This document shows, in pieces, positions 1 through 64,000 of a stretch of DNA of 64,000 bases. Position 1 is the stretch's first letter. Each line of letters begins with the position of its first letter. A program made the translations under genes and the position numbers. The stretch spans positions 1-64,000 of the forward strand of contig JADLEQ010000007.1 in NCBI GenBank assembly GCA_020846005.1. Direction: 5' to 3'. The notes under the pieces are model-generated. The model did not search any database, had not been told where the DNA came from, and saw nothing but the letters and a program-made list of their open reading frames with translations. Origin of the DNA: Polyangiaceae bacterium. GTDB taxonomy: Bacteria > Myxococcota_A > Polyangia > Polyangiales > Polyangiaceae.

Positions 1-254
1 CCGAGGGCTACGAGGCGGCGCTGCGCATCACCCGCGGCCGCGCCGAAGAGGCGCTCGTCCCCACGCGCGAGGAGGCACGGCGCGCGGAGCAGGAGGCGCG
101 GCGGGTGGAGCAGGAGGCGCGGCGGGTGGAGCAGGAGGCGCGGCGGGTCGCCGAGGCCGAGGTCGCCCGGCTGCGCGCGGAGCTGGAGCGGGTGCGGGGG
201 GAGGTAGCGCCGGGGCGGGGCGGGCGGCGCGCACCTGGTGCTAGCCTGAGCGCC
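1..254 (+). CDS. Uma2-family (DUF820) protein, C-terminal fragment
   Basis: This is the 3' end of a gene that starts before the window. The visible residues (a GYEAALRI stretch, then a charged Glu/Arg/Ala coiled-coil tail ending in ARLRAELERVRG) resemble the C-terminus of Uma2-type proteins, predicted PD-(D/E)XK nuclease-fold proteins of unknown role. The catalytic core is outside the window, so activity cannot be judged. No stop codon closes this frame: it runs straight into the DJ-1 gene that begins at 255. One base fewer in the six-G run at 196-201 would bring a TAG at 205-207 into frame, which is where such proteins usually end. The family call rests on the tail alone. Confidence 0.5.
87..149 (+). 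repeat. Three tandem 21-nt units in the Uma2 tail
   Basis: Three head-to-tail copies of a 21-base unit, at 87-107, 108-128 and 129-149, encode the heptad EQEARRV three times. The last copy differs at its final base. The heptad fits the coiled-coil tail. Near-identity at the DNA level suggests recent replication slippage. Confidence 0.85.
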
Positions 255-812
255 ATGGCGCACGAGACGACGGCGCGGGCCGCGGTCCTGCTGGCGGACG
301 GCTTCGAGGAGATCGAGGCGATCACCGTCATCGACGTGCTGCGGCGCGCCGGTGTCGCGGTGACGACGCTGCGCCTCGGAGACAATCCGGTGCGGGGCGC
401 CCACGGGATCGCCGTGCTCGCCGACGACGACCTCGACGCCGCGGGGGACGGCGCCGCGTTCGGCGCGGTCGTGCTCCCGGGCGGCATGCCGGGGTCGGCT
501 CGCCTCCGCGACGACGAGCGAGTGTTGCGGCTCGTGAGGAGCGCCGCCTCGGCCGGGCGAGTGGTCGCGGCGATCTGCGCGGCGCCCATCGCGCTCGCGG
601 CGGCTGGCGTGCTCGAGGGCCGGCGAGCCACGTCGTACCCGGGCTTCGAGCTGCCCGGCGCGCGGCGCTCGGACGAACGCGTGGTCGTCGACGACCGCGT
701 GGTGACGAGCCGCGGCCCGGGCACCGCGCTCGACTTCGCGCTCGCGCTGGTGAGCGAGCTGGTGAGCCCCGCGGAGGCCGCGAAGCTGCGCGAGTCGATG
801 CAGGTCGGCTGA
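255..812 (+). CDS. yajL: DJ-1/PfpI family protein (YajL/ThiJ-like)
   Basis: This is a single-domain protein of the DJ-1/PfpI superfamily, about 185 residues, the usual YajL length. It opens with the family's first strand and acidic helix (VLLADGFEEIEA), carries the oxyanion-region segment VLPGGMPG, and has the nucleophile elbow AAICAAP with the conserved reactive cysteine. Family members are cytoplasmic and have been described as redox-responsive chaperones or as glyoxalase/deglycase-type enzymes; the exact activity is debated and not readable from sequence. ATG 255 is chosen because homology starts just after it, but the frame is open upstream into the Uma2 fragment, so a fused product cannot be excluded. 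The gene at 845 faces it. Confidence 0.85.
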   Translation: MAHETTARAAVLLADGFEEIEAITVIDVLRRAGVAVTTLRLGDNPVRGAHGIAVLADDDLDAAGDGAAFGAVVLPGGMPGSARLRDDERVLRLVRSAASAGRVVAAICAAPIALAAAGVLEGRRATSYPGFELPGARRSDERVVVDDRVVTSRGPGTALDFALALVSELVSPAEAAKLRESMQVG

Positions 813-844
813 GCTCCCGAGCTCCGGCGTCCGCCCCTGCGGAC

Positions 845-1303
845 TCACTCGTCGGCGCTGGGCTCGTCCGCCGCGGTCGACGTGCCCGCGCGCTCACGCT
901 CCCGCGCCGCCCAGCGCTCGATGGCGTCCGCGAACTCGGCGAAGTCGCCGAGGCGCGCATCGAGGAGCTGAAGGACCCGCTCGGGCACGATCGACGCATC
1001 TTCGTGGACCAGGAGGTTCCGGAAGCCGGCGAGCCCAGCGAGCCGCGTCGCGAGCGACGGGTCGATCACGCCTCGGCGAGCGAGCTCCTGGGGTATCTCG
1101 GCATACTCTCGTGCTCGGGCACCGTACGCTCCGGCGAGCACGTGGTTGCCGAGGTCGAAGAGCGCCTGCGCCGCGAGCTGCAGCCCGCGCTAGGCGGCCC
1201 ATTGATCCCAGCTGCTGGCCCTCGCACGCGGCGCGCCCTCGCGCAGGCGAGCCACCGCGCTCCGCAGGAGCGCGAGCCGCTCCGCCAGCGCCCCTTCACG
1301 CAC
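845..1303 (-). pseudogene. hepT: HepT-like (DUF86) toxin gene with in-frame amber stop
   Basis: On the minus strand, GTG 1303 opens a HepT/DUF86 reading frame that overlaps the end of mntA by 8 bases. Codon 38 is TAG (1192-1190). The same frame then continues with clear HepT homology (RGLQLAAQ, ALFDLGNH) to 845. HEPN-type HepT toxins are RNases with an RX4-6H motif; here RNLLVH lies at codons 95-100. In MntA-HepT pairs the residue two after this His is typically a Tyr that MntA modifies with AMP; here it is Asp (HED). The stop would leave only 37 residues unless it is read through or restarted, for example at GTG 1141. Most likely a decayed toxin. A GTG at 1309 is an alternative start. Confidence 0.8.
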
Positions 1304-1700
1304 GACCACGCGCCGCCTCCCGCAGTAGCTCGTGTTGGACTCGCCGGAGGTAGCGCGTGTCCTCGAAGCGGCGGATCGCGCTCGTCTCGAAGTCGAACCG
1401 CGCCTCGGGATCCCGCTCCACGAGCAGGACCCCCTCGCGGACGACCTCCGCGGCCAGCGCGGGGGGCGCGTCGCGCAGGTCGAGCACGTCGACCCGTCGC
1501 TCGTAGGCGATGGCGCGCGCCAGCTCCTCGGCGAGCAGCGCCGCGCCCCGCACGCCGAGCGGCTCCCTGTTGAGGAGCGCGACATCGACGTCCGAGGTGG
1601 GCGCGGCCTCACCACGGGCCACGGAGCCGAACACGTAGCCGAGCACGACCTCCTCGTGTGCCTCGAGCGCGGACCGCAGCGCTGTGTCGAGCTGAGCCAC
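1296..1700 (-). CDS. mntA: MntA-like minimal nucleotidyltransferase antitoxin
   Basis: This 134-residue protein has the nucleotidyltransferase signature GSVARGE...SDVDV (residues 25-40), giving the GS...DxD metal-binding arrangement of the minimal nucleotidyltransferase fold. In type VII MntA-HepT systems such proteins neutralise HepT by adding AMP to a tyrosine. The gene starts at GTG 1700 and its 3' end overlaps the hepT frame by 8 bases, the usual antitoxin-first order. The coding frame looks intact, so the antitoxin appears to have survived while its partner carries a nonsense codon. A role outside toxin control is possible. Confidence 0.85.
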   Translation of the reverse strand: MAQLDTALRSALEAHEEVVLGYVFGSVARGEAAPTSDVDVALLNREPLGVRGAALLAEELARAIAYERRVDVLDLRDAPPALAAEVVREGVLLVERDPEARFDFETSAIRRFEDTRYLRRVQHELLREAARGRA

Positions 1701-1940
1701 TGTGTCGGTCGCAGGATAGCACCCGCGCCCGGCTCACGACCGCGTGGCGCGCCCGGCTCACCCCTGTGCTCCCCGCGCACACCTCCACCGAGTAACGTTC
1801 ACGCTGGGGGTTCCGCGGGACCTACTTCACGTCGCCGCTCGCCTGGCACGCGCCGTGCACGCCCTGCTGCGACCTCGCTCACGAGCCGCGGTTCGAGTCA
1901 CCGCGTGCCGGGTTCGAGCCACAAGAACGGGAGAATCACC

Positions 1941-2996
1941 ATGCCTCGCATCCGTCACGACTGGAAGCTCATCTTCGTCCCTGCGCTCATCCTCGCTGCC
2001 TCGGCGTGCTCGTCGGACGACGACGCGGGGCGCCCAGCGCACGACGCGGGCGTCGACTCGTCCACCGAGGGCGGCGCGGGCGCCTCGGGCTCGTCCGGAG
2101 CGGGTGGGGGGTCCGGGAGTGGAGGCGCGTCCGGGGCGTCGGGCTCCGGGGGCGCGGGCGGTACCTCCGGCGCGAGCGGCGCGAGCGGTGCCAGCGGTGC
2201 CAGCGGTACGGGGGGAGGGGCAGGGTCCTCGGGAGCCGGCGGGACGGGCGGCGACGCGGCGATCGCGTTCCCCGACGCGCCGGCGGGCGTCCCGCCGCTC
2301 ACGCGTTCGGAGATCGCCGAGGCGTGCGCCAAGGCGGGGCACTGCGCGGTCGGCGTCGCGATCGACGGCGGCACCATCGACGCCGCCCTCGCCATCTCGC
2401 TGCTGGACCTCTGCGTCTCCGATCTCGTGTACTCCGCCGAGCGCGCGATCCCGCTGAGCGGCTTCGGCAAACGGATGCACTCCCCCGATCGCTTCGTCGC
2501 GTGCGTGCGGGACGCCGCGGACTGCACCGCCGTGCATCAGTGCGAGCTCGACCGCGCCGTCGGCGAGTGCGACGAGACGGGCTGCACGGGCGCGCCGGAC
2601 TCCGTCACCTGCGAGGGCGACGTGGCGACGCTCACCGCCGGAGGCTCGACCACGACCCGCGACTGCGCGCTCGCCCGCGCTCACTGCTCGACCACCAGCG
2701 CGACGGGGTGCACCGATCGCCCGCAGACGAGCTGCGGCAGCGGGACGCAGACGCGCTGCGACGGCCAGGTGCTCCTCGGCTGCGACGGCGGCGGGCACGT
2801 CACCTACCTCGACTGCGCCCGCCTCGGCGGCACCTGCCAGGGCAGCGCGGGCGCAGCGAGCTGTGTGTACACGGGCGACGACGTGGCCTGCGGCGGCGGC
2901 TCGCCCCCCGCGGCCGCGTGCGTCGGGACGGCGCTCGGGATGTGCGTCCACGGCGCCCGGGTCACCCTCGATCCGGCGGACCTCTGCTCGGACTGA
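1941..2996 (+). CDS. Secreted lipoprotein with Gly/Ala/Ser-rich linker
   Basis: Unknown function. Residues 1-22 form a signal peptide ending in a relaxed lipobox (ILAASAC), so the protein is probably a lipoprotein. It is followed by an Asp-rich stretch and then a linker of GGASGA/GTGG-type repeats at about residues 40-110, a style common in myxobacterial surface lipoproteins. The C-terminal region of roughly 240 residues is Cys-rich with evenly spaced cysteines, suggesting a disulfide-bonded extracytoplasmic domain. ATG 1941 follows a weak GGGAG about eight bases upstream. The outer-membrane-like gene at 3053 is on the same strand 56 bases on and may be co-transcribed. Confidence 0.7.
   Translation: MPRIRHDWKLIFVPALILAASACSSDDDAGRPAHDAGVDSSTEGGAGASGSSGAGGGSGSGGASGASGSGGAGGTSGASGASGASGASGTGGGAGSSGAGGTGGDAAIAFPDAPAGVPPLTRSEIAEACAKAGHCAVGVAIDGGTIDAALAISLLDLCVSDLVYSAERAIPLSGFGKRMHSPDRFVACVRDAADCTAVHQCELDRAVGECDETGCTGAPDSVTCEGDVATLTAGGSTTTRDCALARAHCSTTSATGCTDRPQTSCGSGTQTRCDGQVLLGCDGGGHVTYLDCARLGGTCQGSAGAASCVYTGDDVACGGGSPPAAACVGTALGMCVHGARVTLDPADLCSD
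2060..2255 (+). repeat. Low-complexity GGASGA-type coding repeat
   Basis: Degenerate short tandem repeats of GGC-GCG-AGC type codons encode the Gly/Ala/Ser linker of the lipoprotein at 1941. Unit length varies and no perfect array is present. Confidence 0.7.
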
Positions 2997-3052
2997 GGGC
3001 GATCCTCGCCCCGCCGCGCAACCCACGGGCTGCGGCGCGCGTACCGGACCCC

Positions 3053-4072
3053 ATGCGCGACTCCAGGCTGCTCGCCGCCCTCGCGCTGGGCGCGTCCGTC
3101 TACGCGCGCCCGGCGGGGGCGTTCGTCTCGACCCCCGTCGGCGGGCACCCCGGGGAGCTGGACGTGAGCGCCGTCGCGACGGCGGAGCGCGGCAAGACGG
3201 AGCCGAACGAGAATGAGGCGTCCTGGCGCCCGACGCGGGGGTGGTACGAGGCGACGTTTGGGGCTGGCTACACGTTCGGACACCTCGGCCCCCTCCAGTT
3301 CTTCGCGCTCCGACTCCAGGTCACGCACTTCACGACCCCCGCGGAGCGCAACGATCCCGCCGCCTGGCCGCTCGCCGCCCCCGGCTCGTCCGCCCCCGGG
3401 GCCCCGCAGCCGGAGTGCGGGGGGGGGGCCCGGTACCTCGGCGGCGGGCTCTGCGAGTTCTACCCCGCCGACCGTGGGACGCTCGCGACCGGTGAGGTGG
3501 CGTTCGCGATCTTCCACGACCCACGGATGGCGCTCGGGCTGTTCCTCCGCGCGACCGTGCCGTTCGCGATGGACCTCGAGAAGTTCGAGAACCCGCGCGT
3601 CGACTACTTCGCCGGGGGGTTCGTCTTCGGCGCGGAGCTCCAGCCGTGGCTGGCGATCGAGGCGAGCACGTACCTCGGCTCGGGGACGCGACCCTTCGGG
3701 ACGCAGCAGAATGGCGCGCTCGCCCTCGGCACGCTCTTCCATGCTCGGACGCGGTCGTGGATCCTGCCGTGGAGGGCGGGCGTGAAGCTCGGCCCGTATG
3801 TCGAGGGCGATCTGCACGAGCGTGAGGACGCACGCTACGATCTGGCCTTCAGCCCCGTCGTCACGCGCCCGGGCGTCTCGGCGGAGGTGGCGACCGATCG
3901 AGTGCGTGCCGCGCGCTTCGCCGTCGCGACGCTCCCGTACTTCCTGGTGACCGAGCACGTCTCGGTCGAGCTCGGCTACGTGCAGAAGCTGTTCGGCTAC
4001 GACGCCCGCGCCACGCAGGTGTGGTTCGCCGGGGTGCGCGGCCTGGTGGAGCTGTCGCCCCCGGGTCGTTGA
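3053..4072 (+). CDS. Putative outer-membrane beta-barrel protein
   Basis: Not assigned to a named family. The N-terminus (MRDSRLLAALALGASVYARPAGA) looks like a cleavable signal peptide. The rest has the alternating hydrophobic/aromatic pattern of beta-barrel strands (WYEATFGAGYTFG, VAFAIFHDPRMALGLFLRA, LPYFLVTEHVSVELGYVQKLFGY) and ends in a final strand-like segment (QVWFAGVRGLVEL). At about 339 residues it is the right size for a 10-14 stranded barrel. It sits between a lipoprotein gene and aroC, so context gives no function. Porin-like and surface-protein roles are both possible. Confidence 0.6.
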   Translation: MRDSRLLAALALGASVYARPAGAFVSTPVGGHPGELDVSAVATAERGKTEPNENEASWRPTRGWYEATFGAGYTFGHLGPLQFFALRLQVTHFTTPAERNDPAAWPLAAPGSSAPGAPQPECGGGARYLGGGLCEFYPADRGTLATGEVAFAIFHDPRMALGLFLRATVPFAMDLEKFENPRVDYFAGGFVFGAELQPWLAIEASTYLGSGTRPFGTQQNGALALGTLFHARTRSWILPWRAGVKLGPYVEGDLHEREDARYDLAFSPVVTRPGVSAEVATDRVRAARFAVATLPYFLVTEHVSVELGYVQKLFGYDARATQVWFAGVRGLVELSPPGR

Positions 4073-4115
4073 ACTCCGGCGGCCGCCCCCGCGCGCCTGG
4101 GGTACGCTGTCGGGG

Positions 4116-5252
4116 ATGGCCGGTAGCTCCTTCGGACAAGCGTTTCGCGTGACCACGGCGGGCGAGTCGCACGGGCCGGCGAACGTCGTCATCATCGACG
4201 GGTGCCCGCCCGGGCTGGAGCTCACCGAGTCCGATCTCGCCGCCGACCTCGCGCGGAGGCGGCCCGGGCAGAGCCATCTCGTCACGCAGCGGGCCGAGCC
4301 GGACGCCGCGGAGATCCTGAGCGGCGTCCTGCACGGCCGGACGACGGGGACGAGCCTGGCGATCCTCGTCCGCAACGTCGACGCGCGGAGCCGCGACTAC
4401 GCCGATCTCGAGGACGCGTACCGCCCCGGCCACGCGGACTACACGTACGACGTGAAGTACGGCGTGCGCGACGCGCGGGGCGGGGGTCGCGCGAGCGCGC
4501 GTGAGACGGTCGCGCGGGTGTGCGCGGGCGTCGTCGCCAAGCGGCTCCTCGCCGCTGCGTTCGGCGGGCGCGTCGTCGGCTACGTCACTCGCGTCGGCGA
4601 CGTCCGGGCGCACGTGGCGGCCCCGGAGCTCGTGACGCTCGAACAGGTCGAGCGGCTGCCCGACGGCTCGCCGAACCTCGTCCGATGTCCGGACGCCGCT
4701 CGAGTCGGGCCGATGATCGAGCTCATCGAGCGGGTGCGAAAGGAGGGCGACTCCGTCGGCGGGGTGGCGGAGATCGTCGCCACGCGGGTGCCGGCGGGCC
4801 TCGGCGAGCCGGTGTTCGACAAGCTGAAGGCGGACCTCGGCAAGGCGTTGTTCAGCGTCCCGGCGGTCGTAGGGGTCGAGTACGGGGACGGCTTCGCGGC
4901 GGCCGAGCGGCGCGGGAGCGAGCACAACGATCCGTTCCAGGCGGAGCCGTCGGCGGGCGGCGCGCCGCGGATCTCCACCGTCACCAACCGCCACGGCGGG
5001 ATGCTCGGCGGGATCTCGAGCGGGATGCCGATCGTGCTCCGCTGCGCCGTGAAGCCGACGAGCAGCCTCCCGCGCGAGCAGGCGACCGTGACGCCCGGCG
5101 GCGAGCCCACGGCGGTCCGCACCCGCGGGCGCCACGATCCGTGCTTGCTGCCCCGCTTCGTGCCGATCGCGGAGGCGATGGTCGCGATCGTGCTGGCCGA
5201 CCACTGGCTACGGTGGGTGGGGCAGACGCGCGCGTTCCCGCCCCGGACGTGA
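4116..5252 (+). CDS. aroC: Chorismate synthase
   Basis: This enzyme converts 5-enolpyruvylshikimate-3-phosphate to chorismate, the last step of the shikimate pathway, using reduced FMN, in the cytoplasm. The 378-residue protein is full length. It begins with the family hallmark FGQAFRVTTAGESHGP, has the flavin-binding segment around GGGRASARETVARVCAGVVAK, and the C-terminal TPGGEPTAVRTRGRHDPC with the conserved RHD. ATG 4116 places the homology start at the right distance. No other aromatic-pathway gene is nearby, so it is an isolated housekeeping gene. It converges with the DUF362 gene across the repeats at 5257. Confidence 0.97.
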   Translation: MAGSSFGQAFRVTTAGESHGPANVVIIDGCPPGLELTESDLAADLARRRPGQSHLVTQRAEPDAAEILSGVLHGRTTGTSLAILVRNVDARSRDYADLEDAYRPGHADYTYDVKYGVRDARGGGRASARETVARVCAGVVAKRLLAAAFGGRVVGYVTRVGDVRAHVAAPELVTLEQVERLPDGSPNLVRCPDAARVGPMIELIERVRKEGDSVGGVAEIVATRVPAGLGEPVFDKLKADLGKALFSVPAVVGVEYGDGFAAAERRGSEHNDPFQAEPSAGGAPRISTVTNRHGGMLGGISSGMPIVLRCAVKPTSSLPREQATVTPGGEPTAVRTRGRHDPCLLPRFVPIAEAMVAIVLADHWLRWVGQTRAFPPRT

Positions 5253-5256
5253 CGCG

Positions 5257-5337
5257 CACACCGCGCGGAGCGCGCGCTCGATTCACACCGCCCGGAGCGC
5301 GCGCTCGAGTCACACCGCGCGGAGCGCGCGCTCGATC
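5257..5337 (-). repeat. Triplicated 27-nt 3' end of the DUF362 gene
   Basis: Three 27-base units lie head to tail (5257-5283, 5284-5310, 5311-5337), differing at only a few bases. The innermost copy is the last codons (IERALRAV) of the minus-strand gene. Its stop, 5312-5310, falls at the unit boundary, and the two outer copies repeat the same codons plus a TGA beyond the real stop. Each unit contains the 12-base palindrome GAGCGCGCGCTC, so the array could fold in RNA and may affect termination between two convergent genes. Confidence 0.85.
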
Positions 5338-6419
5338 TCGGCGAGTTCGGCCACGCCCTCGCCCGCGAGGGTGACGTCGTCCGGACCGCGCACGCCGATG
5401 CCGCGCCGCACCGCCTCCGCGAGCTGGACCTGCTGCCACACGGGCTTGTCCATGATCCACGGCTCGGAGCCCACGACCTTCAGGATCGCGAGGCCGACGG
5501 CGTCCACCGCGACGCGATCGCGGCCCGCGAGGATGAGGTTGGTGTCGGCCTGATCGCCGCCCACGGGGCCCTTGGTCGTCCGGCTGACGAGCGCGTCGAG
5601 GACGTTGAGCGTCGGCGAGAAGGCGAGGTTCATCTGCGCGAACATGCGCTTCACTCGGTCCGGGTCGCCCGCGGAGAGGGGGTGCTGGTGGACGAGCTGC
5701 TGCCGATCATCCGGGTGGACGTACCCGAACAGGTTCTTCAGCGTCATGGTGAAGACGGCGATCTCGTGGGTCTTGAGCGCCGGGGCGTTGATGAGGTGGT
5801 CCGCCTCCGCCAGGAGCCGCGGGATCCGGATGGGGCGGTCGAAGTCGACGTCGCCCGGCAGCTCGAACTCGACCCAGGGCTCGTCGTCGAGCGCGAGCGC
5901 GCGGCCGCCCGCCTCCTCGACGTAGTCGCGCAGGCTCTTGGTCGCCGACTGATACAGCGGCCACCCGAGGAGGTACTCGGTGTTCGAGCCCGCGAAGGCT
6001 CGCTCGGCCACGATCACCTCTCCCGCGCCCTTCGCGAGACACAGGCGCACGAGCTCCGCCAACACCTCGGGGTGGGTCGTGTCCGGAGGGGCGACCGGCC
6101 CCGTGAAGTTCGGCTTGATGACCACCCGCTGGCCGGGCTGGATGAACGACAGCGCTCCCGTGAGCTCGAGCGCTCGCGCGACGGCCGCCTCCGGCGTCTC
6201 GGCTCGCACGAGCGTCACCTGCCCGAGCGGGATACGCTCGATCGGCGCCGGCCCCTCGGACGCCTTGCCCTGGTCGTCGCTCGCCCCGCAGCCGACGCCG
6301 GTCGCGAGCGCCGCGCCGGCCGCGAGCGAGCCGCGCAGGACGTCCCGGCGCGTGGCGAGCCGCGCGCCGCTGTCAGCCGGGCTCGCGGGGCGAAGGTTCT
6401 TCACGTCGCGTCGGGTCAT
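5310..6419 (-). CDS. Tat-exported DUF362 domain protein
   Basis: DUF362 proteins are widespread and of uncertain function; some are associated with iron-sulfur proteins. The N-terminus has a twin-arginine motif (TRRDVLRG, residues 23-30), a hydrophobic stretch and then GVGCG (Cys44), which suggests Tat export and possibly lipid attachment. The mature part shows the DUF362 core (VVIKPNFTGP, DTTHPEVLAELVRL, LINAPALKTHEIAVFTMTLKNLFG, the last typical of the family). No Cys-rich ferredoxin domain is present. ATG 6419 is used; it leaves an unusually long leader before the RR motif, and a start nearer the RR is possible. Its 3' end has been tandemly copied. Confidence 0.85.
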   Translation of the reverse strand: MTRRDVKNLRPASPADSGARLATRRDVLRGSLAAGAALATGVGCGASDDQGKASEGPAPIERIPLGQVTLVRAETPEAAVARALELTGALSFIQPGQRVVIKPNFTGPVAPPDTTHPEVLAELVRLCLAKGAGEVIVAERAFAGSNTEYLLGWPLYQSATKSLRDYVEEAGGRALALDDEPWVEFELPGDVDFDRPIRIPRLLAEADHLINAPALKTHEIAVFTMTLKNLFGYVHPDDRQQLVHQHPLSAGDPDRVKRMFAQMNLAFSPTLNVLDALVSRTTKGPVGGDQADTNLILAGRDRVAVDAVGLAILKVVGSEPWIMDKPVWQQVQLAEAVRRGIGVRGPDDVTLAGEGVAELAEIERALRAV

Positions 6420-6483
6420 GGGGGCTCCTCGCGGCGGCGCCGCACGGACGACGCCTGACCCTAGACGAAGTCCGACCGGCCGG

Positions 6484-9400
6484 TCAATCGGGGCTCCGCA
6501 CGCACTCCGCGAGCTCCGCCAGGGCGCGGTCGGCGAGCGCGATGCCGTCGGCCCAGCGCTCGCCCTCCACTGCGCGGCGCGTGAGGCGGCCGTCCGGAGT
6601 GAGCCGCCACCGCTCGCGATCGCGGGCGACGACCTTGCCGACCTCGATCGGATCGAGCGGAGTGTCGTCGCGCAGGTGGAAGGTGGCCTGCTTCGCGCTC
6701 GCGTCGAGCCCGAGGACCTCGAGCCGCCGGAGCTCCGTCTGCAGCCGCATCAGCTCGACCAGCTTCACGGCCTCGAGCGGGGCCGGGCCGAAGCGGTCCT
6801 CCATCTCCGCCCCGAGATCCTGCACCTCCCCTTCGTCCGCCGCGCTGGCGAACCGCTTGTACAGCGAGAGACGCACGCCCACGTCGGCCACATACTCCTC
6901 CGGGAGGAGCGCGGGGACGTCGACGGAGAGGTCCGGATCCACGTCGTGGACGATCGGCTCGCCGCGGAGCTCTCGGGTCGCCTCCTCCAGCATCTGGCAG
7001 AAGAGGTCGAACCCGACGCTCGCCGCGAAGCCGCTCTGCTCCGCGCCGAGCAGCTCCCCCGCGCCGCGCAGCTCGAGATCGAGGGTCGCGATGCGGAAGC
7101 CGGAGCCGAGCTCGGTGTGGCGCTCGAGCGCCTCGATGCGCAGGCGCGCCTCGTCGGTGAGCTGGCCCGGCGGAGGGACGAGCAGCCAGCAGTAAGCTCG
7201 CTCGCTCGATCGACCGACGCGCCCCCGCAGCTGATAGAGCTGCGCCAGGCCGAAGAGGTCCGCGCGATCGATCACGATGGTGTTCGCGCGCGGGATGTCG
7301 AGCCCGCTCTCGATGATGGCGGTCGCGGCCAGGATGTCGAGCTCACCGGAGACGAAGTCGAGCATCGTGCGCTCGAGCTCGGCCTCGCCGAGCTGCCCGT
7401 GCGCGACCCCGACCCGCGCGTTCGGCAGCAGCTCGCGCAGGCGCGCCGCGCGCTCGTACAGCCCCTCGACCCTGTTGTAGACGAAGAACGCTTGGCCTCC
7501 GCGGCCGAGCTCGCGCTCGAGCGCCTCGCGGACCACCGCGTCGTCGTGCCGCGAGACGACCGTGCGGATGGCGCGCCGATCTACCGGCGCCGTCGTGATG
7601 AGCGACATGTCGCGCAGCCCGCCCACCGCCATCTGCAGTGTGCGCGGGATGGGCGTCGCGCTGAGCGTCAGCGCGTCCACGCTCCTGCGGAGCTGCTTGA
7701 TGCGCTCCTTGTGCGTGACCCCGAACCGCTGCTCCTCGTCGACGACGAGCAGGCCGAGGCGCTTGAAGTGGACGTCCTTCGACAGCAGCCGATGCGTCCC
7801 GACCACCACGTCGACCTTGCCATCCTTGAGCCCCGCGAGCGTCTCGGCCTGCTCGGCGCGTGAGTCGAAGCGCGACAGGGAACGGAGCTTCAGCGGCCAG
7901 CCCTGCAGACGCGCAGAGAAGGTGAGGAAGTGCTGCTGGGCGAGCACCGTCGTCGGGCAGAGGACCGCGACCTGTCGCCCCGCCGTCGCCGCGAGGAAGG
8001 CGGCGCGCAGCGCGACCTCCGTCTTGCCGAACCCGACGTCACCGCACACCAGCCGGTCCATCACGCGCCGCGAGCCGAGATCGGAGATCACCTCGGCGAT
8101 CGCGGCGGCCTGATCGCGCGTCTCCTCGAAGGGGAACGTCGCCTCGAACGTCGCGTAGTCGTCCCCGGGGGCCGGCAGCGGCTCCTTCTCTGCCGCGCCG
8201 CGCTCCGCGTAGAGGCGCAGGAGCTCGTCGGCCATCTCGCGGACGCGCCGCTGCACCTTCGCCTTCGTCTTCGCGAACGACGAGCCGCCCAGCCGATCGA
8301 GCTTGGGGGAGGCGTCGTTGCCGGCGTACTTCTGGACTTGGTCGAGCCGATAGACGGGCAGGGAGAGCCTGTCGCCGCTGGCGTACTCGACGACGATGAG
8401 CTCCACCGACACGCCGCCGACGATCCGCCGCTCGAGCCCTACGTAGCGGCCGACTCCGTGATCGACGTGGACGACGTGGTCGCCGGGCGCGAGCGCCCTC
8501 AAGTCCTGCAGCACCGCGCGGGCCGAGCGCGTGCGGCGCGGCGCGCGGTGCGCCCGCTGCCCGAAGATCTCCTCCTCGGTGACGACGGCGACGCCTTCGG
8601 CGGGGGCGATGACGCCGCGGGCGAGCGGGCCGACCACGAGCGACAGCTCCGCACCGCGCGCGGCGCTCGGGTCGCCGGCTACCGCGGCCCGCACGCCGCG
8701 GTGCGCGAGCAGCGCAGCGATCCGCTCGGCCTGCGTCGCCGTCCGCGCGGTGATCGCGACGGCGAGCCCGGCCTCCCGCCAGGCGTGGATACGCCGCAGC
8801 AGCGGCTCGAGGGCGGCCTCCCGCCCGCGCTCGGTCCGTGCCGCCTTCACCGCGCGCTCGAGCGTCGCGTGGTCGGTGGTGGAGAGCGCCGGCGCGTCCT
8901 CCGGGAGCTTCTCCAGGCGGTCGAGCGGCTCGGTGCCCGCCGTCCCCGCGATCCCCGAGCGGTGCGCGGCGATCACCACCCGCCCCGTGAGGCGTGCCTC
9001 GAGCTCGGCCTCCTGCTCGTAGAGCTCGCCGAGGGCGAACCGCGGCCTCCCACGCCACGCCTCCTCGCCCTCGCGCGCGGCCGCGAGCGCCTCGCGCAGC
9101 GCGCGGACCGCGTCTCCTGCCTCCTCCACCACGAAGCACGTCTCGCTCCCCAGGTGCTCGAAGACGGAGACGAGCGGCCCGCACGCCGGCGAGAACGCCT
9201 CGCTCCCGAAGAAGTTGCGCCCCTCCGCCACGTCCTCGGCGAGCTGGCGCGCGCGCGTCGAGGGGTAGTCGATGGCGTCGCAGATGGCGCGCACCGCCAC
9301 GCGCGCGCGCTGCGCCGCGGCCTCGTCCAGGAACGCCTCGCGCGCGGGGACGAGCCACAGCCCGTCGAGGGCGTCTCGCGCGCGCTGATCGTCCGGATCG

Positions 9401-10083
9401 AACTCACGCAGACCGGCGATGACGTCACCGTCGAGCTCGACCCGCACCGGCAGCTCGCGCCCCGGCGGCCACACGTCGAGCAGCCCGCCGCGCACGGCGA
9501 AGCTCCCCGGATCCTCGACCACCGGCGCGCGCAGGTATCCGGCCGCCTCCAGCGCGCGGCCGACCTCCCGGGGATCGAGCTCGGTCGCCAGCTGGAGGTG
9601 CCGGCCGGCCGCGCGCACGGTCGCCGGAGGCGGCACCTTGCGAGCGAGCGCGGGCGCCGTCGCCACGAGGTACGACCACGGCTGCCCGGACGCGAGGTGG
9701 AAGAGCGTCGCCGCGCGCGAGAGCTGCGTGCGCCGATCCGGCTGCACCTCCGCGAACACGCTCGTCTCGGCCGTCACGAGCGCGAGCGGCGGCAGCCCGA
9801 TCGCCTCGAGCTGCGGGAGCGGAAGCCCACGGGAGAGCTGCGCGAGATCAGCGGTCGCGCGGCGCGCGCCATCGGCGTCCGCCGTCACGTGTACGACCCG
9901 CCGCCCGCGCCGAACGAGCTCACGGGTGAGCAGCGGCGCGCCCAGCCCCTCGACGGCGACCACGTGCCGCGGTCCCGCGCTCCGGAGCGCGTCGTCCACC
10001 AGCGCTCGTACGTCCGTGGCGCGCCGGTCCGCGCGTAGCTCGAGCGCGGTCGTCACGTCGTCGAGCTCGCTCGGGGCGATCAT
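6484..10083 (-). CDS. mfd: Transcription-repair coupling factor Mfd
   Basis: Mfd displaces RNA polymerase stalled at DNA lesions and recruits UvrA, linking transcription to nucleotide excision repair. The 1199-residue protein has all modules: an N-terminal UvrB-like region, a CarD-type RNA polymerase-interaction domain near residue 530 (LAPGDHVVHVDHGVGRYVGL), and a RecG-like motor with Walker A GDVGFGKT (Lys about 687), the DEEQ box (about 782), SATPIPRTLQMA, and a C-terminal helicase/TRG region (RGRVGRSSERAYCWLL). A C-terminal D7-like domain is present. I start at ATG 10083 (MIAPSEL) rather than upstream because the preceding residues are not Mfd-like. Confidence 0.97.
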   Translation of the reverse strand: MIAPSELDDVTTALELRADRRATDVRALVDDALRSAGPRHVVAVEGLGAPLLTRELVRRGRRVVHVTADADGARRATADLAQLSRGLPLPQLEAIGLPPLALVTAETSVFAEVQPDRRTQLSRAATLFHLASGQPWSYLVATAPALARKVPPPATVRAAGRHLQLATELDPREVGRALEAAGYLRAPVVEDPGSFAVRGGLLDVWPPGRELPVRVELDGDVIAGLREFDPDDQRARDALDGLWLVPAREAFLDEAAAQRARVAVRAICDAIDYPSTRARQLAEDVAEGRNFFGSEAFSPACGPLVSVFEHLGSETCFVVEEAGDAVRALREALAAAREGEEAWRGRPRFALGELYEQEAELEARLTGRVVIAAHRSGIAGTAGTEPLDRLEKLPEDAPALSTTDHATLERAVKAARTERGREAALEPLLRRIHAWREAGLAVAITARTATQAERIAALLAHRGVRAAVAGDPSAARGAELSLVVGPLARGVIAPAEGVAVVTEEEIFGQRAHRAPRRTRSARAVLQDLRALAPGDHVVHVDHGVGRYVGLERRIVGGVSVELIVVEYASGDRLSLPVYRLDQVQKYAGNDASPKLDRLGGSSFAKTKAKVQRRVREMADELLRLYAERGAAEKEPLPAPGDDYATFEATFPFEETRDQAAAIAEVISDLGSRRVMDRLVCGDVGFGKTEVALRAAFLAATAGRQVAVLCPTTVLAQQHFLTFSARLQGWPLKLRSLSRFDSRAEQAETLAGLKDGKVDVVVGTHRLLSKDVHFKRLGLLVVDEEQRFGVTHKERIKQLRRSVDALTLSATPIPRTLQMAVGGLRDMSLITTAPVDRRAIRTVVSRHDDAVVREALERELGRGGQAFFVYNRVEGLYERAARLRELLPNARVGVAHGQLGEAELERTMLDFVSGELDILAATAIIESGLDIPRANTIVIDRADLFGLAQLYQLRGRVGRSSERAYCWLLVPPPGQLTDEARLRIEALERHTELGSGFRIATLDLELRGAGELLGAEQSGFAASVGFDLFCQMLEEATRELRGEPIVHDVDPDLSVDVPALLPEEYVADVGVRLSLYKRFASAADEGEVQDLGAEMEDRFGPAPLEAVKLVELMRLQTELRRLEVLGLDASAKQATFHLRDDTPLDPIEVGKVVARDRERWRLTPDGRLTRRAVEGERWADGIALADRALAELAECVRSPD

Positions 10084-10164
10084 CGGGGCGCGCCCATACC
10101 ACGCGCCGCCCGCACGGCGAGCGGCGGGCGCGGCTCGGGCCGCCACCCCAGCGCGCGACCCGAG

Positions 10165-11082
10165 TCAGAGCTCCTCGGGCGGGAGCCGTTGGACGGCGTA
10201 CGCCAGGTGGTTGGCGGCGTGGAGCCGCCACGGGCCCGAGTCGTGCTCGGCCAGGAACGTCCGGAGCGCGTCGGCCGCCGCGGCCGGGCGACCGAGCTCG
10301 AGCAGGAGCGCGCCACGGGCGAGCAGCACCGGGTAGTCTGGGTCGCGGGACGCCAGCGCGGTGACGTAGCGCAGGCGCAGCGCAGCCCGATCCCGGGCCT
10401 CCAACGCCGCGCCGCGCTCCGGATACCGGAGGAGGACCGAGTAGTGCACCCGCCACTCGTCCACCGTGGGCGCGAAGGCCGGATCGCCCCGCACGCCGGC
10501 GAGCTCCGCCCAGCGTATCCGGAACAGCACGGCTCGCTCCGTCGGGTCGAGGCGGAGCCGGCGATCGGGTCGGACCCAACCGCTCGCGCGTGCCATCGGG
10601 AGCAGATCCCCGCCCAGCTCGTCGAGGTCGGGCTCGGAGACGCCCTGCTCCTCGTAGCGCGTGAGCGCCGCGAGGAAGAGCTCCGTCTGCAGCGCGCGGA
10701 GCGCCAGCAGCGGCGCGTCGCCGTGCGCGGCGCGCGCGCCCTCCACCGCGCGCCGCAGGTCCCGGACGTCGATCGGGTCGACCCCGTCACGCGCGGCGCC
10801 AGCTCCGAGGCGACGGAGGGCCTCTCCGGCCGCCCGGACCTCGAAAGGCAGCGGCGCAGCGCGGGCGCCCTCGGCTCGCGCCCGCTCCCGCGCCGAGAGC
10901 CGGGCGAGCGCGGGCCGATCGGGGAGCGGGAGCGGTGGGCCGTCCGGCGCGACCGGGCGCGGCACGGCGAGGAGCGCGGCGAGCGCGGCGATGCCGACCG
11001 CGAGCGCGCCCGCCTGCCACCCCTCCAGGTGTCGCGCGAGGGCGTGCGGCCGCTTGCGTTCCATGCGCCGAGGATCGATCAT
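10165..11082 (-). CDS. Hypothetical membrane-anchored helical-repeat protein
   Basis: Function unknown. A basic N-terminus (DPRRMERKRPHALARH) precedes one transmembrane helix at about residues 22-42, giving an N-in anchor with a large, mostly alpha-helical outer part rich in Ala, Leu and Arg. The C-terminal third (YPVLLARGALLLELGRPAAAADALRTFL) reads like a TPR-type helical pair. It ends about 80 bases upstream of mfd on the same strand and could share a transcript. ATG 11082 is the first ATG; a GTG at 11106 and an ATG at 11064 are alternatives. Confidence 0.55.
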   Translation of the reverse strand: MIDPRRMERKRPHALARHLEGWQAGALAVGIAALAALLAVPRPVAPDGPPLPLPDRPALARLSARERARAEGARAAPLPFEVRAAGEALRRLGAGAARDGVDPIDVRDLRRAVEGARAAHGDAPLLALRALQTELFLAALTRYEEQGVSEPDLDELGGDLLPMARASGWVRPDRRLRLDPTERAVLFRIRWAELAGVRGDPAFAPTVDEWRVHYSVLLRYPERGAALEARDRAALRLRYVTALASRDPDYPVLLARGALLLELGRPAAAADALRTFLAEHDSGPWRLHAANHLAYAVQRLPPEEL

Positions 11083-11126
11083 GGCCTGAGCGCGCGCCGA
11101 TTGCACCCGCGCGCGCCGGAGCCCCC

Positions 11127-11423
11127 GTGACCGAGAAGCGAGCCCACCCCCGTGTGCCGTGCACCCTCGAGGTCCGCTGCGTCGGGCACGGGATCGACGT
11201 GGTTTGTCAGAGCCGAGACGTGAGCGTGGGCGGGATGTTCCTTCACGCGGAGGGCGCGCCGGCCTTCGGCGTGGAGCTCCGCGTGCGGTTCACTCACAAG
11301 GGGCAGACCCTCGAGGTGCCGGCCGTGGTCCGTTGGGCCGCGCCGGACGGCTTCGGCGTCCAGTTCGGGCTGATGGGGGCCCGGGAGACCCACGCGCTCA
11401 CCGAGCTGATGCGCGGTACCTGA
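11127..11423 (+). CDS. PilZ domain protein
   Basis: This is a single PilZ domain of 98 residues. PilZ domains are commonly cyclic di-GMP receptors: here the RxxxR box (RAHPR, near the N-terminus) and the DxSxGG box (DVSVGGM) are both present, so nucleotide binding is plausible. The rest follows the PilZ barrel, with VVRWAAPDGFGVQFGLMG as the C-terminal strand pair typical of the family. GTG 11127 is chosen because it lies just before the RxxxR motif. It is divergent from the membrane-anchored gene at 10165. The target protein is unknown. Confidence 0.85.
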   Translation: MTEKRAHPRVPCTLEVRCVGHGIDVVCQSRDVSVGGMFLHAEGAPAFGVELRVRFTHKGQTLEVPAVVRWAAPDGFGVQFGLMGARETHALTELMRGT

Positions 11424-11568
11424 GCGCTCGCCGCGGTCCGGCCCGCGCTCGCGTGGCCGGCCCGCGCGCGCGCGGCCGGTGATCCGCCGCGAGGCGCGCT
11501 GGCGGGGCGCCGGGCTTTCCGGGGCGCCGGACTCCTGGTATTGGGCCGGCCCGACAGGAGGCCCATCG

Positions 11569-12153
11569 ATGACGACGATCCCCGACCAGCCCGGTGACTT
11601 CTTCCGCACCTTCATCCCCGAGCGTTTCGCGGCCATGAAGGACTCGCTCGCTGGCAAGTCGAGCAGCGGCAGCATGGCCTTCAAGGTGGGCGACGCCGGG
11701 CAGTGGTCGTTCCGCGTGACGAACGGCGAGCTCAAGATCGAGGAGGGCATGCAGGACGACGTCATCCTGCAGGTGAACGTCTCCGAGGAGGACTTCAAGC
11801 CGCTGTTCGTCCAGGCCGCCCAGATCAGCGGCGACGCCGTGCGCCCGGAGCAGCAGGTGCTCGCGTTCAAGGGCCTCACGGTCGACGAGCAGAAGGCGAA
11901 CCTCGTCCGTGGCATCCAGGGCACGGTCGCCTTCATCGTGCAGGACGGCGCGGCGAGCCGTCGCGTGAGCATCACGCCCGGCAAGGGCACGCCCAAGCTG
12001 GACACCCCGGATTGCCGCCTCGAGTGCGCGATGACCGACTTCCTCGACATGCAGCTCGGCAAGGTGGTGCCGATGCAGCTCGCGATGAGCGGCAAGATCA
12101 AGATCGTGGGCAACGCCCAGATCCCGATGGCGCTCTCGGGCGTTCTCGCCTGA
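11569..12153 (+). CDS. SCP2 sterol-carrier-like domain protein
   Basis: This 194-residue protein resembles SCP2 domains, which bind lipids or other hydrophobic ligands. The segment GSMAFKVGDAGQWSFRV followed by two similar low-complexity strand blocks and the end block MQLGKVVPMQLAMSGKIKIVGN fits the family, in which the GKI.I.G motif is near the C-terminus. There is no signal peptide, so it is cytoplasmic. A strong AGGAGG (11556-11561) sits seven bases before ATG 11569 and decides the start. It lies 35 bases upstream of pyruvate kinase on the same strand; a functional link is not obvious. Confidence 0.7.
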   Translation: MTTIPDQPGDFFRTFIPERFAAMKDSLAGKSSSGSMAFKVGDAGQWSFRVTNGELKIEEGMQDDVILQVNVSEEDFKPLFVQAAQISGDAVRPEQQVLAFKGLTVDEQKANLVRGIQGTVAFIVQDGAASRRVSITPGKGTPKLDTPDCRLECAMTDFLDMQLGKVVPMQLAMSGKIKIVGNAQIPMALSGVLA

Positions 12154-12188
12154 CCACCGCCGGCGCTCCCTCCGGCGCGGAGGCGAAC

Positions 12189-13619
12189 GTGACCGATCCG
12201 GCCGCGCGGCGGGACTTTCGGCACACGAAGATCGTGTGCACGATCGGCCCGGCCAGCTCCGACTACGCCACCCTCGAGGCGATGGCGCGCGCGGGGATGA
12301 ACGTCGCGCGCCTCAACATGTCCCACGGGGACCATGAGTCCCACCTCGAGGTGATCCGCAAGATCAAGGGGTTGAACCGCAAGCTCAACCACCCGATCGC
12401 CATCCTGCTCGATCTGCAGGGTCCCGAGATCCGCACCGGAGAGATCAGCGGGAGCCTTCACCTCGAGGTGGGCGAGACCCTCTGGCTCACCGTGCGGCCG
12501 GAGGACGACCCCGAGCAGAAGAGCGTGCACGTGGCCTACGCCGACCTCGTGAACCAGCTCGAGGTCGGCGATCGGGTGACGGTCGACAACGGCCTGATCA
12601 ACCTGGAGGTGCTCGCGATCGACGCCATCCGCCTCCAGTGCCGGGTGATCGACGGCGGGACGCTCGGCTCGCGGAAGCACGTGAACCTCCCCGGCATCCG
12701 GGTGAACCTGCCGAGCGTCACCGACAAGGATCGCCGGGACATCGAGTTCGGGCTCGAGCACGAGGTCGATTTTATCGCGCTGTCGTTCGTGCGCTCGCCG
12801 GACGACGTGCTCGAGGCCCGCGCGCTGGTCGAGGCGGCCAAGACTCGCACGCTGCTCGTCGCGAAGATCGAGAACCAGGAGGGGGTCGACGAATTCGCGG
12901 CGATCCTGTCCGTCGCGGACGGCATCATGGTCGCGCGGGGCGACCTCGGCGTCGAGGTCGAGATCCGTGAGCTGCCCGTCATCCAGCGCAGGATCGTCCG
13001 GGCGTGCGCCGTGGCCGGCAAGCCCGTCATCGTCGCCACGCACCTGCTCGAGTCGATGATCACGAACCCGATGCCGACGCGCGCGGAGGTCACGGACGTG
13101 GCCAACGCAGTGTACGAGCAGGCGGACGCGCTCATGCTGAGCGGAGAGACGGCCGCTGGGAAGCACCCCGTCCGCTGCGTCCAGGTGATGGATCAGCTCA
13201 TCCGCAGGATCGAGAAGGAGCGCGGCTTCGACTTCCACCTCCAGCGGCAACCCGCCGACTCACGCGAGGAGCTGGCGCGGGCGGCGTGTCGGCTCGCCGA
13301 CTCCATGGGCGCGCGCGCCATCATCGTGATCACGCGACGCGGCCTGTTCGCGCAGCAGGTCGCGAGCTTCCGGCCGGCCTCGGCCATCATCTACGCCTTC
13401 ACGAACATGAGCAGCGTGAGGCGCAAGCTGTGGCTCCTGCGCTCCGTCGTGCCGTTCGTCATCGAGCACTCGCGTGATCCGGAGACGACGCTGATCCACG
13501 CCATGGACCGGCTGCGCGAACGCAATCGTCTACTGCCGGGGGATCCCATCGTCCTGCTCTCTCACGTCGCCGCGGGCCGGGACACCATCACGAGCATCCA
13601 GGTTCGGACGTTCGAGTAG
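12189..13619 (+). CDS. pyk: Pyruvate kinase
   Basis: Catalyses phosphoenolpyruvate plus ADP to pyruvate plus ATP, the last step of glycolysis. The 476-residue protein is full length. It has the N-terminal (KIVCTIGPAS, NMSHG), the K+/Mg2+ and substrate residues around LLDLQGPEIRTG, VAKIENQEGV, the signature MVARGDLGVE (from residue 247), and VATHLLESM. The C-terminal allosteric domain is complete (RAIIVITRRG, VPFVIEH). GTG 12189 follows a purine-rich GCGGAGG. It probably shares a transcript with the SCP2 gene and converges with the gene at 13635 with no room for a distinct terminator. Confidence 0.97.
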   Translation: MTDPAARRDFRHTKIVCTIGPASSDYATLEAMARAGMNVARLNMSHGDHESHLEVIRKIKGLNRKLNHPIAILLDLQGPEIRTGEISGSLHLEVGETLWLTVRPEDDPEQKSVHVAYADLVNQLEVGDRVTVDNGLINLEVLAIDAIRLQCRVIDGGTLGSRKHVNLPGIRVNLPSVTDKDRRDIEFGLEHEVDFIALSFVRSPDDVLEARALVEAAKTRTLLVAKIENQEGVDEFAAILSVADGIMVARGDLGVEVEIRELPVIQRRIVRACAVAGKPVIVATHLLESMITNPMPTRAEVTDVANAVYEQADALMLSGETAAGKHPVRCVQVMDQLIRRIEKERGFDFHLQRQPADSREELARAACRLADSMGARAIIVITRRGLFAQQVASFRPASAIIYAFTNMSSVRRKLWLLRSVVPFVIEHSRDPETTLIHAMDRLRERNRLLPGDPIVLLSHVAAGRDTITSIQVRTFE

Positions 13620-13634
13620 CGCCGGGGCGCGCGC

Positions 13635-13961
13635 TCAATCCAGCTGGTGCACCAGCATCGCGATGGTGCCCGCGATGAAGAGCACGATGAGGACGAGCTT
13701 GCCGCCGTCGCGGCGCGCCTCCGGCACCGAGGTGCGTGTGGACTCGAGCTTCGCGAGCGCGAGCGTGGCGACGGCGGCCAGCCGCTTCTCCGCCGTGGAG
13801 CCGCGGTCACGATCGCCGGCCATCCCGCGGTAGCGCGCCGCGGCCTCGGGGAGCTGGTCTCGCTCGGCGCAGTGCTCGAGGAAGCCGCGGTGTGCGTCGT
13901 CGTCCTCCCACCGGTCGATCACGCGCTTCCACAGCGCCTCGAGGACCGGGTCGACGTTCAC
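13635..13961 (-). CDS. Small C-terminally anchored protein of unknown function
   Basis: Function unknown. This 108-residue protein has a helical, charged N-terminal part (ALWKRVIDRWEDDDAHRGFLEHC) and a single C-terminal transmembrane helix at about residues 88-105 (LVLIVLFIAGTIAML), followed by only a few residues, so it looks like a tail-anchored protein with the bulk in the cytoplasm. Start is GTG 13961. It lies 10 bases downstream of the Cys-repeat gene (13972-14403) and is the last gene of that three-gene operon, so it may anchor or regulate that protein at the membrane. Confidence 0.6.
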   Translation of the reverse strand: MNVDPVLEALWKRVIDRWEDDDAHRGFLEHCAERDQLPEAAARYRGMAGDRDRGSTAEKRLAAVATLALAKLESTRTSVPEARRDGGKLVLIVLFIAGTIAMLVHQLD

Positions 13962-13971
13962 TCGCAGGCCC

Positions 13972-14403
13972 TCAGCGCCCGGGGAGCCGCAGCATGCGGC
14001 GGAGCTCGCCGGTCACCCTGAAGTACTCGTCCCGCGCGAGCGGCTCGTTCAGGACGTGAAAGTCTCGCCCGGCGAGGCCCACGCAGCCGAAGCAGTACGT
14101 ACACCCCGTGAGGCCGGAGCTCCGCACCACGTAGGAGGAGTGAAAACAGCCGTCGCTCCCCTCACAGTGGCTGCACCCGACGAGCCCGCGGCAGTCGACG
14201 CTGTGGAGCGTGTCGAGGCAAGAGTCGCAGCGCACACAGTAGTGACAGCGCACGAGGCCGGTCGAGCTGCGGCAGAACGTCGAATCCGCGCAGCCCGCGC
14301 ACTCCACGCACTCGACGCACCGGACGAGCCCGCCGGCGCTCCGCGCCCGGCGGAGGGCCTCTAGGCGCTCCTCGAACTCGCGCGCGGACGCGACGATCGA
14401 CAT
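13972..14403 (-). CDS. Protein with four 24-residue Cys-rich repeats
   Basis: Function unknown. After a charged helix (residues 1-24) come four 24-residue repeats at 25-48, 49-72, 73-96 and 97-120, each opening with GL(V/T)xCxxC. Cysteines fall on a three-residue spacing: positions 5, 8, 11 and 14 in repeats 1 and 2, three of these in repeats 3 and 4, plus C20 and C23. In total 16 Cys occur in 143 residues. The regular period suggests a solenoid with stacked Cys columns, able to bind zinc, copper or an iron-sulfur centre; this is inference. There is no signal peptide. The 23-residue C-terminus is non-repetitive. I recall similar myxobacterial proteins under a misleading 'CaiB/BaiF' label, which the sequence does not support. 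Confidence 0.75.
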   Translation of the reverse strand: MSIVASAREFEERLEALRRARSAGGLVRCVECVECAGCADSTFCRSSTGLVRCHYCVRCDSCLDTLHSVDCRGLVGCSHCEGSDGCFHSSYVVRSSGLTGCTYCFGCVGLAGRDFHVLNEPLARDEYFRVTGELRRMLRLPGR

Positions 14404-14433
14404 CGCCTCTACGCTACCACGGGCGTCACGGGC

Positions 14434-15009
14434 TCAGGCGCGCAGGGCCCGCCGGAGGGCGGACGCCGCGTGGCGGGTCTCGGCCTCCTCGGCGTACTCC
14501 TCGAGGCGGCGGAGCCGCTGGTCGAGCAGCGGGCGCTTGTGGGGCGGCTCGGCGCCGAGCAGGCGCTCGAGCGCCTCGATCGCGTCGCGGACCACCGACT
14601 CCTCGACGTGCTCGAGGAGCTGGAGCATCACCGGCTGCTCCTCGGGGAGCTCGCCCACCTGAGCGCGGTACTCACGAGCGGCGCGCGTGATCGCGCCCCG
14701 GCCGTCCGCGGCCAGCAGTCGAGCGAGGAGGCGCTCCTGCTCGCGCCGCGCCGCGTCCATCGAGGAGCTCCCCGCGGCCACGATACGCGCCGCCTTCCTC
14801 GGGGGAGGCGCGGGCACCTCCCGCTCGGCGGGCTCGGGAGGTGGCGGCTCGACCCGCGGCTGCGCCGAGGCGGCGACCTGGCGTCGGGCCGGGCGCGCCG
14901 CGCTCGGCGCACCCGGCCGACGCGACAGCACGAGCTCCAGCTCCTTGCGCTCGCTCCCGCGGCCCTTGCGGCCGCGGCGGCGAGCGTCGCGCTCCTTGTC
15001 GGCATCCAT
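14434..15009 (-). CDS. Hypothetical charged protein with helical C-terminus
   Basis: Function unknown. The 191-residue protein starts with a basic segment (DADKERDARRRGRKGRGSERKE), has a Pro/Ala-rich stretch at about 40-75 and a compact helical domain at about 80-191 rich in Leu, Glu and Arg, which contains VMLQLLEHVEESVVRDAIEALERLL. The basic start and absent signal suggest a cytoplasmic, possibly nucleic-acid-associated protein. It is the first gene of the operon that continues into the Cys-repeat gene 30 bases downstream. It is divergent from the lipoprotein gene at 15150. Confidence 0.55.
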   Translation of the reverse strand: MDADKERDARRRGRKGRGSERKELELVLSRRPGAPSAARPARRQVAASAQPRVEPPPPEPAEREVPAPPPRKAARIVAAGSSSMDAARREQERLLARLLAADGRGAITRAAREYRAQVGELPEEQPVMLQLLEHVEESVVRDAIEALERLLGAEPPHKRPLLDQRLRRLEEYAEEAETRHAASALRRALRA

Positions 15010-15149
15010 GCGGTGTCTCGGCGTCCGAGGGGAGGACCCGCGCCCGGTGCTCCTTCCGTGGCAGCAGCCTCCCGAAGGCGCGGCCCCAGCCTACCACGTC
15101 CGCTCCTGGGGTGGGGCCACCCGCGCACGGTCGGTGCTACGCGATCGGG

Positions 15150-15773
15150 GTGCGTCTCGCTGGGCTCGTCGTTCCGATGGTGGCGGCCGCGTGCGCGGGC
15201 CAGGCGCAGGCGCCTGGGCGCCCGCCGAACGGGGCGAGCTCGCCGGAGCGCGCGCCGAGCGAGGTCGCGTTCGGCGAGCAGGGCTGGGGCGAGCGCGCCG
15301 TGCCGAGCCAGGTCGCGCTGGTCCGGCTACCGGACGCGGCCGCGTGGCGCCTCGACGAGCGCGGCACGTTCGCGGAGGCGCGGCACGCCGCCTCGGGCTC
15401 TCGGCTCGTCGTGCGCGCGTGGCGCGCGCCGCGGATCGTCGCGCCCGCTGCCTGCGAGCGGGAGGCGCGGCTCGCGCGTCCCGACCTCCCGCCGTCGGAG
15501 GGCGAGGGCGTGTTCGAGCGGCGCCGCGGCGTCGCGCCGAGCGGGTGGGACGTGGTCGTGACCGCCGGCGCGCGGCCGGCCACGGGCGGCGCGGTGGAGG
15601 GGTGGCTCGTCGCGTCCGCCGCGACCGTCGGGCGCTGCCTCGTCGTCTCGCTCACCACGGTCGCGCGGGGGCCCCGCGCCGAGGCCGCGATCGGGGACCG
15701 CCTCGCGCTCTTCTCGGCCGGCACGATCGACACGCTCGCGGTGCGGACGCCCGAGGACCGCGCCCGGCCCTGA
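15150..15773 (+). CDS. Hypothetical small lipoprotein
   Basis: Unknown function, 207 residues. GTG 15150 opens a short signal with the candidate lipobox VAAACAG, so the protein is probably exported and lipid-anchored. A Pro/Ala/Ser linker (about residues 20-40) leads into a compact mixed domain with two well-separated Cys pairs. I see no known motif. It converges with the M16 peptidase gene. The start is uncertain because the frame is open upstream; homology support is lacking. Confidence 0.5.
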   Translation: MRLAGLVVPMVAAACAGQAQAPGRPPNGASSPERAPSEVAFGEQGWGERAVPSQVALVRLPDAAAWRLDERGTFAEARHAASGSRLVVRAWRAPRIVAPAACEREARLARPDLPPSEGEGVFERRRGVAPSGWDVVVTAGARPATGGAVEGWLVASAATVGRCLVVSLTTVARGPRAEAAIGDRLALFSAGTIDTLAVRTPEDRARP

Positions 15774-15792
15774 GGTGCCCGACGGGCGCGCG

Positions 15793-17100
15793 TCAGAGCC
15801 GCGCGAGCTGCGCGTCGAGGTCGCGGGCGGCGCCGCGCGGCAGGCGCCCGACGGTGAGCAGCGAGGCGCGCGCGCCGTCGAACATCGCCTCCGCCGCGCG
15901 CCGCGCCGACTCTCGCGAGACCGCCTCGAGCTCCGCGAGTCGCTCCGCGGGCGTGCGCGCCGTCCCGAGGAGGCGCGCGAGCGCGAGGTGCTCCGCGATC
16001 TCGGCAGGGTCGTCGAGCGCCTCGGCGAGCTGCCACGCCGCGCGGCGCTTCGCCTTCGTCAGCTCGGCTGCGGTCGGGCCTCGATCTCGCAGGCTCGCCG
16101 CGAGATCGCAGAGCACGGTGACCAGCCGGACCACGCGCTCCGGCGCGGCCTCGCTCACGATCTCGAGCAGGCCGGCGCCCGCGTACGGCTCGTAGACGGC
16201 CGAGATGTCGTAAGCGAGGCCGCGGCGGTCGCAGATCTCGTGGTAGAGCCGCGTCGCCATCCCGTCGTCCAGCACGCGGACGAGCAGCTCCGTGGCCGGC
16301 TCTCGCGCGTCGCCGAGGCCGGGCGCCCGGAACGCGAGGCGAACGTCCGTCTGGCTGCCGGAGTTCGCCACGTGCCGGCGCCGCGCGCCGCGCTGCTCGG
16401 GCGGAGGAGGGATCTCGGGGACGCTACCGGGCGGCAGGCCGGCAAACGCGCGCGCGATGGCGGCGAGCGCCTCCCTCCCCGCGAGCGGGCCCGCCGTCGC
16501 GACGACGGTGGAGCTCGCGACATAGTGGGCGCGGTGGTGCGCGCGCAGCTCCCGGCGGCCAAACCGGTCGAGGTGCTCCGTCGGCCCGGTGATGGATCGC
16601 CCGAGCGGGTGGTCACCGAAGATGAGGCGGCGCGAGAGATCATCCGGGTCGATCAGCTCCCCCGCCTCGTCCACGAGGTCGAGGATCTCGGCGCGGACGA
16701 TCCCGCGCTCCGCCTCCAGCCCGCCGAAGGTCGGGCGCGCGAACACCTCGCCGAGCAGCGCGACGCTCCGCGCGAAGCTCTCCGCCGGGGCGCTCACCGT
16801 CATGCTCCCGTGGTCGGTGTAGGTCGCGGCCTCGAGCGTCGCCCCCCGTGACTCGAAGGCCTCGGCCAGGGCGTGGGCGGTGGGGTACCGGGCGGTACCA
16901 CGGTGGAGCACGTGCTCGAGGAAGTGACTGATCCCGACGAGCGCCTCCGGTTCCCACAGCGGCCCCACCCGCAGGCGCACGTCGACGACCTGGCGGTGAC
17001 GACCCGGGAGCTGCGCGGCGACGGCGCGCACGCCGTTGCGCAGCGTCAGCTCCTCGGGGTGGAGCGCGCCGACGGCGGCGCGAGCGCCGCGGGGGCTCAC
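15793..17100 (-). CDS. M16-family zinc metallopeptidase
   Basis: A 435-residue peptidase of the M16 (pitrilysin/insulinase) family. The inverted zinc motif HxxEH is at His59-Glu62-His63 (ISHFLEH), and a third ligand Glu138 (ERGIVRAEIL) lies 76 residues after Glu62, as expected for active members. The C-terminal half is the usual second, non-catalytic domain. No signal peptide is seen, so a cytoplasmic location is likely. It starts at GTG 17100 and overlaps the stop of the upstream foldase gene (GTGA, 4 bases), so the two are translationally coupled. Many bacteria carry M16 genes in pairs; only one copy is here. Substrate unknown. Confidence 0.85.
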   Translation of the reverse strand: MSPRGARAAVGALHPEELTLRNGVRAVAAQLPGRHRQVVDVRLRVGPLWEPEALVGISHFLEHVLHRGTARYPTAHALAEAFESRGATLEAATYTDHGSMTVSAPAESFARSVALLGEVFARPTFGGLEAERGIVRAEILDLVDEAGELIDPDDLSRRLIFGDHPLGRSITGPTEHLDRFGRRELRAHHRAHYVASSTVVATAGPLAGREALAAIARAFAGLPPGSVPEIPPPPEQRGARRRHVANSGSQTDVRLAFRAPGLGDAREPATELLVRVLDDGMATRLYHEICDRRGLAYDISAVYEPYAGAGLLEIVSEAAPERVVRLVTVLCDLAASLRDRGPTAAELTKAKRRAAWQLAEALDDPAEIAEHLALARLLGTARTPAERLAELEAVSRESARRAAEAMFDGARASLLTVGRLPRGAARDLDAQLARL

Positions 17101-18800
17101 CCCTCGTCTCGCTCGGCGCCGGCCGGATCCTCCGCCAGCTTCTGGTCCACCTCGAGCTTGCCCTTCACGGCCGCGCGGAGCTGCGCGAGGTATCGCGCGA
17201 CGGCCTCGTCCTGCTTCATCGCGAGGAGCGTGCGCGTCCACAGGTGCTTCTCGTTCTCGAACGCGGCGCGTGTCGCCGGCTCCTTCTCCTTGAGCTGGAG
17301 CACCACCCAGCCGTCCCGCGCCGGGATCGGCTCCGGGTGAACGGCGTCCGGCGCGGCCAGGGCGAACGCCTTGGCGGCGAACGTGGCGCTCGCCGGTACC
17401 TCGCGCAGCGGGTTCGAGCGGATCGAGAACGGCGCCGAGATGGAGACCTTGGGGCGATCGTCGGCCGCGAGCGCGGGGTGCGGCTCCGGTGTCTTGCCCG
17501 GCGCGGGGGCCGTCGGCTTGCCCCACGTCTGCTCGACCAGCTCGGTCGCGAGGGCGGTCGCCGCCTCCTCGAGCTTGGCCCCCGACTTGGCGCGCTCGAC
17601 GATCGCCGCGGCGAGCTTGCGCGTCGCCTCGTCGGCGAGGAACTTCCACGCGAGCCGTCGCGCCACGTGCCGCCGGCCGTACGTGCGGGCGTCCTTCTCG
17701 GCGAGCTTGGCCTCGAGCTGCAGGAGGTGGAACCCGCTCGGCGTCTCGACGATCGCGCTCACCTTGCCCGGCGCGAGCGACTGCGCGGCCGCCAGGAGCT
17801 CCTTGGCTCCCTCGCCGTACGACTCGTCGAGGCACCCGATCGAGCCGCCTACGACCGCAGCGTCGCCCGTCCCAGTGAGCCGCGCCTCGAGCGCGAAGGG
17901 CCGACCGTCGTCGATGCGCTCCTTCGCCTGCTCCAGGCGGTCCCGGGCGCCCACCTTCTCGTCGCTCGTGGCGTCCTTGGCGAACGGCACCGCGATCTCC
18001 CGGACGAGCAGGCAGCCCGCCTTGAACTTCGGCTCCTCCGTCTTCCAGGCCTCGTCCACCTGCGCCACGTTCTCGGCGGCCCAGCGGTCGACGGCGGCGT
18101 CCGACAGATCGACGCCCCACTTCGCCACCCACTCCTTCGCGACGTGGACGGACCGCACGACGACCTTCGACTTCTCGCGCTCGAAGGCCTGGAAGACCTC
18201 CGCGTCGGCGACTCGCACGCGAGCGCGCACCAGATCCCGCACGCGCTCCGCGAGCAGCTCGCGCCGCTGCCAGAGCGAGAACTCCTTGGGGCTGCGGTTG
18301 GACCAGCTCTTGATGACGCGCTGGTAGATCTCGTAGTCGAACGCCTTGGTCTGCGGGCTCTTGACCTGCAGCAGGCGGACGCCGTCGATGAGCCCGAGCG
18401 ACGGCCCGAGCTTGGCCGCCTCAGCGGCCGGGAGCGTGACCCGCGCGCGCCCGGCCATCAGCTCGGGCTCGATCTGCTCCTCGCCCACGCCCAGCCCGAG
18501 CCGCTCGGCCTCCATCAGCAGCAGCTCGCGCTCGACGAGGCCCTCCAGGATCTTCGCTCGCAGCCCCTCGCGCTTGATCACCGCCGGCGCGACGCCGCGC
18601 AGCGCCAACCCCTCGGCCGCGAAATAGTCCTTACGGTCTACGCAGCGCCCCTCGATCCGCACGGCGCACGTCCGCGACAGCGACGGGCCGCCCGCCCCGC
18701 GGCCCGGCCGGAACTCCAGCGCGAAGATCACGATGATGGCGACGGCGATCGCGGCCACGAGGGCCTGCGCGACGCCTCCTGAGCGGAAGAAGCGGAGCAT
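17097..18800 (-). CDS. PpiD/SurA-like periplasmic peptidyl-prolyl isomerase
   Basis: A 567-residue membrane-anchored foldase. A single N-terminal transmembrane helix (VAQALVAAIAVAIIVIFALE, about residues 10-29) anchors a large periplasmic part. A SurA-type chaperone region (LRAKILEGLVERELLLMEAERLGL) is followed by a parvulin domain near residues 265-365 (VREIAVPFAKDA, VVGGSIGCLDESYGEG, SAIVETPSGFHLLQLEAKL). This arrangement matches PpiD and SurA, which help outer-membrane and secreted proteins fold. A second parvulin-like tail may follow but is not clear. The gene is divergent from the region at 18.9 kb and is coupled to the M16 peptidase by a GTGA overlap. Confidence 0.8.
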   Translation of the reverse strand: MLRFFRSGGVAQALVAAIAVAIIVIFALEFRPGRGAGGPSLSRTCAVRIEGRCVDRKDYFAAEGLALRGVAPAVIKREGLRAKILEGLVERELLLMEAERLGLGVGEEQIEPELMAGRARVTLPAAEAAKLGPSLGLIDGVRLLQVKSPQTKAFDYEIYQRVIKSWSNRSPKEFSLWQRRELLAERVRDLVRARVRVADAEVFQAFEREKSKVVVRSVHVAKEWVAKWGVDLSDAAVDRWAAENVAQVDEAWKTEEPKFKAGCLLVREIAVPFAKDATSDEKVGARDRLEQAKERIDDGRPFALEARLTGTGDAAVVGGSIGCLDESYGEGAKELLAAAQSLAPGKVSAIVETPSGFHLLQLEAKLAEKDARTYGRRHVARRLAWKFLADEATRKLAAAIVERAKSGAKLEEAATALATELVEQTWGKPTAPAPGKTPEPHPALAADDRPKVSISAPFSIRSNPLREVPASATFAAKAFALAAPDAVHPEPIPARDGWVVLQLKEKEPATRAAFENEKHLWTRTLLAMKQDEAVARYLAQLRAAVKGKLEVDQKLAEDPAGAERDEG

Positions 18801-18891
18801 TTCTCTGGGACCCCGCGGGGCGGGGAGCGGGGGTTACCACGCGCCGAGGGTGGCGGTCCACGAGGAGGCGCGCGCTCGCCGCCGAGGACCG

Positions 18892-19332
18892 TCAGCCGCG
18901 CCGCGGGCTCGCAATCTTTTCCAGCCCGACGGCGAAGCGCAGCTCGAGGAGCAGCTCTGCCAGGCTCGCCACGGCCTTCACGAAGACCACCTCGGTGACG
19001 ACATCGAGAGTCCGGCCGGGGTCGCCTGGATCGGTGATCTGGACCACCGCGCTGGTCGTCTCCGCGTACCCCGCCGAGCGCGCCGGCTCCCCCAGCGCCC
19101 GCGCGCGTGACTCCAACTGCTCCGGGGAATCCCCAGGAAATACCGAGGACTGCGCCCTCGTCGTGAGCTGGACCCGCGCTGGCCGCTCCAGCAACGCCAC
19201 CACCCCTGCGTCCATGATCAGGTTCTCCCGGACGCGCTCCGCCAGGACCAGGCGGTCCTCCGAGCTGCGGTAGATGGAGAAGCCCTCCGACCGAAGCACG
19301 CGCTTCAGCTCATTCGTCGAGGGGATGGGCAT
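18892..19332 (-). CDS. Conserved hypothetical protein
   Basis: Function unknown, 146 residues, no signal peptide or transmembrane segment. The start ATG 19332 (MPIPSTNELKRVL) gives the longest plausible reading. It has a moderately hydrophobic alpha/beta composition, with a segment near the C-terminus (TLDVVTEVVFVKAVASLAELLLELRFAVGLE) that may pack as a helix pair. It sits alone between the foldase gene and the PilZ gene on the opposite strand, in a region with slightly lower GC than its neighbours. No partner is evident. Confidence 0.5.
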   Translation of the reverse strand: MPIPSTNELKRVLRSEGFSIYRSSEDRLVLAERVRENLIMDAGVVALLERPARVQLTTRAQSSVFPGDSPEQLESRARALGEPARSAGYAETTSAVVQITDPGDPGRTLDVVTEVVFVKAVASLAELLLELRFAVGLEKIASPRRG

Positions 19333-19540
19333 GAGGCTTGCAGCGTAGGAGGTCGTGGGCCGGAGCTCGCCGCCCTGGTAGCGGGCCTGTCCTTCTGAAT
19401 CGGATCTGGAGCTCTTCGTGCCGCTGGTAGTTCGGTCCCCCCTCGCAGTGCCGGGTGCGGCACAATCTTCGCAGGAGCGGCCGGTCCCGTCAAGCGTCGG
19501 GCCGGCAGGCCGGCTCCCACTCTCGCGGCCGGGCTCTGGT

Positions 19541-19900
19541 ATGTTCACGTCGCTCGTGACGCGTCGGAACCTCACCCCAGCTCCTCCGGCGGCGGCCGGT
19601 GACGTCCACGGGACGCGCCGCTCCAGCGGCGCGCGCCTCGAGGCCTCCGAGCGGGTGCGTATCGTGGGTGAGGGTTTCGAGACGATCGGGTGGACGCTCA
19701 ACGTGAGCCGGGGCGGTGTCCGGCTGATCGTGGAGGAGCCCCTCGGGATCGGCGGCGAATACCGGCTCCAGGTGGGTGACGACTCCGCGCCGTTCCGGGC
19801 CGCGCGGGTCGTCTGGGTGCAGGACGAGGCGGACGGACAGATCGTCGGGGCGCAGTTCCTCGACGGCAGCGGCTCCGAGATCCCGCCCCCCAACACCTGA
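19541..19900 (+). CDS. PilZ-like domain protein
   Basis: A 119-residue protein with a PilZ-type barrel. The segment EASERVRIVGEGFETIGWTLNVSRGGVRLIVEEPLGIG corresponds to the RxxxR/DxSxGG region, but the upstream Arg box is not perfect and the second motif reads NVSRGG rather than DxSxGG, so cyclic di-GMP binding may be weakened. ATG 19541 is used; the frame is open further upstream. The gene lies 61 bases before the DinG-like helicase on the same strand. Family assignment is fair, function unknown. Confidence 0.65.
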   Translation: MFTSLVTRRNLTPAPPAAAGDVHGTRRSSGARLEASERVRIVGEGFETIGWTLNVSRGGVRLIVEEPLGIGGEYRLQVGDDSAPFRAARVVWVQDEADGQIVGAQFLDGSGSEIPPPNT

Positions 19901-19961
19901 GCCGCGGCCGAGCGGCGCGGGGCCACGCCCGCGCTCGCCGGGCGCGTGATACGGGTTCGCC

Positions 19962-22046
19962 GTGGACGTGCCTTCGGCGTTCGCCCCCGGCGGTCCGGTG
20001 AGCCGCGCGCTCGACGGCTGGGAGCCCCGACCGGGTCAGGTCCAGATGGCGCTCGCCGTGGAGAGGGCCCTGCGCGTGGAGCACGTCCTGCTGTGCGAGG
20101 CCGGCACCGGGACGGGCAAGACCTTCGCCTATCTCGTGCCGGCGCTCCTCAGCGGCAAGAAGGTGATCGTCTCCACCGCGACGCGCGCCCTCCAGGACCA
20201 GATCTACCAGCGCGACCTCCCGGCGCTGGTCCGCGCGCTCGGCGTCGACGCGCCGGTGGCGCTCATGAAGGGGCTCGGCAACTACGTCTGCCGCCGACGC
20301 CTCGGTGAGGCCGTCCATCACGCGAGCTCGCTCGACCCCGCTCGCGCCCAGGCGCTCGGCGTCGTCCAGCGGTTCACGGAGACCTCGGAGTCCGGCGACG
20401 TCTCGGAGCTCTCGGCGCTGCCGGAGGATCATCCCGTTTGGGCGGACGTGAGCTCCTCGAGCGAGACGCGCGTCGGCGCCGAGTGCGGGCACTTCGACGA
20501 GTGCTTCGTCACGAAGATGAAGCGCGACGCGGAGCGGGCGCGCCTCGTCGTCGTCAATCATCACCTCTTCTTCGCCGACCTCGCCGTGCGCGGAGACGGC
20601 CACCCCGGCAAGGTGCTCCCGGACCACGACGCGGTGATCTTCGACGAGGCCCACCAGCTCGAAGACGTGGCGACGCACTTCTTCGGCGTGCGCGTCTCCA
20701 GAGCGCGGGTCGAGCAGGTGCTCCGCGACGCGCGCCGGGCGCTCGAGCGCGCCGGGCTCGGCGAGCTCCTGCTCGCGGCGTTCGAGGGCCAGGGGCGCAG
20801 CCTCCCGCTGCTCGAGCGCGCGACCGATCGGTTCTTCGCGGCGGTGTCCGGGCGAGCGCGCCGCGACGAGGGGCGGGTGGCCGTCGAGGCCGAGGCGTGG
20901 ACCGACCTCCGCGCCTACCACGAGGAGCTCGACGACGCGCTCCGCGCGTTCGGCGCGTTCGCCCGTGACGTGGCCGGCAGGTTCGATGCCGGGGAGGGCC
21001 CGGTGCGCGGGAAGCGCGCCGCCGCGGTCGCGGAGGCGCTCGCGGTGGCCGGGCGCCGGGCGGAGTCGATGGCCGCCGATCTCACGCTGATCGGCCGCAC
21101 CGGTGGGGGTCGGGTGTCGTGGGTCGAGGTGGGCGCGCGCAACGTGGCGGTCGGCGCGTCGCCCGTCGACGTCTCCGGCATCCTGCGGGACGGGGTGTTC
21201 GACTCCACTCCGGCCGTCGTGCTGACGAGCGCCACGCTCGGCACCACGGCCGCGCCCGCGGCGCTCGCGGACGCGGCCCCCGCGCCGGAGCCCGCCGGGG
21301 CGGGCGCCGACGGCCCGGGCGAGCGCTCGACCTTCGCGTTCCTGCGCGGGCGCCTCGGGCTCGAGGGGGCGTGCGCCGCCATCGAGGAGCTCGCCCTCCC
21401 GTCCCCCTTCGACTTCGCCGCGTCCGCGCTGCTCTACGTCCCCTCCGACCTGCCCGATCCGCGCGATCCGGGGTTCATCGCCGCCGCCGCCGCGCGCATC
21501 CACGAGCTCGTGCGCTGCTCGGGGGGCGGGGCGTTCGTGTTGACGACCAGCCGGCGATCGATGCGCGCGCTGCACGAGCGACTCGCCGGGCTGCTCGCGA
21601 CGCCCCCGCTGCTCCAGGGGACGGCGCCCAAGGCGACGCTCGTCGCCCGGTTCCGTGAGGCCGGCGACGCCGTGCTCGTCGCGACCTCGAGCTTCTGGGA
21701 GGGCGTCGACGTGCCGGGGCGCGCGCTGCGTCTCGTGGTGCTGGAGAAGATCCCGTTCGCCGTGCCGACCGATCCGGTGTTCGCGGCGCGGTCGCGTGAG
21801 ATCGAGGCGCGGGGCGAGAGCCCGTTCTCGCGCCTCGCGGTGCCGCAGGCCGCGATCGCGTTGCGCCAGGGCTTTGGCCGGCTGATCCGTGGGGAGCGTG
21901 ATCGGGGCGTCGTCGCGCTGCTGGACGGCCGCGCGCTCGCCAAGGGCTACGGGCGGCGGCTGCTCGCGGCGCTCCCGCCCGCGCCGCGCACCGATCGGCT
22001 CGCGGTGGTCCAAGAGTTCTTCGGCGCACGCGCCGAGCGCGAGTAG
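19962..22046 (+). CDS. dinG: DinG/YoaA-like ATP-dependent DNA helicase
   Basis: A 694-residue superfamily-2 XPD-type helicase. It has Walker A AGTGTGKT (Lys53), the DEAH box (from residue 228), and helicase domain 2 motifs at the end (SSFWEGVDVPG; QGFGRLIRG). XPD-like helicases need a 4Fe-4S cluster held by four Cys; here only three are visible in the region: Cys110 (NYVC), Cys175 and Cys181 (GAECGHFDECF). The position that usually holds the second Cys reads as SETR. It acts on DNA with 5'-3' polarity in repair or recombination, based on the family. GTG 19962 is the start. Confidence 0.85.
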   Translation: MDVPSAFAPGGPVSRALDGWEPRPGQVQMALAVERALRVEHVLLCEAGTGTGKTFAYLVPALLSGKKVIVSTATRALQDQIYQRDLPALVRALGVDAPVALMKGLGNYVCRRRLGEAVHHASSLDPARAQALGVVQRFTETSESGDVSELSALPEDHPVWADVSSSSETRVGAECGHFDECFVTKMKRDAERARLVVVNHHLFFADLAVRGDGHPGKVLPDHDAVIFDEAHQLEDVATHFFGVRVSRARVEQVLRDARRALERAGLGELLLAAFEGQGRSLPLLERATDRFFAAVSGRARRDEGRVAVEAEAWTDLRAYHEELDDALRAFGAFARDVAGRFDAGEGPVRGKRAAAVAEALAVAGRRAESMAADLTLIGRTGGGRVSWVEVGARNVAVGASPVDVSGILRDGVFDSTPAVVLTSATLGTTAAPAALADAAPAPEPAGAGADGPGERSTFAFLRGRLGLEGACAAIEELALPSPFDFAASALLYVPSDLPDPRDPGFIAAAAARIHELVRCSGGGAFVLTTSRRSMRALHERLAGLLATPPLLQGTAPKATLVARFREAGDAVLVATSSFWEGVDVPGRALRLVVLEKIPFAVPTDPVFAARSREIEARGESPFSRLAVPQAAIALRQGFGRLIRGERDRGVVALLDGRALAKGYGRRLLAALPPAPRTDRLAVVQEFFGARAERE

Positions 22047-22056
22047 GCTGCCGCCG

Positions 22057-23235
22057 ATGTCGCACCCGCCGCTGATCCCGATCCCCGAGGCGCTCGCCCG
22101 ACTCGGGCTCGAGGAGCGGCTGCGCGTCGTGCCGGTGCAGAGCGGGTACCCGAGCCCCAAGCAGGTGAACCTCGTCGTGCGTCGCGTCGCTGACTCTGCG
22201 ATGCTGTTCGAGTCGAGCGCGGCGGCGCCCGATCTGCTCGAGGAGACGCAGCGTGCGCTCGACGAAGCGGGAGTCGGCCGCCTCGACGCCGTCCTCGTCA
22301 CGCACTGCCACGGCGACCACGCCGGCGCGGCCGGGATCCTCGCCGGCCGCGGCCGCCCCCCGGGTGAGCGCGCCCCAATCCACCTCTCCTCGGTGGGGTA
22401 TCGGTTCCTTACGCAGCCGGTCGCGGCGTTCCTCAACGAGACCTACGAGATCTACCTGGCGCGCTCCCACTGGGGGCTCCTCGAGTACGACACGCTGAGC
22501 CACGAGGAGATGATCGAGAACGCGCTGCGCAAGCGGTTCAGCGGCTACTTCGCGCAGACGCCGAAGGCCGCGCTCCGGTTCGTGGACCGCGACGAGCTCC
22601 CGCCGGGCATCGCCGCGGTGCCCTCGCCCGGGCACTCCTGGGATTGCGTGCTCTACTTCGACGAGGCGCTCGGCGTCGCGATCCCCGGAGACACGATCAT
22701 CTGTACGGGGATCGTCGAACGTCCCGAGACGCACGCGTTCGTCGTCCCGATCTTCACCGTGGCGGGCCAGAGCTACTCGATGGCGTGGGAGCGCTACGTC
22801 CAGTCGATCACCCGACTCGAGGCGTTCTTCCGCTCCCACGAGGTGCGGATGATCCTCCCTCCCCACGGGCGGCTCGCCGTCGTGGATCCGCTCGCGTGGG
22901 TGCGGTTCGCGCGTGACTACTTCCGTGAACTCTACCGCGCGCTCCGGGTCGACTTCCTCGGCGATCGCGCGCGCTCCGGGTCGCCCTTCCTGGCGTGCGA
23001 CGTGGCCGCGCTCCTCCCGAGCACCGGCTCCCATCCCGTCTCGACGCCGGGCCACTTCTTCGGCATGTTGTGCGCGCTCGCCGACGACGGCTACCTCACC
23101 CTCGACGAGCACGTCCGCACCCGCCAGATCCGCTTCACCCTGCGCGACGCGCTCCCTCCCGACTGGATCGAGGCCCGGCTCGCCGAGCCGGCCGGGCTGA
23201 CGGTGCATCGAGCGCCCGGCGCCCGCTCGCCGTGA
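22057..23235 (+). CDS. MBL-fold metallo-hydrolase
   Basis: A 392-residue metallo-beta-lactamase-fold protein. The zinc motif is THCHGDHAG (HxHxDH), followed by the downstream ligands near PSPGHSWDC and PGDTI. The family spans glyoxalase II-like, beta-lactamase-like and lipid or nucleic-acid hydrolases, so substrate cannot be assigned. A C-terminal domain of about 120 residues continues after the core (DEHVRTRQIRFTLRDA) and may bind substrate or DNA. ATG 22057 is eleven bases after the helicase stop, so the two genes are probably co-transcribed. Confidence 0.8.
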   Translation: MSHPPLIPIPEALARLGLEERLRVVPVQSGYPSPKQVNLVVRRVADSAMLFESSAAAPDLLEETQRALDEAGVGRLDAVLVTHCHGDHAGAAGILAGRGRPPGERAPIHLSSVGYRFLTQPVAAFLNETYEIYLARSHWGLLEYDTLSHEEMIENALRKRFSGYFAQTPKAALRFVDRDELPPGIAAVPSPGHSWDCVLYFDEALGVAIPGDTIICTGIVERPETHAFVVPIFTVAGQSYSMAWERYVQSITRLEAFFRSHEVRMILPPHGRLAVVDPLAWVRFARDYFRELYRALRVDFLGDRARSGSPFLACDVAALLPSTGSHPVSTPGHFFGMLCALADDGYLTLDEHVRTRQIRFTLRDALPPDWIEARLAEPAGLTVHRAPGARSP

Positions 23236-23251
23236 GCGGCGCAGGGCGTCG

Positions 23252-23839
23252 TCAGCTCGCCCAGCCGAGGCGCAGCTCGCACGTCGCGCCGCCCGACGCC
23301 CGGCACGAGAGCTCATCCACGATGATCGTCGCTCCGGGCCGGAGCTCGAACACGCCCTCGATCCAGCCCACCACGGAGAGGCAGTGCGCGCGGTGGGGCC
23401 GCGGCATCGACCGGATCTCCATGTGGACCACCTCGGGGGCGACGACCGTCCGGACCAACGCGCCAGAGTCGTAGTGCTTGTGCCAGAGGCCCCCGGCGAT
23501 CTCGACGAATTTGGGCGGGTCGACGCCCTTCTCGAACATCGACCGCCACACCCCCGCGTTGTGCAGCGCCGCGAAGTGCCCTGCGTCACGCACCAACGCC
23601 AGATCGCCGTCGCCGAACAGCGTGTCGAGCTGGACATTCGCCTCGACGAACCAGCGGAAATCGACCCACGCGTCCGGGTCGACGGCGCCGCCGAGGAGGC
23701 TCCGGAGCTGCGGTGATACTGCACCCAGGTATCGTTCAACCGCCGCCGCGCCGAAGCGCTCCTCGACGAACGCGCGGCGCACGCGGACGGCCGCCGCGGC
23801 GACCCGCCCTCCCGTCGCCGCGCGGTCGAACTCAGCCAT
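23252..23839 (-). CDS. Hypothetical protein with V4R-like C-terminus
   Basis: Function unknown, 195 residues, cytoplasmic. The C-terminal end (IIVDELSCRASGGATCELRLGW) has the pattern of small-molecule-binding V4R/heme-NO-binding-type proteins, which end in a Cys-containing C(R)A(S)G...C(E)LR block. The N-terminal helical part is not recognised. I also considered a paralogous myxobacterial family often found singly in these genomes, but cannot confirm it. ATG 23839 is the start; it converges with the MBL gene. Confidence 0.45.
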   Translation of the reverse strand: MAEFDRAATGGRVAAAAVRVRRAFVEERFGAAAVERYLGAVSPQLRSLLGGAVDPDAWVDFRWFVEANVQLDTLFGDGDLALVRDAGHFAALHNAGVWRSMFEKGVDPPKFVEIAGGLWHKHYDSGALVRTVVAPEVVHMEIRSMPRPHRAHCLSVVGWIEGVFELRPGATIIVDELSCRASGGATCELRLGWAS

Positions 23840-23944
23840 CGTCGGTCCACGCGGCGGCTCGGCTCGGCGGCGGCGCCGCCCGCCCGCTCCGGCGCCCGTG
23901 CTTGCGCTGCGGACTGCGGCGCGAGCGTGCCCCCGTCATCGCGG

Positions 23945-24640
23945 TCACCTCCTCGACGGCGACTTCCCGGCCGGCTTCTTCTTGGCGGGAGCCTTCTTCT
24001 TGGCGGGAGCCTTCTTCGCCGGGGCCTTCTTGGCGGGGGCCTTCTTCGCGGGGGCCTTCTTCGCGGGGGTCTTCTTCGCGGGGGCCTTCTTCGCGGGGGC
24101 CTTCTTCGCGGCTGGCTTCTTCGCGGCTGGCTTCTTCGCGGCTGGCTTCTTCGGCGCGGGGGCTCGCAGGGCGGGAGCTGCTGGCCGGGCGCGGCTCTTC
24201 TCTCCGTCGATGGGGCGCGGCACCGCGGGCGCGGCGTCGTGTCGGCCGAGCGCGCCCGCGCGGCGGCGGTCGAGCGCGGTTTGGATCGCCTCGTCGAGGA
24301 TCCTCAGCTCGAACGGCTTGTCCACGTAGGCGTCGGCGCCGTACAGCGGCGCGGTCATCGCGTTGAGGTTCTCGCCGATGCCCGTGAGCATCACGACGCC
24401 GGTGTGCGCGAGCGACACCGCGTCGCGCACGTTGCGGCACACCTCCCACCCGTTCATCACGGGCATCATCACGTCGAGGATCATGAGATCGGGCAGGTGG
24501 TCGAGCGCCTTCTGCCAGGCCTCCTCGCCGTCCGAGGCCTCGAGCACCGTGAACCCCTTCGCGCGCAGGTGCTTGGCGGTCATCGTGCGGAGCGCGGGCT
24601 CGTCGTCGGCGATGAGCACGGTCGGGCTGGGCGTCGGCAT
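23945..24640 (-). CDS. Response regulator with histone H1-like lysine-rich tail
   Basis: Residues 1-120 form a canonical CheY-like receiver: acidic pair (DDE at 12-14), phospho-acceptor Asp56 (LMILDVMMP), Thr86 and Lys108 (VDKPF). Instead of a known effector domain, residues from about 150 to the end are a Pro/Ala/Lys repeat of 5-residue type (PAAKK, APAKK), resembling the C-terminal tail of histone H1 and of myxobacterial HMGA-like proteins. Such tails can bind DNA or anionic surfaces without sequence specificity. The phosphorylation-linked role is inference. ATG 24640 follows GGCACCAT; the kinase partner is not in the window. Confidence 0.8.
   Translation of the reverse strand: MPTPSPTVLIADDEPALRTMTAKHLRAKGFTVLEASDGEEAWQKALDHLPDLMILDVMMPVMNGWEVCRNVRDAVSLAHTGVVMLTGIGENLNAMTAPLYGADAYVDKPFELRILDEAIQTALDRRRAGALGRHDAAPAVPRPIDGEKSRARPAAPALRAPAPKKPAAKKPAAKKPAAKKAPAKKAPAKKTPAKKAPAKKAPAKKAPAKKAPAKKKAPAKKKPAGKSPSRR
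23972..24152 (-). repeat. Tandem 15-nt units encoding the APAKK tail
   Basis: A run of near-identical 15-base units (CTTCTTGGCGGGGGC type, read on the + strand) encodes the Lys/Pro/Ala repeats of the response regulator. Units vary by one or two bases. Such arrays expand and contract by slippage, so tail length may differ between strains. Confidence 0.8.
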
Positions 24641-24871
24641 GGTGCCTCCATTCGAGACCACCCGGCCGGTCCGGGTCAAGCGACGTCTTGGCCGGCGCCC
24701 GAGGCGGCCGCGTCGCGCCCGCCCCGGAGGCCCGCCCAGCCCCGGCTGCCCGGCGTGGCGCCCCCGGGGCGGGGCGGCCGCCGAGCCCGGCTGGGCGCCG
24801 CCCGCGGGCGGGACACCCCGGGGAAGCAAAGCGTTCGGAACCTTCGCGCGTTAGAACGGTCGGGACCCGAC

Positions 24872-26914
24872 GTGCCGCCCCGAGACCCCAGCCTGGCCCG
24901 GCTCGCGCGCGCGGCGCGACGGGCGGGGTTGCGCAGCCGTCTCGGGGACTCCTGCCGCCGGCTGGGGCGCTGGCTCCCGTGGCCGCTGCTCCTGGCCCTG
25001 GGTGCGCTCACCTACGTGAAGGTGGCCCGCGCGTCGCTCGAGGTCGCCGAACCGCTCCTGCTCGCGTGCGCGGGCGCCCTCGCGCTGGTGGTGGGGGGCG
25101 CCGCCGCGGCCGGGCTCGGGCGGAGGCCTCCCCGGCACGGTGCGGCGCTGCTCGACCGTCACCACGCCCTCGAGGGGCGCGTCGCGAGCGCGCTCGAGTT
25201 TCGAGACGTCCCCGCGGATCGGCGGACGCCGCTCATGGAGCTGGCGATCGACGACGCGCTGGCCGTCGTCCGCGAGCTGTCGCCGCGCCGCGCGGTCCCG
25301 CTCCGGCTCCCACGCGAGGCGCCGCTGGTCGTGTGTCTCACGGCCGCGCTGGCGGGCGTGGCGCTCCTCGAGGTGCGGACGACTCGCGTCTTGCCCGCGG
25401 CGGCGGCGCGGATCGACCCGCTCGTCCTCACGGACGACGACCTCGAGCTCTTCCGCGACGCCTCGCGCGAGCTGGAGAAGGACACCCGCGATCCCGCGGT
25501 TCGCGCCGCCATCGGCCGCTTCAACCAGCTCCTCGAGGACGTGGCGGCGCGCCGTCTGGATCGCACCGAGGCGTTTCGCCGGCTGGCGGAGCTCGAGCGC
25601 GAGCTCGAGCAGGCGGCGGACGCGTCGCGCGAGGCGCGGAGCGAGGGGCTGTCGGCCGTGGCGCGCGAGCTCGAAGAGAGCGCGCTCGCGCGACCGATCG
25701 CGCGCGCGCTCCAGGAGAGGCGCTTGCGCGACGCGGAGCAGGCGCTGCGCGAGCTGGCGGAGAAGCTCGCGAAGCAGCGCGGGCCGCCGCCGACCCAGGC
25801 CGAGCTCGAGCGCCTCCGAGAGGCGGTGAAGCGCGCGAGCGAGGCGTCGACGCGCCGCCTGGAGGAGGCGACCGCCCGCGAGCAGAAGGCGAACGAGGAG
25901 AGGCAGCGCTTGCTCCGCAAGAAGCAGGACGGCAAGGCGACCCGCCAGGACGAGCGCGCGCTCGAGAAGAAGGAGCGCGAGCTCGAGCGTCTCGGTCGCG
26001 AGAAGCGCCGCGCGGAGCAGGCCAAGCGCGAGATGAGCCAGCTCGATCGCGAGCTCCAGCGCGCGGCCGAGGAGCTGATGAAGGATCTCGGGGCCGGCGC
26101 CGAGGCGCTCCGCCGAGGCGCCGAGGACTTGAACCGAATGGCCGAGGAGGAGATGAGCGACGCGGAGAAGCGCGCGCTGAAGAAGCGCATCGAGGAGCTC
26201 CGCGAGCTCCTGCGGCAGCAGGGGCAGGCGGGCCGCGAGCGCATCCGACAAATGCAGCGGTTCGCCGACAAGGCGCGTGGTCGCGCGGGCGCCGGTGAGT
26301 CGGGCGAGGGGGGGCAGGAGGCTCCGGGCCAGCCGGGCTCCGAGCCCGGAGAGGGCGAGCAGCCGGGGGAGGGCGAGGGCGGCGAGGGCAAGGGAGCGCG
26401 CGGCGAAGAGGGCCAGGAGGGGGAGGGGGAGGGAGCGTCGCCGGGGACGGGGAAGGGGAGTCACCCGGGGCGAGGCGCGGGCGAAGGTCCCGGGCAGCTC
26501 CGGATCGGGAGGGGGCCGGGCGGCAAGTCGCTACGGCTTGAGGGGCGTGGGGAGCGGCCCGGCGCTGGGAGCGAGGGCGGGCGCGCCGGCGGAGGGACCG
26601 AGCCGGGCCAGGGTTCCGGCCGCGGCGGCGACGACTGGGGTACCGGCGGCGGCGGGGATCCGCGCGGCGACGCGACGGAGGCGATCGGCGAGGCCCAGGA
26701 CGTGGCCGCCGCGGGCGTCGATACCGGGCGCGGCAAGGCCTCGAGCCAGGTGATCCGCGGCGCCGCGCAGCGCGGGTTCGTCGGGCGAGGCTACCGCAAG
26801 GTCTTCCGCGACTACCAACACGTCGCCGAGGAGCAGATGCGCGAGGACGACATCCCGCCCGGCTATCGCTTCTACGTGCAACGGTACTTCCAGCTCATCC
26901 GGCCGCGAGAGTGA
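24872..26914 (+). CDS. Membrane coiled-coil protein (DUF4175-like) of the MoxR operon
   Basis: A 680-residue protein of unknown biochemical role. It has three predicted transmembrane helices (about residues 30-48, 57-80 and 150-168), a long Glu/Arg/Lys coiled coil at about 195-470, a Gly/Glu-rich low-complexity region (471-610), and a conserved-looking end (GRGYRKVFRDYQHVAEEQ ... YVQRYFQLIRP). The architecture resembles DUF4175-type proteins that precede MoxR genes. GTG 24872 is the start; 79 bases separate it from moxR on the same strand. The coiled coil likely mediates assembly at the inner membrane. Confidence 0.65.
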   Translation: MPPRDPSLARLARAARRAGLRSRLGDSCRRLGRWLPWPLLLALGALTYVKVARASLEVAEPLLLACAGALALVVGGAAAAGLGRRPPRHGAALLDRHHALEGRVASALEFRDVPADRRTPLMELAIDDALAVVRELSPRRAVPLRLPREAPLVVCLTAALAGVALLEVRTTRVLPAAAARIDPLVLTDDDLELFRDASRELEKDTRDPAVRAAIGRFNQLLEDVAARRLDRTEAFRRLAELERELEQAADASREARSEGLSAVARELEESALARPIARALQERRLRDAEQALRELAEKLAKQRGPPPTQAELERLREAVKRASEASTRRLEEATAREQKANEERQRLLRKKQDGKATRQDERALEKKERELERLGREKRRAEQAKREMSQLDRELQRAAEELMKDLGAGAEALRRGAEDLNRMAEEEMSDAEKRALKKRIEELRELLRQQGQAGRERIRQMQRFADKARGRAGAGESGEGGQEAPGQPGSEPGEGEQPGEGEGGEGKGARGEEGQEGEGEGASPGTGKGSHPGRGAGEGPGQLRIGRGPGGKSLRLEGRGERPGAGSEGGRAGGGTEPGQGSGRGGDDWGTGGGGDPRGDATEAIGEAQDVAAAGVDTGRGKASSQVIRGAAQRGFVGRGYRKVFRDYQHVAEEQMREDDIPPGYRFYVQRYFQLIRPRE

Positions 26915-26993
26915 ACTCGCGCCGCGCCTCCCCGCGCAACGGCGCGCCTGCCGTGCCCCACCGCTCCCGACCCATCCCCAGGAGATCCCCCCG

Positions 26994-27995
26994 ATGACGG
27001 ACAAGACGAGCGAGCGCGTAGAGGTCGAGCATTTCGAGCGCGCGGTGGGCGCCCTGCGCGAGGAGGTCGGCGTCGCCGTGGTCGGGCAGCGCGAGGTCGT
27101 CGACGGTGTGATCACCTGCATGCTGGCCGGCTCGCACGCGCTGCTCGAGGGCGTGCCTGGGCTCGGCAAGACGCTCCTCGTGCGCACGCTCGCGCAGGCA
27201 GTCGGCCTCACGTTCTCACGGGTGCAGTTCACCCCGGACCTGATGCCCGCCGACATCCTCGGGACGACGGTCATCGAGGAGACGCCGGGGGGGCGCCCGA
27301 CCTTCGAGTTCCGCAGGGGCCCGATCTTCGCCCACGTGGTGCTCGCCGACGAGGTGAACCGCGCGACGCCGAAGACCCAGAGCGCGCTGCTCGAGGCGAT
27401 GCAGGAGCACAGCGTGACGATCGGGCGCACGACCCACCGCATGGAGGAGCCGTATTTCGTGCTGGCGACGCAGAACCCGCTCGAGATGGAGGGGACGTAC
27501 CCCCTCCCCGAGGCGCAGCTCGATCGCTTCTTCCTCAAGCTCCAGGTCCCGTTCCCCACGCGCGAGGAGCTGCTCCGGATCGTGCAGCTCACGACCGGCG
27601 AGTCCCAGCGCCTGCCGCGTGAGGTGGTCACGCGCGACGACGTGCTCCGCATGCAAGCGCTCGTCCGCCGCGTGCCCGTCGCCGATCCGGTGAGCGACTA
27701 CGCCATCCGCCTCGTGCTCGGCACGCACCCCGATCAGGCGCTCGCCACCGACAAGGTCCGGCGCTTCGTGCGCTCGGGCGCGTCACCGCGCGGCGCCCAG
27801 GCGCTGCTGCTCGGCGCGAAGATCCGGGCGCTGTTCGCCGGGCGCTTCGCGGCGGCGATCGACGACGTGAGGGCGGTCGCGCCCGCCGCGCTCCGCCACC
27901 GGGTGCTCCTCTCCTTCGAGGGCGAGGCCGAGGGCGTGAAGACGGACGAGGTGATCGGCGAGCTGCTCGCCCGGCTGCCGGAGACGGCGAAGTGA
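26994..27995 (+). CDS. moxR: MoxR-family AAA+ ATPase
   Basis: A 333-residue AAA+ ATPase of the MoxR group, chaperone-like enzymes that remodel or insert proteins in complexes with vWA proteins. Walker A is GVPGLGKT (53-60), Walker B VVLADE (115-120), sensor/arginine motifs follow (ATQNP, RAL). The start at ATG 26994 is preceded by an AGGAGATCCCCCCG region. In MoxR systems a MoxR protein, a DUF58 protein and vWA proteins are co-encoded, as here, and act on periplasmic or membrane targets; the substrate is unknown. Confidence 0.95.
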   Translation: MTDKTSERVEVEHFERAVGALREEVGVAVVGQREVVDGVITCMLAGSHALLEGVPGLGKTLLVRTLAQAVGLTFSRVQFTPDLMPADILGTTVIEETPGGRPTFEFRRGPIFAHVVLADEVNRATPKTQSALLEAMQEHSVTIGRTTHRMEEPYFVLATQNPLEMEGTYPLPEAQLDRFFLKLQVPFPTREELLRIVQLTTGESQRLPREVVTRDDVLRMQALVRRVPVADPVSDYAIRLVLGTHPDQALATDKVRRFVRSGASPRGAQALLLGAKIRALFAGRFAAAIDDVRAVAPAALRHRVLLSFEGEAEGVKTDEVIGELLARLPETAK

Positions 27996-28033
27996 TCGCG
28001 GGCGCGCGGGGGCCGCGCCGCGGGCGCCGCTGA

Positions 28034-28972
28034 ATGGCCTGGCTCGACCTGCTCCGCCGGCGGCGGCGTCCCTCCAGCCGCGAGCGGCCCGAGGCCGCCG
28101 CGCTGTTCGACGACGACTTCCAGCGTCGGCTCGAGTCGCTGGCGCTCGTCAGCCGGCGGGTGTTCGCGGGGCGGCTGCGCGCGGAGCGCCGCACGCGGAA
28201 GAAGGGCAGCGGCGTCGAGTTCGCCGATCACCGCGACTACGTCCCGGGCGACGACTTCCGCGCCGTCGACTGGAACGTGTACCAGCGCTTCGGGCGGCTG
28301 CTCGTGCGCCTGCACGAGGAGGAGGAGGATCTCTCGATCCACCTCCTCCTCGATCGCTCGGAGAGCATGGGGTTCGGCGGTGGGAAGAAGCTCGCGCAGG
28401 CCAAGCGCCTCGTCGCCGCGCTGGCGTATGTCGGCCTCGCCCACCTCGATCGCGTGGGGATCGTGGCGCTCGACGACCGAGTGGCCCGCCAGCTCCCACC
28501 GACGCGCGGGAAGGGCCGCATCTTCCGGGTGTTCCGCTTCCTCGCCGGGATCGAGGCGGGCGGGCGCACCGACCTCGGCGAGGCGCTCCGCACGTTCGTC
28601 GCCCAGCACCGTCGCCGCGGTCTCGCCGTGCTCGTGAGCGACCTCTACGATCCAGCCGGGTTCGAGCGCGGCATCAACACGCTTCGCTACCACGGCTTCG
28701 AGCCGTACGTCCTCCACGTCGTCGACCGCGCGGACGCTCGGCCCGACGTGAGCGGCGACGTGCGCGTGCAGGACTGCGAGACGGGGGACGAACGCGAGGT
28801 GACCGTCACCGCGCCGCTGCTCGAGAAGCTGGGGCGGGCGTGGGTCGACTACCAGGCCGAGATCGCGCACTTCTGCCTCGCTCACCGCGTGCCGTACCTC
28901 GTCGCCGACGCGGACCTGCCGTTCGACGAGATCGTGCTGCGCGTGCTCCGCCGCGGGGGATTCCTGAGGTGA
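28034..28972 (+). CDS. DUF58 domain protein (vWA-related)
   Basis: A 312-residue protein of the DUF58 family that routinely sits next to moxR. It has the family core (GSGVEFADHRDYVPGDDFRAVDWN) and a vWA-like metal site (LLDRSESM, DxSxS form). Family members are thought to act with MoxR as adaptors or inserted metal-ion-dependent adhesion domains; this is not proved. It starts 38 bases after moxR with ATG 28034 and overlaps the next gene (GTGA). Confidence 0.9.
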   Translation: MAWLDLLRRRRRPSSRERPEAAALFDDDFQRRLESLALVSRRVFAGRLRAERRTRKKGSGVEFADHRDYVPGDDFRAVDWNVYQRFGRLLVRLHEEEEDLSIHLLLDRSESMGFGGGKKLAQAKRLVAALAYVGLAHLDRVGIVALDDRVARQLPPTRGKGRIFRVFRFLAGIEAGGRTDLGEALRTFVAQHRRRGLAVLVSDLYDPAGFERGINTLRYHGFEPYVLHVVDRADARPDVSGDVRVQDCETGDEREVTVTAPLLEKLGRAWVDYQAEIAHFCLAHRVPYLVADADLPFDEIVLRVLRRGGFLR

Positions 28973-30852
28973 CGCTGCTCGGGCTGCCGCTGGCGACCCT
29001 CCTGGCGGTAGGAGGCGCGGTCGCGGCCGCCACCGTGGCGCTCTACCTCCTGAAGCTCCGGCGTCGGCCGGTGGCGGTGCCGTTCTCCCGGCTCTGGGAG
29101 CGCGTGCTCCGCGACCGCGAGGCGACCTCGCTCTTCTCGGCGCTGAAGCGCCTGCTCTCGCTGCTGCTCCAGCTCGTGCTGGTCGCGCTCGTCGTCCTGG
29201 CCCTCGGCGATCCGCGCCCGGTGACGCGGGTCGAGGAGGGGCGCAGCGTCGTCGTCCTGGTCGACGCGAGCGCCTCGATGAAGGCGACCGACGTGGCGCC
29301 GTCGAGGATGGGGGCTGCGCGCGAGCAGGTGGGGCGCATGGCGCGCGCGCTCGGCGCCGCCGATCGCATGGCGATCGTGAAGATGGACGCATCGGTACGG
29401 CCGCTCGGCGCGCTCACGGGCGACGTCGCGGCGCTCGAGGCGGCGCTCGAGGAGCTCCGCGCGAGCGACACCCGCGCCGATCTCCGGCAGGGCCTCCGGC
29501 TCGCCCTCGACGCCCTGCGCGACGAGCCGCGCCCCGAGATCGTCGTGGTGAGCGATGGCGCGCTCGGTGACGTGACGCGCGCGGCGAGCGGGCTCGACCT
29601 CGGTCGCGCGGCGGTGTCGTTCGTCCCCATCGGCACCTCCGCGGACAACCTGGCGATCTCCGCCTTCAGCGTGCGGCGCTACCCGCTCGACAAGTCACGC
29701 TACGAGGTGATGCTCGAGGTCGCCAACCTCTCGAACGAGGCGGCGGACGTCGAGCTCACGCTCCTCGGCGATGGCGCGGTGGTCGAGATGACGCGGCTGC
29801 GCGTCGAGGCGGGCGAGCGCCACCCGCGGTTCCTGCGCGACCTCGCCGGCGCCAGCCGGACCCTCGAGGCCGTGATCCGTCGGGTGGATGGCGGGGCCGA
29901 CCACCTCCCGGCGGACGACCGCGCCTACGCGCTCCTCCCGGAGCGGAGGCGGGCGCGGGTGTGCGCGGTCACGAGCGGCAACAACTACCTCGAGGCGGCG
30001 CTGCTGCTCGACGAATACCTGGAGGTGACGATCGTCGCGCCGTCGCGCTACCCGCCCGCGGGGAGGTTCGACGTGACCGTCTTCGACGGCGTCGCGCCGC
30101 CCCTCGCGCCCGGCGGAGGCGGGGCTCTCTACCTGGGGATCCCCGAGTCGGGCGGGCCCGTGAGACGCGGCAAGGCGCTCGCCATGGTCGGCTTCGATCG
30201 TTGGGACGAGCGCAGCCCGCTCACGCGCTTCCTCCAGGGGTTCGGGGACGTGCAGGTAGCGCGCGGGCACGCGCTGGTCCCCGAGAAGGCGGATCGGGTC
30301 GTCGCCGCGAGCGAGCAGGGAGCGCTCCTCGTTGCAGGCCGGCGCGACGGCCGCCGCTTCGTCGCGCTCGGCTTCGACCCGAACGACAGCGATCTGGTGC
30401 TGCGCCCAGCCTGGCCGCTCTTCGTCCTGAACGTCGTGGACGATTTCGTCGAGGAGGACACCTCCTACGTCTCCTCCTTCCGAACCGGCGAGGTGTGGCG
30501 CGTGCCCGTGCCTGGAGACGCGCGCAGCGCGACGCTGCTCTCCCCGGACGGCGGCCGATCGATCGTACCGGTGCAGGAGGGGAGGGCGGTCCTGCGCGGC
30601 GAGGCGGCCGGCTTCCACGAGGTGGTGGCCGGCGAGGGCGGGGCGCCGGTGCGCTTCGCCGCCAACCTGGTCGACCTCGAGGAGAGCCGGATCGAGCCGG
30701 GGAAGGAGCTCGCGGTCGGCGCGGCGCCCGCGCCGCCGCCCGCGCCCTTCGAGGCGGGGATGCGACGCGAGCTGTGGCTCTTGCTCGTCCTGGTCGCCCT
30801 CGCGCTCTCGGTGATCGAGTGGGTGACGTACCACCGGAGGGTCACGGTGTGA
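28969..30852 (+). CDS. BatA-like vWA membrane protein
   Basis: A 627-residue inner-membrane protein. Two N-terminal hydrophobic segments (TLLAVGGAVAAATVALYLL and LLLQLVLVALVVLALG) come first, then a vWA domain with MIDAS DASAS (Asp99-Ser101-Ser103), then a long periplasmic region with repeated beta-rich segments, and a C-terminal transmembrane helix (LWLLLVLVALALSVIEWV). This is the BatA-type layout of Bat/MoxR operons, in which vWA domains bind partner proteins. GTG 28969 overlaps the DUF58 stop. It is translationally coupled to the next vWA gene as well (overlap at 30849). Confidence 0.85.
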   Translation: MTLLGLPLATLLAVGGAVAAATVALYLLKLRRRPVAVPFSRLWERVLRDREATSLFSALKRLLSLLLQLVLVALVVLALGDPRPVTRVEEGRSVVVLVDASASMKATDVAPSRMGAAREQVGRMARALGAADRMAIVKMDASVRPLGALTGDVAALEAALEELRASDTRADLRQGLRLALDALRDEPRPEIVVVSDGALGDVTRAASGLDLGRAAVSFVPIGTSADNLAISAFSVRRYPLDKSRYEVMLEVANLSNEAADVELTLLGDGAVVEMTRLRVEAGERHPRFLRDLAGASRTLEAVIRRVDGGADHLPADDRAYALLPERRRARVCAVTSGNNYLEAALLLDEYLEVTIVAPSRYPPAGRFDVTVFDGVAPPLAPGGGGALYLGIPESGGPVRRGKALAMVGFDRWDERSPLTRFLQGFGDVQVARGHALVPEKADRVVAASEQGALLVAGRRDGRRFVALGFDPNDSDLVLRPAWPLFVLNVVDDFVEEDTSYVSSFRTGEVWRVPVPGDARSATLLSPDGGRSIVPVQEGRAVLRGEAAGFHEVVAGEGGAPVRFAANLVDLEESRIEPGKELAVGAAPAPPPAPFEAGMRRELWLLLVLVALALSVIEWVTYHRRVTV

Positions 30853-33623
30853 GCCCGCGGTGGGCGCGCTGGGGGTGGTGGGCGCTCGCGGCGCTGGTCG
30901 GCGCGGCGATCGCGTTCGCGCTCCATCGGTGGGTGCTGGCCGCGCCGCCGGGCACCTTCGTGTGGACGATCCAGGGCAGGAGGCACGAGCTCGTTGAGCC
31001 GCGCGCGCTCGCGCTGCTGCTCGTCGTGCCGGTGCTCGTGCTCGCGCTCGGCCGTTCTCTCGCCGATCTCCCGTGGCAGCAGCGGGCGCTGGCGCTGCTC
31101 CTGCGTGTGGCGTTCCTCGCGCTCCTCGCGCTCGCCCTCGGGCGCCTCGTGCGCGCCACCGACACGCGGAAGGTTGCGACGGTCGTGCTCGTCGACGTGA
31201 GCGACTCGGTGACCGACCCGGCCATCGAGGACGCCCGTGAGCTGCTCCAGCGGCTGTGGGCGGCGCGGGGCGCGGAGGACACGCTGCGGCTCGTGACGTT
31301 CGCCGAGCGCGCCCGCCGGGTGGAGCTGCAGGCGATCGACGGCCGGCTCGTGGTGCCGGAGGTCGTGGCGCTGCGGCACGCGCCCGATCCGACCCGATCC
31401 GGCGAGCGGCCCGGCGCGGCGAGCGATCTCGGCGCGGCGCTCGCGCTCGGCTGGGCGGTGCTGCCGCCGGGGTACCTGCCGCGCGTCGTGCTCGCGAGCG
31501 ACGGCGTCGAGACCCAGGGGAACCTGCTCGGCGAGGCGTCGCGCGCCCGGCGCCTCGCGGCGCGGCTGTTCGCCGCGCCGTACCGGCGGCCACCGCCCGG
31601 CGAGGTGGCGATCCAGCGCGTCCGCGCGCCGGCCAAGGTCCGCATCGGCGAGGTGTTCGAGCTGGTCGCCACGGTGTACGCGAGCCGCCCCACCCGCGCG
31701 CGGGCGCGTCTCCGCCAGGGCGAGGCGCTGAACGGCCTCGACGGCCTGCGCGACCTCGAGCTGAAGCCCGGCACCCAGGACGTCGCGTTTCGCAGCGTGG
31801 TGCGCGTGGGCGGCGAGGTCACGTACGATCTCAAGCTCGAGCCGCTCGGCGACGACGCCTTCGCGGCCAACAACCGGTGGTCCGTGTCGCTCGACGTACC
31901 GGGCCGCCCCGTCGTGCTCTACGTCGCCGGGCGGCCGGAGCGCGCGCGGAGCTTCACGAGCGCGCTCGCCGCCCAGGAGCTGGAGGTCGACGTCCGCGGG
32001 CCCTCCGCCTTCCCGGGCTCGCTCCGCGAGCTCGAGCGGTACGACTTCGTCGTCCTCTCCGACGTGCCCCGCGAGGCCGTGAGCCTCGGCAGCCAGGCGC
32101 TCCTCGAGCAGTGGGTGAGAGATCTCGGCGGCGGGTTCCTCATGGCGGGGGGCGCGAGCGGCTTCGGCCTGGGCGGCTGGGGCGGCTCGCCCCTCGAGAA
32201 GATCCTGCCCGTGCGCATGGACGTGGACCGTCGCAAGGACCAGCCCGGGGTCGCGCTGATGCTGGTGATCGATCGTTCGGGGTCGATGTCCGGCTTGCCG
32301 ATGGAGATGGCGAAGGCGGCCTGCCGAGCGACCGTCGGCACGCTCGAGGGCGACGATCTCGTCGGCGTGATCGCGTTCGATTCCTCGCCGACCCGCTACG
32401 TGAAGCTGCAGCCCGCGCGCTACCGCAACCGCATCCAGAACGACATCGCCCGCATCCAGCCCGGCGGGGGGACGGAGATCTTCTCGGCGCTCGATCAGGC
32501 GTACCAGGATCTCGCGGGCGCCGAGGCGCGCCGCAAGCACGCCATCCTCCTGACGGACGGCCGCGCCCCGGTGCAGGGGCTCCGCGACATCGTGCAGGCG
32601 ATGCAGGCGGAGTCGATCACGCTCACGACCGTCGGGCTGGGCGAGGGGACCGACCAGGCGCTGCTCCGCTCGCTCGCCGATCTGGGCGGCGGGCGCTTCC
32701 ACTTCGTCCCCGATCCGAGCGCGTTGCCGCGCATCTTCACCCGGGAGACGGAGCTCATCGCCCGCCAGGCCGCGGTAGAGGAGTGGTTCCCGGTCGAGCA
32801 GACGAGCCCCGCCGACTACCTGCGCGGGATCTCGATCGCGGGCGCCCCGCTCCTCCACGGGTACGTCGCGACGCAGCTGAAGCCGGCGCCCGCGCAGCAG
32901 ATCCTCGCGAGCGACCGCGGGGAGCCGATCCTGGCGGATACCCGAGTGGGGCTAGGCCGCACGCTCGCGTGGACGAGCGACCTGGAGAACCTCTGGGCGG
33001 GCGACTGGGCGCGATGGTCGCAGTGGAGCAAGCTGTGGGGCCAGGTCGTGCGGGAGACCATGCGGAAGAAGCACCGCAAGGAGCTCGGCATGCAGGCCGA
33101 GGTGGTCGGCGGCAAGGTGCGGGCGGTCGTCGACGCGTTCACCGTCGACGAGCGCTTCGACAACGACCTCGTGTCGAAGCTGGTCGTCGTCGGGCCCGCG
33201 CCGGGCAAGCAACAGCGCGAGGTGCCGATGCGGCAGACGGCCCCGGGGCGCTACGAGGCGGAGCTGGCCCTCGACGCCTACGGGTCGTTCACGCTGCGAG
33301 CCGACCACTCCCGGCGGACGGCGGACGGTGGGCTCGCGCCCGCGGGCGTCTCGTACGGCCAGGTGAGCCAGCCGTACCCGCTCGAGTATGCGCGGTTCGA
33401 GCCCGATCTCGAGCTGCTCGAGCGGTTCGCGCTGGCGGGCGGGGGCGCGGTGGATCCGGCGCCCGAGGCCGTGTTCGACCCACGCGACGAGCGACTGACG
33501 GCGTACGAGCCGCTCTTCGGGCGGTTCCTGCTCGCCGCGCTCGGGGTGTTCGTGGTCGACCTCCTCGTGCGGCGAGTCCGCCTCTTCGATCGCGGCTTCC
33601 GCCCGCGAGCGAGCGGGCGCTAG
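30849..33623 (+). CDS. Large membrane protein with two vWA domains and a GATase-like domain
   Basis: A 924-residue protein with an unusual layout. N-terminal transmembrane helices (residues 8-28, and about 50-65 and 75-95) precede a first vWA domain (DVSDS, Asp116-Ser118-Ser120). Residues about 350-460 resemble a class I glutamine amidotransferase-like fold (VVLYVAGRPERA, YDFVVLSDVPREAV, GGGFLMAGGASGFGLGGWG) without its catalytic triad in view, and a second vWA domain follows (DRSGSMSG, Asp475-Ser477-Ser479). A beta-rich tail ends in a C-terminal helix (LLAALGVFVVDLLVRR). It overlaps the upstream vWA gene by 4 bases and closes the operon. Confidence 0.8.
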   Translation: MSPRWARWGWWALAALVGAAIAFALHRWVLAAPPGTFVWTIQGRRHELVEPRALALLLVVPVLVLALGRSLADLPWQQRALALLLRVAFLALLALALGRLVRATDTRKVATVVLVDVSDSVTDPAIEDARELLQRLWAARGAEDTLRLVTFAERARRVELQAIDGRLVVPEVVALRHAPDPTRSGERPGAASDLGAALALGWAVLPPGYLPRVVLASDGVETQGNLLGEASRARRLAARLFAAPYRRPPPGEVAIQRVRAPAKVRIGEVFELVATVYASRPTRARARLRQGEALNGLDGLRDLELKPGTQDVAFRSVVRVGGEVTYDLKLEPLGDDAFAANNRWSVSLDVPGRPVVLYVAGRPERARSFTSALAAQELEVDVRGPSAFPGSLRELERYDFVVLSDVPREAVSLGSQALLEQWVRDLGGGFLMAGGASGFGLGGWGGSPLEKILPVRMDVDRRKDQPGVALMLVIDRSGSMSGLPMEMAKAACRATVGTLEGDDLVGVIAFDSSPTRYVKLQPARYRNRIQNDIARIQPGGGTEIFSALDQAYQDLAGAEARRKHAILLTDGRAPVQGLRDIVQAMQAESITLTTVGLGEGTDQALLRSLADLGGGRFHFVPDPSALPRIFTRETELIARQAAVEEWFPVEQTSPADYLRGISIAGAPLLHGYVATQLKPAPAQQILASDRGEPILADTRVGLGRTLAWTSDLENLWAGDWARWSQWSKLWGQVVRETMRKKHRKELGMQAEVVGGKVRAVVDAFTVDERFDNDLVSKLVVVGPAPGKQQREVPMRQTAPGRYEAELALDAYGSFTLRADHSRRTADGGLAPAGVSYGQVSQPYPLEYARFEPDLELLERFALAGGGAVDPAPEAVFDPRDERLTAYEPLFGRFLLAALGVFVVDLLVRRVRLFDRGFRPRASGR

Positions 33624-33948
33624 GCGCGGGCGGGGACGAGAGGCGCCAGGGGAGCCGTGGCTGTGCGCGCGCCGGCTGGCCGCCGCGGGCGCGCCGCGGG
33701 TCCTGCACGTGCGTCTCGACGGCGAGGAAGCGGTGGGACTTGGGCGCTGGGCTCGGCGCGAGCCAGCTCGCGGCGGGACAGAGCGCCATCCGCGCGCGGG
33801 CGGGAGCGGCGGGATCGTGATTCACCGCCGCAAGAGCGGCTCGTGCTCAGCGTCGACCATTCTCGCCGGTCGGCGGCGACCACGCTCGCCGGTCGGCGCG
33901 GTGCCGTGGCCGGGGGGGGCGTCGGTCGCAGCCCCCCCGACCTCTACC
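33624..33948. other. Convergent intergenic region, 325 bases, no gene recognised
   Basis: This stretch lies between the last vWA gene (plus) and arsM (minus). Open frames cross it on both strands, but their products (for example one reading PRVLHVRLDGEEAVGLGRW) match no family I know and look like frame-shadow composition. Two copies of CTCGCCGGTCGGCG occur near 33862 and 33885. No terminator hairpin with a T run is evident. Confidence 0.6.
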
Positions 33949-34764
33949 TCAGCCGCAGCACGACGGGCCGCAGCAGGACGCTGCGCCCGGCTTCACGGCC
34001 TCGATCGTCGCCGAGGCGACGTAGTCCTCGATGCCCGAGCCGGGGAGCCACTCGCGGATGAAGTCGCGGCTCTCCTCGCGCACGCCGACGGCGACGCCCT
34101 CGAAGCCGGCGTCCTTGAGCATCGAGCGCACGGACTCGACGGTGGCGGCGCCGGACACACAGCCGGTGAGCGCCGCCACGTCGGCCTCGACGGCCTCGGG
34201 CAGCGGCCGCAGCTTGACCACGTCCGAGATCGCGAGGCGACCGCCGGGCTTGAGCACCCGGAAGGCGTCGCGGAAGACCGCGCCCTTGTCGGGACTCAGG
34301 TTGATCACGCAGTTCGACAGGATGACGTCGACCGTCTCGTTCGGCACGGGCAGGTGCTCGATCTCCCCGAGCCGGAAGTCCACGTTCGTCGCGCCGACGC
34401 GGCGGGCGTTCGCGCGCGCCTTCGTCACCATGTCCGGCGTCATGTCGACGCCGATGACGCGCCCCTCGGGGCCGACCTGCCGCGCCGCGAGGAAGCAGTC
34501 GAAGCCCGCGCCCGCGCCGAGGTCGAGGACCGTCTCGCCCGCCCTCAGCGCTGCGATGGCCTGCGGATTGCCGCACCCGAGCCCGAGGTTCGCGCCCTCG
34601 GGCACCGCGGCGAGCTCCTCGCTCGAGTAGCCGAGGAGGAGGCTCACGTCGGGCTGGCTCCCACCGCAGCAGCTCGGGCCGCAGCTGGGCGCAGCCGCGC
34701 GCGCCACTCTTCCGTACTGCTCGCGCACCGCGGCGCGCACTTCGTCTTCGCTTCGGTCGGTCAT
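33949..34764 (-). CDS. arsM: Arsenite S-adenosylmethionine methyltransferase
   Basis: ArsM methylates As(III) to methylated arsenicals using S-adenosylmethionine in the cytoplasm. The 271-residue protein has the SAM motif [11 protein letters not shown] (79-89) and the cysteines expected for As(III) binding: Cys64 (GLGCGN), Cys152 (NCVIN) and Cys202 (TGCVSG), with Cys90 adjacent to the SAM motif. Extra Cys-rich clusters sit at both ends: SCGPSCC at residues 27-33 and CCGPSCC at 264-270, which may help capture metalloid. It lies 94 bases downstream of arsR in the same direction, so they are likely one operon induced by arsenite. Confidence 0.92.
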
Positions 34765-34858
34765 CTCGTCGTGCTCCTGGTCTCGGTTCGGGTTCGCTCG
34801 GGTCGAGGCGTCGGGGCGCGATCCATCGCGCTCCAACGATGGAGATGCTGGGGCCAGC

Positions 34859-35209
34859 TCACAGCGCCCCCACCAGCGCCCGCAGCCGGCGCAGGGCGGC
34901 GGGCTCGACGCAGTAGCAGACGCGCGGGCCGTCCACCTCGCCACGGATGAGCCCGGCGCTCTTCAGGCTCTTCAGGTGCTGCGACACCGTCGACTGGGCG
35001 AGCGGGAGCACGCTGACGATGTCCCCGCAGATGCAGCCCTCCGTGCGCAGCAGCAGCCGAAGGATCTTCACCCGTGCCGGGTGCCCGAGAGCGCGCGCGA
35101 GCTCCGCGAGCTCCGCGTCCGCCTCGTCGCCCTCCACCGGCCGCCGATCCGCCGAGTCGGCGGACACCGAGCAGCAGGACGACGCGCGGGGGGAGGCCGG
35201 GAGATGCAT
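34859..35209 (-). CDS. arsR: ArsR/SmtB-family metalloid-responsive repressor
   Basis: A 116-residue winged-helix repressor that is released from its operator by metal or metalloid. The winged-helix core is [17 protein letters not shown] with a DNA-contacting helix. Cysteines available for As(III) are Cys12-Cys13, Cys59 and Cys61 (GCICG at the start of the helix before the recognition helix) and Cys98 and Cys100 (CYC). This differs from the common ELCVCDL layout, so the As(III) site may be placed differently. It starts at ATG 35209 beside a candidate operator and precedes arsM, which it probably controls together with itself. Confidence 0.92.
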
Positions 35210-35231
35210 CGTGAAACGACGATAAACGATG
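35207..35231. promoter_or_regulatory. Candidate ArsR operator (inverted repeat) at arsR start
   Basis: A 6-base inverted repeat CATCGT ... ACGATG, with 13 bases between, covers the arsR start codon and the region just upstream. ArsR-type repressors bind imperfect inverted repeats close to their own start, so this site fits autoregulation. AT content is locally higher (GATAAACGAT) than the flanks. Position only; no binding evidence. Confidence 0.4.
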
Positions 35232-35305
35232 AAACGCGGACCGTCAAGCCCGCCTTCGCGCGCCGGGCGGCCCGCGACACCCGCGGGCGTGGCATCCTCC
35301 GCCGC

Positions 35306-36148
35306 GTGTCGGCGCGCGGGTCGGCTCTGCTCCTGGCGCTCGCGGCGTCGTGCGCGAGTCGCTCGCCCCCGCAGGCCTCGGTCGACGTGGGGCGAGCTCC
35401 GCCCCGGCCGGCCGCTCCCGCCGCGCCGCCCGCGGCCGTGACGGAGGGCGCGCTGGTGGAGTGCGGGGCGTCGCGTTGCCGAGCGGGCGTCGAGTCGTGC
35501 TGCTTCTTCGCGAGCGGAGGCGCGTGCGTCGCCAGCGTCGCGCCGGGGGTCGACGACGCCAGCCAGCTCCTCGCCTCGCAGCTCGCCGCCTGCGAGCAGG
35601 CGCCGCACGAGTACTCGCTCACCGAGATCCGCCGCTGCGACGAGTCGAGCGACTGCCCCGCGGGCCAGGCCTGTTGCGGGCGCTTCCTCTTCGGGGGCGC
35701 GGCGGCGGCGCTCTGCGAGCCGCTCGGCAGCCCGGGCCCCGCAGCCTGTGAGCTCGCCGAGCGGTGTCGGGTGACGGAGACGTGCCGGACACCGGGCTCG
35801 GTCTGCGACGACGGCGCCTGCCGCAGGCCGGTGAGCCTCACCTGCGCGGGGCTCGCGTGCCCCGCCAGCGCGGCCGCCTGCTGCGGCGAAGCTCCCGCCT
35901 GCCGCGCTCCCGACGCATGCCCGCCCCACGAGCCCCGCTACCGCTGCGCCGCGCCGGTGGACTGCCTCCCCGGTGAGCACTGCGCGCTCTCGGCCTTCGG
36001 CTCGGTGTGCACCGCGTTCGTCGACCTCGCGAACACGCGCCGCGTGTGCGCCACGGCGGCGGACTGCGGCGGCGGCGATCCCCTCTGCGCCCGCTACGAG
36101 TGCGCGCCGAGCGAGGTGCCCGGCGTCCTCGCGTGCCGTTGCCCGTGA
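35306..36148 (+). CDS. Cys-rich secreted lipoprotein
   Basis: Function unknown, 280 residues. A signal peptide ends in the lipobox LAASC (Cys16), then a Pro/Ala linker, then a Cys-rich body with repeated patterns such as [20 protein letters not shown] and DCLPGEHC, suggesting several small disulfide-stabilised domains similar to those in myxobacterial surface proteins. It lies divergent to arsR with a gap of 96 bases; a shared control is possible but there is no arsenic motif that I can identify in this protein. Start GTG 35306 is a choice; the frame is open upstream. Confidence 0.6.
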
Positions 36149-36262
36149 GCGGCGCCGCGGCTCGCGTCGGGGCGCCCTCGCGGGAGCGCGCTCTACTGGC
36201 CGCGGTCCGTGCCGGGCCGCCCCCTTGCGGTCTGCCCGTCGGGCTCCCCATCATCCGGCGCC

Positions 36263-38038
36263 ATGCGCGCCTCCGTCCCTCGCCCGTCCTTCGCTGACCG
36301 CGTCGCCTGGATCACCGGAGCCGGCACCGGCATCGGGCGCGCGTGCGCGGTCGAGCTCGCCAGGCGCGGGGCGAGCGTCGCGGTGTCCGGGCGCCGCGAG
36401 GCCGAGCTCGAGCGCGTCGCCGCCGAGGTGCGCGCGACCGGTGCGCGCGCGCTCGTCGTGCCGTGCGACGTGACCCGTGAGGAGCAGGTGGTCGCGGCGG
36501 TGGCGCGCGCCGGCGCCGAGCTCGGCCGGCTCGATGTCGTGATCGCCAACGCGGGCTTCTCCGTGGCGGGGCGGATCGCCGACCTCTCGCTCGACGACTG
36601 GCGGCGGCAGCTCGAGATCAACGTGCTCGGCCTCGTCGCGACGGTGAAGCACGCGCTCCCTGCGCTCACGGCGACGGGGGGCCGCATCGTGCTCGTCGGG
36701 AGCGTGAGCGCGTACCTCGCCACGCCGGGGCTCGGCGCGTACGCGGCCTCCAAGCACGCCGTGCGCGCGATCGGCGAGACGCTCGCGGCCGAGCTCGCGG
36801 GCTCCGGCGTGAGCTGCACCACGGTGCACCCCGGCTTCGTCGAGAGCGAGATCGCGCGAGTCGACAACCAGGGTCGGCATCACCCCGAGCGCCGGGATCC
36901 GCGCCCGCGGCGGCTGATGTGGACGGCCGAGGCCGCCGCGCGCGCCATCGTCGACGCCGCGGAGGCGCGGCGGCGCGAGCTGGTCTTCACCGGTCACGGT
37001 AGGGCCGCCGTCGCGATCGCCCGCCACCTGCCGGGCGCGCCCGCGCTCGCGCTCTCGATCGGCGAACGTCGACGCGGCCAGGGGCGCGCGCGGGCGCGAG
37101 CTCCCGGCGAGCCCGGGGCGCTGGAGGCCGCCGCGCCGATCGAGCTCGCGCCGGCTCCCGAGGTGATCGCCGGCGAGCGCTCGCTCGCTTCGCTGTACGC
37201 GCGGGCGCTCCTGGTCGCCGCGCGGCGGCGCGAGGGCGCGTTCGCCGGCGACTCCCTGCCCGCGCTCGCGGCGCGCCAGCGCGCCGTGGTGGTCGAGCCC
37301 GCGCGCGTGGAGGCGTACCGCGCCGTGTGCGGGCCGGTCGCGGGCGTCGCGCCGCCGCCCGCGTGGGCCGAGACGCTGTTCCTCGGGCCGATGGCCCGCG
37401 TCGTGACGGATCCGGCGTTCCCCCTCAGCCCGCTCGGGCTCATCCACGTCGGCCAGCGGATCGTCCAGCGGCGACCGCTGGAGGTCGGGCGCGCGTACGA
37501 CGTGGTGTGCCGCCTCGCCGCGGCGCGACGCGGCCCGCGCGGGATCGAGCTCGAGTTCGGGCTCGTCGTCGAGGAGGCCGACGGCGAGCCGGTGTGGGAG
37601 GGGCTCACCCGCGTCCTGTCTCGCGCTGCGGCGGTCCGCGGCGGGGGTGGGACGGCACGGCGCGACGCGGCCGCCCCGCTCGCCGGCGGCCGCGAGGTCG
37701 AGCTCGTGGCCCCGAGCTCGGCGGGCGTCGACTACGCGCGCGTCTCGGGCGACTGGAATCCCCACCATCTCTGGCCCGTGACGGCGCGCCCGCTCGGTTA
37801 CGAGCGGCCCATCGCGCACGGCATGTGGCTGCTCGCGCGCGCGCTCGGCGTGATCGACGGCGTGGTCTCGCTCGCCGGGCCGCTGGTCGTCGAGTGCGCG
37901 TTCAAGCGTCCCCTGTATCTGCCGGGGAGCGCGCGCCTCCGCCACACGACCCGGCCGCTCGCGGAGGCAGCGGTGGAGTTCGAGGTGCGCGATCCGCGCG
38001 GGGCGCCTCACCTGGTCGGTACGGTCACCGCCGGCTAG
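36263..38038 (+). CDS. Short-chain dehydrogenase fused to MaoC-like hydratase
   Basis: A 591-residue two-enzyme fusion. Residues 1 to about 270 are a short-chain dehydrogenase with the TGAGTGIG cofactor motif and the catalytic Ser-Tyr-Lys (VGSVSAY...GAYAASKHA). The C-terminal part (about 400-591) is a MaoC-type hotdog hydratase domain (DYARVSGDWNPHHLWP, YERPIAHGMWLLA). A linker rich in Ala/Arg/Gly joins them. Such a pairing could carry out a hydration and a dehydrogenation on acyl chains, as in beta-oxidation or fatty-acid synthesis, though the order of reaction and substrate are not known. ATG 36263 is chosen at the start of homology. Confidence 0.85.
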   Translation: MRASVPRPSFADRVAWITGAGTGIGRACAVELARRGASVAVSGRREAELERVAAEVRATGARALVVPCDVTREEQVVAAVARAGAELGRLDVVIANAGFSVAGRIADLSLDDWRRQLEINVLGLVATVKHALPALTATGGRIVLVGSVSAYLATPGLGAYAASKHAVRAIGETLAAELAGSGVSCTTVHPGFVESEIARVDNQGRHHPERRDPRPRRLMWTAEAAARAIVDAAEARRRELVFTGHGRAAVAIARHLPGAPALALSIGERRRGQGRARARAPGEPGALEAAAPIELAPAPEVIAGERSLASLYARALLVAARRREGAFAGDSLPALAARQRAVVVEPARVEAYRAVCGPVAGVAPPPAWAETLFLGPMARVVTDPAFPLSPLGLIHVGQRIVQRRPLEVGRAYDVVCRLAAARRGPRGIELEFGLVVEEADGEPVWEGLTRVLSRAAAVRGGGGTARRDAAAPLAGGREVELVAPSSAGVDYARVSGDWNPHHLWPVTARPLGYERPIAHGMWLLARALGVIDGVVSLAGPLVVECAFKRPLYLPGSARLRHTTRPLAEAAVEFEVRDPRGAPHLVGTVTAG

Positions 38039-38068
38039 CGCGGCGCACCCGCGCCGCGCGCGCGCAGA

Positions 38069-38827
38069 CTAGATCGCCGGGCGCGGGAGCTGGCCTCGCA
38101 CGAGGAACGCTCGTCGCTCGAACCGGTGGCTCTCGTGGCGGAGGAAGTCGCGCCGGCTCAGCTCGACCGCGTCGCGCGTCACCACGCAGTGCCACGTGGT
38201 GAACCGGCGGGGCCGGCTCGAGGCGAAGGCCTCGGGCTCCAGCACCGCGACGGCGGTCCCGCCGTCCGGATCGCGCGCCGAGCGGTAGAGCAGCACGCCG
38301 ATGCGCGCCTCGCGAGCGCTCCGACCGAGCCTCTGGCTCGCGGCGTAGGAGGTCGGGGACGACACCTGGGAGAGGCTCGCCGCGAGCGCGGCCCGCGTGA
38401 GGTCGACGCCACGAGGCGTGCGGAGCCGCGCCTCGAACGCGGTGAGCTGCAGCTCCAGCCGGGGGAGCGCGGCGCGCGTGCCCTCGAGGAACACGAGGCG
38501 GTAGTACGCGACCTCCGCGAGCGCGGTGCGCACGCTCCTGGCGCCGTACCAGATCCCGCGCGCGAACCGCGTGCCGAAGCGCGAGCCGTGCCGGAGCGGA
38601 GGGTAGCGGAATGGGGTCGCGAGCAGGTAGTGGAGGTGCCCGGCGCCGGGCGGTGGCGCGGGCTTCGCGGCGTCGATCGCGGCCTCGAGCACCAGGTGCT
38701 CGGCGTCGGAGTCGACCAGCTTGCGCGTCGCGATCTGGTGCTGACCCTCGACGACGCGCCACGCCTCGAGCCCCAGCGGGCGCGCGGCGCGCGCGAGGAG
38801 CTCGGTCGCCGTGCGCGAGGCGCTCAC
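38069..38827 (-). CDS. RES-domain toxin
   Basis: A 252-residue RES-family toxin, the partner type of ParST/MbcTA systems, which degrade or modify NAD+ or proteins. The family's Arg, Glu and Ser residues are present: Arg74 (FRYPPL), Tyr94 (GIWYG), Glu105 (ALAEVAYYR), and Ser near SSPTSYAAS. The N-terminal extension of about 70 residues is longer than minimal members. Start is GTG 38827, four bases inside the upstream antitoxin gene, which couples the pair. Confidence 0.85.
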   Translation of the reverse strand: MSASRTATELLARAARPLGLEAWRVVEGQHQIATRKLVDSDAEHLVLEAAIDAAKPAPPPGAGHLHYLLATPFRYPPLRHGSRFGTRFARGIWYGARSVRTALAEVAYYRLVFLEGTRAALPRLELQLTAFEARLRTPRGVDLTRAALAASLSQVSSPTSYAASQRLGRSAREARIGVLLYRSARDPDGGTAVAVLEPEAFASSRPRRFTTWHCVVTRDAVELSRRDFLRHESHRFERRAFLVRGQLPRPAI

Positions 38828-39198
38828 GTGCGACCTCGCAGCGCGTCGAGGTACTCGACGACGCGCACCAGCCCCTCCACCCGCCCCACGAGCTCGGCCG
38901 GGGCGCCGCCGAGGTGGTCGTTCTCTGCTCGGAACCACGCCCTTGCCGCCGCCACGTCGCCCCCCACGAGGGAATCCAGGCTACGGTAAAGGCGCAGGAA
39001 CAGGAGCGCGAGCTCGCCCTCCTTCGACTCGATCTCGATGGTGCGGCTCCTGCCGAGTCGCGACAGCGAAGACGCGCTCACGCCCACGACGGCGGCGAGC
39101 TCGCGCTGGCCCATGCCCAGCAGCTCCGCCGCTCGCAACGTCGCGCGCGTGACGACCCCGGACGAGTCGGCCTGGGGGCGAGGGGCCGTCCGCGCCAT
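38824..39198 (-). CDS. Xre/MbcA/ParS-type antitoxin
   Basis: A 124-residue antitoxin for the RES toxin. Residues about 20-60 form a Xre-like helix-turn-helix (LLGMGQRELAAVVGVSASSLSRL); residues about 65-124 match the C-terminal MbcA/ParS/Xre toxin-binding domain (WFRAENDHLGGAPAEL, YLDALRG). It likely binds its own promoter for autoregulation. ATG 39198 is the first codon of the pair; the toxin starts in its last codons. Confidence 0.85.
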   Translation of the reverse strand: MARTAPRPQADSSGVVTRATLRAAELLGMGQRELAAVVGVSASSLSRLGRSRTIEIESKEGELALLFLRLYRSLDSLVGGDVAAARAWFRAENDHLGGAPAELVGRVEGLVRVVEYLDALRGRT

Positions 39199-39265
39199 GT
39201 TGCACCTGAAACGATGGCGCGAGCGCGCGTCAACTGCAAGCCGCGGCGCGGGCGGCCCGGGGGGC

Positions 39266-40192
39266 TCAAGGCTCGGCCCGCGCGCGCGCCGCGTGGAGGT
39301 GCCGATCCAGCTCGCGCTGGAGCCCGCGGGGGGCCGACCAAGCGTATCGGCAGAGCCCCCACATCGCGATCGCCGCCGGCCACACGACGCTCGGGGACTC
39401 CGAGACGCCTGTCAGCTCCAGCGTGAGCGGCAGCACCAGGCCCGCCCCGAGCAGCAGCTTCGCGCCGCCGGCGCGGTCACCGTGGCCGAAGAACACCGAC
39501 GCGCGGAACGCCCAGCCGCTGGGCGCCCAGCGCCGCGACTTCACCGCCGCCAGCAGGCGCAAGGCGTCGCGGGAGCCGGGCGCCGCTGCCAGCACCCAGG
39601 CCGCGAGGTCGCGCGCGTGAGTCGCCTCGCCGTCGTCGAGGTGGAGCCAGCCGCTCAGCAGCAGCGCTCCCCGGTCGCGCGGCTCGTTGTCGAGCGCCGT
39701 CTCTGCGTGCTCGATCGCCGCCGCTCGATCGCCACGGGCCCGCGCGACGCCGCCGAGGACGACCTGGGCCGGGGCGCTCTCGGGCGCGAGCTGCAGGGCG
39801 TGGGCGGCACACGACGCCGCGGCGGCGAGGTCCCCCAGGCGGAGGTACAGCGCGGCGGCCTGCTCCACCACTAGGGCGTCGTCGGCGGCGGCGGCGAGCG
39901 CCTCGTGCAGGTGGGATCGGGCCCGGCCCCCGCCAGGTGCCACCAGCGCGCACGCGAGGTTCGCGAGCGGCGACCCCGGCGCCGCCACGAGCGCGCGCTC
40001 CGCCTCGACCGCAGCCGCGCGTCGCCGATCCGCGTGGGAGAGCGCGATCGAGAGCAGCGCGTGCCCGGCGGCGTCGTTCGGCGCGAGGGTGAGCGCCCGC
40101 CGCACGCGGTCGATGGCGCCGGCGGCGTCGCCGCGTCGCAGCCGGCGGCGGCCGAGCGCGAGGAGGCGAGCGACGCGCCGGACCGACGTCAA
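39266..40192 (-). CDS. TPR-like repeat protein with C-terminal membrane segments
   Basis: A 308-residue protein with several helical tetratricopeptide-type units (ALTLAPNDAAGHALLSIALSHADRR; LYLRLGDLAAAASCAAHALQLAPESAPAQ; EPRDRGALLLSGWLHLDDGE), a protein-protein interaction scaffold. The C-terminal part has hydrophobic segments (LLLGAGLVLPLTLELTG; VVWPAAIAMWGLCRYAW). The start TTG 40192, overlapping the stop of the upstream gene, is the most economical choice but a rare start codon; a downstream GTG is possible. Function unknown, coupled to the membrane protein gene at 40189. Confidence 0.6.
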   Translation of the reverse strand: MTSVRRVARLLALGRRRLRRGDAAGAIDRVRRALTLAPNDAAGHALLSIALSHADRRRAAAVEAERALVAAPGSPLANLACALVAPGGGRARSHLHEALAAAADDALVVEQAAALYLRLGDLAAAASCAAHALQLAPESAPAQVVLGGVARARGDRAAAIEHAETALDNEPRDRGALLLSGWLHLDDGEATHARDLAAWVLAAAPGSRDALRLLAAVKSRRWAPSGWAFRASVFFGHGDRAGGAKLLLGAGLVLPLTLELTGVSESPSVVWPAAIAMWGLCRYAWSAPRGLQRELDRHLHAARARAEP

Positions 40193-40731
40193 AGCGAGAC
40201 CACCAGACCCATGGCGGCAATCGAGGCGGTGGTCCGCATCGCGACCGCCACGACGACCGCGCGAAGCCCGGCCAGGCAGACGACGGCGGGCCAGCCCGGC
40301 ACCACCCGACGCCCGGCCTCCAGATGGCGCCGAAAACCGGTGACCTGCGAGCGGTAGATGGCGTACGCCGCCGCCAGCGTGATCCCGCGCAGCAGGACCA
40401 CCCAGAGCGCGAACGCGCGCTCCGTGACCCCATCCGCGGCGAGCAGGATCCCGGCGAAGACGACCAGTATGCCGAGACCGGCGATCGCCGACGCCGCGAT
40501 CGCCGTCTCGCGCCGCCTCGTGGGCGAGCTGATCGCCCAGCCGTTCAAGACCATCCACGCGAGCCCCAGCACCGATCCCGCGCAGACGGTGGCCAGCACG
40601 GGCGCGAACGGATCCACGACGAGCCTCGGGAACAACGGCCGGCTCGGCTCGTCGACGATCACGTAGGCCGGCGCGGCGCGTCGCGCCGGCGGGCGGAAGC
40701 CCGTGGCTCCGGTCGCGGCGTCCTCACTCAT
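40189..40731 (-). CDS. Hypothetical multi-pass membrane protein
   Basis: Function unknown, 180 residues. A soluble N-terminus of about 40 residues is followed by four predicted transmembrane helices (LATVCAGSVLGLAWMVLNGWAI, ASAIAGLGILVVFAGILLAA, FALWVVLLRGITLAAAYAIY, and VVCLAGLRAVVVAVAMR). It overlaps the TPR gene downstream by TTGA and likely works with it. No family motif was recognised. Confidence 0.55.
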   Translation of the reverse strand: MSEDAATGATGFRPPARRAAPAYVIVDEPSRPLFPRLVVDPFAPVLATVCAGSVLGLAWMVLNGWAISSPTRRRETAIAASAIAGLGILVVFAGILLAADGVTERAFALWVVLLRGITLAAAYAIYRSQVTGFRRHLEAGRRVVPGWPAVVCLAGLRAVVVAVAMRTTASIAAMGLVVSL

Positions 40732-40813
40732 GCGGGGAGAGCCTACCAGGGGAGAGGGTGACCCGCGACGGGACCCCCTGCGCTGCTCCCGACTCGCCCG
40801 CGGGCGCCCGCCC

Positions 40814-42166
40814 TCAGACGAGCACGAGGTCGTCCACGTCCGTCGCCTGCTCGGCGGCGATCGTGCTCGTCTCCTCGTCGCGCTTCACGGCGACCTCGTA
40901 CAGCTCGGCCAGCAAGGTCGGGTGCTTGCGCACCAGGTCCATGAAGGACGCCTGCGGCAGGTGGAGCGTGATCGTCGGTGTCACCGCGACGACGTCGGCG
41001 TTCGCCGCGCGGCGCAGGACGAGCGCGACCTCGCCCACGCTGTCGCCGATGCCGAGCCGCGCGATCTCGGTGTCGCCGTCGGCCTCGCGATGGATCACGG
41101 CGACCTCGCCGGACGCGATGAGGTGCATCCCCTCGGAGCTCTCGCCCTGCGTGATGAGGCGCTGCCCCTGCTCGAACGCCCTCGGGAGGAACCGCTCCAT
41201 CACGGCGGGGCGCTCGCTCGCGTCCACGGCGCCCAGGATGGGGCTGTGGCGCATCAGGTTCTCGAGCATCCGTCGGTGGCAGTGCTCGGCGAATTCCGCG
41301 GCCAGCTCGGGTGACCTCTCCGCGATGGAGTCCAGGGACTCCTTGTGCGCGACGAGGAGCACGCTCGGGCGCTTGGCGATCACGTGCGCGGCGCGCGGCG
41401 AGCGCGAGAGGAGGCTCATCTCGCCGATCAGCGCCCCGGCGCCGAGCCGCGCGAGCAGCACGGGCGCGCCCGTCTGTCGGTCGTTGCGCACGACCTCGAG
41501 CTCGCCCCGCCCGAGGACGTAGGCCTCGGCCCCTACCGTCCCCTGCTCGATGATGCGGGTGTTCGTCTTCACCACCATCGGCTCGAACGCCTCGACGATG
41601 GCGCGCAGGGCGTCCTGCCCGAGCGCCGAGAACAGCGGCTGTGCGCGGAACTGGGTGACGCCGGTGCCGGCGCGGTCCGTCTCCAGCGCGAGCGTCGCCT
41701 CGTCGATCACGCCGCGCGCCTCAGCGACGAGCGCGTCGCGCGCGAGCCCGGCCGCGAGCGGCCGCGTCTCCGCGGCGGCGCCGGGCATCGCGGGCGGCGC
41801 GCCCGGGCTGATGCGCTTGCTGCCGCGCGAGAACGCGGCCGCCACCTCGTCGAAGCGCTGCGCGGCGTCCTGGCCCTGGTCGGCCAGGTCGGCACAGCAG
41901 GCGACGGAGAGGGCGAGGTTGCCCGAGTCGATGGCGCGGGCGAGGGCCACGTCGTACGCGGAGTAGGCGAGCGCGGGCTCTCCGAGCGCGACCAGCGCGC
42001 GGCCGAGGACGAAGAGCTCGGTGGCGCCGCCGCGGCCCGCCCGCGCGACCGGCACCGCGAAGCGGAGCGCGCCCTCGTCGTCGCCAGCGACCACCGCCTC
42101 GAGCGCGCGATCGAGGGACGACAGTGCAGAGTCGGAATCGGGGAGCGGAGGAGGTGCGTCGCCCAT
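40814..42166 (-). CDS. Protein with two cyclic nucleotide-binding-like domains
   Basis: A 450-residue regulator-like protein. The N-terminal part (to about 165) has a TPR-like helical pattern; then two CNB domains follow. The first (about 175-290: LFSALGQDALRAIVEAF, GAEAYVLGRGELEVV, LIGEMSLLSR) and the second (about 310-425: RLITQGESSEGMHLIASGEVAV, DSVGEVALVLRRAANADVVA) both keep the phosphate-binding-cassette form GE(M/V). Ligand could be cAMP or another nucleotide. No DNA-binding or kinase domain is attached. It lies 42 bases downstream of hrcA on the same strand and may be co-transcribed. Confidence 0.85.
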   Translation of the reverse strand: MGDAPPPLPDSDSALSSLDRALEAVVAGDDEGALRFAVPVARAGRGGATELFVLGRALVALGEPALAYSAYDVALARAIDSGNLALSVACCADLADQGQDAAQRFDEVAAAFSRGSKRISPGAPPAMPGAAAETRPLAAGLARDALVAEARGVIDEATLALETDRAGTGVTQFRAQPLFSALGQDALRAIVEAFEPMVVKTNTRIIEQGTVGAEAYVLGRGELEVVRNDRQTGAPVLLARLGAGALIGEMSLLSRSPRAAHVIAKRPSVLLVAHKESLDSIAERSPELAAEFAEHCHRRMLENLMRHSPILGAVDASERPAVMERFLPRAFEQGQRLITQGESSEGMHLIASGEVAVIHREADGDTEIARLGIGDSVGEVALVLRRAANADVVAVTPTITLHLPQASFMDLVRKHPTLLAELYEVAVKRDEETSTIAAEQATDVDDLVLV

Positions 42167-42208
42167 CGCCCGCGGACGCTACCACGATCGAGCGCGGGGC
42201 GGGGCGCG

Positions 42209-43270
42209 TCAGTCCTGGTGACGGCCCTCGCGCGACCGGGCGAGCGCCTGCGTGAGGGCGTCCGCCGTGGCGCCCACGATGGGCACCACGCTCGGGTAGT
42301 CCATCCTCGCCGGCCCGATCACGCCGACCGCGCCGGCGGGGCGACCTTCCTCCTCCTGGTAGCGCGCGGCGACCACGCTCACGGGGAAGCCGACGTGGTC
42401 GCCCGTCTCGTTGCCGAGGAACACCTGGACGCGCTCGGTCGCGGCGAGCTCCTCGACCAACGCCACCAGCCGCTCGCGCTCCTCGAGCGCCTGGAGCAGG
42501 CCGCGCACGTCGGCGTCCTGCCCCGGGGCGGCGCGCTCGAGCAGCCGGGCGCGCCCCTCGATGATCACGTCGGCGCCGCGGTCCCCCCGCTCGACGGTCG
42601 CGCCGACGAGGCGGGCGCCGACCTCGAGCAGCGCAGCGAGCTCGTCGCGCCGCTGGCTCACTACGTCGGCCAGGTGGTCACGCACCTCGCTCACGGTACG
42701 GCCGGGGACGATCTCCTCGAGCACGTTGTGCAGCCGCTCGAGATCCGACGCGCCGAGCGGACGATCGACGTGGACGAAGCGGTTCTCGACCGAGCCGTCT
42801 CCGAACACCAGCACGCCGACCAGCTCGCCGGGCCGCGCCGGCACGAAGCGCAGGTTGAGCAGCGTGCGGGCCTCGACCCGCGGGCGCACGACGACCGCGG
42901 CCGAGCCGGTGAGGTCGGCGAGCAGGCGGCCGGAGGCCCGCGCCAGATCCGCGCCCGGTGACTGGTCCTCGAACCACTCGCGGATCCGCGCCGCTTCGTC
43001 CACGCTGAGCTCGCGGACGCGCATCAAGGCGTCGATGAACAACCGGAGCGCCGCCTCGGTGGGCACTCGACCAGCCGACGTGTGCGGTTGAGCCAGGAAC
43101 CCGGCGTCCTCGAGGTCGGCGAGGACGTTTCGGATCGTCGCGGCGGAGAGGTCGAAGCCGTGCTTGCGCGTGAGCGTCCGGCTGCCGACGGGCTCGCCCG
43201 TCGCCAGGTACTCGGTCACGACCGCGTAGAGGACGGCCCGCGCACGCTTCGAGAGGGGGTCCACGTCCAT
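42209..43270 (-). CDS. hrcA: Heat-inducible transcription repressor HrcA
   Basis: HrcA represses heat-shock operons (typically groESL and dnaK) by binding CIRCE elements. The 353-residue protein has the N-terminal winged helix (RARAVLYAVVTEYLATGEPVGSRTL; FDLSAATIRNVLADLEDAGFL, followed by PHTSAGRVPT), and the conserved C-terminal domain (GVIGPARMDYPSVVPIV). ATG 43270 is well placed. Unusually for a chaperone-linked gene, grpE and dnaK are not adjacent, and I find no CIRCE inverted repeat in its upstream region; it may act in trans. Confidence 0.93.
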   Translation of the reverse strand: MDVDPLSKRARAVLYAVVTEYLATGEPVGSRTLTRKHGFDLSAATIRNVLADLEDAGFLAQPHTSAGRVPTEAALRLFIDALMRVRELSVDEAARIREWFEDQSPGADLARASGRLLADLTGSAAVVVRPRVEARTLLNLRFVPARPGELVGVLVFGDGSVENRFVHVDRPLGASDLERLHNVLEEIVPGRTVSEVRDHLADVVSQRRDELAALLEVGARLVGATVERGDRGADVIIEGRARLLERAAPGQDADVRGLLQALEERERLVALVEELAATERVQVFLGNETGDHVGFPVSVVAARYQEEEGRPAGAVGVIGPARMDYPSVVPIVGATADALTQALARSREGRHQD

Positions 43271-43533
43271 CCACTCTTCGCCTCGACCGGGCTCTGGTCA
43301 ATCCGGGGCCGGCCCGGCGGGGCCGCGCCGCGGCGATCTGCCGCTCGGCCGCCCACGGGCGGGGGGGGCTCGGCAGGGCGCCGCCGGCCACCCCCAAACG
43401 GCGGGAATTGCGCCTCCCTACGCCGCCTCACTGGCGCTGAGCGGCGGCGCTCCGGCGCGGAAGAGGCCGAAACTTCTGCAAGATCCTTGACTCCCGCCGC
43501 CATGGAAAAGATCATTCCGGCGGGCCAGTGCCC

Positions 43534-43539
43534 GGAGGA
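43534..43539 (+). promoter_or_regulatory. Strong Shine-Dalgarno deciding the start of the 43543 gene
   Basis: The sequence GGAGGA at 43534-43539 sits three bases before GTG 43543, while no such site precedes the alternative GTG at 43528. The start is therefore placed at 43543. The site lies within a short upstream open frame (ATG 43502 to TGA 43546). Confidence 0.7.
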
Positions 43540-43542
43540 ATC

Positions 43543-44505
43543 GTGACCACCACTCTGCTCGCGGTCGATGACAGCCGAACCATGCGGAGGGTGCTCGAGA
43601 TCACCTTCTCCGGGGAGCCCTATCGCACGCTGCTCGCGGAGAGCGCGGAGCAAGCGAAGGGCATGCTCGGCGAGCGGCCTACCGTCGCGCTCGTCGACGC
43701 CGGCCTCCCCGACGGCGCCGCCTACGAGCTCTGCCGCGCGATCAAGCAGTCCTCGCCGGGGACCTCCGTGCTGATGCTCACCCACAAGGCCGCGCCGCTC
43801 GACAAGGCGCGAGGCGCGACCGTGGGCGTCGACGACTCGATGGACAAGCCGTTCGACACGCAGCAGCTCCTCGATCGCGTGGCGACGCTCCTGCGCAAGG
43901 GGCCGTCCGCCGCCGCGCCGACGGCCGCCGCGCCCGCGCCGACGCCCTCTCCCGCCGCCGCCCGCGTGGCGCCCGCGGCACCGGCACCCGCGGCCGCGCC
44001 GGCCCAGGAGCGCCCGCGAGCGCAGACCCTCTCGTACGGGGCGGCCGTCCCCGCCCCGGCGCCCGCGCCGGCGCGCACCCCGCAGGTGCCGTCCGCGGCG
44101 ACCTCGGCCGTTCCGCCGACCCCGGCGACGGGGACGCCCGTGGCGCGTCCAGCGCCCGCGGTCGCGCCGGCGCCCGCCCCGGTCGTCGCTCGCCCGGTCG
44201 CGCCGGCACCCGCCGCGCCCGTGGCGCGCCCTGCCGCGCCCGTCGCACCCGCCGCTGCCCAGCCGGCGCCGGCTCCGCAGCGTCCGGTCGCGCCAGCCGC
44301 GGCCGCGCCCGCCGAGTCGCCCCTCGCGTCCGCGGTCGCCGCCAAGGTGGCGCCGCAGCTCCAGCCCCTCGGGCTCACGCCAGCGCAGGTCGAGGCCGTC
44401 CTGGCGCTCAGCAAGTCGGTCGTCGAGCAGGTGGTGTGGGAGGTCGTCCCCGTCCTCGCGGAGACGCTCATCAAGGAAGAGATCCGCCGCCTGACGCGCG
44501 AGTGA
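43543..44505 (+). CDS. Receiver-domain protein with long Ala/Pro linker
   Basis: A 320-residue response regulator. The receiver (residues 1-120) has acidic residues Asp9-Asp10, phospho-acceptor Asp52 (VALVDAGLPDG), Thr (LMLTHK) and Lys (MDKPF). A Pro/Ala-rich linker of about 130 residues leads to a short helical C-terminal module (LSKSVVEQVVWEVVPVLAETLIKEEIRRL), a pattern I associate with myxobacterial receiver proteins; its role is not established. It is divergent from hrcA. The linker probably allows the receiver to reach partners at a distance. Confidence 0.85.
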   Translation: MTTTLLAVDDSRTMRRVLEITFSGEPYRTLLAESAEQAKGMLGERPTVALVDAGLPDGAAYELCRAIKQSSPGTSVLMLTHKAAPLDKARGATVGVDDSMDKPFDTQQLLDRVATLLRKGPSAAAPTAAAPAPTPSPAAARVAPAAPAPAAAPAQERPRAQTLSYGAAVPAPAPAPARTPQVPSAATSAVPPTPATGTPVARPAPAVAPAPAPVVARPVAPAPAAPVARPAAPVAPAAAQPAPAPQRPVAPAAAAPAESPLASAVAAKVAPQLQPLGLTPAQVEAVLALSKSVVEQVVWEVVPVLAETLIKEEIRRLTRE

Positions 44506-44584
44506 GGCCGGCCGCGTCGGCGGCCCCCGGGTCGGCGTGGCGAGGGCGGCGATGCACGTCGCCGGTGCTAGCTTCGCCGCCCGC

Positions 44585-47386
44585 ATGACGGAGCTTCCGA
44601 AGGCCTACGAGCCGCGCGAGGTCGAGCCGCGCTGGTTCGCCCACTGGATCGAGCACGGCGTGTTCCGCGCGAGCGGCGACCCGTCCGATCCGCGCCCGCC
44701 CTACGTGATCGCGATGCCCCCGCCCAACGTGACGGGGTCGCTCCACATGGGGCACGCCCTCTACACGATCCAGGACGTGCTCTCGCGCCACGAGCGCATG
44801 CAAGGGCGCGACGTGCTCTGGCAGCCGGGGATCGACCACGCGGGCATCGCGACGCAGACGGTCGTCGAGCGCCAGCTTCGGCGCGAAGGCCTGAGCCGCC
44901 ACGATCTCGGCCGCGAGAGGTTCGTGGAGCGCGTGTGGGCGTGGAAGGCCGAGAGCGGCGGCCGCATCGCGGACCAGATGCGGGCCCTCGGCTTCTCCGC
45001 GGACTGGGACCGCACCAAGTTCACGATGGACCCGGACCTGAGCCGCGCGGTCGTCGAGGCCTTCGTGCGGCTCCACGAGGAGGGGCTGATCTACCGCGCG
45101 ACCCGCCTGATCTCTTGGTGCTCCGACTGCAGGACGGCGCTGAGCGACCTCGAGGTGGAGAACGAGGAGTCGAACGGCGAGCTCTACGAGTTCGCGTACC
45201 CGGTCGCGGGCGCCGATCCGGCGCAGGGAGCCACCGAGCTGGTCGTCGCCACGACGCGCCCGGAGACGATGCTGGGCGACACCGCGGTGGCCGTCCACCC
45301 GGACGATCCGAGGTACCGGCACCTGCATGGCCGGCGGCTGCGGCACCCGTTCGTCGACCGCGAGATCCCGGTCATCACCGACGCGATCCTCGTCGACATG
45401 GAGTTCGGCACCGGGGCCGTGAAGGTCACGCCGGCCCACGATTTCAACGACTTTCAGACGGGCAAGCGCCACGGCCTCGAGGAGATCTCGATCCTGGAGG
45501 CGGACGGCCGCCTCGCCCCGCGGTGCGGCGAGTTCGCCGAGCTCACGGTCGCAGAGGGACGCAAGGCGGTGAAGCGCCGCCTCCAGGAGCTCGGCCTCGA
45601 GCGCGGTCGCAAGGCGCACAAGCTCATGATCCCGCGCTGCCAGCGCTGCGCCACCGTCGTCGAGCCGAGGATCTCGACCCAGTGGTTCGTGAAGATGGAG
45701 CCGCTCGCGCGGCCCGCGCTCGCGGCGGTGCGTGACGGGCGCACGGAGATCGTGCCCGCGGAGTGGGTGAAGACGTGGGAGCACTGGCTGGAGAACATCC
45801 AGGACTGGTGCATCTCGCGGCAGCTCTGGTGGGGTCACCAGATCCCGGCCTGGCACTGCCAGGCGTGCGGCGGCATCACCGTGTCGCGCGACCCCGCGGT
45901 CGCGTCCTGCTCGAGCTGCGGCAGCGATCGCGTGGAGCAGGACGCCGACGTCCTCGACACCTGGTTCTCGAGTGCGCTGTGGCCGTTCTCGACGCTCGGC
46001 TGGCCGGCGGCCACCCCCGCGCTCGCTCGGTACTACCCCTCGAGCGACATGGAGACGGGGTACGACATCCTCTTCTTCTGGGTCGCCAGGATGATGATGA
46101 TGGGGCTCCATTTCCTGGGGGAGGTGCCCTTCCGCCGCGTCCTCTTGCACGGCCTCGTGGTCGACGAGACGGGCAAGAAGATGAGCAAGGTGAAGGGCAA
46201 CACGATCGACCCGCTGGACCTCGTGCGCGGCGCGAGCTTCGAGGCCGTGGTCGGCAAGGCGTTGCCCGGGGCTCCCGTCGCCGAAGCCCTGGCGAAGTTC
46301 CGCGAGGCCTACCCGTCGGTGGCCCAAGTGGAGAGCGGCTTCCCCGCGTACGGGGCGGACGCGCTCCGTTACACGCTCTGCTCGTTCACTCCGCAGGCGA
46401 AGCGCATCGCGCTCTCGCCGAAGCGCATCGAGGGCTACCGCAACTTCTGCAACAAGATCTACAACGCCGTCCGCTACTCGCTCCCCCACGTCGCGGGCGT
46501 GGCGGTGACGGGCGTGCCGCCTCGCGCGACGCTGCTCGTCAACCGGTGGATCCTCTCCCGGCTCGGCGCGGCGGCGCTGGAGAGCACGCGTGGGATCCGG
46601 GACTTCCGCCTCGATGAGGGCTCGGGCGCGCTCTACCACTTCGTGTGGGACGAGCTGTGCGACTGGTTCCTGGAGCTCACCAAGCCCATCCTGAGCGGGA
46701 CCGACGAGGCCGCGCGGGAGGAGACGCGCGCGGTGCTCGCCCACGTCGTCGAGGCGGTGCTCCGCGCGCTCCACCCGTACGCTCCGTTCCTCACCGAGGA
46801 GCTGTGGCAGCGCGTGGCGCGGCCCGAGGGAGCGCCCGTCAGCGTCGCGCTCGCCCGTTATCCGAGCCGCGCCGAGGGGCCCGAGGATCCGGCGGCCGAG
46901 CGCGACATGGCGCGGCTGATGGCCGTGATCGGCGCCGCTCGGGCGGTGCGCAGCGAGCACGAGGTGCACCCTGGGGCGTCCGTGCCGCTCGTCTTGCGCG
47001 CGGCGGACGCCGAGGTCCGCGCGCTGTTCGAGCGCGAGGCCGGCGCGGTCGCGTTCCTCGTGAAGACCGCCGGCCCGCCGCGCGTCGAGCCGGCGTCGGA
47101 TCTCCGCCCGCGCGGGCACGTGCTCACTCCGACTCGCGAAGCGGACGTGCTCGTGGGCCTCTCCGGTCTCGTCGAGGCCGAGAAGGAGGCGGCGCGGATC
47201 CGCCGCCGCCGCGAGCGCGCCAGCAAGGATCTCGCGGGGCTCGAGAAGCGCCTCGCGACGCCGAGCTTCGTCGACCGCGCGCCGCCCGAGGTGGTGGCGG
47301 AGGCGCGCGCTCAGCGCGAGCGGCTGGCGCACGAGATCGAGCGCCTCGGTGAGGCAGAGGCGCTCGTGGACGAGCTCGCCGGTTGA
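44585..47386 (+). CDS. valS: Valyl-tRNA synthetase
   Basis: Charges tRNA-Val with valine in the cytoplasm. The 933-residue class I synthetase is complete: HMGH (residues 54-57, HIGH box), KMSK loop at 532-535, the editing (CP1) domain with TTRPETMLGDTAV, zinc-binding-like Cys pairs (CQACGG...CSSCGS), and a C-terminal coiled-coil arm (EAEKEAARIRRRRERASKDLAGLEKRL). ATG 44585 is selected because the homology starts at MTELPKAYEPREVEPRW; the frame extends upstream but is not conserved-looking. Confidence 0.97.
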   Translation: MTELPKAYEPREVEPRWFAHWIEHGVFRASGDPSDPRPPYVIAMPPPNVTGSLHMGHALYTIQDVLSRHERMQGRDVLWQPGIDHAGIATQTVVERQLRREGLSRHDLGRERFVERVWAWKAESGGRIADQMRALGFSADWDRTKFTMDPDLSRAVVEAFVRLHEEGLIYRATRLISWCSDCRTALSDLEVENEESNGELYEFAYPVAGADPAQGATELVVATTRPETMLGDTAVAVHPDDPRYRHLHGRRLRHPFVDREIPVITDAILVDMEFGTGAVKVTPAHDFNDFQTGKRHGLEEISILEADGRLAPRCGEFAELTVAEGRKAVKRRLQELGLERGRKAHKLMIPRCQRCATVVEPRISTQWFVKMEPLARPALAAVRDGRTEIVPAEWVKTWEHWLENIQDWCISRQLWWGHQIPAWHCQACGGITVSRDPAVASCSSCGSDRVEQDADVLDTWFSSALWPFSTLGWPAATPALARYYPSSDMETGYDILFFWVARMMMMGLHFLGEVPFRRVLLHGLVVDETGKKMSKVKGNTIDPLDLVRGASFEAVVGKALPGAPVAEALAKFREAYPSVAQVESGFPAYGADALRYTLCSFTPQAKRIALSPKRIEGYRNFCNKIYNAVRYSLPHVAGVAVTGVPPRATLLVNRWILSRLGAAALESTRGIRDFRLDEGSGALYHFVWDELCDWFLELTKPILSGTDEAAREETRAVLAHVVEAVLRALHPYAPFLTEELWQRVARPEGAPVSVALARYPSRAEGPEDPAAERDMARLMAVIGAARAVRSEHEVHPGASVPLVLRAADAEVRALFEREAGAVAFLVKTAGPPRVEPASDLRPRGHVLTPTREADVLVGLSGLVEAEKEAARIRRRRERASKDLAGLEKRLATPSFVDRAPPEVVAEARAQRERLAHEIERLGEAEALVDELAG

Positions 47387-47413
47387 GACCGGGCGCCGCG
47401 CGCCCGGTCGCCC

Positions 47414-48016
47414 TCAGTCGTCGAGCTTGATGACGCCGCAGGCGATCGCGTCACCCTGCGGGCCGTCCTTGTCCTCGCTGCCGTGGACGACGACCGCGAG
47501 ACCGAGGAACGAGCCAGGCGCGCCCTTCTTCAGCGTCGCCTTCTCGACCTTCTTCTCGACGCTGCCCGCGCCCTCTTCGTCGAGCTCGATCGTGCCGAGG
47601 AAGCTGGCCTTCTCGTTGCCCTCGACCTTCACGAGCGCTCCGAAGGATTTCTTCTTCAGATCCGTGCAGTCGCCCTTGTCGTACACGTACGCCGCGTACT
47701 TCTTCTTCTTCGCGCCGCCGTCCACCGTGACCTTGACCTCGACGCTGCCCTTGCCCGAGTCGGTGAGCTCGGCGTCGATCTCGAGGTCTTCCTTGGCGGC
47801 CTTCAGCTCCGCGGTGGCCTCGATCGACTTGGCCTCCTCCGCGGAGGCCGCGGGGGCGGCGCTCGCCGCTGGTGGGGCGGAGGCCGGCGCGCTCGCGGCC
47901 GGCTTGGCGGCGCTGGCGGTCGCCGCCGGCGGCGCGGCGTCCTTCTTCTCCTCGCAACCGACGACAGCCAGCGCGAGCACCGCGCCAGCGAGACCTGCAC
48001 GACCCAGGAGCTTCAT
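47414..48016 (-). CDS. SodC-like lipoprotein without Cu/Zn ligands
   Basis: A 200-residue exported lipoprotein (lipobox at VVGC, Cys21) with an Ala/Pro linker and a C-terminal Cu/Zn superoxide dismutase-like domain. The fold signatures are there: the KGDC loop with Cys117 and the end ACGVI with Cys193, the conserved SodC disulfide pair, and the VVVHG strand (His178). However, the copper-ligand stretch that reads HxH in SodC is YVY here (residues 110-112), and the GGHxxP zinc/copper region is absent, so dismutase activity is unlikely. It may be a structural or metal-sensing relic, or an inhibitor-like protein. Confidence 0.7.
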   Translation of the reverse strand: MKLLGRAGLAGAVLALAVVGCEEKKDAAPPAATASAAKPAASAPASAPPAASAAPAASAEEAKSIEATAELKAAKEDLEIDAELTDSGKGSVEVKVTVDGGAKKKKYAAYVYDKGDCTDLKKKSFGALVKVEGNEKASFLGTIELDEEGAGSVEKKVEKATLKKGAPGSFLGLAVVVHGSEDKDGPQGDAIACGVIKLDD

Positions 48017-48081
48017 CGAGGCAATCCTCCGTACCCGAAGAGGGACTTGCCGCGATGCCTAGGCCGCCGAGCGCCCTCGCG

Positions 48082-50352
48082 TCAACTGGGCGGTCTCGGG
48101 CTCGGGGCCGGCGGGGGGATCGCGGGGAGCGGCACGGCCAGGAGCCGGGGCTCGAGCCGCGCGACCAGCTCGAGGCCCGTCTCGGCCGAATAGGCGAGGC
48201 TCAGGGCCAGCGTCCCGGCCGGCAGCGCTCCCGCCGCGAACACCCGGGCCGCCTCTGCCCCGACCCGGTCGGCGAGCTCGGCCGGGACCCTCCGGCGCGC
48301 GCCGCGGCCCGCCCCGCCCAGCTCCTCGAGCCACAGCTCGAGGAAGCTCACCACGCTGGCCGGTGCGCCTCCGGCGCGCGCCTCGGCGGCGAGCGGCGCC
48401 ATCAGCTCCCGGTACTCGAGGCGCTCGGCGCCCGTCGCCGCCAGCCCCCGCAGCGCGACCAGCGCCCCGCGGGCGACGAGCTGCAGGTCACGCTCGAGCC
48501 CGGGGCGGTCGGGGGCGCCGGCCGCCGCGACCGCCGCGGCGAGCACCTGCTCCGCCTCGGCCCCGCGCCCCAGGCGGTGGAGCGCGCCCGCCCGATCGAT
48601 CGCCGCGCGCAGTCGGACGGCTAGCGGCAGCCCCTCCCGATCGAGCGGCGTGGCCACGCGCTCCAGCAGCTCCCACGATCGCGGGTCGGCGCGGTGCGCG
48701 GCGTCCATCTCCGCCAGCAGCAGCACCGCGGCGGCGCGCTCCAGTCCGCCGTCGGGCAGCGTCCCGAGCGCCCGCCCGAGCTCGTCGCGAGCCGCGTCGA
48801 CCAGCGGCGCCCGGGCGCGGGCGACGCCGTACCCCGCGCGGAGCGCGGCCCGCACGAGCGAGAGCCGCGGCTCGAGCGTCTCCGGGAGCCCCTCGAGCAG
48901 CGGTGAGGCGTCCTCGTCGGCGGTGAGCATCGACGCCACGCCGAGCACCGCCGCGACCGCGCTCGGCGCGGCGCCCGGACCGGCGAGCGCGCGGGCGCGC
49001 TCGGACAGCGAGCGGCGGCGTGCCGGATCGAGCGCAGCGCGCCGGCCGGGCACCGTCGCCCGCGCCGCGTCGAAGCCAGCGCGCAGCGCCTCGACGAAGA
49101 GCGGCAGCCCCGCGAGCTCCGGCGCGCCCTCGGCCGCCTGCGCGCCCGCGCGCTCGAGCGCCGTCAGGCGCGCGAGCACGCCCTCCCCGGTCGCGCCGGG
49201 CCGGGCCGTCGCGTGGACCCACGGCGCGACGTGCACGAGCCCGACGTAGGCTTCGCGCGCGCTCGCCGATCCGGGAGCGCGCGGGGGCCACGCGCGCTCG
49301 AGCGCCTCGATCGCGGGGCCTCGCGCCGGGCTCCCCTCCCACGCCTCCGCGCAGAGGCGCGGGGTCGCCACACGACGCGGGAGCCCCGGGCAGGTGCCGC
49401 CGTCGAGCGCGCCGAGCGCCCGCGCCGCGGCCGCGTCGAGCGGCGGGCCGGCGCCGAGCGCGGGCTCGAGCGCCGCGATGTCGGCGGCGCGACCGAGCGC
49501 CGCGAGGGCGAACGCCGCGCTCGCTCCACCCGCCGCGCCGCGCCGCGCCGCGCGGGCCAGCTCGAGCGCGCGCTCCGCTGGCCGTGACGGGGAGGTGTCG
49601 TCGGGCTGGCGCGCGGCCTCGCGCAGCGCGGCCTCGGCCGCCTCGAGGTCGAGCGCGCGGGCGCGCGCCTGCGCCGCCGCCAGCCACCGCGCCCGCGTCG
49701 GCGCGACCTCGGCCGCCGCGTCGAGCGCCAGCCGCACGAGCTCGGCCCGCCCGAGCGTGTCGGCGGCGAGCGCCGCGGACTCGCACTCCTCGGCCGCGAG
49801 GCGCTCCCCGCCGCCGCTCAACGTCGCCAGCTCGCGGAGGGCGCCCTCCGCGCTGCGTCGCGCGAGCTCCCCGACGGACGGCACGAGATCCTGGAGCGAC
49901 GGCGCGCCGCTCGCGCGCCGCAGCGCCAGCAGCGTCTCCGCGCCGGCGGGCGTCGTCGCCAGCGCGAACAGCGCCGGGGCGGCCTCTCCGCCCGCGGCGA
50001 CGTGCAGGAGCGGCCGAGCGACGGCGCGCGGCCCTGCGTCGGTCGCGAGCGCCTCGCGCTCGTCACGCGGCAGGGCCGCGAGCGCCCGCTCCACGTCGGC
50101 CCGGGCCTCGGGCGACAGCCCGGCCATCACGTCGGGCCGCCCGAGCTCGCGCAGCGCTCGGAGGAGTCGGCCGACGGCGGTCTCCGGTGCCGCCGGCCGC
50201 GGCGCGGACGACGCGGGCGGCGCCGCGGCCGGCGCGAGGCGAGGCGCCGGCGCCGACCCGCAGGCGACGCTCACGGTCGCGACGATCGCCGCGCCCCACC
50301 CGAGCCGCACGGCCAACCCCCGGGGCGACGGTCGCGGCGGGGGCGGGTGCAC
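48082..50352 (-). CDS. Large helical-repeat lipoprotein of unknown function
   Basis: A 756-residue protein with a lipobox at SVAC (Cys31) after an N-terminal signal, so probably outer-membrane anchored. The mature body is a continuous string of Ala/Leu/Arg/Glu helices of the TPR/HEAT type without a recognisable catalytic motif. It may act as a scaffold. Start is GTG 50352. It lies 65 bases downstream of nothing but the SodC-like gene on the same strand; the region upstream is divergent from the gene at 50482. The Ala-rich composition makes homology detection by eye unreliable. Confidence 0.55.
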   Translation of the reverse strand: MHPPPPRPSPRGLAVRLGWGAAIVATVSVACGSAPAPRLAPAAAPPASSAPRPAAPETAVGRLLRALRELGRPDVMAGLSPEARADVERALAALPRDEREALATDAGPRAVARPLLHVAAGGEAAPALFALATTPAGAETLLALRRASGAPSLQDLVPSVGELARRSAEGALRELATLSGGGERLAAEECESAALAADTLGRAELVRLALDAAAEVAPTRARWLAAAQARARALDLEAAEAALREAARQPDDTSPSRPAERALELARAARRGAAGGASAAFALAALGRAADIAALEPALGAGPPLDAAAARALGALDGGTCPGLPRRVATPRLCAEAWEGSPARGPAIEALERAWPPRAPGSASAREAYVGLVHVAPWVHATARPGATGEGVLARLTALERAGAQAAEGAPELAGLPLFVEALRAGFDAARATVPGRRAALDPARRRSLSERARALAGPGAAPSAVAAVLGVASMLTADEDASPLLEGLPETLEPRLSLVRAALRAGYGVARARAPLVDAARDELGRALGTLPDGGLERAAAVLLLAEMDAAHRADPRSWELLERVATPLDREGLPLAVRLRAAIDRAGALHRLGRGAEAEQVLAAAVAAAGAPDRPGLERDLQLVARGALVALRGLAATGAERLEYRELMAPLAAEARAGGAPASVVSFLELWLEELGGAGRGARRRVPAELADRVGAEAARVFAAGALPAGTLALSLAYSAETGLELVARLEPRLLAVPLPAIPPPAPSPRPPS

Positions 50353-50481
50353 GGCCCCACTCTACACCCGCCGGGCGCCGCCGCCGCGGGCGGCGGCGGC
50401 TCGCGATACGGAGCGCGGGCGGGGCCGACGATTTCCCACGCCGCGCGCGCGGCGCTGATAGCCTCCCGCGGAGGAGGCCTC

Positions 50482-51309
50482 ATGGACCCGTTCGCCCCGA
50501 TCAATGGAATCTCGCTCGAGCGCTACGCCGATCTCTCCGCCGCACTGGACGGCAAGGGCGACGACCCGAAGGTCATCGAGGCGACGCTCGCGGCCGAGGG
50601 CGCCGCGCGCGCGGACTACGAGGCCGCCAAGACGGGCTTCACCGCGCGCATGCAGGACATGTCGCTCATGGGGCGCGTGGCCACGGCCTTCATGCCGCTG
50701 TACCAGGCCGCCTTGGCGCGCCGCAAGGGGGGCGCCGCGCGGGTGAGCTATCAGGACTACGTCCATGTGAGCGCGCTGATCCAGGTCTACGGATACGAAG
50801 CCGGGGTACAGGCGGCCGGGGTCTCCGCCAGCGACTGGACGGAGGCCGCCGGGTACTGGACGAGCCAGATGAGCGCCAACATGATGCAGTACGCCGGCCA
50901 CCACGGGCACGTCGGGCAGGAGGCGGCCGGGCTCCGCGGCGGGTCGCCGCCGCGCAAGGTGACGGTCACCCGTGACTCGAGCGCCGCCGCGATGCAGCAG
51001 CCGAACGCTCAGGCGGTGATGGCCCAGGCGAGTCAAGATCCCATCGCGCAGGCGATGGCGAACCCGGCGATGATGCAGGCGGCTCAGGCCCAGGCGGCGA
51101 TCGCGCGCAACCCCCTCGGCTTCGGCTTCGGGCAGGCCGCGGCGATGCTCACCGGGGGCATCGTCGCTGGCTCCCAGGTGAAGGTGAAGTGGTCCGACGG
51201 CAACCAGTACCCCGGCCAGGTGCTCCAGGCGGCCCCGGGGCAGTTCCTCGTGCAGTTCGGCAACGGCTCACAGCAGTGGATCCCCGAGAACGCGGTGGCG
51301 AAGGCATGA
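50482..51309 (+). CDS. Hypothetical protein with Tudor-like C-terminus
   Basis: Function unknown, 275 residues. An N-terminal helical domain (SLERYADLSAALDGKG; GYEAGVQAAGVSASDWTEAAGYWTSQM) is followed by an Ala/Gln/Met-rich segment and a C-terminal SH3/Tudor-like barrel (GSQVKVKWSDGNQYPGQVLQ; FGNGSQQWIP), a module that often binds small ligands or nucleic acids or proteins. A strong GAGGAGG (50471-50477) precedes ATG 50482. The next two genes on the same strand start 49 and 399 bases on from its end, forming a small operon. Confidence 0.6.
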   Translation: MDPFAPINGISLERYADLSAALDGKGDDPKVIEATLAAEGAARADYEAAKTGFTARMQDMSLMGRVATAFMPLYQAALARRKGGAARVSYQDYVHVSALIQVYGYEAGVQAAGVSASDWTEAAGYWTSQMSANMMQYAGHHGHVGQEAAGLRGGSPPRKVTVTRDSSAAAMQQPNAQAVMAQASQDPIAQAMANPAMMQAAQAQAAIARNPLGFGFGQAAAMLTGGIVAGSQVKVKWSDGNQYPGQVLQAAPGQFLVQFGNGSQQWIPENAVAKA

Positions 51310-51358
51310 GCCTGCCGCTCCAGCGGGGCGGGGCGGCGCGCCCGGGTGGGAGGCCGCG

Positions 51359-51724
51359 GTGAGGTGCGCGCACTGCGGCGCCGAGCTGTCCCTCCAGGAC
51401 ATGACGCGCCCGAATTGCCCGTACTGCCAGCATGTCCTCCCCCACCACGCGCGCGCCGCCGAGCACGCGGCGCTGGTGAACCAGGTGCTCGATCAGCGCG
51501 TCGGCGCGAGCCTGGGCGCGCTCCCTCCCGAGCTGCGGCCCCAGATCGGCTACGAATACGGGGCGGGGATGACGCCGGGCTTCCAGCAGTTCCAGGCCGC
51601 GCACCAGGCCCACGCGCAGCAGGTCGTGCGTCGCGCGACGTGGATAGTGGTCCTGGCGGTCGTCGTCCCGATCGTGCTCCTGGTCGTGATGGGCCTGGGC
51701 GCGGCGGTGTGGTTCATGTTCTGA
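51359..51724 (+). CDS. Zinc-ribbon membrane protein
   Basis: A 121-residue protein with an N-terminal zinc ribbon (CAHCGAEL...CPYCQ, two CxxC pairs) and a C-terminal transmembrane helix at about residues 90-115 (RATWIVVLAVVVPIVLLVVMGLGAAVWF). The ribbon would sit in the cytoplasm if the helix is a tail anchor. Function unknown. GTG 51359 is the start. It overlaps the DUF4403-like gene, so they are translated together. Confidence 0.65.
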   Translation: MRCAHCGAELSLQDMTRPNCPYCQHVLPHHARAAEHAALVNQVLDQRVGASLGALPPELRPQIGYEYGAGMTPGFQQFQAAHQAHAQQVVRRATWIVVLAVVVPIVLLVVMGLGAAVWFMF

Positions 51725-53106
51725 GCGAGGCGCGCGCCCGCGGCCCGGCGCTGGTCGTCGGCGCGGTCGCGCTCCTCGCCGGCTGCGGCGGCGGCGGGCC
51801 TGAGCGCTCGCCGCGCGCCGCCTGCGTCCCGCTCCCGGAGGAGGTCGCCGCGCTCCGCCCCGCGACGCCGTGGGAGCCCGAGCGCTCGCGGGTCGCGCTC
51901 GACGTCGCGGTGCCCGTCGCCGCGATCACGGGGGAGCTCGAGCGCCGGCTCCCGCGCGAGCTGGCGCGCGGCGCGCGGGTCCCGGTCGGCGCCGCGGGGG
52001 AGGCGACCTACCGCGTGCGTCGCGGCGCCTTCTCGCTCGCGGCGCGGGGCGGGGCCGTCACCGTGTCCGCGCCGATCGAAGCCGACCTCGAGCTGTGCAA
52101 GCCGGTCGGCCCGTTCTGCCCGACGTACGGCACCTGCCGCCCGCGCCTCGTCGCCGCGGCGGAGCTCCCGCTCGCCGTCCGGCCCGGCTACCTTCTCGGA
52201 CCGATCGCGATCCGGCACCAGTTCGTCCGCGGCTGCGTCCTCGACCCGCTCGGCGTCGACGTGACGTCGGAGCTCGCGGGCGTCGCCGCGCGCGAGGCGG
52301 CTGCGGTCGAGCGTCGCGCCAACGACGCGCTGCCGGACCTCTCGGGCACCGCGGCGATCGCCACCCGGCTGCTCACCCTCCCGGTCGCCCTCGGCTCCGA
52401 GCTCTGCCTGCGGGTCGAGCCGCTGCGGGTCTCCAGTGGGCCCGCGGCGGTGGAGAGTGGCGCGCTGTCGCTCCGCGTCGGCCTCGAGGGGACCGTGCGA
52501 CTCGAGGAGCCCTGTGGGACGGCCGACCGGCGGTCCGTCCCGCCCGCGACCGCCCTGGATCTCGCGCTGCGCCCCGGGATCGCGCTCGCGGTGCCGGTCA
52601 CGCTCGCGTGGGGGCGCGTGGCGGAGGAGCTCACCCGCTCGCTCGCGCGCGGCACGGGACCGACCCGCGTCGTCCGGGCGGACGCCCTCGCCTCCGGTGT
52701 CGCCGAGCGCCCGCTCGCGCTGCGCCTGTGGGTCGACGGCGACGTGTGCGGCGAGGTGACGGTCACGGCGAGCCTGCGCTGGGATCCGGCGGTCTCGCGT
52801 GTCCGGCTGGGGGACGCGCGCGTCGCCGAGGGCCAGCCGCGCCGCGCTCGAGCGCTCGGATCGAGCGCGCTGCTCGGCGCCGTGGAGCGCGACGCGACGA
52901 TCGCGCTGCCGGCCGACCCGTCCTCCTGGCGCGCGGCGATCGAGCGGGCAGGCGACGCCGCCCTGGCCGACCTGCCCGCGGGGTGGTCGGGCGCGCTGAC
53001 GGCGAGCCCGGCCCGCGTCACGTCCGTCGACGCTTCGACGGACGGCGTGGTCGCGACCGTGCGCCTCGACGCGATGGCGTCGCTCTCGCTGCGTGCGCCC
53101 CCCTGA
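51709..53106 (+). CDS. DUF4403-like lipoprotein
   Basis: A 465-residue exported lipoprotein with a clear lipobox (ALLAGC). The body has the repeated beta-rich style of DUF4403 proteins (SRVALDVAVPVAAITGELERRLP; LRVSSGPAAVESGALSLRVGL; TLAWGRVAEELTRSLARG), a family of unknown function. The start codon is uncertain: GTG 51709 overlaps the zinc-ribbon gene by 16 bases, and no ATG lies between it and the lipobox, so it is the simplest choice. It is the last gene of the small operon and converges with the gene at 53121. Confidence 0.65.
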   Translation: MVHVLSEARARGPALVVGAVALLAGCGGGGPERSPRAACVPLPEEVAALRPATPWEPERSRVALDVAVPVAAITGELERRLPRELARGARVPVGAAGEATYRVRRGAFSLAARGGAVTVSAPIEADLELCKPVGPFCPTYGTCRPRLVAAAELPLAVRPGYLLGPIAIRHQFVRGCVLDPLGVDVTSELAGVAAREAAAVERRANDALPDLSGTAAIATRLLTLPVALGSELCLRVEPLRVSSGPAAVESGALSLRVGLEGTVRLEEPCGTADRRSVPPATALDLALRPGIALAVPVTLAWGRVAEELTRSLARGTGPTRVVRADALASGVAERPLALRLWVDGDVCGEVTVTASLRWDPAVSRVRLGDARVAEGQPRRARALGSSALLGAVERDATIALPADPSSWRAAIERAGDAALADLPAGWSGALTASPARVTSVDASTDGVVATVRLDAMASLSLRAPP

Positions 53107-53120
53107 GCGCGGGCCGCCGG

Positions 53121-53552
53121 CTACTTCTTCGCGGCGGCCTTCGCCTTGGCCTTGGCCTTCTTCGTCCGCGCCTTCTTCTTCTTGGCGGGGGCCGGCTTCT
53201 TCTTCGCGGCGGCGGCCGCGGCGCGCTTGGACCGACGCGCTGCCGCGGTGTGCAGGTCCAGCAGGCGCGGGAGCGGGTAGCGCTCGAGCCGCGCCTTCAT
53301 GCCGTCGTCCTTCGTGCGCTTCTCCAGCTCGAGGATGGACGCGATGAGCTTCGCCCGCGAGCCGAATTCCTTCTTCGCCCGCTCGAGCAACTCGTGCAGC
53401 CGGAGGAGCTTGGCGTTCGAGACGCGTTCGAGGCCCTTCACCCCGACCCGGTCCACCCAGAGCTCCGGCGTAGCGAGCGCCTGCACGGCCTCGACGAGCT
53501 TCTCCTTGCTCTCGAACCGCTCCTTCATGACCGCGACCGGGCTCTTCTTCAT
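53121..53552 (-). CDS. Small protein with Lys/Ala-rich C-terminal tail
   Basis: Function unknown, 143 residues. The N-terminal part is a compact helical domain (AVMKERFESKEKLVEAVQAL; LRLHELLERAKKEFGSRAKLIASILELE). From about residue 105 the tail is very Lys/Ala rich (KKKPAPAKKKKARTKKAKAKAKA), similar to H1-type tails and able to bind nucleic acids. Start ATG 53552. It is divergent from gltX with 136 bases between. A ribosome- or DNA-associated role is plausible but unproven. Confidence 0.65.
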   Translation of the reverse strand: MKKSPVAVMKERFESKEKLVEAVQALATPELWVDRVGVKGLERVSNAKLLRLHELLERAKKEFGSRAKLIASILELEKRTKDDGMKARLERYPLPRLLDLHTAAARRSKRAAAAAAKKKPAPAKKKKARTKKAKAKAKAAAKK

Positions 53553-53688
53553 CGTCGTGCTCCGTGGCGGGCCGCCGGGGGCGGCTCCGCGCGAGGGCGC
53601 GTGCTTAGCAACCGGCCCCCGCCTCCGCAACACCGCCGCCGGGCCCGGGTTTGGCAGGGCCCCCCTCGCGTGGTATGCGGCGCCGCCC

Positions 53689-55212
53689 ATGGCGCCCCCG
53701 CCCGAGCCTCCCCTTGGCGCGCCCGGGCCCGGAGGCGCGGCCCGGGCGGACTCCGGCGTGGCGCCGCGCGTGCGGTTCGCGCCCTCGCCGAGCGGCTACC
53801 TCCACATCGGCGGCGCGCGGACGGCGCTGTTCAACTGGCTCTGGGCGCGCCGCCAGGGCGGAACGTTCGTGCTCCGGATCGAGGACACCGATCAGGAGCG
53901 GAGCAGCGTGGAGAGCGTGCGCGCCATCCTCGACGCGCTCCGCTGGCTCGGCCTCGACTGGGACGAGGGGCCCGAGGCGGGCGGCTCGCACGGCCCCTAC
54001 TTCCAGAGCGAGCGCCGCGCGCGGTACCGCGAGGTCGCCGACGCGATGGTCGAGGCGGGGACGGCCTACCGCTGCTACGCGACGAAGGAGGAGCTCGAGC
54101 AGGCGCGAGCAGAGCTCAAGGCGCGCGACCCGAAGGCGCAGTTCGTCTACCCCGGGTGGTGGCGGGATCGCCGCGACTGGCCGGACGGCAAGCCCTGGGT
54201 CTATCGCTTCAAGACGCCGCGCACCGGCGCGACGGATTTCGACGATCTCGTCTTCGGCCGGGTGAGCACGCCGAACGACGCGCAGCAGGATTTCGTCCTG
54301 ATGCGCTCGGACGGCTTCCCGCTCTACAATTTCTCCTGCGTGATCGACGATCACGACATGGGCATCACGCTCGTGGCGCGGGGCCGCGATCACATCGGCA
54401 ATACTCCGCAGCAGGTGCTCCTCTACGAGGCGCTCGGCTGGCCCGCGCCGCAGCTCGCCCACCTGCCGATGATGCTCTCGGCCAAGGGCGAGAAGCTCAG
54501 CAAGCGCCACGCCGCGGTGAGCGTGTCCGAGTACCGGGATCGCGGGTACACCGCGATGGGCGTGCTGAACTACCTCGCGCGGTTCGGCTGGTCGCACGGT
54601 GACCAGGAGATCTTCGCGCGCGACGAGCTCGTGGCGGCGTTCGACTGGGCGAGCGTGAACCGCGCGGACGGCAAGTTCGACGAGAAGAAGTTCGCAGACG
54701 TGGCCTTCGAGCACCTGAAGCAGCCGCGCCTCACCAGCGACGCCGAGTACGTGGAGCGGGTGCGGCCGTTCCTGGCCGCCCGCGGCCTCGACGCAGACGA
54801 GCCGACGCTGTGCGCGGCGCTCCCCCTCATCCGGGAGCGGGCGCGGACCCTCGCGGACGCAGCGCACCACCTCGATTTCTACTTCCGGGAGCCGCCGGAG
54901 CTCGATCCCGCTGCGGCGAAGGTGCTGACCCCGCAGAGCGCCGAGCTGCTCGAGGGCCTCGCGGCGGCGCTCACCGCCGTCGAGCCCTGGGAGGGCGCTG
55001 CCATCGACGAGGCGATCCGCGCGTGGGTGGAGGCCCGAGGCGTCTCGCTGAAGGACGTGGCGCAGCCCGCGCGGGTGTCGCTCTCCGGCCGGACGGCGAG
55101 CCCCGCGCTGCACGACGTGATGGCCGTGCTCGGCCGGGCCCGCGCGCTGGCTCGCTTGCGCCACGGCGCGACGCTGGCGCGCGAGGCCGCCGCAGCCCGG
55201 GCGCCTGGCTGA
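53689..55212 (+). CDS. gltX: Glutamyl-tRNA synthetase
   Basis: Attaches glutamate to tRNA-Glu. The 507-residue class I enzyme has the HIGG box (His39, TPSGYLHIGGAR-like context RFAPSPSGYLHIGG), a connecting region (VARGRDHIGNTPQQ), and KLSKR (269-273). The C-terminal domain is intact. An N-terminal extension of about 26 Pro/Ala/Gly-rich residues precedes the core; ATG 53689 is used though a later start at the core is possible. The stop overlaps the ATG of the next gene by one base (TGATG), suggesting co-translation with a membrane protease. Confidence 0.96.
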   Translation: MAPPPEPPLGAPGPGGAARADSGVAPRVRFAPSPSGYLHIGGARTALFNWLWARRQGGTFVLRIEDTDQERSSVESVRAILDALRWLGLDWDEGPEAGGSHGPYFQSERRARYREVADAMVEAGTAYRCYATKEELEQARAELKARDPKAQFVYPGWWRDRRDWPDGKPWVYRFKTPRTGATDFDDLVFGRVSTPNDAQQDFVLMRSDGFPLYNFSCVIDDHDMGITLVARGRDHIGNTPQQVLLYEALGWPAPQLAHLPMMLSAKGEKLSKRHAAVSVSEYRDRGYTAMGVLNYLARFGWSHGDQEIFARDELVAAFDWASVNRADGKFDEKKFADVAFEHLKQPRLTSDAEYVERVRPFLAARGLDADEPTLCAALPLIRERARTLADAAHHLDFYFREPPELDPAAAKVLTPQSAELLEGLAAALTAVEPWEGAAIDEAIRAWVEARGVSLKDVAQPARVSLSGRTASPALHDVMAVLGRARALARLRHGATLAREAAAARAPG

Positions 55213-56198
55213 TGCTCGACCTGGCGTCGCAGGTGGCCAACGCGGGCGACGCTGGCCGGCTGCTCCTCCCCGTCCAGCGGGTGCACGTCCCCGGCCTCTT
55301 CACCGCGCTCCTCGAACACGGGCCCGTGAAGGCGGTGCTGCCCATCCCGGTGCTGGCCGCGATCGCGTGGCCCATCTGGTGGTTCTTCCGGCGCACCTGG
55401 GCCGAGCTCGATCGCGAGGCCGCAGCCCACCGAGCCGAGGTCGCCGAGGCCGGCCGCGCCGACACCCGCCCGATGGCGTGCCTCGTGCTGACCGGGTTGA
55501 TCCTCACCCTCCAGGAGTACTGGGGCGGCCGGCCGACGTACGATCAAGGGATCCGCCCGCTCCTCGAGGCCGCGTACGCCGGCGGCCACGCGTGGCTCGA
55601 GCTGCCCAAGTACGACGAGCTCTACGGCTACGCGTGGTGGGTGCTCGCGCGGCTGATGGGCTACGTGCTGATCCCGCTGCCGCTCTGGAAGCTGCTCTAC
55701 CCGCGCGACAGCCTCCTCGATCTCGGCTTCCGCTGGCGGGGGTTCTTCTCCCACCTGTGGATCTACGGTCTCTGTCTGGCGATCGTCGTGCCGGTCCTCC
55801 TGCTCGTGGCTCGGAACGGAGACTTCGGGACGTACTACCCCTTCTACAAGGCCACCAGCCGGAGCTGGTTCGACTTCGCCGCGTGGGAGGCCATCTACTT
55901 CCTCCAGTTCTTGGCGCTCGAGATCTTCTTCCGCGGCTGGATGGTGGGGGCGCTCCGGCGGAGCCTCGGCAGCGCGGCCATCTTCGCCATGGCCGTCCCG
56001 TACTGCATGATCCACTACGGCAAGCCCTACCTGGAGACGGTGGGCGCGATCGTCGCCGGGGTGGTGCTCGGGTCCCTCGCCATGAGGACCCGCAGCATCT
56101 ACGCCGGGTTCCTCGTCCACGTGAGCGTAGCCTTGCTCATGGATCTCGTGGCGCTCCACCAGCGCGGGGCGCTGCCCACGCGCCTGTGGCCGGTGTGA
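55212..56198 (+). CDS. CPBP-family intramembrane protease-like protein
   Basis: A 328-residue multi-pass membrane protein with about eight hydrophobic segments. The CPBP (CAAX protease/bacteriocin processing) hallmark appears as LALEIFFRGW (Glu followed by FRG; the classical pair is EE, here only one Glu) and the later His-containing helices (YCMIHYGKPYLE; IYAGFLVHVSVAL). The partial loss of the EE pair makes catalysis uncertain. It starts at ATG 55212 within the gltX stop (TGATG). Function unknown in this genus of bacteria; a link to tRNA synthetase expression is only positional. Confidence 0.75.
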   Translation: MLDLASQVANAGDAGRLLLPVQRVHVPGLFTALLEHGPVKAVLPIPVLAAIAWPIWWFFRRTWAELDREAAAHRAEVAEAGRADTRPMACLVLTGLILTLQEYWGGRPTYDQGIRPLLEAAYAGGHAWLELPKYDELYGYAWWVLARLMGYVLIPLPLWKLLYPRDSLLDLGFRWRGFFSHLWIYGLCLAIVVPVLLLVARNGDFGTYYPFYKATSRSWFDFAAWEAIYFLQFLALEIFFRGWMVGALRRSLGSAAIFAMAVPYCMIHYGKPYLETVGAIVAGVVLGSLAMRTRSIYAGFLVHVSVALLMDLVALHQRGALPTRLWPV

Positions 56199-56271
56199 CG
56201 CGGGCCCGGAATCCGCGTGCCAACCGGGGTGCGGCGAGCTATGACGCCGCCCGAAGAGGAGGCCCGGCCCC

Positions 56272-58194
56272 GTGAACGACGTCATCCCCAACGAGCCCAA
56301 CGGCGCCTGGACTCCCGCCCGGAGCGCGCAGCGCTACCAGATTCAAGGGTGGGGCGCCCCCTACTTCTCCGTCAACGCTGCCGGGCACGTCGAGGTGCGG
56401 CCCAACCCGGACGACGAGCGCACGCTCGATCTCTTCGAGCTCACCGAGGACCTGAAGGCGCGCGGTCACCAGCTCCCGCTCCTCGTCCGCTTCACGGACA
56501 TCGTGGGACACCGCATCAAGCGGATCAACGAGGCGTTCCGCAAGGCCATCGAGGAGTACGAATACGCGGGCGCGTACCGCGGGGTGTTCCCCGTGAAGGT
56601 GAACCAGCAGCGCCACCTCGTCGAGGAGATCGTGGCGGCGGGCCAGCCGTGGCAGTTCGGGCTGGAGGCGGGCAGCAAGCCGGAGCTCCTCATCGCCCTC
56701 GCGGCGATGAGCGAGGTCGGCGGGCTCATCATCTGCAACGGCTACAAGGACCAGACCTACATCGAGACCGCGCTCCTCGCGCAGCGCTTCGACAAGCGGG
56801 TCATCGTGGTCCTCGAGCGGCTCGAGGAGCTCGACCACGTGTTCCGCGCCTCCGAGAAGACGGGCCTCGAGCCCGTCCTCGGGGTGCGGGCCAAGCTCAC
56901 GGCGCGCGGCGTGGGCCGGTGGAAGGACTCGGCCGGCGACCGCGCGAAGTTCGGCCTCTCGACCTCTCAGATCGTGGAGGTCGTCGACCGCCTGGCGGAG
57001 CGCGGCATGCTTCACTGCCTCGAGCTCCTGCACTTCCACATCGGGAGCCAGATCTCGAGCATCATCCCCATCAAGAACGCCATCCAGGAGGCGAGCCACA
57101 TCTACGTGGACCTCGCCAAGATGGGCTGCAAGATGGGCTTCCTCGACGTGGGCGGCGGCCTCGCCATCGACTACGACGGCAGCAAGACGGATTTCCACGC
57201 GTCGAAGAACTACGCCCTCCTCGAGTACGCGTCCGACATCGTGGCGCACGTGCAGGAGGCGTGCGCGCGTGGCGGCATCCAGCCGCCGACGCTCGTCAGC
57301 GAGAGCGGGCGCGCGATCGCCGCGCAGCACTCGGTGCTCGTGTTCGACGTGGTCGGCTCGAACGACGTCCGCTTCGGCGATCCTCCCGAGCCCGCGCCGC
57401 AGGCGCACCGGCTCCTCCACGAGCTCCACGAGACGTGGCGGGGCATCGTCCCGAAGAACGTTCAGGAGTCGTTCCACGACGCCTCTCAGGCGAAGGAGGA
57501 GGCGCAGAGCCTGTTCAAATACGGGTACCTGACGCTGCGGGAGCGGGCGCAAGCGGAGGGCCTGTACTGGAGCTGCCTCGAGAAGCTCTCGCGGACGATG
57601 AAGCGCCTCCGCCACCTCCCCGAGGAGCTCCAGCAGGTCGAGGCGCTGCTCGGCAGCATCTACTACTGCAACTTCAGCGTGTTCCAGTCGGCGCCGGACG
57701 TCTGGGCCATCGATCAGCTCTTCCCCGTCATGCCCATCCACCGGCTGGACGAAGAGCCCACGGTGAGCGCCACCCTCGCCGATCTCACGTGCGACAGCGA
57801 CGGCATGATCGATCACTTCATCGATCTCGAGGACGAGCGTCGCACGCTGGACGTCCACCCGATCCGTCCCGAGGAGAGCTACTACCTTGGGATGTTCCTG
57901 AACGGCGCGTATCAGGAGATCCTCGGGGACCTGCACAACCTGTTCGGCGACACCAACGCCGTGCACGTCGCGCTCACGGACGACGGGTACCGCATCCGCC
58001 ACATCATCCAGGGGGACAGCATCTCCGACGTGCTCCGCTACGTCGAGTACGAGCCCGCGCAGATGGTGGAGTCCGTCCGCCGCCAGGCGGAGCGCGCGGT
58101 GGCGAACGGCACGCTGACCAACCCGCAGATGCGGATGCTCTTGCAGCACTACGAGGCCGCGCTCCGCAGCTACACCTACCTCACGGAGGAGTGA
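56272..58194 (+). CDS. speA: Biosynthetic arginine decarboxylase
   Basis: Converts arginine to agmatine and CO2, the first step in one route to putrescine and spermidine, with PLP. The 640-residue protein matches SpeA-type enzymes: PLP-binding Lys109 (VFPVKVNQQRHLVEEI), glycine-rich DVGGGLAIDYDG, ESGRAIAA, and the C-terminal end with NLFGDTNAVHV. GTG 56272 is the start, with a purine-rich GAGGAGG upstream. Downstream polyamine genes (speB, for example) are not here. It stands alone between a membrane protein and the DUF4105 gene. Confidence 0.95.
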   Translation: MNDVIPNEPNGAWTPARSAQRYQIQGWGAPYFSVNAAGHVEVRPNPDDERTLDLFELTEDLKARGHQLPLLVRFTDIVGHRIKRINEAFRKAIEEYEYAGAYRGVFPVKVNQQRHLVEEIVAAGQPWQFGLEAGSKPELLIALAAMSEVGGLIICNGYKDQTYIETALLAQRFDKRVIVVLERLEELDHVFRASEKTGLEPVLGVRAKLTARGVGRWKDSAGDRAKFGLSTSQIVEVVDRLAERGMLHCLELLHFHIGSQISSIIPIKNAIQEASHIYVDLAKMGCKMGFLDVGGGLAIDYDGSKTDFHASKNYALLEYASDIVAHVQEACARGGIQPPTLVSESGRAIAAQHSVLVFDVVGSNDVRFGDPPEPAPQAHRLLHELHETWRGIVPKNVQESFHDASQAKEEAQSLFKYGYLTLRERAQAEGLYWSCLEKLSRTMKRLRHLPEELQQVEALLGSIYYCNFSVFQSAPDVWAIDQLFPVMPIHRLDEEPTVSATLADLTCDSDGMIDHFIDLEDERRTLDVHPIRPEESYYLGMFLNGAYQEILGDLHNLFGDTNAVHVALTDDGYRIRHIIQGDSISDVLRYVEYEPAQMVESVRRQAERAVANGTLTNPQMRMLLQHYEAALRSYTYLTEE

Positions 58195-58253
58195 GCCCGC
58201 CGCCGGCGGGCTCCGGGGCGCGCCGGCGTGGCCCGTCGTGCTAGGGGATCGCC

Positions 58254-59516
58254 GTGTTTCGTCGCTGGATCGCGCTCGCCGTCGCCATCGCGCTCTTCGT
58301 CCTGGCGCCGCGGGCTCGCGCGGAGGACGGCGATCAGTACACGGTCTCCGTCATCACCTTTGGGCCCGGCGACCACCCGTTCTTCAAGTTCGGCCACAAC
58401 GCGATCCTGATCGAAGAGGCGCGGCCCCGGCGGCAGATCGTGTTCAACTTCGGGACGTTCGGGTTCGGGTCGTGGACGCTCCTGCCGGAGTTCCTGCGGG
58501 GGAGGCTGAGCTACTGGCTCAGCACCTCGTCGCTCGAGCGCACGGTGCGGCACTACCGCGCCGAGAACCGCACGGTGGACCAGCAGGTCCTCGGGCTGAC
58601 CGCCGCGCAGAAGCGGGACCTCGTCGCCGCCCTCCGGGAGAACGCGCTGCCGGAGAACATGTATTACCGGTACGACTACTACCTCGACAACTGCTCGACG
58701 CGGGTGCGGGACGCGATCGATCGCGTGCTCGGCGGCCGCCTCCGGCAGGCGGCGGGCGCGGCCGCTCGCCAGTCATTTCGCGACCACACGCTGCGCCTCA
58801 CCGCCGACTCCCCGCACATCTACTTCGCGCTCGACGCCGCGATGACGGCCCAGATCGACCAGCCGATCACGGTCTGGGACGAAATGTTCCTCCCGGTCCG
58901 GGTCCAGGAGACGCTGCGCGAGGTCCGGGTGCCGGACGACGCGGGGGGGGAGCGCCCGCTCGTCGTGTCCGAGCGCCGGCTCGTCGAGGCGCCCGGCAGG
59001 GCACCGCTTCGGGACGCGCCGCCTCGGTCGCTGCCGTACTACGCCGGGATCGGGGTCGCGTTCGGAGCTTCGCTGCTCGCGCTGGGCCGCCGCGCGCGGC
59101 GCTCGCGCTCGGCGCGGGTGCTGCTCGGCGCGCTCCTCGTCCCGCTCGGCCTCGTGATCGGCGTCCTCGGCGTGCTCTTCGCGCTGCTCTGGGCGACCGA
59201 CCACCGCGTCGCGCATGGGAACGAGAACCTGCTCCAGATCGTGCCGTGGGCGCTCCTGCTCGTCGGCTCCGGGATCGGCGTCGCGCGCGCCCGCCCGCGC
59301 TCGATCGAGCGCGCGTACCGGGTGGCGACCAGCGCGCTCGTCGCCTCCGCGCTCGGCGTCGTGCTCCAGGTGCTCCCGTGGTTTCGCCAAGAGAACGGGC
59401 GGGTCATCGCGCTCATGTTGCCGCTCTGGGCGGGGATGGCGCTCGGCCTCCGCGCGCTGGCGAAGCCGCCCGCCCCGGCGCCGCCCGCGCCGGGACCGGC
59501 CGAGGGGGCCGCGTGA
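58254..59516 (+). CDS. DUF4105 domain exported membrane protein
   Basis: A 420-residue protein with a cleavable signal (ARA-ED near residue 23) and a DUF4105 region, recognised by YDYYLDNCSTRVRDAIDRVL with conserved Asp-Asn-Cys-Ser/Thr. After this domain come about four transmembrane helices (VLLGALLVPLGLVIGVLGVLFALLW and others), so the DUF4105 part is periplasmic. The family is thought to be peptidase-like because of its Cys/His residues, but no activity is shown. GTGA overlap couples it with the glycosyltransferase gene. Confidence 0.8.
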   Translation: MFRRWIALAVAIALFVLAPRARAEDGDQYTVSVITFGPGDHPFFKFGHNAILIEEARPRRQIVFNFGTFGFGSWTLLPEFLRGRLSYWLSTSSLERTVRHYRAENRTVDQQVLGLTAAQKRDLVAALRENALPENMYYRYDYYLDNCSTRVRDAIDRVLGGRLRQAAGAAARQSFRDHTLRLTADSPHIYFALDAAMTAQIDQPITVWDEMFLPVRVQETLREVRVPDDAGGERPLVVSERRLVEAPGRAPLRDAPPRSLPYYAGIGVAFGASLLALGRRARRSRSARVLLGALLVPLGLVIGVLGVLFALLWATDHRVAHGNENLLQIVPWALLLVGSGIGVARARPRSIERAYRVATSALVASALGVVLQVLPWFRQENGRVIALMLPLWAGMALGLRALAKPPAPAPPAPGPAEGAA

Positions 59517-60247
59517 GCCAGCGCGCCGCGGCAGCGCCGCTGGGCGCCGGCTCGCTGATCGTCACCCCGACCTACGAGGAGCGGCACAACCTCCCCTTCT
59601 TCGTCAACGCGGTGCTCGCGGTCGCGCCGGGGGCCCACCTGCTCGTCGTCGACGACGCGTCGCCGGACGGCACCGGCGACGTCGCCGACGACCTCGCCCG
59701 CGAGGACGCGCGGGTGCACGTGCTGCACCGCCGGGGGAAGCTCGGGCTCGGCACCGCGTACGTGGAGGGCTTCGAGTGGGGGCTCGCGCGCGGGTACGCG
59801 CGCTTCTTCGAGATGGACGCGGATCTCTCGCACGACCCTCGCCACCTCCCCGCGTTCTTCCGGGAGCTCGACGCTGGCGCCGAGGTGGTCGTCGGCTCGC
59901 GCAACGTCGCGGGGGGCGGCGTCGAGGGGTGGGGCCCGGGGAGGTACCTGCTCTCCAAGGGCGGGTCGCTCTACTCCCGGCTGATCCTGGGCGTGCCCGT
60001 CCGCGACCTCACGACCGGCTACAAGGCCTACACGCGGCGCGCGCTCGAGCTGCTCGATCTGCCCAGCGTGCGATCGAACGGTTACTCGTTCCAGATCGAG
60101 ACGACCTACCGCGCGCTCCGCGCTGGGCTCCGCGTCGTCGAGACGCCGATCCTGTTCGTCGACCGCCGCGCGGGGGAGAGCAAGATGAACCGCCGCATCT
60201 TCGCCGAGGCGGTGCTCATGGTGTGGAAGCTCCGCCTCGGGCGCTAG
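59513..60247 (+). CDS. Polyprenol monophosphomannose synthase-like glycosyltransferase
   Basis: A 244-residue GT2 glycosyltransferase of the dolichol-phosphate mannosyltransferase type. It has the N-terminal nucleotide-binding segment (VTPTYEERHNLP, VDDASPDGTGD), the DXD-like DADLSHDP and the acceptor-side RDLTTGYKAYTR. It lacks the C-terminal membrane domain of the larger class. In bacteria such enzymes feed mannose (or glucose) to a lipid carrier for envelope glycans; donor and acceptor are not determined by sequence. GTG 59513 overlaps the DUF4105 stop, so the two proteins may work in one envelope pathway. Confidence 0.85.
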   Translation: MSQRAAAAPLGAGSLIVTPTYEERHNLPFFVNAVLAVAPGAHLLVVDDASPDGTGDVADDLAREDARVHVLHRRGKLGLGTAYVEGFEWGLARGYARFFEMDADLSHDPRHLPAFFRELDAGAEVVVGSRNVAGGGVEGWGPGRYLLSKGGSLYSRLILGVPVRDLTTGYKAYTRRALELLDLPSVRSNGYSFQIETTYRALRAGLRVVETPILFVDRRAGESKMNRRIFAEAVLMVWKLRLGR

Positions 60248-60254
60248 CCCGCGC

Positions 60255-61573
60255 TCACTCGCGCGTGGCGTCCGCCCCGGTCGTCGTCGCCCGGCCCGGC
60301 CGGCGGCGCAGCTCGAAGCGGTACCGTTGGCTGGCGGCGAGCTCGGCGTAGCTCCCGAACCTCGCCGCGGCCTCCTCGGGTGAGAGCGCGTCGAGTGGGT
60401 CGAGCGGATCGGCGCTCGCGTCGGCGCCGAAGCGCCGGAGCACCCGGTAGCGGGTGTCGCGCTCCGCGGGCAGCCGCCCCGCCTCGCGCGCCAGCGCGCG
60501 GAGCTTCGCCGGGCTCGCGAGCTGGCCGAAGTGCGCGCCCGCGGAGGTCGAGATGCTCTCGTTGATCAGGGTGCCGCCGAGGTCGTTCGCGCCCGCGCCG
60601 AGCAGCCGCGCCGCCTCCGCGAACCCGTGCTTCACCCACGAGACCTGGAGGTTCGGCAGGCGCGTGCCGAGGACGACGCGCGCGAGCGCGAACGTCGCGG
60701 TCACGGTATCCGCGCCGGGCCCGCCCTCGACCTCCGGGTCGAGCTGCCGGGCGAACAACGGCGCCTCCTCGTGGACGAAGGCCAGCGGGACGAGCTCCGT
60801 GAACCCGCCCGTGGCCGCCTGCAGCTCGCGCAGAGTGAGCAGGTGGCGCGCCCGGTGCTCCGCGCTCTCCACGTGGCCGAACATCAGCGTCGCCGTCGTG
60901 GGGATCCCGAGCTCGTGGGCGGTGCGCACGACCTCGAGCCACTCCTCCACGCGGATCCGCCCCCGGGCGATCCGCTCGCGCACCTCTGGCACGAGGACCT
61001 CGGCGCTCGTCCCCGGCAGCGAGCCGAGGCCGGCGTCGCGCAGCTCGATCAGGAGCTCCCTCGGCGTCACCCCCGCGAGGCGCGCGCCGTACTTGATCTC
61101 CTCGGGCGAGAAGGCGTGGAGGTGGAGCTCGGGGGCTGCCGCCTTCACGGCGCGGCAGAGCTCCGCGTAGTGGCGCGGGTCCATGCCCGGCGCGAGCCCG
61201 GCCTGCAGGCACACCTCCGTCGCTCCGAGGTCCCTCGCCTCGACCGCGCGGCGGACGACCTCCTCGCGCGGGAGGAAGTACCCCTGCTCGGAGCGGCTGT
61301 CGCGCGAGAACGCGCAAAAGTGGCACGACTTCACGCAGACGTTGGTGAAGTTGATGTTCCGGTTGACTACGTACGTGAGGGTGTCGCCGACCTGCTCCCG
61401 GCGCAGGTGATCGGCGACCGCGACGAGCGCCGCGAGATCCGCCCCGCGCGCGCCCGCGAGCTGCGTCGCCTCACCGAGCGAGAGCTCGTGGCCCGACAGC
61501 GCGCGCGAGAGCGCCGCGCTGGCTCCGGCCGTCGCCGCGCGGAGCGCCGCCTCGAGCTCGAGGGCTTCGTCGC

Positions 61574-61577
<4 letters not shown>
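60255..61577 (-). CDS. cofH: FO synthase subunit 2 (CofH)
   Basis: With CofG it makes 7,8-didemethyl-8-hydroxy-5-deazariboflavin (FO), the chromophore of coenzyme F420. CofH couples tyrosine to the flavin precursor using S-adenosylmethionine radicals. The 440-residue protein has the radical SAM cluster motif CxxxCxxC at Cys81, Cys85 and Cys88 (CVKSCHFC), and a TIM-barrel style body (PGMDPRHYAELC; SPEEIKYGARLAGVTPREL). GTG 61577 overlaps the stop of cofG (GTGA). Downstream it converges with the glycosyltransferase gene. Confidence 0.93.
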
Positions 61578-62776
<1,199 letters not shown>

Positions 62777-62854
62777 GCCGCTCTAGCCTAGGGCCGCTCT
62801 CGCTGAGCGGAAGGGGCGCCGCGCGCGTGGCCCGGCGCCGGTCGTGGGAGTAGG
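62777..62854. promoter_or_regulatory. Divergent F420 gene intergenic region
   Basis: These 78 bases separate cofG (minus) from cofE (plus) and must hold the promoters of both transcripts. A GGGAGTAGG just before ATG 62855 is a plausible ribosome site for cofE. I cannot identify clear -10 or -35 boxes in this GC-rich sequence. Confidence 0.4.
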
Positions 62855-63639
62855 ATGCCGGCGGTGCTGCCGCGCGTCGAGCTCGTCGCCCTCCGAGGCG
62901 TCCCGACCGTCGACCCCGGGATGGAGCCGTGGCGGCTCGTCGTCGACGCGCTCGACGCGAGCGGGCTCGCGCTCGAGCCCGGCGACGTGCTCGTCGTCTC
63001 ATCGAAGATCATCTCTCGCGCCGAGGGGCGCTTCGTCGATCTGAGCGGCGTCGAGCCGGGGGCCGTGGCGCGAGAGCTCGCCGGCCGGACCCGCAAGGAC
63101 CCGGCGCTGGTCGAGCTCGCGCTGCGCGAGTCGGCCGCGATCTCGCGCGCCGAGCCGAACGTCCTCGTCGTCCGGCACCGGCTGGGGTTCGTGTGCGCCA
63201 ACGCGGGGATCGACGCGAGCAACGCGCAGCCCGCCGCCGCCGAGCCGGGCAGCGGCCCATGGGTCCTCCTGCTCCCCGAGGATCCGGACGGCAGCGCGGC
63301 CGGGCTCCGCGCGGTGCTCCACCACGCGTGCGGCGTGGAGATCGGCGTCGTGATCAGCGACTCCTTCGGGCGGCCGTTCCGGCTCGGCACCGTCGGCGTC
63401 GCGATCGGCTCGGCGGGCCTCCCCGCGCTCGTCGATCATCGCGGCCGTCCGGACCGCCACGGGCGCGTGCTCGAACACACCTTCACCGCGCTCGCCGATC
63501 AGCTCGCGGCCGCCGCCGATCTGCTGGCGGGGCAGGCGGACGAGGGGACGCCGTTCGTGCTGGTCCGCGGGCTGACGCTGCCGGCCTCGGGTGCCACGGC
63601 CGCCGACCTCGTGCGGGCGCCCGGCGAGGATCTGTACGC

Positions 63640-63643
<4 letters not shown>
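62855..63643 (+). CDS. cofE: F420-0:gamma-L-glutamate ligase (CofE)
   Basis: CofE adds glutamate residues to F420-0 using GTP, tailoring the coenzyme tail. The 262-residue protein has the diagnostic [17 protein letters not shown] segment and the downstream SDSFGRPFR motif. It is the single-domain CofE type and lacks the C-terminal nitroreductase-like domain found in mycobacterial FbiB. ATG 62855 is the start; the stop overlaps cofD (ATGA). Being divergent from cofG-cofH, it completes a compact F420 locus. Confidence 0.92.

Positions 63644-64000
<357 letters not shown>

What the first reader, a model, noticed from the sequence alone, without database searches (positions are those of the whole stretch)
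13972..14403. Four exact 24-residue repeats with cysteine columns, possible stacked metal-binding solenoid
All four repeats are exactly 24 residues long and share GL(V/T)xCxxC, with up to four Cys at positions 5, 8, 11 and 14. A constant period and three-residue Cys spacing imply stacked Cys columns in a helical solenoid. I know of no characterised metal protein with this design, and the common database label does not fit.
Basis: partly seen in the sequence, partly recalled or inferred. Interest (0 to 1): 0.65.

Follow-up and report, generated by a model that had tools for sequence, protein, structure and literature searches.

The report
Bacterial thiol-cored beta-solenoid, beetle-antifreeze-like fold
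The gene encodes a small, conserved but unnamed myxobacterial protein predicted to coil into a narrow beta-solenoid like that of beetle antifreeze proteins, with its core lined by cysteines; it is probably an intracellular binding scaffold rather than a metal protein or an antifreeze.

Summary
In detail: window 14403-13972 (minus strand, 143 aa) has four GL(V/T)xCxxC units exactly 24 residues apart. All 16 Cys fall on one phase of a 3-residue period. The gene is real: one full-length copy, orthologs in about half of the sampled genomes of its class, no Pfam or NCBIfam family. The unit is misread. Two AlphaFold2 models (window protein and an ortholog) give 3-residue strands every 12 residues, so each '24-residue repeat' is two 12-residue coils. 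The nearest solved structure, by fold (Z 11.3 and 7.1) and by sequence profile (E 0.0015), is Tenebrio molitor antifreeze protein, whose coil points residues 2, 5, 8, 11 inward, the same spacing as these Cys. Across 131 distinct homologs, 2,476 solenoid Cys are inward and 1 is outward; core Cys often swaps with Ser or Leu, and pairs six apart do not covary. That fits a reduced, packed core better than disulfides or fixed metal sites. The outer strand face carries a conserved ladder F43-Y55-H67-H79-Y91-Y103-F115, and a nearly invariant C-terminal cap follows. The insect Thr-x-Thr ice face is absent. Best guess: cytosolic binding scaffold; metal binding not excluded.

The parts
13972..14403 (-). 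Whole gene: 143-aa Cys-rich beta-solenoid protein, ATG at 14403, stop at 13974-13972
14338..14385 (-). Residues 7-22: N-terminal helix (cap), invariant F10 and L17; no signal peptide seen
   Evidence: absence of a signal peptide judged by eye from the sequence
14068..14328 (-). Residues 26-112: beta-solenoid of about seven 12-residue coils; strands 31-33, 43-45, 55-57, 67-69, 79-81, 90-93, 102-105; Cys at 29,32,35,38,44,53,56,59,62,71,77,80,86,101,104,107, all on the inward phase
14095..14277 (-). Outward aromatic/His ladder on the strand face: F43, Y55, H67, H79, Y91, Y103 (F115 just beyond), 12 residues apart
13975..14103 (-). Residues 101-143: last coil CTYCFGCVGL and C-terminal cap (K/R)DFHILNxPxxRxxYF, the most conserved part
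   Evidence: the same motif in a phage contig
14434..15009 (-). Upstream neighbour, 191 aa, unknown family; beside the Cys gene in 26 of 50 same-family loci
13635..13961 (-). Downstream neighbour, 108 aa, one predicted C-terminal membrane segment, unknown family; near the Cys gene in 26 of 50 same-family loci
   Evidence: membrane segment judged by eye

Best explanation
It is a cytosolic, single-copy structural or binding protein. Residues 26-112 wind into a narrow right-handed type beta-solenoid with 12 residues per coil, like beetle antifreeze protein. Every third residue points inward; the bore is so narrow that only small residues fit, and this family fills it with Cys, Ser and some Leu, making stacked columns of mostly reduced thiols that serve as the hydrophobic core. 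A helix caps the N-terminus and a nearly invariant motif caps the C-terminus. The flat outer strand face carries a stacked aromatic/His ladder, which I infer is the working surface: it binds a partner (protein, nucleic acid or a second copy). Shown by computation: phase, predicted fold, nearest structure, ladder, conservation. Inferred: reduced state, cytosolic location, binding role. Not known: the partner.
For: 12-residue strand spacing in two models, pLDDT 86-94 across the solenoid. Tenebrio AFP 1EZG Z 11.3, rmsd 2.5 over 81 residues, next unrelated chain Z 6.7; ortholog model again has Tenebrio AFP first, but only Z 7.1 against 6.9 for rank 2. Independent of AF2: profile-to-PDB search has 1EZG first, E 0.0015, almost gap-free. 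Inward phase: 2,476 Cys inward and 1 outward in 131 homologs; 1 charged residue in 2,772 inward cells against 28% outward. 1EZG's inward residues are 2, 5, 8, 11 (PMC8038014). Reduced-core reading: C+S fill most core positions, C and S exchange freely, mean phi for i,i+6 pairs is -0.08. Ladder: F43 99/99, Y55 81/99, H67 79/99, H79 61/99, Y91 91/99, Y103 71/99, F115 98/99.
Against: AF2 is known to over-predict beta-solenoids for perfect repeats (PMC11795689); only one of five window models reached 77 and the C-terminal cap is below 70. Foldseek alone gave no PDB match at E below 0.001. No partner is known; the most constant neighbour, dtd, is absent from this locus. Eight Cys are nearly invariant, which could also mean a chemical role. 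Without coordinates I could not measure S-S distances.
Confidence: 0.5

Rival explanations
1. Metal-thiolate protein: coils with four inward Cys (29/32/35/38, 53/56/59/62, 77/80/86, 101/104/107) each hold a metal ion (Zn, Cu or Fe) or part of a cluster, giving a row of metal sites inside the solenoid for storage, buffering or redox.
For: Up to four Cys in one coil, median 19 Cys per protein; C35, C38, C86, C101, C104, C107 near invariant; a cytosolic protein with this many Cys invites metal.
Against: Most core positions exchange Cys with Ser or Leu, and no fixed set of four is kept except around the last coil. No metal-handling gene was recognised among the neighbours examined. No match to a known metal-binding family.
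Confidence: 0.25
2. Disulfide-stapled or redox-switch solenoid: Cys six apart in a coil join as in beetle antifreeze protein, permanently or on oxidation.
For: The register matches 1EZG, whose Cys2-Cys8 pair is six apart; in this protein 32-38, 56-62 and 80-86 are both Cys.
Against: No export signal seen; Cys six apart do not covary (mean phi -0.08); many orthologs keep only one Cys of the pair.
Confidence: 0.12
3. AF2 artefact: the true fold is another Cys-rich type such as LIM-like zinc fingers or TNFR-like repeats.
For: Weak sequence hits to LIM proteins (E 0.05) and TNFR chains; published AF2 bias.
Against: The strict 3-residue phase with no charge inward is what a solenoid needs and zinc fingers do not show; the profile prefers 1EZG 36-fold over the best LIM chain.
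Confidence: 0.08
4. Bacterial antifreeze protein.
For: Nearest solved fold is an insect antifreeze protein.
Against: The Thr-x-Thr ice face is absent: Thr at the first outward position is 0% in all seven coils and replaced by F/Y/H; no export signal.
Confidence: 0.02

Closest known systems
Tenebrio molitor (beetle) antifreeze protein, PDB 1EZG/1L1I, consensus TCTxSxNCxxAx
   Same: 12-residue coils, inward residues every third position, small core residues with Cys columns; best match by structure and by profile
   Different: Insect, secreted, one disulfide per coil and a Thr-x-Thr ice face; here bacterial, apparently cytosolic, up to four inward Cys per coil, aromatic/His ladder instead of Thr, plus helix and C-terminal cap
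CxxC-repeat phage and giant-virus proteins (phrog_15341; 'Caib/baif family protein' of Campylobacter virus IBB35; Mimiviridae 'TNFR-Cys' protein)
   Same: Cys every third residue; profile match E 4.3e-7, structural matches, hhalign 97.5% to a Vibrio phage protein
   Different: Nearly every third residue is Cys in the phage proteins, the myxobacterial C-terminal cap is not seen in those read, function unknown; low-complexity similarity, common ancestry not shown
Internalin J (InlJ) leucine-rich repeat 'cysteine ladder'
   Same: Stacked Cys column along a solenoid core (title of the structure paper, cited in PMC3196904; details from memory)
   Different: Leucine-rich-repeat fold, one Cys column, extracellular; not tested here

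Membership tests
Insect antifreeze protein (1EZG type, Pfam AFP) | 12-residue-per-coil beta-helix with inward residues 2,5,8,11 | tested here: met
   (predicted, not solved)
Insect antifreeze protein (1EZG type, Pfam AFP) | Outward Thr-x-Thr ice-binding ranks | tested here: not met
   Thr 0% at the first outward position in all coils
Insect antifreeze protein (1EZG type, Pfam AFP) | Match to the Pfam family | tested here: not met
   no AFP match among 30 members
Insect antifreeze protein (1EZG type, Pfam AFP) | One disulfide per coil (Cys2-Cys8) | tested here: inconclusive
   i,i+6 pairs do not covary; redox state not testable
phrog_15341 CxxC-repeat phage proteins | Profile match | tested here: inconclusive
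   E 4.3e-7 over residues 23-107, but composition-driven similarity is possible
CaiB/BaiF CoA-transferase (the database label) | Match to the Pfam/NCBIfam family | tested here: not met
   no family
Metal-thiolate protein (metallothionein-like) | Bound metal | not testable with these tools
   -
Metal-thiolate protein (metallothionein-like) | Conserved set of Cys ligands | tested here: inconclusive
   six to eight Cys near invariant, the rest exchange with Ser/Leu

The most novel reading that the evidence does not exclude
The alternating four-Cys coils hold a one-dimensional row of metal ions or a metal-thiolate wire in the bore of the solenoid, a metalloprotein design not described before, kept as one gene in much of the Myxococcota.
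Probability: 0.1. Interest if true: 0.85.

Novelty: new variant of a known kind. Interest (0 to 1): 0.48.

Why it matters
It shows that the 12-residue beta-helix known from beetle antifreeze proteins has a widespread bacterial counterpart with no family record, adapted to a different surface and, apparently, to a reducing compartment. It gives a natural test of whether stacked reduced thiols alone can hold such a narrow core, and of whether they take up metal.

Tried and rejected
24-residue coil: rejected, both models give 12. Disulfides as the general rule: no covariation. Antifreeze: no Thr ranks. Informative domain fusions: none; long frames in family f16 are low-complexity tails or open frames. 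A fixed genomic partner: dtd (D-aminoacyl-tRNA deacylase) lies directly downstream in 28 of 50 same-family loci and in f6, f15, f18, f20, f22, but never in f13, f16, f36, f46 and not here. Viral relatives with the profile: none in IMG/VR at E 1e-3; a degenerate DNA pattern for the C-terminal motif found nothing. Padloc: nothing. Literature on the 'caib/baif' label for this protein type: nothing useful.

Full report
What is there. Window 14403-13972, minus strand, encodes 143 residues. Four GL(V/T)xCxxC units begin at residues 25, 49, 73 and 97. All 16 Cys are at residue numbers equal to 2 mod 3; in 200,000 random placements in the same stretch the most on one phase was 13.

The gene is real and widespread. 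It has 29 relatives at 34-54% identity in the genome collection, where named records include Sorangium, Minicystis and Labilithrix. Of 240 genomes sampled from its class, 112 match the profile, and 49 of 187 in a phylum-wide sample that overlaps the first; full-length matches are one per genome, further matches being weak. No Pfam, NCBIfam or Padloc family covers it.

The unit is 12, not 24. AlphaFold2 on 30 sequences places strands at 31-33, 43-45, 55-57, 67-69, 79-81, 90-93 and 102-105, pLDDT 86-94 over most of the solenoid, lower at both ends. An ortholog (L011, 23 sequences, mean pLDDT 82.3) gives the same spacing. The 24-residue look comes from Leu at 26, 50, 74 and 98, which most relatives lack.

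Nearest fold. VIA-align ranks Tenebrio molitor antifreeze protein first: 1EZG Z 11.3, rmsd 2.5 over 81 residues, against 6.7 for the next unrelated chain. With the ortholog model the same protein is first but weaker (1L1I Z 7.1, rank 2 at 6.9). Foldseek alone is not significant. Because AF2 over-predicts solenoids for perfect repeats (PMC11795689), support that does not depend on AF2 matters: the family profile finds 1EZG first in the PDB by sequence, E 0.0015, almost without gaps, although Cys-rich composition contributes. In 1EZG residues 2, 5, 8 and 11 of each coil point inward and Cys2-Cys8 are bonded (PMC8038014). That is the same spacing of three.

The core. In 131 distinct homologs, without selecting on phase, 2,476 solenoid Cys lie on the inward phase and one outside it. 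In 99 non-redundant sequences the inward residues are 67% Cys, 16% Ser, 11% Leu, with 1 charged residue in 2,772, against 28% charged outside. The 99 were filtered for a regular phase, so those two figures are slightly favourable; one search is not filtered. Cys is exchanged for Ser or Leu at most positions. Cys pairs six apart do not covary (mean phi -0.08); these correlations are not corrected for relatedness. I read this as a reduced thiol core, with metal or disulfides possible but unproven.

The surface. One outward position per coil is F43, Y55, H67, H79, Y91, Y103, continuing to F115: a ladder of stacked aromatic and His residues kept in 61-99 of 99 sequences. In the insect protein this position is Thr, part of the ice face; here Thr is 0%. 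The C-terminal cap (K/R)DFHILNxPxxRxxYF is nearly invariant and recurs in a phage contig (hhalign 95.3%). These are the likely working parts.

Surroundings. At this locus the order on the minus strand is a 191-aa unknown gene, the Cys gene, and a 108-aa probable membrane protein. In 28 of 50 same-family loci dtd follows directly, 0-30 bases from the matched end, and also in families f6, f15, f18, f20, f22; it is missing in f13, f16, f36, f46. In this genome dtd is on another contig (G000:C41). The link is suggestive, not universal, so I do not build a function on it.

How it most likely works. A thiol-cored solenoid holds a flat aromatic/His face and a fixed C-terminal cap for a partner. The fold is well supported by computation (I would put it near 0.85); the role is inference.

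Relation to the known. It works structurally like beetle antifreeze protein but fails its defining surface, so it is not filed there. Phage CxxC-repeat proteins look alike, but repeats of low complexity cannot prove descent.

Noticed in passing
L070 1303-1900 (Flavobacterium phage FL-1, KY421186.2): Annotated CDS APZ82901.1 reads an APIAPV frame; another frame reads a CxxC-repeat protein whose start (DKSLNGVSKDFAELHPDFEKQNETNYGCWNCSRC) resembles Vibrio phage AUR97411.1. The annotation is probably in the wrong frame.
   Followed up: partly
L069 1315-2010 (Campylobacter phage vB_CjeM_WX1): 231-aa hypothetical protein of almost unbroken CxxC repeats, between the portal protein and DNA ligase genes.
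   Followed up: partly
L076 4899-5103 (IMG/VR contig): Phage contig with the C-terminal motif FGCEGLRKKQYCILNKQYTKEEY beside apparent tail genes; cut by the contig end.
   Followed up: partly
window 13635-13961 and 14434-15009: Two unknown gene families that keep company with the Cys gene in about half of same-family loci.
   Followed up: partly
G000:C41:81682-82110: dtd has left the conserved Cys-dtd gene pair in this genome and lies elsewhere.
   Followed up: no
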